DNA from: Halichondria panicea
Taxonomy: Eukaryota; Porifera; Demospongiae; Suberitida; Halichondriidae
Assembly (NCBI RefSeq): GCF_963675165.1
Contig: NC_087378.1
Coordinates: 1,015,001 to 1,079,000, forward strand
DNA length: 64,000 bases
Direction: 5' to 3'
Notes under the pieces: model-generated
Seen by the model: only the letters and a program-made list of their open reading frames with translations
The model's database searches: none
Told to the model about the DNA's origin: nothing
Made by a program: the position numbers and the translations under genes
Part shown: positions 1-64,000 of the stretch, piece by piece
How the letters are laid out: the number at the start of each line of letters is the position of its first letter
Position numbering within the stretch: position 1 is the stretch's first letter

Positions 1-64
1 TTTGCAGTAAATACCGTTTGGTTTGAATAGTACTGTTGTTCCCAATCTCCAGCCCCAAAAGAAA

Positions 65-2702
<2,638 letters not shown>

Positions 2703-3090
2703 TGTATGTTGTTGTATGGACTTAGGGACAGTATAAGACAAACAATTAAATCATTTACCTGTTACAAGTTGATTACTATTAGGGATTATTATTGCATAGT
2801 GCACTCTTGTCTGTTTATCAGTGGAAATGGACAGCAGCTATTTAGAAGGAAAAAAGATGGTTTGTAATTTTGATTCTACTGATTTTTGCTGACAATAAAT
2901 TTGTTGCACCATGAATGATGTGACTGGAAGAGAAAGAAAATATGTTGAAACATTCTAAGTAGGTATGGGTCGTGGGATTATGAAGTATAATAAGCCAAGC
3001 CATGCAAAAATGATTTACTAGTTACATTATCTTTACCTAATATTTAGGATTGTTCCTAGCTAGCTAAAATAATAAGCTATTACATCGGCT
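2703..3090. other. Intergenic spacer, eEF1A to NHLRC2
   Basis: This 388-bp AT-rich spacer should hold the eEF1A 3' UTR and the NHLRC2 promoter and 5' UTR. An AATAAA at 2894-2899 is a plausible poly(A) signal for eEF1A. I see no TATA box or ORF of note. Confidence 0.6.
2894..2899 (+). terminator. Probable poly(A) signal of eEF1A
   Basis: AATAAA about 190 bp after the eEF1A stop codon, in an AT-rich context and before the next gene. Confidence 0.5.
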
Positions 3091-4957
3091 ATGTCTACTC
3101 TGATTCCCCCATTAGAGCATAAATCAGTGAAGGCTAAGCTCTCATCATTGAGATTCTCTATCGAACAAACAGAAGTTCTCCGTGAGAAGCAGTCAGCTAT
3201 CACCACTCATCTTCAAGCCACTGAGAATGATCCCCTCTTCCAATTGGACCCTGAATTCCCATCATCTTTGGACTGGTTCAACTCAAAACCTCTGTCTTTT
3301 TCGAAGGAGCTAGCTGGGAAGATTGTGGTGTTGGATTTCTTCACCTACTGTTGTATCAATTGTGTGCATATTCTCCCCGATTTGGAGAGATTGGAACGTA
3401 TCTATTCTCCGTCCGATGGTGTGGTTATCGTCGGTGTACACTCGGCCAAGTTTGGTAATGAGAAGGTGTCGGACAACATTCAAAATGCCATTGAGAGGTA
3501 AATTGGTTAATAAGTTTCTTTGTGGATGGATGTATGGCAGCATTGTTTTAGGATAAAGCATCTGTTCACACTCAATACTCTGTTTATAGATTATTGTTAT
3601 TCCTTCCCATGCATGTTTATATAGGTATGGTATCAAACATCCAGTTGTGAATGATGTCAACATTGAACTCTGGGAGAGGCTAGGAATAACTTGCTGGCCC
3701 ACTCTGGTAATTATCGGTCCTAATCGACAACTACTGCATTACATCATTGGAGAGGGGCATGCCGACGAGTTCCACATCGTCATGGATACAGTCGTTGCGT
3801 ACTACAAGGACAGGTTGAACCTCGATGACATTCCGCTGGGGATGGGGGTAACAAAGATGGAGGCTCCCTCCTCGCTCGGTTTAAAGTACCCGGGAAAAGT
3901 TTGCTTAAGTGAGGAGAGAGGTGTCTTATTCATTTCAGACTCCAGCAACCATCACATCTTATCTGTGGAGAAGACAAGTGGTATGTACAGTTACAGTTGG
4001 AAAGCACATTCACGTTACTGTTTCTAAGTTTTAATTTCTATGCTCCTTACCAAGTTTATTGATTGTGTTCACACACATACACATGCAGGAAGTGTTGCTG
4101 GTATCTACGGTAGTGGTGTGGCAGGTCTAAAGGACGGGGGTAAGGGAGAGTGTCAGTTCAACTCCCCTCAGGGAATACTCTGTCACCAGGGAGCACTCTA
4201 TGTGGCCGATACCAACAACCATGCCATTAGGAAGGTAAGCCCTGGAACAGCTAATTCTAGTAGAGTGAATCTAGTACAGCTGAGGGAATTGATATTAGAT
4301 TGTGTACATGTAAATTAGCCTCTGTTTCTTGTGGTGACCACAATATTCATCTGCAGATTGACTTGGCTGCTGATACTGTTACCACAATAGCCGGAACTGG
4401 TTGCCAAGGCAGCGACAAGGAGGGAGGGGCAGTGGGCACGGCTCAGGAAATATCTTCTCCGTGGGACCTTGAACTAGGGACATCCCCTAACTCTGACCAC
4501 CCTAATCTGCTGTTCATTGCTATGGCAGGCTCTCACCAAATTTGGATACACTTCTTGGAAGATGCAGACTGGACTAAAGGAAGGTACGGTTGTGCTTTCA
4601 ATTGACTGTTCTATTCCCTCCACTTTACCCCCAGGCACTACTCTGCCGGGACCACACTCCGTTTCTCCGGCTCAGGGGATGAGGCAAACAAGAACAACTC
4701 GTATCCTCACAAAGCGGCCTTTGCTCAACCCTCTGGACTCACACTGGGTGGAGGGGGTAACCTGTACATTGCCGACAGTGAGAGCTCTACTGTGCGCTGC
4801 GTAGGTGTTCCAGAGGGCGGGACTAAGGCCTTGGTTGGAGGAGCTATTGACCCTACGGTATGGCACAAAATGGCAAAATGGATGGATATGTAGTTAGCTC
4901 TTGTGATAGAACTGTTCGTTTGAGCGTCTGTACTTTACAAAATACCCCCCCCCCCCG

Positions 4958-4990
<33 letters not shown>

Positions 4991-7957
4991 ACAGGATTTG
5001 TTTGCCTATGGTGACAAGGACGGAAAGGGTCGAGATGCTCGACTACAGCACCCACTGGGAGTGGTCTGGAATCAACAGGACAGTAGACTCTATGTGGCTG
5101 ACTCATACAACCACAAGGTACTTGCTAAACACGTAGACCTGCTACTGTACATTATCTGTGTGCACATTATTTCCTCTCAGATCAAGGTGATTGACCCCGC
5201 TACAAAATACTGCACCACTCTGGCAGGCACTGGGACAGCTGGTCTCGTCAACGGAGCTACTTCGCATGCTCAGTTCTCAGAGCCGGGTGGATTGTGTCTT
5301 GGGCCAGAGGGAAAGTCCCTATTGGTAGCCGACACCAACAATCATGTGATACGAGTGGTAGATCTGGACACCAAACAAGTGACTCAGGTAAGCATGAGTG
5401 TGGTATATCTTACCTTGATTTCCACAAGTTTTTAGTATTAAGAAAAGCTACATGTGTTTGCAATTGTCCATTTTTGAGGTTAAGACCTGATGAGGTTCAT
5501 TAGTGACACTCAGCTGCACGCTGCTTGTTGTGCCTTGATTTACTCATGAATTTGAGATCACTACCAATTATAGTAATTTGCCACCATGGCTACCATATTG
5601 TATCGAAGTGCCTGGATTGTTGAAACCGTACAAGATCCTCTAGCGATTATAATTGTTTGCATTCACTTCAATTGTATCGTTAATCAGAAGAAATTACCAC
5701 ATAATTATTATTTGATATGTGTTCACTATGACTTGTAATTGCCTTCACGTACTATAATATTATACTGTACATAGATGGATCTGCACTTCCCGGCAGCACC
5801 TGTCAAGCGGTTGACTGGGAGAAGAGCCGTCAATGTGAACTATGATCCAATTTCTGTTCCTAAAAGAGGCTTGGTTACCATAGTTATACAATTCCGCCCA
5901 CCCCCCACTTGTCATTGGACGGAGGACGCACCCAGTGCCTGGCAAATTCTAACAGGTAAGGTATGCAGTAGCTTCATATACGTACGTGCACATGATGAGT
6001 ATATATATTCTATTCTTTTAAGCAAATTACAAGCACTTGAAAAACCTTTGTTCTATTGCACGTAGAGTTGTAGCAATTTGCTGTGTACTCCCAACATGGC
6101 TGTAAGGGGGCAGCTGTACTCTTAGTTTGGGCTAGAAGTAATGGTCCACTATATCCAACGTTATTGAAAATATTTTTAAAATATTTTTAAAAGTACAGCA
6201 TTACTTGGTTACTCCCACTCACTCATTTTTTTATGGGAATGAATGTTCAGTGACTAATTGTTAAGTAAAACTAGTAGCAACAGCTGTAGGAAACTCAATG
6301 AGGTGTTGAATGAATCACACTTTAGAGCTGTGTGTTGGTTTCCCAAGAGCACACCCACTTTTCTTAAGAATTCTTTCGTACATGCAGTGACGTGGCGGAC
6401 GTATTGATATTAATAGGCCATGTTTGACTGTTGTATTGATATATCAAATCCCTTTTAGCATGTGTCGTGTGTCAGCCTGGTCTTTTCACTCTGCAGCTGA
6501 TACTAATAATCTATGAGAAGAATGTATCCCAAGAATTTGTTTTGTATATTTAGAAGCTATCGTAGCAGCTCCAATAGTTATGTTGCTAAACACACATCAT
6601 CATCATCATTTCTACTCAGTACTCCTCTTTGTAACATGATATTCACTTGCCTAAAGCAATTTTTGGCTGTAGCTATTTTTGCCATGACATAGCACACTCT
6701 TTGTGCTTCTGTTGACTGACTGTTAATGTGTGATAGTCAGTCCTTGGGGTGAAATGTCGTCATGTATGGTGACTACCTCACCTTTAAAGCCGTACATGGG
6801 GTGACTTAATTGTAATGGCTTGAGATGGAATGTTATATTGTACTTCTGTGACTGCTTCAGACCAGCAATAATACTTAGCTCTGTTGTATAGTATCTAGAG
6901 GTTCCATACCATGCAGTATACTGATCGCTGCATATTCATCATTTCAGCACTGCTCATTTTTTCTATTTTTGGTTTTTGCAGATCAACCGAGTGTGTACAG
7001 CCTTGTCCCTGATCAAGCTACCACTGGCAGTGTTAGTGCTGGAGCAGTGATCAAAATGACCACCCAGTTTGATGCCCCAGACAGCCCAGCAGACATTGAT
7101 TTTCAGGTAGGAAGCACACATGTAATTAACACTGTTAATGTCTGGTATAATAATTAGAGCACCTGTATCCTCAAAAGTTGCTAAGGAAGTCAATGCAACC
7201 TTCAGTTGTACATGTAATACTGTAACAATTAATGGTCTCTTGAGTATACATACACTAATGACTTAAGCATATCTATTTTCCAATTCAAGAGTTAGGGATT
7301 TTCAATAGTCAGCTTGTCTATGGTCGTATTATTATTGTGCATGCTAAGGAGATACCTTTAGTACCTTTCTAGTTAATTATGTGATCCCCATGACGATTTT
7401 TGATGCACATTATTCAGCACCTACTATCTAGAAATTCCTCACATTAATGGTAGCTCCACTAAGCCGTATAGATGAGGTGTAAACAACAATACAATACGAA
7501 TTAGAGCATTGCAAACATTCCAGGCCACAACAGGCGGCCATAACAGGCGCTGAGAATTGTGTCTCTTGGGAAAGCAAGTAGTTTAAGACCTACATTTTAG
7601 TAGCTTCGTATGTACTTCCAATAGTGTCACTGTGCAATTTACACATGTCATTCTAATCTAGCAAATGAACATGCACACTTTACATGATGCACATCTGTAT
7701 TATACACCACATCCAGCCGTGTATCAAGTGCACGTATAGGGAGCTCTCCTGTGTATACATTCCTACACGATTAAGACACTTTACTTTGAAATCAATACCC
7801 CTCTTCTGTGCAGGTTGAGGCAGCTTGCTACTACTGTGAGGAGTCTGGTGTTTGTCACATGACTGGAGCCGTCCTGACAATCCCGCTAGTCCCTGATGAG
7901 TCATGTGACACTGCAGAGGTGAATACGTCCATAACCTACCAGCCCACATTATCATGA
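3091..7957 (+). CDS. NHLRC2: NHL repeat-containing protein 2 (thioredoxin-like plus NHL beta-propeller)
   Basis: Ten exons: 3091-3497, 3625-3980, 4089-4234, 4357-4583, 4635-4857, 4995-5117, 5181-5387, 5775-5955, 6982-7106 and 7814-7957. Phases agree and give 712 aa, close to vertebrate NHLRC2. The N-terminal part is a thioredoxin-like domain with the CCINC redox-type motif (near residue 90) and the cis-Pro region CWPTL. It is followed by NHL propeller blades carrying repeated YVADTNNH / YVADSYNH / LVADTNNH motifs, then a C-terminal beta-rich domain. The family is cytosolic and has been linked to cell survival and cytoskeletal organisation in vertebrates; the biochemical role is not settled. 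The start is the ATG at 3091, the only one giving the family N-terminus. Introns 8 and 9 are the longest (about 1.0 and 0.7 kb), and I see no gene in them. Confidence 0.95.
4945..4988. repeat. Poly-C tract plus (CA)n microsatellite
   Basis: A run of C followed by CA repeats sits just upstream of the acceptor of NHLRC2 exon 6 (4995), so it forms part of that intron's 3' end. Confidence 0.9.
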
Positions 7958-8091
7958 CTTTGAACAATACTAAATCAAATGCTCTAGTTCGTGTTATTTT
8001 ACAGTAATTTGGCAGTTTTAAGTATTTCAATCAAGTTTTCACATGCATGCTTACGACTGATTTGTATTTACTAACATTTTGGTTTTAATAC

Positions 8092-8097
8092 AATAAA
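8092..8097 (+). terminator. Probable poly(A) signal of NHLRC2
   Basis: AATAAA 135 bp after the NHLRC2 stop codon, followed by T/G-rich sequence. Confidence 0.5.
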
Positions 8098-8450
8098 GTT
8101 TTTGTGAATTTCACAAGTTGTGATTGGTCAACCTTACGTACCAACCTCGTACTAACTGGCAGTACCTAAATAATTGAGGATATGATACAGTGTCACTATT
8201 TCTTGAATTTCCTGAAGCGATGGAAATGGTTGATTCTCAGAACCAGCTGCCATGGTCCATCTCCGGTCTAGTATAATTATATGTCACAGTGATGTTTGTG
8301 TTTGTACAGGGTAATCAATACTAGTTAGCTAAAATATCAGTATATGACTATGTGCTCGTTTCCATGAAAAATGTCTGAAACAAGGAAGAATCATGTCTGT
8401 TAGTGCAGCTTTCTCACATCAGGATATATCTTGCATGCCAGTGGTGGACA

Positions 8451-8704
8451 GTCCTAGTGATGCATTTCCCCTTCATTCAGAGCACCGCAATAATTAGCTT
8501 ATGGGTTACTATACAACATAGAATTATGCTGCGTTGTCAGAATGTGTCCACCTTAAAAGCTACATGTATATAATATATACATGTAAAGTGTATAGCTTTT
8601 AATGTGGATACATTCTAACATGCAGCATAATTCTATGCTGTATAGTAACCCATAAGCTAATTATTGCAGTGCTTTGAATGAACGGGAAATGTATCACTAG
8701 GACT
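8451..8704. mobile_element. Foldback MITE-like element
   Basis: A near-perfect inverted repeat. The left arm starts GTCCTAGTGA at 8451 and the right arm ends TCACTAGGAC at 8704. The arms are about 120 bp each with scattered mismatches, and the centre falls at about 8577 in a short TA-rich stretch (ACATGTATATAATATATACATGT-like, palindromic). There is no ORF. The structure is typical of a non-autonomous foldback element; the superfamily is unknown. Confidence 0.85.
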
Positions 8705-8954
8705 ATCTTTATGGCTCTGTTTGTTGTCTCGGGGGAAATCACTGATAATTTTTTGATTTACCAATAATGAAACGAGACACTGACACTGCGTAGGTTTTGT
8801 TTATAGTTTATAAGGATTTGTTTGAAGAGATAGTAATTAAGCGTAGTGCTGTGACACTTAATACTGTGTCACATTTGCTTTCATAATGCTAGTAAATAAT
8901 GGCATAGGGTGCTCAGAGAATCAGCAAGGTTCGGTAGACCATACCGTGATGTAG

Positions 8955-9025
8955 TAGTCTCATGTATCAGCCGCACCTCTAAGGGAGGAACTTCCCAAAA
9001 GAAGGGCGGCTGATTCATGAGACTA
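8955..9025. repeat. Short inverted repeat (hairpin)
   Basis: TAGTCTCATGTATCAGCCGC at 8955-8974 is the reverse complement, with one mismatch, of the 20 bases at 9006-9025. The spacer is about 31 bp. It may be a tiny MITE or a structured RNA element. Confidence 0.75.
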
Positions 9026-10009
9026 ATCGTGATGTACGTATGTGTACGTATGTGTGATGTACTTTGATTAATTAAGCGAGTTGATTGCGTACTGTCATAG
9101 AAATGGTGTCTACCTTATTGAATTACGTGGTTGGTAAAGTTGGCAGTACAAAGGGTACCTTTTGGTCAGTCTCGTTAATTAGAATCCCACTAAGTGAGCA
9201 TTCAGTGGTACAACAAAGAGTGTAGGAGTTAAGAAAAGATTCATTCAAAAGTTAAAAGTGTGTCGAGTCGAATACAGTGAGTAGCTCTATTTTTAAAATT
9301 GATAGATATTAAGTGAATAGATATTAAGTGGAAACTTTAGCAGTTTGGAATGTAGATAGTCGTGTATTCCACTACTTCCTTTCCTATGAACTAAATTCTT
9401 TCGGTAACTTGAGAGTGACTACACTACTTAAGCTGCATTTCTACAGCTACTGTCGTACAACTAAGCAAGAATAGTTACAGTTGGACTGTTTAATAGTAGA
9501 GGACTATCCTCCCTCAAATTAAGAGAGTGTGAGAGCAACAGAAGCTCAGACTATTGGATTAGCTGAGCATTTGGCATTCTTTGCCCACGACAGTCCAAGT
9601 AAACAAGTGATTCCAACTTCTCTAAAGTGTCTGTGTGTTGACTGAAGTCTCCAGTAAACAAATTAACTGTTTTGTTGATACTCTCAAGGGAAAACATCAA
9701 GAAAAAAGGTAAAAACAAACAATGATATAATATTTTTCTACTTTAATAGAGTCTAGATATTTTGCAGATGCAGATGGTTAGTACCTCTTTGTCTAGATCT
9801 AGACTAGAGCTAGTTACAGCTGTGTGAGATAGTAAGCCTCTCAGTGCCATTGGCTTTTGCATGTGAGCAGCTACATTGTACATACATGGAGCTGCAGTCA
9901 AGTGGCAGTGGGTGTAGAGTACAAGGCCACGCCCACAAACGAGCCCCTCCCTCTTTAGCTTGCAGCCACAAAATATTCATTGTTGTTTACACACATTCTT
10001 CAGATTCCT

Positions 10010-11649
10010 ATGGAGATGCCAAGCAGGCGACCACACTCGTATATCAACAGCTTCTCTGCAAACGACTACACAGTAGTGGAAGGTCTTGCAGGTCCCTTGC
10101 ATAGAGCAAAGTCTAACAAAGAACTGAGCACCTCTCAACCAGCTGAGTGCAGCTATCGATACTCAAGATCAAATTCGCAAGGAGCTGATTTCCAACAAGC
10201 TGTTTCTACTTCTTCACCCAAAGAAGACAAGGAGTTTGACATACAGTGTGAGATTGCACTAGAAGAACTAAGAGAGCAGTTAGAACAAATTCCCTTCAAG
10301 AAGAAGTACGCATCTGTAACAGTTCCTCTGTCTATCAAATATTCAACAATGACTAGCAGGCCAAGATCCCCTAAGAAAAACAACGAGCTGGCTGAGCAGC
10401 TAGAGCAGGAGAAACTGCAGGAAGAATTGGACCAGTCACTCTTTAAAATCAGAGAGCAACTGGTAAGCTTGTGTACTCTAGTATGATTTTGGCTAGCTAT
10501 CTGTTGTCAAAACATTTTCCGTTGTTGCTGCCTGCATGTAGATCTAGTCTACTTAGTTATACTATAGCCTAGCTAGCTCCTTGTATATGTTATAGAACAT
10601 GTGCCTGCAGTGTCTAGTTCTCTCGTCAGATTTTAATTATGCTTTCTGCTCCCCCCCCCCAGAACATGCTCACATCTGAACGAGTCAACATGGAGAAACA
10701 CATGGAGGATCTCACCAATGACATCCACGAGGCACGCATACAATGCCACAACCAGTGCCAACAGAGATTTTTTTCTACTGGAGTTCGAAGAGTTCGAAGC
10801 TCCACCTACACCCCAGAGATAAAAAAGAAGCGCACAACACCACCCAGCCAAAGGAAAGCACCACATGAAAAACGTGCATCCCAACCAGCTCTTCTCTCTC
10901 CCGATTCCTGTGTCAGCAGTCCGGAGTACATTGTTCAGGGACATAAGAGTCTGGGCTATACCGACAGTGGTTATGGATCGCTCAATAGAAGGGAACTACG
11001 AGTGAGAGCAGCAAGCTTTGCCACCTCAACTCCAAATGTTAGTCTGAGCCAAGGAAACGATTACAACCCAACCATCCCTGAGTTACCCGAGTCTCCGTGC
11101 TTCTCCCAACAAACACCTTCCCATCATCTAAGAGATCGAGTCAGGAGCAATCCCACCCTCCATTATGTCTCCCATACTGCTCCAAGACACCATCGCAGTC
11201 AGTCTGCCATAGTCACACCCATAATCAGCATCACATCAAGTCCCGATCTTTCAACTCGCAGAAGACACGACGGGAAATCGTATCAGTTGTCCCATCGCAA
11301 TTCACTGCCCGAGTCAGTGATGAACAAAATAGTTGAGGATGAAATTGATTCAGTCAGTGTGAGCGACACTCTGTCACAAGCTAGTCTGTCTCAACTGACG
11401 GATGAAGGCGGCTCTCCAAAAAGCCAGAGCAGTACGGTCATTGTGAGAAGAAGTTCACTAACAGGGCAGGTTGAACACATTCGACGTCCCAGAAAGATAA
11501 ACAGTTTTAGTGGAGCCACAGAGATTGAATTGAAATTGAAGAGTTCATACTATAAGACTGACCCCGAATATAGAGTATTGAACACTGGGTTTAAGCGAAA
11601 CAGAAAAAATAGAGTCATACTACCAAACAGCATCGAAACAACTGTTTAG
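10010..11649 (+). CDS. Unrecognised Ser-rich coiled-coil protein
   Basis: Two coding exons, 10010-10462 and 10663-11649, joined in phase 0 by a canonical GT-AG intron whose acceptor follows a C10 tract. They give 479 aa. A pyrimidine-rich AG at 10002-10003 suggests an upstream 5' UTR exon, and the ATG at 10010 (MEMPSRRPHSY) is the first in frame after it. The N-terminal third has two predicted coiled-coil segments rich in E, L and Q (near residues 75-95 and 125-165). The rest is a low-complexity, probably disordered, Ser/Arg/Pro-rich tail with many possible phosphorylation sites and the segment GYTDSGYGSL. There is no signal peptide, transmembrane segment or catalytic motif. I do not recognise the family; a cytoskeletal or scaffold role is only a guess. 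Coding status is supported by the long open exon and good splice sites. Confidence 0.75.
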
Positions 11650-12940
11650 GACAGCATTTTTTATTATGTGTTACAGAATTGTTTGTGTGTGTTGTACTGC
11701 ATAATTATTATTTGTTTTCTCATCATTATATATTACTGGTGTCTGACAAGTGGTAAATTAGGATAAATGCCATGTGATAATTGGGTGATTATAGATGTGG
11801 TATTGATAGCATGTGAACAATAACTGCATGTGTACATACAGTACTAAAACAGATAATTCAGGCCTCATTACATGAAGCACCCTCTAGCACATTCGTTTAA
11901 GGAGATTATCCTACGTCATTGCATACCCGTCTTGATTAGGACTAACTCAATTGCTTCATGATCAGCAGGCAACCATACATCACATCATGGGGGCTGTCAC
12001 ACACTCTCACACAGCTAGTGATAACTTATTGTGATATTGTGGTTTGGCACACATGTTTGGGGAGATGAAAGGATAGAACACAATGGGGTGAGTGCATGCA
12101 CACCATTGAGTCTCACTCCAGTACTACATTGTCTAGTCCTGTGGAGTAACACTGCTTGGATAAAATTCAAACATGGTTGTCCTAGGATCAGATTCGTCTG
12201 GAACATTGGCTAGAGCTTATGGCCGAAACAAGAGTTGTGTCTAGTAGGAGTGGGATGGTTGTTACGGGGCACTGTCATTTTGACATGTCTAGAATAATGA
12301 TTTCGTGCAAACAGCTAAGTTTCCCTGCCAAACCTTGGTTGAATAACTAAATGAAGGAAGCTCATTTCTGTTGGCATTAGTGATACTTGGCCAATTAGTT
12401 CCCTCTTTGTCTTCATGTTTGTTCAAGTGGATAAAAGCCCCTAACTGATTATTGCTCACAAGCAAATAATTAGAGTTATTATGTCATTACAGGCTTGGTT
12501 GGCATCAAACTTCTAACCCACTTTGTTGGGTACCTATTTAGAAGGGCACACACATGCATAGAAACTTCCGTAGCTGAATAGGCATAACTATCCCCCATAC
12601 AACACTCCCACTGATTACTGGAGATCACCTAACCCAGCTAGGCTGAAAATACACCCCCAAAGGAGTTTTACGATTGTGTTTGCCCATTTTTTAATTACTC
12701 CCAACCACTCCCTGCAACCAAGGGTAAATCACACACAGATGTTACATGCAGCGATATAATGTGTCTATACTTGGTCAATATCACTGGAAACACAGCATCA
12801 CAATAATATAAAGGCTGATAACTAAGAGACGAACATGAAACATAAACATGGGGGTGTAATTGCTAACACACATAGTGCTTCATCTAACAGACGGGTGTCC
12901 TAAAGTTCTATTTCTGTATTCACATGATCAGTTCTGCCAT
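11650..12940. other. Intergenic spacer between convergent genes
   Basis: This 1.3-kb interval lies between the 3' end of the Ser-rich gene (+) and the 3' end of iPGM (-). It should hold both 3' UTRs. Only short spurious ORFs occur, and I see no recognisable element. Confidence 0.5.
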
Positions 12941-13091
12941 CTATGATTTCAGCAATAACGATTGTCCAGTCATTTCTTTGGGTATGTCCAGTCCCATCAG
13001 GTCCAGTACTGTGGGAGCCACGTCTGAGAGCCCTGGGTCATGTGACAAGGGCCGGTAACAATGTCCACTGGTGCTGTGCATCATAAACGGC

Positions 13092-13145
<54 letters not shown>

Positions 13146-16100
13146 CGTGCGTGTGTGTGGTGAGGTAGTCATGGGTGTGTGTGTGTGTGACATAAAACCT
13201 TAAGGGTGCTGGAACACCTACGCCCACGTACGCCCACACACACGTTGCTAGGGAAAGCTAACTATGAAACTACCTGCAGGGGAGACATGGATCCTTCACA
13301 GGATTATGAAGCAACACTCTACTAGTGTGCATTCCAAAAATGGAGAGGAAAGGATGATGACAACAGATTTTACACTTGATTTTCATCATATAGCTAAAAG
13401 AAGTTCCGCTTAGGAAACCAGTAGAGCTATGGACTTGATTGTTTGTTTGCAGGTGCACTACACACAGCTCTTCAACATTACGAAGAGCTTTTGTTGTAAA
13501 ATCCCTTTGTTATCTATTTATGAGAATTTTTTGTCATGACACACCCTCTAGAGAAAAATCTAGACCGTATATGGACAAAGTCAGCCCGTAACTTTGTTCA
13601 CCTTACCTAATTATAGCAGCATGCTAAATATAGACCAAGTCCTGTACGTAGATAGTCAGATCGAACACTTTTTATATCTGGCTCTAGCGTACGCGTACGC
13701 TAGAGTATAAATTAAGACGTAAGCCTGTAGACCACGCCCCAATTGCGTACGTAGAGTGCAGAATTAGCGTTGAAGATCAAGAGCCATTTGTTAGTAGCCT
13801 GAAGAGAAGAGATAGGCAACGCTGGGGCTACAGACAGCGCTGACAATTGGCTGGCTCATAGACTTCTGCCAGGGTTGGCTGCTGTTTTGATGGACTTTGA
13901 AGGTAAACTATGAACTAGCTTTGCTAGCTTGATACACAGGGCCTTGCTTTTCACTCCCTTCCCCTTCAGAGCTTCCATGAAAGCCTGTGTGTAATACCAC
14001 TCTTGGACCTCAGTGTCACCAGAGTGCTGTGCTCCAGGCCAAGTTGGACCAGTCTCTTTGTCTGGGCTGCAGTAATGCTTGGCTTCCCCGGGCATCGGAT
14101 TGGTGGAACCTCCGCTTTTGTGAGGTCCACACAGCTCCATCTGCTTATTAGCAGACCGAATAGGGAGGTTGGGGAGGCAGCTGATCAGTGAATGGTGTGT
14201 CGTAACTGCCTCCATCGCCAGGACATCTGGAAATGAGCTTCTGTGAGTGTGATACATAAAATAAATAATAGCACAGATTGCCAACCTTCCAGACGAGTTC
14301 CTAGCGTGTTTGTAAGTATAGGTCCTCCATCCCAAGTTTTTTGCCAGAAAGGTGACTGTCCCCTTCATCTGGACAATACATGTGCATGTACAGTGAATAA
14401 TTATGTAGTGGCACCGGGTCAGGTAGAATCCATCCATAGGAACCAACCTATTTTTGTCATCGCCCCTGTTCACAATATTTTTTTCGTACCTGACCACAGG
14501 ACCATTCTGCTAACTTGGTGGCAAGGATCTCCAGCTTCTGAAGGATGCGATGCCATTGTGTGCTGGAACATGGTGGAAGACCCAACCAGCCACTCAACCG
14601 GACGTATCAACATGCAGGTGGCCATTGAGGAGAAAGGACAACACTGGATAGTGCCATGAACAGCTCGAATCGTGGATAGTACACGTCTAAAGCACTGAAG
14701 AGAAACGTCTCCACTCGACACAAATGAAGACAGTGTGTATTAACATTAAAAGACAATCCAACCTGCTGTGTGACTAATGCTAGTTGAGGAACTCGGACAC
14801 TTGTGCTGATTGTACTGAGACTGGGGTCTATTGGCACACTTACGTTTCTCCCATCTACTACTGAAGGCACTCCTTTGCTACAAATCTGGCTCTGTATTTA
14901 TTGGATTGTGTTATTTTGTTATTGATTTATTAGTTTGTGTAGCTACCTGATTTTCTTTTGCAGCTTGTAGTTAATTTAATTGAAGACATTCTCACAAAAC
15001 CACTATGTTGTTACTTGTGGTTACTACTATACTAGCGCACGCATTGAAATTAAATACTGCGTGTGCAAGTCTCAGGATCTAAACGTTGCATTTTTGTGGT
15101 TAAATTATGTCAATTTGTTACTATGTGCGGGCACCCTTAAGTACTTACTCATGGCATCATTATGAGCACTTCAAATGGAACCAATTAGTGACGTAGGTAT
15201 AAGGTGATAACTAGACATGGTGAGAACCAGACATTGGTAACCTCATCAGTGAAACATTAGCTGCCCACATCAACTCCACCATTTCTACCATTAGACAGCC
15301 AATAATGAACAGGGTGCATCTCTACCGGTAGACATCCAATAATGAACAGGGTGCATCTCTACCATTAGACAGCCAATAATAAACTGGGTGCATCTCTACC
15401 GTTAGACATCCAATAATGAACAGGGTGCATCTCTACCATTAGACACCCAATAACAAACAGGGGTGTATAGCAGACCAACTAACTCCAGATAGAAAAGAGG
15501 TTAGGAAACCATTAATGGTACCAAGGCTATGTATGTGGTTAGGTCTAGAGTTAGGTGTATTATGGTAGGGGCTTTTAGGCCTAGCTATGGCTAGCAATGA
15601 TAGTTTCACTTAAGCTAGGGTAAGTACAATAAAGTAGGGAGCAAAATTTGGGTATTTACGTAGTCTAGGGACTGCCACAGTTTGACAATAATTATGAGTG
15701 ACACAGCTGATGATACGTACAGGGTGCAGCTGTGTGTTGCATAGCAGAGCAGGAAGTATTGGCACACACTCACCATCAGTGACATTCGTGTTGACCCAGA
15801 GTGAATATTTCAACTAGGCAGTTAGTTACATATGCACTATGTAGCTTGGTAGCAATGATTGGTCCCATATGTTTCCATAATTACGCGTATGATTAACTAG
15901 GGAATTACAACAAACCATATATGGCTACAAATTGTAGATATCTGTTGTCATGAATAGCACAGACAGATAAAAATATAAACTCAATGAGGTAGACCTGGTC
16001 AATCCAAAACAAACACATTCCAGGTACAAAACTCCCAGGTCGCAAATCTCCAACCATCTTGTCCAAAGTGATTAGCATTGTACCCACATCACAGAGGAAC

Positions 16101-19100
16101 CTTTAAACAAGCTGACCGAGTTAAAAAATGTCTACAGTGGCGTAGGAAGGGGGGGGGCTCCAGGGGCTGGAGCCCCCCCCATCTTTCTTAGAGATGACTT
16201 ATCCAAGCTGCACTATGTCAATAGCCTTACCCTTTTTCCATTCAAAAAACTAGAACCCCCCCCCCCCCCCAATTGAGAAATTGCTTCCTACACCATTGGT
16301 CTATAACGTACCTCTTGAACACAACGACTACTCTAAATCGAGGCAGTATTCTAATGCTTAGGAGGGGAAGTAAATACATAATGTCCACTGACACTTGAAA
16401 GGAAGATTTATTGCAAGTTGCACATTTATAGGCATGCCATAGACTTCACACAGCTACATATGTATAAGCAAGAGCTCACAATCTTAGCGACCTTAAAGGA
16501 TGTATGCTAAGTACCGCTAATCGTTAATAACTGGTTTTCAACAAGCGAGAACAAGTGAGAATCACTGTTTGCAGGGAAAAATGGGTCCAGTTCATCTATA
16601 AAATAGATAAAAATTAAAGGTCATCTGCATACTTCCTGAGGAATGCGAGCAATAAGTGGGTGATTCGATCGCTGCCTGGTACATTAAACACTGAAATTCA
16701 TATTAAGGTCAGGTGATTATTTCGGGCACCTACCTGCATGATGTGAGTGGGTGGAAGGATGAAAACACACGCACAGTTACAGCTGTGACCTACAGCGATT
16801 GTTGCAACTACTCTAAGAGTTCTGTGGACTATTAGACTAGACTGTGTATATATGGAGCATCCATCCCACACACTCTCTCGTGTAACTAGGGGGGCACATG
16901 ATCCTTATGGATCAGGTGGGAGCTACACACACTGAAAATTAACTTCTCTCTCTCTCATTCTCTCTCTCTCACATCTCTCTCTCTCACACACACACAAGTC
17001 CATTTATTGTGGCTGCCCTAAATGGATGGGTGGTTGGAACAGAGACCTACGTATGTCAGTCTACCAGGCACTCTCATAAGAGAATACATGAATAATGAAT
17101 AGCAGGCCTACAATCAATGCCATACAGGTCATGATTAGCCTTTGGATTCATAGACAGACCTAGTGGCTATATTTGTTGTACAAAAACATAGATCGAGTAC
17201 ACAAAGCTCATCTACTCCACTGTGGAATGCAAAACATGTAATTTGTGGTTAGGTTAAGGGCCTATGAATATCATTAACCACACCCAGGGAGACACGACAA
17301 ACAATGACCAATAAACAGCAAGTCCCGGGTAGTCCCCGGGGTGCACAAACAACCTACACTGGAGCACTAGTCATAGCAAGCCCACTAGGTAGCACACAAG
17401 TCCCGGGTAGTCCCCGGGGTGCACAAACAACCTACACTGGAGCACTAGTCATAGCAAGCCCCAGCCAGCCAGGCTCAGTGTAAAGGTAACACCCCTACTA
17501 CTTTAGAAAGTAAGGTGGAAATCAAAGGTTAAATAATAGCAGCTTCAGACAGTAATTATACATTATGAGCCTATCATGCAAACAAAGGAAGTACACGTAT
17601 CCTGAGGTTTCTAATTATCCATACTCAAATTCAATTTACAATACACGATACCGGTAATAAACTTTTACTACATGTAGTCTTCTAGTGAAACCCTCTCAAA
17701 TATGTAGTTTCAATGAAATGCAACAGACATCCATCCGTACTAGGACAGTACACTGAGCCTTGTGGCAACACATTCCCTGCATATTTCCCATGTGCTAGAA
17801 ATCAACTGTGGTGTTTGGCAGCTTATGCTCAGAAGGGATCTCTTTTAACCATCCTATAGCTCCAATTTCTCAAGTAAATTACAGCCGCCTTTGATGTACT
17901 AATCTCACAGAACTTGTGCGGAGGTATGAAATTACAAAACAAGACTAACCAAGCCGACAAAGTGGTCCTCATGCCTGAGTAGCTAATCGCACACTTTCAA
18001 CACTACAAATAGCACCGTTAGTCCCCCTAGCAACAATATTCATAACATCAGTAGTTTACAATACAATCTTGTACTTCTAATAAAACACCGTATGGCAATA
18101 CCACTCGAACCAGTCATACACATCGTACATGTAGATAACTGTAATTACAGGGGCACCCCCCCCCTCTGTACTCAATTACAGGAACATCTTTCCCTCTGTA
18201 CCTGGTGCGCTAATTACAGGGGCACCCTCCCTCTGTACCTGGTGCGCTAATGACAGGGGCACACTCCCTTCCTAGATCCTCTGTACCTCTGTACCTGGTG
18301 TGCTAATTACAGGGGCACCCTCCCTCTGTACCTCTGAATGTGGTATGCTTAGTGACTGGTTTCCCCTGCTCATCGATCATCCTCTCAGCATTGCCGTGAT
18401 CTGAAGTTACGAGCATCACAAAGCCAGCCTCCTCACAAGCCACCTGGATATCACCAATAGCCTTGTCTGTACAGGAGAGAGAATGATGACAGATTGTAAT
18501 AGCCTTTCTACATGTCCTGGGTCCAGGAAATAAGAAATCTGTCAAATGCACTAATGTGACATCCTTAACCCTTACACATGGCCTTTACATGTGGCAAGCA
18601 AAGGTAAATTGATATTAAGCCGAGTGGGTGATAGATTAAGTACATTAGTATTAGCGTACACACAGCTGCATGCAAGACCATTGAGCTCAGCACTTCTTAG
18701 AGGATATACCCTCAGGGAAAACTGCTCAGGTGTATAGCGTAGTGTCATCATTGCTCAACAAGACCATGGAATGGTCAGTACATGGGAGGAAGTCTTTGGT
18801 TTCAACCAAGGGAAGAGCATCCATTCATGTGAAAGGAAAACTAGCATAAACAGTGTAATTACACTATGATACAATGTCAACACACACTGGGGAAGCTACC
18901 GCCACTGTAACAGTATAGACTTTCAGTTGTGAACCAGAAGACGTACATTACATACCTGTAGCAGAACAGGCGACCATTGCAGCCTCGTACACTCCAGTGT
19001 GACCCACCATGTCAGGGGGAGCAAAGTTACACATCACAAACGGGTACTTGTCACTCTTTATAGCCTTCACCATCTGGAATTAAAACGAGTTAATGGTCAG

Positions 19101-22100
19101 TGTATTCATCATCGAAGTAAAATGTGTATAATAATCCTTATAATATAACCTCCTACAAGCAACCACACATGTAACTAGAAGGCTGTGCAAACACATAGAG
19201 CTCAGCACTTCTTAGAGGATATGCCCTCATGGCAGACAGCTCAGGTGTAGTGTAGTGTCATCATCACTCACATGGGACACACATTATATCATGAATAGTA
19301 AGTAGTCTAGTCGTAAGAGATGATGTAGTTGCAACAGTAAGAGATGATGTAGTTGCTGTTGCTACACAAAACATAATTACTTTATAATTATAGTCATGTC
19401 ATACCAATTAAATAATCAATTAGGTGTGCAAAAGGCAGCTCTTCTCCTCATGTTCAGGTACAAATGATACAAGCTCAACCTTTAATGTTTGTAGTAAACA
19501 GTGATGAAATGGAAGTACTTTCTAAATCCCCTCCCCCTCACACCATAACCACACACACAGAGGGCATAATTCCCCATATGAGAAAAGGATGTATAGTATG
19601 AAAGAAAGTTCGTACCTGATGACAAAAAGGAAGTTATCAACAGTGCTTCATTACAGGGTTGTTTTGCCCATAGCTACCTCAAACCATATCCCTCACTAGG
19701 TTCAGCTCTAAAGCTTTGTTGGTAAACAACGGGCATTCCTAGCAATGAGAGCACCTTAGAACATGGTGACATTTGATACCAATTACCCAGCACCCCCATA
19801 ACTGCCCTAAACCCAGACAACTGCCACAACTCGCTACGGTATCCCACATACCAATACACCCACTAAATGCAGGTATTCAACATCAAATAGAGGCAAATTA
19901 CCATATTAGTCAAATTATTGCATCGAGACAGTGGGTGATGCATTTTACATACGTATACTAATCGACATTCTGTAACCGACAGTTCCATTAGTGGTGATGT
20001 AATGTGGTGAAATGTGTGTTTTTACGTCACACACTAGCTACCAAAAATGCTCTCACAAACTCGTCACTAGAGTATTTGTTAGGTACCTTTATTAAGACAT
20101 TCACCAACTGTACACATGTGCGCACTGTTGCTACGTCACCCATTGAAACTAACCATACTCCTATACTACTAGCTACCATATTGTTATGAACACAATTCAC
20201 CCCCACTATAATCTCGATGCATATTATGGATGTTGCTTAACACTACATGTACATACCGCATGGTTTATTTGACTACTACATACCGTACTACTAGAATATT
20301 TTGCACGTGAAAAACTTTTGCGAATGAGCCAAATCAGCAGAAAAGTTGACCCTTTTTCGATCTAACAATTGCTACCTGGCAAGGATCGTGTGCATTTACT
20401 AGTAGTTTTGCGATTTTATTGTTGCGAATTGATCAACCCTCGCAAAGTTCGCATATGTTTGATGCTCGCAAAATATTCTAGCAATACGGTACTGAATATC
20501 CCCCTTTACTTACTTCCCTGGCCACTCCCTCAGCGTTCATCTCTGGCTGGAGGTCGTAAGTGGGCACCTTGGGTGAGGGGACCATGAGCCTCTCCTCCTG
20601 ACTAAAGGCCTCCTCACGACCACCATTGAAGAAGAACGTCACATGAGCATACTTCTCAGTCTCTGTGCACACGGTATAAAACATGAACATGAGGCTGTGG
20701 GTATGGCCAGTGGGTAAAGATCACAACACTAGAAAACCTAAAACGGAGCTCAGAGTAAATGAAGTGGAGTGATTTCCTTCCCTAGGCTAAACTAATAAAC
20801 TAGGCCTTCAAATATTACTTGTTAGTACCTGCACAGTGAAACTGTGGTACTCCTTTCTTAGCCAGCCACTCTGCTAGTGTGTTGGTGGGGATCTCGGGAG
20901 GGAACAAAGTGACAAACGGGAATTCTTTCTTGTACTCTGTCATGGTGTAGATCTTCAAGCCACTCGGGATTACAGCTGTGTCAAACTGAGGCTTCAGTCC
21001 AAAAGCCTCCACTATTTGTCGCATACGGTCAGACCGGAAATCAATAAAGATCAACGTGTCGTTGTCTGAAATAAAGGCCATTATAACAATACGTCTTGAC
21101 TACAATATTGTGCGTACCTCTGATGAGTCCTTCCTTGTTGAGAATGATTGGCTTCATGAATTCATCCGTCTGTCTCTCACTTCCCTCCTTGGCATAGAGC
21201 TCTTCCATTACCTACACAGGCACACACACAGTGCAGTACTGACATGCTGTGGAGGCACACACACAGTGCAGTACTGACATGCTGTAGAGGCACACACACA
21301 GTGCAGTACTGACATGCTGTAGAGGCACACACACAGTGCAGTACTGACATGCTGTGGAGGCACACACACAGTGCAGTACTGACATGCTGTAGAGGCACAC
21401 ACACAGTGCAGTACTGACATGCTGTGGAGGCACACACACAGTGCAGTACTGACATGCTGTGGAGGCACACACACAGTGCAGTACTGACATGCTGTAGAGG
21501 CACACACACAGTGCAGTACTGACATGCTGTGGAGGCACACACACAGTGCAGTACTGACATGCTGTAGAGGCACACACACAGTGCAGTACTGACATGCTGT
21601 GGAGGCACACACACAGTGCAGTACTGACATGCTGTAGAGGCACACACACAGTGCAGTACTGACATGCTGTGGAGGCACACACACAGTGCAGTACTGACAT
21701 GCTGTAGAGGCACACACACAGTGCAGTACTGACATGCTGTGGAGGCACACACACAGTGCAGTACTGACATGCTGTAGAGGCACACACACAGTGCAGTACT
21801 GACATGCTGTGGAGGCACACACACAGTGCAGTACTGACATGCTGTAGAGGCACACACACAGTGCAGTACTGACATGCTGTAGAGGCACACACACAGTGCA
21901 GTACTGACACGCTGTGGAGTTACCTAGACACAAGCATACACATGGTGATTTACTGACAAGCTTTTTTAGGAATTACCTATACAGGCACACACACAGTGCA
22001 TTACTGACTTGCTACAGAGTAGACTCTATATGTTATAGTCAAAAAGCTTGACATTCAGCTATATTTCAGAGAGCCATTGTGTGTACTCACTGTAATGAGC

Positions 22101-23603
22101 TGGTCAGTAGACACATCCTTCCCGATACCCTGTGTCATTCCCTCAAATGCAAGCTTGGTCCTCTCGTACCTCTTGTCCCTGTCCATGGCGTAGTATCGTC
22201 CAGCCAGAGTGGCCAGGGAGCCGTACTGTAGGGTGGACATGTAGTCCAGCACCTGTCTCACATATGTCACTGCGGAAACAATCAGTTAGTCCTAATCAAA
22301 TTCAGGAAATGGATGGAATTTAAAGACGGTTTTGATCTACTTTAATCGTGTCCATAGAGCTCCTAAACAGCCATCGAATTCCTTTGAAACAGACAATCCA
22401 AAATAAGGTTATGGGCTCCCAAAATGATGTATTTATAATGTATAATCTATGAGTCAAAACAGCAAGGCATTAAATACAAGTTAAAGACTATAGGCATTAG
22501 GCATAATATATAGCCCACCTCCACTGGTTGGACCTGTGTCCCTCCCGTCAGCAAAGAAATGCACAAACGACTGTGGCACTCCAGCTGTCTTGGCAGCTTT
22601 GAGCAGAGCCTCCAGGTGAGTGATGTGACTGTGGACCCCTCCATCGCTAACCAGGCCTAGGAAGTGAAGCCGACCACCATTGCTCTTTGCAGACGTGAAT
22701 GCTTCCACCAGATGAGGACGATCTTGTAGAGTGTTCTCTGTGATAGCTCGATTGATGGCCACTATATCCTGAGTAAGAGTAAAGAAGTTAACGTCGACCT
22801 AAATGAAGCATCTTTGAACAACCAAAACTTTTGTTCTGTTGGTCCAATCACTAAAGCTTACAATGAGCTCGTTCTTTTTGGCCTGTTTCCGAAAATGAGA
22901 AATTATCCTGTTTTGACATTTGAGGCGTACCGCCTGAAAAAGCTTCTTCTAAGCTTTCAAAATTGGACCATTAGATACAGAGCCGACTCTAGGACTCTAA
23001 AAATGCTGGGGATCTAATACATGGCAGCACGTGCACACTGTAGCAATCACAGAACGTTATTGACTGCAATGGCCGATGAGCTCAGTACTTCTTAGAGGAT
23101 AAACCCTCATGGAAAACTGCTCAGGTGTTAGTGTAGTGTCATCATCGCTCACATTGCTTTGTACACAAAAACAAAAATCAGGCAGAACTTTTCTACTGGC
23201 ATTTTTCATTCATGAATTTGGGGTTTATGATAAAAAATAAAAAGTGTGCATGCAGAGCTTCTGAATAACACTACTCCTCCCCCCCGTACGTACGTACCTG
23301 ATACACAACCCTCCCAGTCCCTATGGTGAAGTGGCCGACCTCACTGTTCCCCATGAGCCCCTCAGGCAAACCCACGGCCAGACCACTAGCATCGACTGTC
23401 AGGTACTGCTCCTTCACGTTAGTGAGTGTATCCATGACTGGGGTGGCCGCATTCTTGATAGCATTACCTGGGCACAAAGAAAAATGAGTCGTGCTTAAAT
23501 TTATATTGGAATTCATCATTTTAATATTTGCAATTTTTAACACACCTTTGGTTTCTTCCGAGATTCCCCAGCCGTCAATCACAATCAGGCACACTTTAGA
23601 CAT
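12941..23603 (-). CDS. 2,3-bisphosphoglycerate-independent phosphoglycerate mutase
   Basis: Converts 3-phosphoglycerate to 2-phosphoglycerate in glycolysis and gluconeogenesis through a phosphoserine, using two Mn ions. Exons in transcript order: 23546-23603, 23298-23467, 22519-22768, 22091-22269, 21118-21211, 20829-21065, 20514-20662, 18956-19073, 18332-18466 and 12941-13092. Phases agree and give 513 aa, the usual iPGM size. Key motifs are the metal-binding N-terminal DGWG, GNSEVGH with the phosphorylated Ser, NFRSDR-like [30 protein letters not shown], the metal ligands in TSDHGNAE, and the C-terminal [11 protein letters not shown]. The last intron is 5.2 kb and repeat-rich. Introns carry three sense-strand snoRNA candidates. 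Vertebrates use the unrelated cofactor-dependent enzyme; iPGM occurs in sponges, nematodes, plants and bacteria. The gene starts about 135 bp or less from the divergent PAAT-like gene. Confidence 0.96.
13094..13190. repeat. (TG)n microsatellite
   Basis: A long GT run with a few GCGT variants directly abuts the acceptor of the last iPGM exon. In the transcript it is a CA-rich tract immediately before the AG. Confidence 0.92.
13682..13705. repeat. 24-bp perfect palindrome
   Basis: CTCTAGCGTACG and its reverse complement are joined without a spacer in the last iPGM intron. It could form a cruciform or serve as a dimeric binding site; its function is unknown. Confidence 0.85.
13856..14870 (-). 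pseudogene. Possible nested gene or gene remnant in the iPGM intron
   Basis: Three minus-strand blocks can be joined with splice-like borders. The 5' block covers roughly 14490-14870, the second is 14286-14368 (acceptor TCCAG then ATGAAGG), and the last is 13856-14240, ending in a stop at 13856. The last two blocks keep phase across the junction, and the last is a 130-codon open stretch. The first block is interrupted by an in-frame TGA at about 14606, after which it stays open to a good donor (CAG then GTACGA). I do not recognise the product. Either a small intron or frame error explains the stop, or this is a decayed gene. It lies in the same orientation as iPGM, inside its 5.2-kb intron. 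Coding status is uncertain. Confidence 0.3.
15285..15467. repeat. 37-bp minisatellite, about five copies
   Basis: Units of the type CTACCATTAGACAGCCAATA followed by ATGAACAGGGTGCATCT. Alternating variants read CCATTAGACAG and CCGTTAGACAT; the last copy is diverged. Confidence 0.88.
16138..16295. mobile_element. Short TIR element (MITE-like), GC-rich core
   Basis: The left end TGGCGTAGGAAG (16138-16149) matches the reverse complement of the right end CTTCCTACACCA (16284-16295) with one mismatch. The core contains G- and C-runs and an internal hairpin (GGGGCTCC ... GGAGCCCC). There is no ORF. Confidence 0.65.
17321..17462. repeat. Direct tandem duplication, 78-bp period
   Basis: The segment starting AGTCCCGGGTAGTCCCCGGG occurs at 17321 and again at 17399. 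About 64 bp are identical and are followed by different sequence. Confidence 0.88.
18150..18331. repeat. Diverged tandem repeat next to the iPGM exon 9 donor
   Basis: About four or five copies of a unit containing AATTACAGGGGCACCCTCCC followed by TCTGTACCTGGTGCGCT. The last copy runs into the real exon-intron junction at 18331/18332. On the coding strand each unit carries a GGTACAGAGGG donor-like string. Confidence 0.75.
18683..18759 (-). ncRNA. Candidate box C/D snoRNA, copy 1 (iPGM intron)
   Basis: Read on the minus strand (the sense of iPGM), it has box C ATGATGA near the 5' end, CTGA (D') inside CACCTGAGC, a C'-like region around CCTGAGG, and box D CTGA in GTGCTGAGCTC. The terminal GAGC and GCTC can pair as the usual short stem. 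The guide upstream of box D, TCCTCTAAGAAGT, is complementary to the conserved 18S rRNA string ACUUCUUAGAGG. It lies inside an intron, as metazoan snoRNAs usually do. The +5 rule predicts 2'-O-methylation of the second U of ACUU. Confidence 0.75.
19198..19272 (-). ncRNA. Candidate box C/D snoRNA, copy 2 (iPGM intron)
   Basis: A paralogue of the candidate at 18683, in the next upstream iPGM intron and in the same sense. Boxes are C ATGATGA, D' CTGA in CACCTGAGC, C' CATGAGG and D CTGA in GTGCTGAGCTC. The guide ATCCTCTAAGAAGTG before box D is unchanged, while the internal segment differs (CTGTCTGCC in place of CAGTTTTCC). Confidence 0.75.
19365..20280. other. Intron sequence without recognised features
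   Basis: Part of iPGM intron 7 between snoRNA copy 2 and the MITE at 20281. AT-rich, with only short spurious ORFs. A short GAGATGATGTAGTTG duplication lies just upstream, near 19320-19360. Confidence 0.45.
20281..20491. mobile_element. TIR element (MITE), TACCGTA termini
   Basis: The left end TACCGTACTACTAGAATATT and the right end (reverse complement TACCGTATTGCTAGAATATT) form terminal inverted repeats of about 26 bp with few mismatches. The element is 211 bp with no ORF, and sits 22 bp from the donor of iPGM exon 7. It shares the TACCGT terminus with the element at 48541. Confidence 0.85.
21212..21920. repeat. 35-bp minisatellite, about 20 copies
   Basis: The unit contains GTGCAGTACTGACATGCTGT followed by a G or A variant and AGGCACACACACA. 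In order, the variant base reads about G A A G A G G A G A G A G A G A G A A G, so most of the array is a 70-bp dimer repeat. It starts exactly at the acceptor of iPGM exon 5 (exon edge 21211). A lone diverged copy sits at about 21970-22015. Because 35 is not a multiple of 3 and the unit lacks stops, three minus-strand frames stay open; these are not genes. Confidence 0.95.
23078..23153 (-). ncRNA. Candidate box C/D snoRNA, copy 3 (iPGM intron)
   Basis: Third paralogue, in iPGM intron 2 and in the sense orientation. Box C is GATGATGA, D' CTGA in CACCTGAGC, C' CATGAGG and box D CTGA in GTACTGAGCTC. The guide ATCCTCTAAGAAGTA keeps the same 18S complementarity. The terminal GAGC/GCTC stem is kept. 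Confidence 0.75.
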
Positions 23604-23737
23604 CTTCAGTAGTTGCTGCAGTGATGAGAGAAAGATGAGCTCCAGAGATCTTGAGACACATGCAGTACAGCGTACTTACTTGTGCCAGGTGACCTTTAAT
23701 ATCTCCAAATGCAGCACATCCACCCACATGGTCAGTG
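23604..23737. promoter_or_regulatory. Shared divergent promoter of iPGM and the PAAT-like gene
   Basis: At most 134 bp separate the iPGM start codon (23603, minus) from the first usable ATG of the PAAT-like CDS (23738, plus). An ATG at 23635 could extend the latter gene upstream through a 44-nt intron. No TATA box is evident. A shared core promoter is inferred from spacing only. Confidence 0.5.
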
Positions 23738-25061
23738 ATGGAGATAAGATCTCAAGTTGCCCTCAGCTCCTCTTGGGGAATATCTGGAGACCTTCAGAAT
23801 GTCCTATTCATCAGAAACAGGTATCCCATACATCATGCATCAGTATGGGTAGTCGATTAATGCAGTTCCTTGTAGATCAATCTGTCAGGCTGGTCTACAT
23901 AATTATATACATGTACACGTACCATGTGTACATACATATATAGACAATGTACTGATAAAATTATATATCGTACACCTAGCCACACTCCCCCCTGACACAG
24001 TACGACTGGTGTACCCCTGGATGAGCCACTATCATCTGAGAGATCACCTGCTACACCTCTAACGCTAGATCGCCCTGACGGCGATGAGCTTTGCTACCTC
24101 AACGTTGACCTAACTGGCCTGAGGGGCTACTTGCCTTCAGGGCTCGAGCTCCTCAGTGAGTCCAGGACCATCGAGGTGTACGACAAACAGAGAGACGAGT
24201 ATCTGGATACTGTCAGGGGAGTCATGGTCAAGACACGGGATGGGTAAGTGTATACATACGCATGTGGTGTTAGGCAAAGAAATAACAAATAATTATGTAT
24301 ATTCTGCTTCCTACAGATGCAAGCTGTATTCTTGTGTGTTTGATCTCTCCAGTGATAACATCTTCAACAATATATCGGTCAAAGTAAGTACCCTCCCCCC
24401 CTACACACACAGGACTCTGTCTAATGTTTCTAGCCCTGATTTTACTCTCCATTCATTTTCTTCATTGCAGCTACTATCGCTCAAGGGTAAAGAACATGTT
24501 CATCTCCGGAAACTGCTCCTGGATGTCAGTGAAGATCACGGTGGAAGTAGGGAAGAAACAAGCTCCAAATCGTCCTCAGCATATCATCACCAACTGCTCT
24601 CCTCGTTGGCCTCACAGAAGCTCCCACCCTTACTACAAGGTTTGGTCTCCTCCCTACAGTTGGCTTCATCGAGGGACCCAGGCTCTAACGCACCCTCTGA
24701 TCTGATAGGAATGTCCCATGCCCTCAGAGAAGTCCACAGTGTTCTATCACCACCCCCCGTCAACGAGCCTACACCGACCACCCAGACAACTACTGAAGAG
24801 CCTAATATCGAGGAGCCAGCTACTGTTTCTGATGTAACCGCATCTCAACCTTACCAGGATGAACTGTTATCTAAACTCGAAGAGAGACTGAAAACTTACA
24901 TAGACACTAAGTTTGCTGAATTGGAACAGAAAATAGAAACCCGATTGGAGAGTATTTTCACGGACAGAGTTAATGGACCGCCCCCGACTCTACCTCCTCA
25001 TGTAAACAATGAAGAAACTAACTGTTATGGTTTAGTAGAAGATCTAAGTCAGCTAGATTAA
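23738..25061 (+). CDS. ATPase PAAT-like protein (C10orf88 family)
   Basis: Exons 23738-23820, 24001-24243, 24317-24383 and 24471-25061, phases consistent, about 327 aa from the ATG at 23738. The start is uncertain: an upstream exon beginning at 23635 can be spliced in frame. The middle has a compact domain (IEVYDKQRDEYLDTVRG, then CKLYSCVFDL and NISVKLLSLKGKEHVHLRK). It resembles the discoidin-like domain of vertebrate PAAT, a protein described as associating with mitochondrial ABC transporters. A Pro/Thr-rich linker follows, then a C-terminal coiled coil (ELLSKLEERLKTYID). The similarity is recognised from memory of family motifs, so treat the name as provisional. It is convergent with UBTD; a poly(A) signal lies at 25124-25129. 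Confidence 0.6.
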
Positions 25062-25123
25062 TTACACTGTAGTACAGCAGCAATTTTTATTGTCATTATT
25101 ACAAAAACAGAAGTGAAATGTGA

Positions 25124-25129
25124 AATAAA
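25124..25129 (+). terminator. Probable poly(A) signal of the PAAT-like gene
   Basis: AATAAA 63 bp after the stop. The minus-strand counterpart TTTATT at 25086-25091 could serve UBTD, so the two 3' UTRs probably overlap. Confidence 0.5.
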
Positions 25130-25165
25130 ACTGACAATGTACAGGCAGCAAATGAGACTCACGGC

Positions 25166-26343
25166 TTACATAACAACAGCTTGTATAACAAAACCTTTAG
25201 GGATCTCTAAATCCTTGAGAAGTGTCCCATTGTTCAGTACTCTACCAGAATATAACATAGTCAGTTTCCTAGGGTCCACACTCTGATCAGTAGCCAACTG
25301 TCTCTTTAAGTCCTTCACTCTTGCAGTCTCGAGTACAGTTACTTTAGTGTCTTTGGACAGCGTTGACAGTCTCACTTTCACCACCATGGTAAGGCCAGTG
25401 TCCTGGGGGAGTCGTCTTCGTATTTCACCAGAGCCACTGGCTTTCCTAGAGGGGGAAGTGGGAGTGGGCGGTCCCTGTAACAGTTTAGTGGTGCTATCAA
25501 CAATCTCCTCGATATCATCATCATTGTGGTTGGCTGCTGCCATGTTGGTGGGTTTACTAATACAGTACTTTGGTATGACGTAGCGATTTCCAAGTTCATC
25601 GTAACACTCAGTAAGTCGACCTGCAGATAGGTAAAAAAGAGACATCTGCTAATGACATAGCCATGCATCATGCATCATGCAGTACATTGAATCACTTGTT
25701 AAAACCACACTATGAATGCACTGAATAGTATGCAATGATAAAGGCTATTATTAAGGTACAGATGTGCACACAAAAGATCATAGAACCCATATCTTGTATC
25801 ACTAAATGTCATACATTTACACCCAATAATATCTATGGTACATACCCTCTATGCATACACACATTCTGAGGAATTACCAAACCTTGCGCTCTGTACACAG
25901 TAAATTTCCCCAAACTAACCTCTGGGTAGCGATATACTGGCTCCCTGAAGTATCGCCTGAGCCAGCTCATAATCCCCCTCATCAGTGGCCTCGCAAGCCG
26001 CCCTCAAGGCATCCCATATCTCCCGTCGACCCTCATACACCGGAGCCGTCTCCCAGAAGGTGTCCCTCTTGCCTTGAAGGGATCCCTCTGTTAGTGCGAC
26101 CTCAGAGAGCCAGGCCTCCTGTTCTTGTCTCAGGGGCTGATCTTGTCCCAATGCAACTGGAGAGGACAAAATGTGTATTGTATTAAATCTAGTAGCTGTC
26201 TGTGCTTCAACTTCAATAATTATATCATGTTTAATAGCTCAGCAGTTATCAGAGATGATAAGCCACTTACATTGCCCATCTTCATCATCCCCACACATCA
26301 GGAGTGAGTCTGAGTCCCTCCGATTGCCGAGACAGTTTCCCAT
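25166..26343 (-). CDS. UBTD: Ubiquitin domain-containing protein (UBTD1/UBTD2)
   Basis: Three exons: 26271-26343, 25920-26156 and 25166-25620, in phase, 254 aa. The N-terminus MGNCLG is a classic myristoylation/palmitoylation signal. Exon 2 and the start of exon 3 encode the UBTD-type N-terminal domain (KRDTFWETAPVYEGRREIWD, then GDYELAQAILQGAS and CYDELGNRY). The C-terminus is a ubiquitin-like fold (VKVRLSTLSKDTKVTVLET ... VDPRKLTMLYSGRVL ... LEIPKGFVIQAVV). The family binds E2 enzymes of the UBE2D class and acts in ubiquitin signalling in the cytoplasm. A Pro/Ser linker separates the domains. Upstream on the same strand is DNAJC19. Confidence 0.95.
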
Positions 26344-26595
26344 AGCTCTCGCTTTTCTTAATTCTGTATTACAGTCGATCGACCGACCTCTGTAAACAAA
26401 TCTGCCTCGATCATACACTTCCACCTCGGAGTCAGACGCAATTCCTCGATTACAGGCCGCATGAGGACATTATTTTTCAGTGTCATTTTTTATTTTTATA
26501 TATCAGGAGCACATGAGGAGATCATAAACAAAGGAAAATAAATGTACATGATATGCACGACATAAATAACAAAATAAATATTCAGACATGTAGAT

Positions 26596-27025
26596 CTATA
26601 GTCCTCTGGCCGACTTTCCACCAGTTTCGAGATAGTCTTTTGCTTCGTTGATCTTAGTAGCTAGATACGGTGATCCTCCTCTATCCGGGTGATTTAGCAA
26701 CATGATCTTCTTATGAACTTCTTTTATTCTGTCTTTAGGAGATGATGGGCTGATACCTGCATGAAGAAATTAGGTATTAATTAAAACACTAGCCGTCCAT
26801 GTATTAAATTTCGTACTATCTGATAAAAACCAACTTACCTAATATCAACCCAGCTTCTCTCTTTGACATCTTTGGGTCAAATCCACCTTTGTAGTAACTT
26901 GTGAACATTGGTGATTTGGGGAGTTGAGATGCCGACTTCTGGAACTGCTTGAAGCTGCCCATCAGTATCCTAGCCGCCAGGGCAGTGCCAGCTATGCCCA
27001 GTCCAGCAAGCATCAAGGATGTCAT
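26596..27025 (-). CDS. DNAJC19: DNAJC19/TIM14 (Pam18) mitochondrial import co-chaperone
   Basis: Two exons, 26839-27025 and 26596-26756, giving 115 aa, the normal size. An N-terminal transmembrane segment ([17 protein letters not shown]) anchors it in the inner mitochondrial membrane. The C-terminal J domain has the catalytic HPD motif in [11 protein letters not shown] and starts with [16 protein letters not shown]. The family stimulates mitochondrial Hsp70 in the TIM23 import motor. The start is the only ATG giving the family N-terminus. It lies head-to-head with the F-box gene, about 220 bp away, so a shared promoter is likely. Confidence 0.95.
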
Positions 27026-27246
27026 TGCGATCCTTAGACTGGACTCTTTACATGCGCTATGCAGGCTTGTCCAATTCTCTTCATAAAACTCCTGGCCGAT
27101 ACTATCTGGTTATGATCGTGTTGATTGCATCAGACCATAGATTATGATCAGAATTTGAGAATGATGTAAGCAGTAATGACGTACTAAAAATAGAAATACA
27201 TGTAAACAACTTGTAAGTGGCTTATCAATTTGACCACAACAAATAC

Positions 27247-28883
27247 ATGATGAGTTCTTCTGGTGAAGAATGGATAAAGACGGAATGTGGATGGAAACTT
27301 CTACCCATCCATCCAGAAGTTCTGGTTGAAGTAGGAAGTTCATCGGCCAGCAGCAGAACCGGTTGCACAAAAATCAACGAGCCAGCTGATGGAACAACAT
27401 CATCAAAATTGGAATGCTGGTGAGTACTTATCACTCCATGATTAATCCTGACCTGCGAACTATGCTATTTCACTTGCAGCTCAGCTCCAGAAGAAAACGA
27501 GAAGATCTCTAAACAGCAAAAGGAGTTAAATATGATGTTACGTAAGTTAAATATAAATTATTATAATTATAGACCAATAGCTAATTTGTTCAATCTCCAG
27601 ATCAACGTTGTGTGTCTGCAATGCCGTCTACAAAAGAGGTTTGAAATTATATGTTTAACTAAATGCTTCACCTCCCTACAGAGCAGTCACTACTCAACTA
27701 TTTCTGACGCTGTCAATAAACTCAATTTTGAGCAAGCTCTGAATAACGATGGCTGCTTCCCCTTCATATGTCAGGTACTATTTGTAAATGTATTCATCCT
27801 ACAATAATTTCTATAGACCCTCACTCTTCAGGTAATTGCTCAACTCTTCAGGAAACCTCAATGCACACTCAGTGGAAGCATGCAAAACACATTACTGAAG
27901 CTCATAGGCAAAGCCAAAGACATCAGTGAGCTGGCAGCATCTTTATGAGACACTGTGTTAGATTTATGTTTTTCAGGTATTGCATCCGAGTCTGCCACTG
28001 AGTATAGTGCTCGGGTCCTTGAGATGATTTCTAGTGGTATTTTATGGTTTGAGAAATGTGAGAATCAAGGCTCTTATTTTGTTTCTTAATTAGTATAATT
28101 GTTTCCGTACAGTGCAGAAGGAGCAGTTTACAAGTTATAGTGTGAGGAATATTGACACAAAGATTAGGACTCTTCTGACTATGAAGGAACAACTTAACGA
28201 ACACCTAGCAAGCTTAAAAGATCAGACTTCATCCACAGCTCAACTGGAGCTGGACGATCTACCAGTTGATTGTATACAGCATATTGCTAAATACTTGACT
28301 CATCCAAGAGACCTTCTGAACCTTGGAGCAACAAACATGTAAGTAATAATAAACCTACAATGCATGCAATTGTGCCTTTGTACATATAATCAGAAGACTT
28401 CATGAGATAACTGAAGGCAATCATATTTGGAGAGGATTAACTGTATTCCACTATGGGCATCATGTGAAACCTGACTCAGCATCAATTAGGTGGAAGAATT
28501 TGTTTATGAAACACTACAGGTATGTACATCGCGTGCAATCTATGTTTGTTCTAATTTCGTGTTTTACAATTCATAATCATTGCTGGTTCCTTTAAACAGA
28601 GAAGGAACGGTCAAATTTGAAAGAGTGATATATGGGCAGTCAGATGCTGTTCGCTTGTGTGAAAAGTGTAACTTTGTTTTCTGGAAGGTGAGAAATTAAT
28701 CTGAAAGAAACTGAAACACAAGTCCATCCTTCATATACTTATATGCAGGCATACAGTCATCCCTGTGCCACTGTGAGATCATCTCAACCACGCCATCATG
28801 TAATTGCTAGGAAGGAAGAACAGAAACCAGTGAAACATGACCCTCTAACCCCTGAACAATTTCTACTATTATTTGTGTTCTAA
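27247..28883 (+). CDS. FBXO25/32: F-box protein of the FBXO25/FBXO32 (atrogin-1) family
   Basis: Ten small exons: 27247-27419, 27480-27541, 27601-27638, 27682-27774, 27832-27925, 27977-28036, 28113-28338, 28394-28519, 28600-28687 and 28749-28883. All phases fit, giving 364 aa (human paralogues are about 355-367). Family hallmarks are the N-terminal EEWIKTECGWKLL, a helical middle region, the F-box LDDLPVDCIQHIAKYL (about residues 205-240), a Cys pair in RLCEKCNFVFWK, SHPC, and the C-terminal LTPEQFLLLFVF. It is the substrate receptor of an SCF ubiquitin ligase. A second ATG directly follows the first. One pre-duplication gene instead of the vertebrate pair is expected in an invertebrate. Confidence 0.93.
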
Positions 28884-29070
28884 TATCTGTTTCAAGAACC
28901 ATCCAAACTAATTTTATTTATTTTTATGTGTTTAACAATCAAGGTAATAACTTTTCATAGCAAATTGTATATTATATTTATCTCAATTACAGCAAAAGAA
29001 AATTATGCGATCGCGAGCAATTATCATGTCACAGTCAGTAATTATATAATTATGTGAGCCAATGAAATGT

Positions 29071-50548
<21,478 letters not shown>

Positions 50549-50768
50549 TCTTTCTGCTTTAGCTATACGAGTGACTCCTGCTTCTTGCTTATATAACTGC
50601 CCTTTGCTCTTTATCCAGAGAGAAACGTTGCACTGCAGGCCAGGCTAATACAACGACACTGGAACGTCAGTGAACGCGCAGTGAACGTACAGAAACTGTA
50701 CACCTTTGATCGACCACATGGACGTGGGCGTGGTCATTCTCGCTAACCTTGCCCTAGCCCTTTGATCA
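50549..50768. promoter_or_regulatory. SNRNP200 upstream region
   Basis: 220 bp between the SNRNP200 start codon and the left terminal repeat of the mobile element. It should hold the SNRNP200 core promoter and 5' UTR. No TATA box is seen. The element insertion lies between the promoters of SNRNP200 and the PH/ankyrin/WD gene. Confidence 0.4.
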
Positions 50769-50872
50769 ATAGAGCTATTTCATCACGTGATCCATTTCAT
50801 CCATCCGCCCACGCATGGTGTACTGTTCAACACAGGCAGGTGTAGCAAATACGGCATTTAGCTATCGTGCAG

Positions 50873-52338
50873 ATGCAGCATCTATCTTCATACGCTGCAA
50901 CTCTGGGATTGGAGGCTATAAAGCGATACAAAGAGAAAATAGCAGTGATTGGTGGTCTAGATCCATTTTCAGCAGCCCTTGGAAAGCCAGTAGATCATGT
51001 TCCACCACTAGAGGCAAGTGATATTGTCTCTTACTTGATCCTGCAGACTAGTTTCATCACATCTAAACAATTCCAAGCCAGAAAATCGCTTGAAGCATAC
51101 AATCAGTTTGTTTGTGGATGGGTCAAGGATGTCAGTACCTGGACAGTGTGTGGATCATACCTCACAGTTGGCCGTGTAAGTGCATAGATAATGAGATGCA
51201 TGTACTGATTATGACACTGATGAAGTAGTATGCAATGCTTGAATTCACTTGCTCATGTAGCTTACATGTAGATACGTATGTACTATATGGACAGTAAACA
51301 AATCTTTTCTATAAATTATAGGTTCGACATTCTCAGCGCTTAAACGATACTCCTTTGGCATGTTGGATCATACTTGATTTGACAGGTGCTGTGTCTTGTG
51401 CTCACTGTAATTGTATGGCTGGCCTTGGAGAGGTTTGTACGCATATAGCGGCAGTACTGTTTTATCTGGAAGCTGCTTACAGGATTAAAGGAAAGGAAAC
51501 GTGTACGCAAACCAAGTGTGAATGGCTTTTGCCATCTTTTTTGAAGAAGATAGAATACAAACCCGTCAGGCACATTGACTTCACTTCTACAAATAGTAAA
51601 AAAAGAAAATTGGACGAAATGATCGATTCCTCCTCTACTTCTAAACAGCAACAATCTGATAATCATCCTGCTACTAGCACAGAGCAAAAGGTATACACAA
51701 ATATCCCTGATGAAAAGGAAATGAGTGATTTTTTTGAGAGCTTAAATCATTGCGGTACAATACCAGTAGTACTCTCATTGGTTCCTAATTATTCGGACAA
51801 ATTTGTAAAATGTAATGAACTTCCTAGGCCTCTTCAGTTGCTTCATGATCCTAAATTCATGACTCTAGAATATCAAGAGCTCCTTAACGAATGTGCATCA
51901 CTTAAGATACTTTTAACTAAGAATCAAGCAGAAAAGGTTGAAATCGAAACCAGGAATCAGGCTAAGTCTAATCTTTGGTTTAAATTTCGAGCTGGAAGGG
52001 TGACTGCGTCAAAAATGAAAGCTGTTTGTCACACCGATGCCTTAAACCCTTCCCAGAGCTTAGTAAAACGTGTTTGTTATCCCGAGGCTTTTTGTTTCAA
52101 AAGCAAGCAAACTACCTGGGGTTGCAAACACGAAAAACCAGCAAGAGATCGATATTTTGCAAAATCTACTCAAGTGCATGCTGAGTTTGAAGTACGAGAC
52201 AACGGTTTATTCATTAGTAATGAATGGCCATATATCGGTGCCTCACCAGATGGTATAATCAATTGCACATGCTGTGGAACAGGTGTATTAGAGGTTAAAT
52301 GCCCTTACTCTCATCAAGGTGAACGTATTTCTGAATGA
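50873..52338 (+). CDS. SWIM zinc finger and YqaJ-type nuclease protein, C-terminally truncated
   Basis: Two exons, 50873-51175 and 51322-52338, phase 0, 439 aa. Early in exon 2 lies a SWIM zinc finger, CAHCNCMAGLGEVCTHIAAV (CxC ... CxH). After a Ser/Lys-rich linker comes a YqaJ/lambda-exonuclease-like domain, with FRAGRVTASKMKAVCHT, TTWGCKHEKPARDRYF, the Asp in YIGASPDGII and the catalytic E-x-K in VLEVKCPYS. Family members continue well beyond this motif; here the ORF stops 8 codons after CPYS, so the domain's C-terminal part is missing. A GTGAAC at 52319 could be a donor, but no continuation is seen, because the THAP gene occupies the next bases on the other strand. It may be catalytically impaired. 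It is a mobile-element gene, not a host gene. Confidence 0.8.
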
Positions 52339-52634
52339 ATCATTTGTTTCTCATGGCCAAGGTGTAAGGAAGGCAGCCAGTCAGGATTATTCTTATCAAA
52401 AAGATAGGCGGGCTTCCCAGAAATGAAATGTCTTGAACAAATTCGATCGTTCACCAATATCTTATTGGTGAGACCTTCTCGTGAAATGGCAGCCAGAAAT
52501 CCGTTTCTCCTTTTTTTACTGAGCTCTTTCTCAACAGCACTCCTGCCATTTATTATAGCAGGAATTCTATAGAAGGATACTTCTTTATCTCGCCCAGAGC
52601 GCTTCGAGCAGCCTATCACTACGCACAAAACCAT
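52314..52634 (-). CDS. THAP-type zinc finger protein, truncated
   Basis: A 106-aa ORF starting at ATG 52634. The N-terminal THAP (C2CH) domain is complete: C-x4-C in LCVVIGCSKR, FYRIP, the NDRICSRHF Cys-x2-His pair, and the closing WLPSLHLG. Known THAP domains bind DNA, and many belong to transposases. After HEKQ the sequence becomes short and unrelated and ends at 52314, overlapping the last 25 bp of the convergent YqaJ gene. The effector or transposase portion appears to be lost. The gene faces inward from the right terminal repeat. Confidence 0.8.
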   Translation of the reverse strand: MVLCVVIGCSKRSGRDKEVSFYRIPAIINGRSAVEKELSKKRRNGFLAAISREGLTNKILVNDRICSRHFISGKPAYLFDKNNPDWLPSLHLGHEKQMIHSEIRSP

Positions 52635-52909
52635 GACTGTGATTTATAGTATCTATGGTGAGCCCCACCCTTCTTTTTGGCTGTGATATTATGAATATCT
52701 GTACACCAACATGGCTGACTAGGCATTTTTCACGTGACTGTGACGTCACATGAAATAGCTCTATAATAAGACTAGCTGACACACCCATTATTTTATCTCA
52801 GTGTAAAGTGTCTTCTGGCTAGCTCTAGACGTACGTAGACAGTAACTTCATGAACTCAAGGCTGCTTTGACTTTCCTACTGAACTAATATACAGCAACAA
52901 TCTCTCGAG

Positions 52910-55900
52910 ATGTCTGCAGATCCCATAGTGTACAAAGAGGGGATGCTATTGAAGAGGCAGAGAGGCTTACACACCAGCAACACAAGGAAGCTCAAGTTCC
53001 AAGAACGGTTTTGCTGTTTGACAAACACCTCTCTGGACTACTATGACCCACTACCCAAGAAGAGGGTAAATAATGATTGTAATGTAAGGTGTATCTTCTG
53101 TGTAAAATGGTAATACTATAGCAAGCTTGTTAGTTTTGCTGAAATACTAGCTGATTTCTCCCAACTGTACATATCAATCACATTTGCATCAATCAAGCTT
53201 GCACTAACTTCAGTTTCATGATGCCTACTAAACAAGTTGTTTGCTCTTGATAGTGATCACATTAATTTGTACTGCATACCAAGTATTTAGCTGAAGTTAA
53301 TGAAAAATGTAACCTTAGGGGTAATCAAATTACTTACTAACTGGTAACCTGGTTAGCTGTGTACATAGGTCTGAGTCAATTGCATATTGTAACTTAAGAT
53401 TTTATTGGGTGTGTGAAACCAACTGGTTATCTTTTTAGCTGCTAACTGTTGTTTTATCTTCCCACATGAAGAGTTAATCATGCAAGCATTTGTTCAACTT
53501 CACCAACTAGAACCCTGTCTCCTATAAAGAATGTATGTTTGCATTGTACTGCACCTGTGCTCTCTCTCATACAGTGCTAGGAAAGCTGTTAATGGTTGGT
53601 GGCCCGGAGTTTATACTCACTGATTTATCGTGCTAATTTTATGCGCTTGCCACTGCATTTTCTCACTTACATCCCATGGCATATGTTTTGTCTTTCTAGT
53701 CAACACCCTTGAGGTTTACCTCCTTGGAGAAAACTCATGACCAAATTAGTTCATTTTTTGCCCCAAATCGACATCGGTGTCCAAGTGTTAGTAATAATAG
53801 GTTGTTGTGTGTTATAGGACTAAATGTTTTTGTGTTATATATCCTGAAGTGTTAGTGCATGTTGTTCCTTCGAACTGCTGCCAAGTTTCCCCATAATTCC
53901 AACAATAGTTTTCAAGAGGTGGCACTTACTTCGAGTGGTTTTGTCATTGCTGCAGCACAAGGCTACATAATAGCTTGTACCAAAACAACATCAGTTTAGC
54001 TTGTATTTTGCATGTACCAGCTTGTAAGCCTAACCATTGTATTTTCATCCTTTTTTGTGACATTCCAACATCAATTAATAGCTTTGTGTAAACAGTTAGA
54101 GCACGTCTTGTTTGATCATGTGCGTGTGCAGAGAGACCTCACAATGAATTTTAGCACGGTTAAGAGTGTTTTGAAACTATACAATGGAATGTAGTCTTAT
54201 TCAAGTTATTATTATTAATAGTCTAGTTTCTTGACACTCTTTTCAACCTCACTCTCTCTCCCCCTAACCTCGTGCACAGCAGTCTGAGGGGCCCAAGGGT
54301 CAGTTTGCCGTGGAGAAGATGAAAATCATCGAGCCAATGAAAACAGACATCTTTGGGAGAGAATACAGATATGCTGTTCAGGTAAGTTGCTTTCTACTCA
54401 CACCTTGCTTGTTTGGGTGATAGACGCAGCGCAAGTAAACAGTGTTTGTTAGTGTTGGGAAATATTTTTGTCAACTGTCAGCATCAAACACAATGAGCAG
54501 TCTTTGTTGGGATGATTCGTAGGTGTGTGATTTAGTATGAGACTGCGGCTGAGTAGTATACTGTTCACAATGGGAGTTAGTTACATCACAATGGAGTCAT
54601 TTCTGTTTGTACACATTCTCCCTCAGACACACAATTCTGTAGCAGCCGGCTGTATTCCCTGGCTACCATTTATATTTGTAGTAACAAAGAACTAAACCCA
54701 CTCTGCATAAAGAGCCTCCCTCCTCCCCCCCCACCCCTTCCATACACACTAACCCAAGAGACATCTCTACCACACACACACACACTTACAACAGATTGGA
54801 GACCAGCAAGAGATCATGTATTTTGTGACAGAGTCAGAAGTAGTACGGGACCAATGGCTGGAAGCTTTCAAACTTGGTAAACAATAGCTGTTATTTTGGT
54901 GTGGGATTAAATTGGTTTCGGTATTAGCTACAACAACATGTCAGTTATTGTATCCATGGCATTCAAAAGTGATGCTGATTGTTGTATACAGAAATTCTCT
55001 AAGGAAACACTGTGTGTGTGTAGCTGTGTGTTTTTTGGGCCCATATCTATTCTCCTAAAACCTTTGATTATGCAACTGCACACACACATCACTCATACAC
55101 ACCACACACACACACACACACACACACACCACACACACACACACACCACTCACACACACCACACACACACACCACACACACACCACTCACACTCTGCACG
55201 CACACACAGCCTCCAGAGATGCCACTGTGGTGATGCTCCCCCAACACCATCATGGCGCATACGGGCTACTGAACAAGGGCCGCTGGAGTTGCTGTGCTAA
55301 CACTCGGAGGGACACCATCGGATGCTCCACTTCTAGTATCTCCAGGAAAGGTAGGTCACAGATCAGGGCCTAATTCTTGTGCTTAATTATTGACTTTTCA
55401 CAGATTTAACTCTAACTTTTCCATCACCATCACCTTCGAAATTACCCTCCCTTGTTGAGTTAAAGACCTCCTCCCTCCCACGGAATAATGCCGACACCCC
55501 TCAGTCTGCCCCACCCCCCATCACCATGGAAACAGGAGTGTTCCTGGCTCCAACTATACGCAGATTCACCACAACTGACCCTCTCATGAAACCAAAGTAA
55601 GCCGCTGGAAGCCATGACAGACGAATCTCAGAGGAAGTATTATAATGTGGCCCTATTGTGAAGGATTATGCCAGCAAGCTCCTCTTAGTAGCATGGCAGT
55701 AAATATTGTGTATCCCATCTCTAAGGGTCCCTGTACTGTACATTGTAGCCGAACATTTTTGAGTAATACTGTGAAATTCTATTGTTCTAATTTAGTGCTA
55801 TGAGGTTGAGGAAACTACGTCAGTCGGTGGATTTTGACAGCGACAAGATTTCTGAACTCGATGAAGAGGAAGAGCCTCCAAAATCTCCTAAGATCATCTC

Positions 55901-56697
55901 CCCTGAAATGATTTCTGAACTCAATGAGTTGGAGGAGGAGCCTCCTAAGATCATTTCTCCCGAAAAGATTTCTAAGTTAGAGGAGGAGCCTCCAAAGTCT
56001 CCTAAGGTCATCCCTACAGGTCGACGGCCAAATGGGAAGGCAGCACCAACGATTGCAGAAATTACCAATGGACACAGAAGTGGTGCTAGTTCACCTGCTC
56101 CTAGTGATGGTAGGTGCATGTACTATATAAGCTACTGATGTGCAGTGTGTGCAGCATTCGTGCAATAACACTGGGTTTACTAATTAATGTACATATCATT
56201 GACGGGTAGTCAGCACTTTCTTTGGAGGGGTACATTTGTAATTTTGCATCACTTAGTATGGAATGACAAAATTTACTTTTCCGTCTTGGTGAACACCCTA
56301 CTAGTACATCTAAGGCTTTTTGGCATGGCGATAAAGGGGCCATGCACCCAACCTATAAAATATCTGTATCTGACATTAATTGTATGAAATTAGAGCTGTT
56401 ATGTGAATATGTGTTTCCTTGTGCAGTGTAGCTGTGAATATGTGTAGTGTGAAGTAGTTATATGTGCATGAAAGAGCTGAGTATTGTCTTGAGGTTTTAC
56501 GTTATGCAACAAAGGTCATAGCTTTGCTCATAACATTGTGATTCCTGTGTATATCCATCACCAACTGCTTATTGGGGATTACCTCACACCTGAGTCACAG
56601 CCTGCATGTCTAGGGTGCAGTGTAATAATAATGTTTCCTTTAAGGCTTATATAAAACTGAGCTTCCTAGCTATTTCTATACATAACCCCCCCCCCTT

Positions 56698-56732
<35 letters not shown>

Positions 56733-59700
56733 GTGGACGTGGTACCAGTGCGGGCAACTCACGGCCTAACTCCCAGATTGAGGACAACAGAATTCGTGCT
56801 GAGAGCTGGGGCAAGAAGCCGAATCAGTTGACGATACTCGAGCAGAAAGAAGAAGAACCGATACTAGTCAAGCAGGAACAAGTGGAAGGTATGTATGGTA
56901 CACATGTAGTGTGTGGAGGGCCTGCAATCTGGTACTTCACAATCACCCTCCCCAGGTTCTGCTGATTCATCCAAGACAGTGACCCCGGAGGTAACTCCTG
57001 TCAGGCAGCGAGGTTCTATACACGAGGAGACAAGAAAAGACTTAGAGAAGACAGTGGAGGCAGAGGAGACAGTCCCTGACGATGAAGGAGATGATGAATT
57101 GGACGGTGGTGTTCACAAGAAAACCGTTCGTTCGTCAAGTTCCCCCGCTCCGTTTGAGCCAGCGTTGCAGATAATTCAGGACACTACCCGCCGGCCCCTG
57201 TCAATGTGCAGTATTAGCGAGGGTGGGGTGGAGGGCGCTCTCACGGGGTCAGGGTCCGAGATGTCGTTAGAAACCCCCCGACATAGAAGTCTCAAAGAAA
57301 AGATGATGAATAGTCCTAGGATGAGTGAGAGACCCAGGGTGAGGGTGCATGTGTGGTTGGCCATGTAAGTAGTTGTGTGTGTGTGCTGTACTGTTGGCAT
57401 TAAACTGTGTGTGTGCCTACAATCAATCCATTAACTAATTTATTCTCCTAATGTATCCACCATTCCCACAACCCCTAACCGTGCCTGAGTCCTCATTAGG
57501 CCATGCTCTGACTACATGCAATGAGTCTATAGGGATTACATGTGATTGATAAGCTCATTTTCAACATATCTTTGCACCCAATGTAATCAAACATTTGCAA
57601 TCAAACATTTGCAACGAATTGAACGACTTATTATTGCAGATTGCAGTTTCCTTTTAGTTTTACAAGCAGCCTAGCTGTCCTTAGTGTGATTATTCTTATG
57701 AATCCTAACAGGAACAGCCTGCCCACTCAATCGATCTGTTTACCTAAGTAGGAGTCCCTTAATTGGCATAATATTATGTGCATCTGATGTTTATGTGTTC
57801 ATGTCCTAATACAGAGCTTTCTAGTGAGAGGCTTCTCTATTGGGCTACCACAGTACAACCAGCTCCACCAGGCCTGCAAGGTGACTACTACTAGCTAGTG
57901 CTCAATTATGTTATCATTTGTACCTTCCTTTTGAGGCATTGTCAATTTCTCACCACCCTTTCAAGTGTAGTGGCCACAAAAGCTTCTAAATGCTCACTCA
58001 TTTACATGTAGCCTCTGCTCCCATACAATACAATGATGTGGCCACAAAAGCTTCTAAATGCTCACTCATTTACATGTAGCCTCTGCTCCCATACAATACA
58101 ATGATGTGTACCCACTATTACCCTTTATATTGAACCCACTATAGGATGGTAGTCTTGAGGAGTTGGGCAAGGCCCTGGGGGACAGTAGGTTCATGTGCTC
58201 TGACATAGTCAACCTGGAGGAACTCTCCAATGAGGAGGTCCCACACACCCCACTCTTTATTGCCTTCATCAACGACCACTTCCAGGTACAGTAAGCTAGG
58301 GGCTTGTAATCTGTATTAGCCTGCCTTTAGACTTATATCACATACTCCATAGGGACTGTATTTAGCTGTCAGTTGTCAGTAGAATCCTAGTAACTGCTCA
58401 CGACCTTGGAGGCTTTGGAGTGATGCCATAAGGACATCCTTAATTTGCATTGAGGGGTTCATTTATCATAATTATACTTGTCTGTACTAGTCATAATTAT
58501 AGTAATTGTTTTGTTTGTATGTTTAGTCTCTTTCCATAGGAACTCTAATCATGTTTTGTTCTGTGCAGACTATGGTACGGCTGCTGGAGCATGGTGCCAA
58601 CCCAAACAGTACAGAGTCTGTACAGAAAGCCTCGCTACTCCACTGGGCTTGTGCTAAGGGGTGCATGGATGTACTAGACTTGCTGGTCAAGTACAAAGCT
58701 GATGTGAACAAGAGGGACAGTTCAGGCAACACTCCTCTCATGCTGGCCTGTAAGAATGGACATATGGACATTGTGGAGTTTCTGCTAGCAAAGTGAGTAG
58801 AGCTCGACCGTGTCAAATAGTTTTAAACTGTGAAAACCCCCCTTGTTGAATTGTACCCATTGAGTGCACTTGTACCCTTTGTGTTAATGACATCCTCTCA
58901 CACACGCACACATTACTGACATCACATGATACGTACTGACATCAGTATAACCCTCTACACACCAATGGTACTTACAACTTTCAATATGCTATATATTTCC
59001 TATGTGCAGTGGTGCCAATGTGGAGAGTGAGAGTAGTGCTGGACGCACTCCCCTCCATGAGTCCTGTGAGAGTGGCAAGGCTGAGATTGTGGACCTCCTT
59101 CTGAGGGTTGGGAGGGCTGACCCCACTGTACGAGACCAAAAGGAGCTCTCCCCTTACGATATTGCATTCAACAACAAAAACAATGAGGTATGTTGGTACA
59201 GTAGATGGTGTGAATGATAAGGTTTGGTTTATGTTTGATCTGTCAGATAACAGTTTCTGTGTGAATGGCTTATCACACTGATAAGGATTACATTTTTGTT
59301 TCCCAGAAATTTACACAAGGGGGGATTTTGGTTGATATTGAAAGTTTTTCTAGGTGACACCTGTTTGGAGGTGTGTGTTTCCCAACTCAGATAATATAAA
59401 CTAATGCCATTACAACTTAGTGTTTGTAGATGAACACTCACCTATGCAGACACACGTGCATTTCTACATGCACACATTCTTTGTACACCTGAACAGCTTT
59501 CACTATCCCATGGGATGTTTTCAATGGGTTCTGTATACAATCTTACCCCCCCCTCATACACCCCCCCCTCACACACAATCTTACCCCCCCCCCTCACACA
59601 CACACACACAGATAATGTCAATGCTGCAGCAGGTGACTCCTGAGATTGTGCGTCCCTACACTGTCCGGAACACCCACACCGCCACGGGGGGACAGATGAT

Positions 59701-61718
59701 CACCTCCCTCTCATTCAAGGGCAACGACCTACTCATCACAGGATCACATGACACTCAGGTGAGCAAAACACTGAATAAATCCTGAATATCAATTGACATA
59801 GGCTTGAAACAAGCATAGCTGTTTATATATAGGAGAGAAACAGAGTTGAAACCTGTTCTTATGTGAATATAATCATACTGAACACTCTTTACTCCCGTAT
59901 GTAGGCTTGTTTCCTGAATACGACTGACCTGACTGAGGTGGCCTCCCTGCATTTCACAGACACAGTTCTGGACCTGGCTGTCTATGACCACACCCACCTA
60001 GTCATAGGCTCCACCTCCATACAGATCGTCGATATAGATGATCACGACAAGAGACAGACGGTAGCAGACGACACTAGTGACGATGAAAGTCTCGAAAACC
60101 CTCCCCTGCACTTGGCCAAGTTTGGCCCTCAGGGTCGACTGGTGACAGCCAGTGCTGAGAACAATGTAGTAAAGCTGTGGCCCCCAGTGGTGACCCAGAC
60201 AGGGGGCATCGTTACAATGCCTGAGGCTATGCTTGCAGTGGGTGAGGAGAGCCAGGGACGAGGCTCCATCTATTGGTGAGCTATAGTACAGTGTGTTGTA
60301 TGGGAGTAGAGGTGGGAATCAAGGTGGGAATTCTTGCCAACTGTGAGTGTTTTATTTAGTTGTTGGCTTGAAAATTTTCTTGAGTAGAGACGACATTGTA
60401 CAGTGTATGTTCCTAGTCTATGTAGAGCTTCAACTCTGTATTTCTTGCACCTTGTAACTACATGTATCTTCATATTTCAACCTTCCTCCATTCAGTCTGA
60501 GTGTGTCCCCCTCCCCCAATTGCCCGTGGTTGGCCGTGGGGTTCCAGCCTGGCAGGACGTTCTTACCACGAGGAAACAAGCTAGTCTACATTTATGACTG
60601 GGAGAGGAAAGAACTCAAGCAGATATTCGATGCAGGTACTTGCACAACTTTTACTGTGGGTATGGCTTCACTTCTATGTTGTTGTGCACGTAGCTAGAAT
60701 TATACAGTAAAGTGTAAGTTGTGGTGATCTGAAGTACTTATTTGAAGTGTATCTTCGTATAATATTATGGTGTGTTTTTATGACTACTTGCAGGTGAGGG
60801 TGGTCTACAGACAGGAGTCTATGTGACCTTCTCTCCTTGTGGCAGGTAAGCACCTTATTTCTATGAATGTGGGCTTGAAGGCACACACACCTATAGTCAA
60901 GTGGTTTTACCCTTATTTAAGAGTGAAAATGTTAACTGTACATTAATTAGGCAATGACGTTAATTTTACCTGCAGATTTGTGGCCATTGGATGTGCCAAA
61001 ACATTGTGTATCTGGGACCCAAAGAGTGGGGACCTCGTTCAAAAGTTCACCATTGAAAATGGTAAGTGTACACAACAACTACATTGCACTAGTGTATGGC
61101 TATAAATTCACAATTTCTACTTACTTTTATTATTATTATTTACTGTATTTAAATCCTCCAGGTGCTAAGATTAGCAGTGTGACATACTCTCCCAATGGCT
61201 GCCACCTAGCTACAGGGCTGAGCAATGGAGAGGTGCAGGTATTCGAGACCTCCTCTAGCAGTCCCGTCTTCTACCTTATGAGACACAAAGTGAGGGCACT
61301 ATAGTAGCCCCAGTACCAGGAGTACAGTACTTACTTAATGGCTAAATCTTTGACTGAATGATAGCTATTGTTTTACTGCTGTATATTAGTTGTTCCTCGC
61401 TCCGCATTTTAATGGCTTGTTCTGTTCGCATTCCTTCTACAGACTTCCCCAGTCACTGCAATGGCCTACTCTGAGAATGGCAAGCTCTTTGCTACTGGAC
61501 AACAGAACGGATGCTTACAACTCTGGGAGGGTGAGTTTTTTTCGAGCACTCTATGATATAACTCCCTTCATAGCAATTGAGCCGTTTCTGCCCCAGCTTA
61601 TGATCATAAAAATGTTACCATTTCCTAAACGTGCATTTTTTTGTATTTTGGTTTTATCCCCTCCTCCTCTCCCTGTACAGCCTATGGATGTGTGGTCTCA
61701 AACTCGACTGACAGTTAG
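52910..61718 (+). CDS. PH, Btk zinc finger, ankyrin and WD40-like repeat protein
   Basis: I traced twenty exons in phase, 1062 aa. They include 52910-53065, 54280-54381, 54795-54876, 55210-55350, 55796-56109, 56956-57338, 58569-58792, 59010-59187, 59905-60275, and 61681-61718 with the stop. Residues 1-113 form a PH domain (KEGMLLKRQRG ... FQERFCCLTN ... VRDQWLEAFKL). Immediately after is a Btk-type zinc motif (HHHGAYGLLNKGRWSCCANT ... IGC), an arrangement seen in Tec kinases and GAP1-type RasGAPs. About 400 residues of acidic/Ser/Pro-rich linker follow, with repeats of the type EEEPPKSPKIISPE. Ankyrin repeats (about 580-713, e.g. SGNTPLMLACKNGHMDIVEF) and WD40-like blades (about 714-1062, e.g. 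CIWDPKSGDLV, LQLWE) complete it. There is no kinase or GAP domain. A membrane-phosphoinositide-linked scaffold is inferred. Confidence 0.9.
53066..54279. other. First intron of the PH/Btk/ankyrin/WD gene
   Basis: A 1.2-kb AT-rich intron. I see no ORF, repeat array or RNA gene in it. Confidence 0.5.
55078..55209. repeat. (CA)n/(CAC)n microsatellite before exon 4
   Basis: An interrupted CA run with CACCACA and CACTCACA variants, ending in the acceptor of exon 4 of the PH/Btk gene. Confidence 0.9.
57971..58106. repeat. 68-bp tandem duplication
   Basis: Two essentially identical copies starting TGGCCACAAAAGCTTCTAAA at 57971 and 58039, in an intron of the PH/Btk/ankyrin/WD gene. Confidence 0.92.
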
Positions 61719-62534
61719 TCTCCATTGACGAGGACAACAGCTGGCGCACACACAACACTAATGGAGCACTCTAATACATGACTCACTGAACGTTTCAACT
61801 CTTGCAAACCTTTTTTTTCGTTTTGTTGCATGTGTGTGTGTATGTTGATATTGTGTGTGTATTTTTATCTGGCATATAAACATGTTTTTCATCACCTGCT
61901 TTCTTTTTATTTAAGTGTTTGGGCTGATACAATAATTATAGTAAAATTGTTGCAACAAAAATTTTTATGGTTGGTCAATTAATAATTGTTTGAGGGCGGC
62001 GGGTAAGCTGCTCTTGTCAATTATAAAGGGGATCCCCGGGGAGTTTCCCTAATATCTCGCATTGTGTGCGTATTTACGTACGTTACATGCAGGCCAGCCA
62101 GCTAGCCTTCATACTTGGTTATAATACCTCCAACAAGTCAAGGATCTATTACTGATTGAGGTGATTATGATAGTGCCAATGTTTAGATCTATTCCTCCAT
62201 TCAGTGTATATATAATAGGGTTGTACCAACAGGCACACTTATAAACTGCATGCATGTGCACACATTATGTAACTTATTATCCTCATACCCTAATGTGTAT
62301 GTGCATGTCGTTAAGTTTTTAATCGATATATTTGATATTCGATATTCAGTATTAAACGTACAGTAAAATTTGGGAAAGAAGCAGTTCTGATTCTGATCTT
62401 GTGTGGTACCTCCTCTAATATTATTCATAACTTTCAGTATGATGCAAAGATAAGCACAAGGAATGTGCCCACTGTGCATTACAAACCACCTTCTTTTGTC
62501 TGCATAGGACTACAGCCCCAACCTCGTGAGACGA
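61719..62534. other. Intergenic spacer
   Basis: About 0.8 kb of AT-rich DNA. An in-frame open stretch precedes the ATG at 62535 back to a possible acceptor (TGCATAG at about 62503-62509), so an upstream exon of the macrodomain gene may lie here. No other feature. Confidence 0.45.
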
Positions 62535-64000
62535 ATGGCACAATCTGATTTAGCCGCCTGTAGCTACACGTACACAGTGGTGCTGCTTGAGAATGTTCCA
62601 CCAATCAGCAAGAACACTGATGAACAGACTAGACAGGTAGCTTGCATTATTCTGGTGTTACTTATGACATTTTGCTCTCCTTGCAGAAAGTACTGATTCC
62701 ACTGGGGTACAATGAAGGCAGGCTCACCAACATTATGTCTGCCAGCTATGTTGGTGGTGGAGAAGAGGTGAAGTCAGGAGCTGTCTACAAACTCTACGGA
62801 AGTAAGTTTTGTTCAGCATATTCAAACCTGATGTTATTCTAATCTTACATGTCCACTTCGCAGAGAAAAATGTTACAGAGCTCAAGTCTGTGAAACTGCT
62901 GGTACGTGAATACAAATCTAGCATGCTAACTTATTCATTTTTCACTGTTATTACACACAGTATCACATGACTGAGACTATATCCAACTCGGTGAAGATCG
63001 AAATTAGCAGCACTTCAATAATTGCCAAGGCTTTGATGAAAGCCAAAAATGGATATCAACACTGCTTGACATTTAGCAAGGCTGGAGGCCGTAAAGCTAT
63101 TATCAGTGGTCCGTCCGCGACTGTGGAAGCTTTCTGTGACTACCTCAATGAGCAAAGTGCTGAGCTGCTACTGTCAGCCTCAACCAATCCACCAATTCCT
63201 GATGAAACGTCAATCCACAATACCAAACCAGCCAATTCTGTTGCACCAGCTAAGGAAACCATTGATGACTCTGTTCATGCGGCTACTGCGATGCCTTTGA
63301 CAACCCCTCCTCAGAGTGTGTATGACAATATGAGTCCTGATGCATTGGCCCTTCTTGAAAAGCTACCCATAGGCCAAATCGAGGGTGTCTACTACAACCC
63401 CACGGCTGGGAAGGTTCTCATTGACAAGGAGAGTGCTGAGAAAGAAGATGAGAGAATCACGAAGTTCCAAACTGCATACCAGTCCATTTTGAGTAGAAAA
63501 GTGAAGACTATTGAAGTGCCAATCCCTGCAACTGTGTCTCCCGATGCTCTGGCTAATCTCATTCATCAGTATAACCAGACCTACGACCAGTGTGTATTCT
63601 CAGTACAAGAAGGGGAATTTCCCTGTGTGAAGATTGTCTCAACCTCTTCTCGACAACACGATCAAGCCAGAACTCTCTTAACAGAGGAACTTGTCAAAAT
63701 GGTTAGCCTTATTCTACCTGCTGTCAGCAAGTGTGAAGTCATCCATCTTTCTAAAACTCGGACACTGACACTGAAGAAGGCAAACATTGTGGAGGAACAA
63801 GTTGACATCATTGTGAATCCAGCAAACGATAGATTGTCTCACGGAGGTGGTGTTGCAGCTGCATTGGATAATGCTAGCCAAGGGCAACTACAAACGTTTT
63901 CGAATCGTTACACTAAAAAAAAAGGCAAAGTGCCTGTTGGGAACATTGCAATCACACCCGGAGGGGGGGCATTGAAGTGTGACAATGTGATTCACGCTGT
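62535..64000 (+). CDS. Macrodomain protein (PARP14/PARP9-like), cut by the window end
   Basis: Exons 62535-62636, 62687-62801, 62864-62901 and 62961 to beyond 64000, phases consistent. The ATG at 62535 is tentative because the frame is open upstream to a possible acceptor. The N-terminal 85 residues (VVLLENVPP ... GAVYKLYGKKNVTELKSVKLL) resemble the RRM-like repeats at the start of large macrodomain PARPs; this is weak similarity. A long exon follows, and near the window end a macrodomain begins with the ADP-ribose-binding motifs VDIIVNPANDRLSHGGGVAA and ITPGGGALKCDNVIHA. Macrodomains bind or remove ADP-ribose. Whether a PARP catalytic domain follows lies outside the window. Confidence 0.82.

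What the first reader, a model, noticed from the sequence alone, without database searches (positions are those of the whole stretch)
18683..23153. Three paralogous box C/D snoRNAs in three introns of the iPGM gene, same 18S guide
Copies at 18683-18759, 19198-19272 and 23078-23153 lie in three different introns, all in the sense of the host gene. All keep box C (ATGATGA), D', a C'-like box, box D (CTGA) and a GAGC/GCTC terminal stem. The most conserved stretch is the guide upstream of box D, complementary over 12 bases to the conserved 18S rRNA string ACUUCUUAGAGG. By the +5 rule the target is the second U of ACUU. I recall vertebrate U61 (SNORD61) guiding a U methylation in this part of 18S, but could not check that. 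A glycolytic gene as multi-copy snoRNA host is unusual.
Basis: partly seen in the sequence, partly recalled or inferred. Interest (0 to 1): 0.75.

Follow-up and report, generated by a model that had tools for sequence, protein, structure and literature searches.

The report
Seven-copy SNORD61-like guide RNA family
Three introns of a sugar-metabolism gene carry copies of an ancient small RNA predicted to place one methyl group on ribosomal RNA, and four more copies sit in introns of a second gene: a well-known kind of RNA, with an unusual choice of host genes and copy number.

Summary
Three ~75-nt box C/D snoRNA genes lie at 18682-18759, 19197-19272 and 23077-23153, all on the minus strand, in introns 8, 7 and 2 of a minus-strand iPGM gene, in the host's sense. 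They match Rfam snoU61 (E 3e-5 to 5e-5 in a 5-kb scan; 4e-4 to 6e-4 in the whole window), below its gathering score. The 12-nt guide beside box D is exactly complementary to one site in the genome's own 18S rRNA, equivalent to human Um1442, the SNORD61 target, by count on a recalled human sequence.

The guide-plus-box-D word occurs 7 times in 131 Mb, control 0; all seven are intronic and host-sense. Guide, D' and D never vary; the C-to-D' spacer varies at 10 of 17 columns. One UBR4 copy has a damaged box C.

The intron-7 copy shares ~20 nt of 3' flank, less clearly 5' flank, with UBR4 copies, so more than the mature RNA moved. SNORD61 and snoRNA duplication are known: new member of a known kind; expression untested.

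The parts
18682..18759 (-). SNORD61-like C/D snoRNA, copy in iPGM intron 8 (box C 18745-18751, D' 18726-18729, C' 18709-18715, guide 18692-18703, box D 18687-18690)
   Evidence: Rfam snoU61 35.3 bits E 2.9e-5; CM R1 91.2 bits (a training sequence); boxes and guide
19197..19272 (-). SNORD61-like C/D snoRNA, copy in iPGM intron 7 (box C 19261-19267, D' 19241-19244, guide 19207-19218, box D 19202-19205); shares flank with UBR4 copies
   Evidence: Rfam snoU61 35.2 bits E 3.1e-5; boxes and guide; flank test
23077..23153 (-). SNORD61-like C/D snoRNA, copy in iPGM intron 2 (box C 23139-23145, D' 23121-23124, guide 23087-23098, box D 23082-23085)
   Evidence: Rfam snoU61 34.5 bits E 5e-5; boxes and guide
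18332..23603 (-). Host gene: independent phosphoglycerate mutase (iPGM), exons 1-9: 23546-23603, 23298-23467, 22519-22768, 22091-22269, 21118-21211, 20829-21065, 20514-20662, 18956-19073, 18332-18466; the 3' end of exon 9 and anything beyond it not resolved
   Evidence: Splice sites and open 463-aa reading frame; Pfam iPGM_N 7.2e-71, Metalloenzyme 1.6e-68

Best explanation
These are functional intronic box C/D snoRNAs of the ancient SNORD61/snoU61 group. Inferred mechanism (general knowledge of the class): each is made from the spliced and debranched iPGM (or UBR4) intron by exonuclease trimming back to the C/D k-turn and terminal stem. It assembles with fibrillarin, Nop56, Nop58 and 15.5K, and its 12-nt guide pairs with 18S ACUUCUUAGAGG. 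Fibrillarin then 2'-O-methylates the U opposite the fifth guide nucleotide upstream of box D (position 1386 of the 18S copy examined, Um1442 in human numbering). The copies arose by within-gene duplication plus at least one transfer between UBR4 and iPGM, and they raise the dose of a single guide. Shown: sequence, boxes, guide, target in own 18S, intronic sense location, copy number in the assembly. Inferred: expression, RNP assembly, methylation, dose effect, route and direction of transfer.
For: Rfam snoU61 E 2.9e-5, 3.1e-5 and 5e-5 for 3 of 3 window copies and 2.4e-4 to 1.8e-3 for 4 of 4 UBR4 copies. Rfam SNORD61 RF00270 reports these seven places and no other among the 61 candidates scored. 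Exact guide+D word 7 times, control 0. The best 18S duplex of the D guide is 12 Watson-Crick pairs plus 1 G-U at 18S 1383 for 7 of 7 copies, score 12.2 against means of 7.8 to 8.2 for shuffled guides. 9 of 10 18S-like places looked at (of 26 matches) carry ACTTCTTAGAGG. 12 of 12 guide columns, 4 of 4 D' and 4 of 4 D invariant, against 10 of 17 variable columns between box C and D'. All seven sit between GT..AG host exons in host sense; UBR4 identity by Pfam and PDB UBR4 at 6e-158. PMC8817022 (one passage) lists Um1442/U61 on one row with AtU61 and Dictyostelium Um1456/CD1; chicken U61 has a 12-nt box-D antisense and an 18S U target (PMC2653536, passages).
Against: No RNA data. Scores are below Rfam's gathering cut-offs (35.3 against 55 for RF01170; best 39.9 against 43 for RF00270). 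Rfam E-values of this order are not decisive alone: in the same kind of scan, inverted repeats near UBR4 scored as plant microRNAs at 8.1e-5 and 1.9e-4, one in the window as mir-3912 at 0.0021, and RF00270 at E up to 10 rang in 8 of 14 control prokaryote genomes, 0 over cut-off (best own E 0.008). The C' box is degenerate. The terminal stem is absent from the minimum-energy fold of 3 of 3 window copies (present in the one UBR4 copy folded), and energies are no better than shuffles in 4 of 4. Distances to the 3' splice site in iPGM are 124, 216 and 309 nt, longer than I recall as typical. One UBR4 copy has a broken box C (AAGATGA). Shuffled guides reached maxima of 10.6 to 12.6 over seven sets of 100; one set's maximum exceeds the observed 12.2.
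Confidence: 0.83

Rival explanations
1. Real SNORD61-like snoRNAs, but only one or two of the seven copies (for example in UBR4) are expressed and functional; the iPGM copies are decaying paralogues.
For: One UBR4 copy already has a damaged box C; iPGM copies lie 124 to 309 nt from their 3' splice sites.
Against: All three iPGM copies keep C, D', D and a perfect guide although they are 83-90% identical to each other, which neutral decay would not be expected to keep.
Confidence: 0.14
2. The unit is a dispersed SINE-like or retroposed repeat without guide function.
For: Copies in two unrelated hosts; snoRNA retroposition is discussed for other animals in PMC3412847 (section 7, part 1 of 2).
Against: Seven hits in 131 Mb by three searches, all intronic and sense (the searches are not exhaustive for diverged copies); no poly(A) run in the 40-nt 3' flanks printed (by eye).
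Confidence: 0.02
3. The guide word is a chance 12-mer and the introns hold other conserved elements, such as splicing enhancers.
For: The word does occur elsewhere: 3 bacterial stretches with a 19-base form and 10 viral-collection stretches with the 17-base form.
Against: Those 13 stretches score at most 18.4 bits with the seven-copy model, matching only its guide and box D end, against 91-106 for the seven (the seven trained the model). Rfam snoU61 hits span the whole unit, independently of my model.
Confidence: 0.01

Closest known systems
SNORD61 / U61 (Rfam RF00270, RF01170; clan CL00067)
   Same: Box C/D architecture, 12-nt guide beside box D, same 18S U (human Um1442), intronic in vertebrates
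   Different: Vertebrate host is RBMX (chicken: PMC2653536 table passage; human: PMC6381762 passage), one isoform in chicken; here iPGM and UBR4 with seven copies in the assembly; sequence outside guide and boxes diverged, below gathering score
Cis-duplicated snoRNAs in sponge ribosomal protein genes (Suberites; PMC3412847, section 7 part 1 of 2 read)
   Same: Paralogous snoRNAs in neighbouring introns of one host gene
   Different: Hosts there are ribosomal protein genes; here a metabolic enzyme and a ubiquitin ligase, with both cis and trans copies
Plant and Dictyostelium U61-type guides (AtU61; Dictyostelium CD1; PMC8817022, one passage)
   Same: Listed by that paper on the same table row as Um1442/U61 (column headings not seen; species read from the names)
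   Different: AtU61 belongs to a plant snoRNA cluster (PMC5122169, one passage); here one copy per intron

Membership tests
Box C/D snoRNA | Box C RUGAUGA near the 5' end and box D CUGA near the 3' end | tested here: met
   3 of 3 window copies; 6 of 7 genome-wide for box C, 7 of 7 for D
Box C/D snoRNA | Terminal stem bringing C and D together | tested here: met
   4-6 complementary bases, one G-U in the intron-7 copy (by inspection); not in the MFE fold of 3 of 3 window copies, present in the UBR4 copy folded
Box C/D snoRNA | Guide of 10 nt or more upstream of D or D' complementary to rRNA | tested here: met
   12 Watson-Crick pairs to own 18S at 1383-1394 in 7 of 7; D' guide: best score 8 or less in the 18S; 28S not tested
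Box C/D snoRNA | Stable nucleolar RNA bound by the C/D RNP proteins | not testable with these tools
   No RNA data available
SNORD61 / snoU61 | Guide for the U equivalent to human 18S U1442 | tested here: met
   +5 position is the second U of ACUU, 1386 in the 18S copy examined; 1442 in human by count on a recalled human 3' segment; SNORD61 with 18S U1442 in PMC12288042 (a horse study) and U61 with Um1442 in PMC8817022 (passages)
SNORD61 / snoU61 | Covariance-model score at or above Rfam gathering | tested here: not met
   35.3, 35.2, 34.5 against 55 (RF01170); 39.9 at best against 43 (RF00270). Best described as a divergent homologue or functional equivalent, not a formal Rfam member
SNORD61 / snoU61 | Methylation of the target U | not testable with these tools
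   Needs RiboMeth-seq

The most novel reading that the evidence does not exclude
A single, ancient 18S methylation guide has become a mobile, dose-amplified battery in this lineage. It moves between introns of unrelated housekeeping genes as a unit up to about 40 nt longer than the mature RNA, and guide output is tied to expression of a glycolytic enzyme and the ubiquitin ligase UBR4, so methylation at 18S U1442 could track metabolic state.
Probability: 0.12. Interest if true: 0.5.

Novelty: new member of a known kind. Interest (0 to 1): 0.3.

Why it matters
It documents host switching and supplies a compact natural series (seven copies, one decaying) for studying how redundant guides are kept or lost. 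It changes no general picture of snoRNA biology.

Tried and rejected
Rfam gathering scan of the whole window: 0 hits, so the family shows only under the E-value threshold. Lower-ranked overlapping C/D hits (snoR11, SNORD11B, SCARNA18, snoU2-30, SNORD103, sR7; E 0.094 to 9.3) were set aside as generic C/D resemblance. A weak further UBR4-region candidate (L016:1457-1533, snoU61 24.9 bits, E 0.27) lacks the guide word (sequence) and was dropped. D' guide as a second functional guide: no 18S match scoring above 8, and the spacer varies between copies; 28S not tested. Single-strand folding: uninformative. Looking for the guide outside this genome in genome contigs and viral contigs: 13 stretches, all chance-like under the model. 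Mature-RNA-only retroposition between UBR4 and iPGM intron 7: disfavoured by shared flanks. Papers on these hosts: 8 papers hold snoRNA, host gene and UBR4, seen as search listing only and not opened; 1 holds intronic snoRNA and phosphoglycerate mutase (PMC2780460, passages) and reports two H/ACA snoRNAs in 3' UTRs, one of a gene similar to phosphoglycerate mutase; a search on glycolytic hosts and cis-duplication listed 12 of 59, of which only PMC2653536 and PMC3412847 were opened. Absence from print is therefore not established.

Full report
What is there. Read on the minus strand each is a box C/D snoRNA: stem (GAGC, or GAGT in the intron-7 copy), box C ATGATGA, D' CTGA, degenerate C' (NTGAGGG), guide CCTCTAAGAAGT, one spacer base, box D CTGA, stem GCTC. 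The surrounding minus-strand gene is iPGM. I built nine exons with GT..AG at all eight introns and an open 463-residue reading; Pfam gives iPGM_N 7.2e-71 and Metalloenzyme 1.6e-68. The 3' end of exon 9 and anything beyond it were not resolved. The snoRNAs lie in introns 2, 7 and 8, in host sense, 144, 1241 and 196 nt from the 5' splice site and 309, 124 and 216 nt from the 3' splice site.

Family. No Rfam family reached its gathering score in the window. At an E-value threshold the three loci match snoU61 (RF01170) over the whole 84-position model at 2.9e-5, 3.1e-5 and 5e-5 in a 5-kb scan, and at 3.7e-4, 3.9e-4 and 6.4e-4 in a whole-window scan. Such E-values are not decisive alone: inverted repeats in the UBR4 regions scored as plant microRNA precursors at 8.1e-5 to 1.9e-4, and one in the window as mir-3912 at 0.0021. 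Genome-wide, SNORD61 (RF00270) reports exactly seven places, 29.3 to 39.9 bits against a cut-off of 43, best E 0.008. The tool scored 61 of 67,225 first-look candidates, so weaker relatives may be missed, and at E up to 10 the family also rang in 8 of 14 control prokaryote genomes, none over the cut-off. What makes the case is that these searches, the exact guide word and the host sense agree on the same seven places.

Seven copies, not three. The exact word CCTCTAAGAAGTNCTGA occurs seven times in the 131-Mb assembly and 0 times in the reversed control; a DNA search with copy 1 returns the same seven. The other four are on contig C10 in two regions about 61 kb apart that align in blocks at about 90-98% identity, with two copies per region; Rfam snoU61 finds 4 of 4 at E 2.4e-4 to 1.8e-3. 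The host there is UBR4: Pfam E3_UbLigase_R4 for 4 of the 8 peptides scanned (the others being iPGM, a zinc-ribbon piece with sub-threshold UBR4-like similarity, and two peptides without a hit), and PDB UBR4 entries at 6e-158 for the joined peptides. All four lie between GT donors and AG acceptors of UBR4 exons, in host sense (junctions read by eye). Whether the two UBR4 regions are a real tandem duplication or uncollapsed haplotypes cannot be told here; the true gene number is therefore five to seven.

Target. 18S-like sequence was found on C2 and elsewhere, 26 matches. One copy (L056, Rfam SSU_rRNA_eukarya 1721 bits) holds ACTTCTTAGAGG once, at 1383-1394 of its 1794 bases; its last bases after GTCGTAAC are not canonical, whereas those of L049 are. 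For 7 of 7 snoRNA copies the best duplex of the D guide with this 18S is there, 12 Watson-Crick pairs plus one G-U, score 12.2; shuffled guides average 7.8 to 8.2, with maxima of 10.6 to 12.6 in seven sets of 100. The U opposite the fifth nucleotide upstream of box D is 18S 1386. SNORD61 with U1442 is given in PMC12288042 (passages, a horse study), and Um1442 with U61, on one row with plant and Dictyostelium counterparts and a dash where the yeast entry stands, in PMC8817022 (one passage; column headings not seen). Of the 26 matches I looked at 10 places; 9 of 10 carry the site, and L054 lacks it (L056 and L057 cover two of the ten again). The D' guide has no 18S match scoring above 8; 28S was not tested.

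Constraint. Among the seven copies the 12 guide columns, D' and D never vary; the spacer between C and D' varies at 10 of 17 columns. One UBR4 copy has box C AAGATGA instead of ATGATGA and may be dying. The seven-copy model scores its own seven members 91-106 bits and at most 18.4 bits on 13 unrelated stretches that contain the guide word.

How the copies spread. Identity is 83-90% within iPGM, 93-97% within UBR4 and 79-87% between hosts. In 40-nt flanks, the 3' flank of the intron-7 copy aligns with those of three of the four UBR4 copies (about 20 nt, with one 4-nt gap in the two alignments printed) better than any of 550 background comparisons; the fourth is matched or beaten by 21 of 550. 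The 5' flank stands out for two of the four (1 and 2 of 550) but not clearly for the other two (16 and 38 of 550), and it is GT-rich. The background was drawn from iPGM introns only, and 42 flank pairs were tested. Introns 2 and 8 share no clear flank with UBR4 (lowest: 42 of 550). The simplest reading is a transfer between UBR4 and iPGM intron 7 of a unit longer than the mature RNA, then within-gene spread to introns 2 and 8. The direction is not known.

Known or new. Passages of PMC3511168 trace 3 of 3 families of the SNORD61 clan to the last eukaryotic common ancestor and suggest that the clan is one orthologous group. PMC3412847 (section 7, part 1 of 2 read) shows sponge snoRNAs duplicated in neighbouring introns; PMC2653536 (passages) describes cis- and trans-duplication and lists U61 in RBMX intron 2 of chicken. 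So both the RNA and its mode of multiplication are known kinds. I met no report of iPGM or UBR4 as snoRNA hosts, but the listings were mostly not opened and the library holds only open-licence papers.

Noticed in passing
window 21218-21919 (iPGM intron 4): About 20 copies of a 35-bp tandem repeat at 97% match inside an iPGM intron.
   Followed up: no
window 8525-8629 and 44451-44533: Inverted repeat resembling a hairpin precursor (Rfam mir-3912, 36.1 bits, far below cut-off 95; sequence read), and a weak mir-3149 hit at the second place, not read; perhaps MITE-like inverted repeats.
   Followed up: partly
L015:3670-3864 (UBR4 region, contig C10): Nested inverted repeats scoring as plant microRNA precursors (MIR529 8.1e-5, MIR169_6 1.9e-4; both below cut-off); probably a mobile inverted-repeat element, useful as a warning about Rfam E-values of this size.
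   Followed up: no
L016:1947-2022 and L018:1818-1893 (UBR4 regions, contig C10): Weak C/D-like hits (snoZ161_228, plasmodium_snoR20; E 0.064 to 0.23) in both UBR4 regions; possibly another snoRNA (the L016 one read).
   Followed up: partly
L046, L047, L048, L056 (contig C2): 18S-like copies are scattered over C2; L047, L048 and L056 lose the canonical 18S 3' end after GTCGTAAC and the L032/L046 copy is rearranged with other sequence, while L049 keeps the canonical end.
   Followed up: partly
C10:5513000-5545000 and 5574000-5606000: Two near-identical segments of about 32 kb containing UBR4 exons; true duplication or uncollapsed haplotypes.
   Followed up: partly
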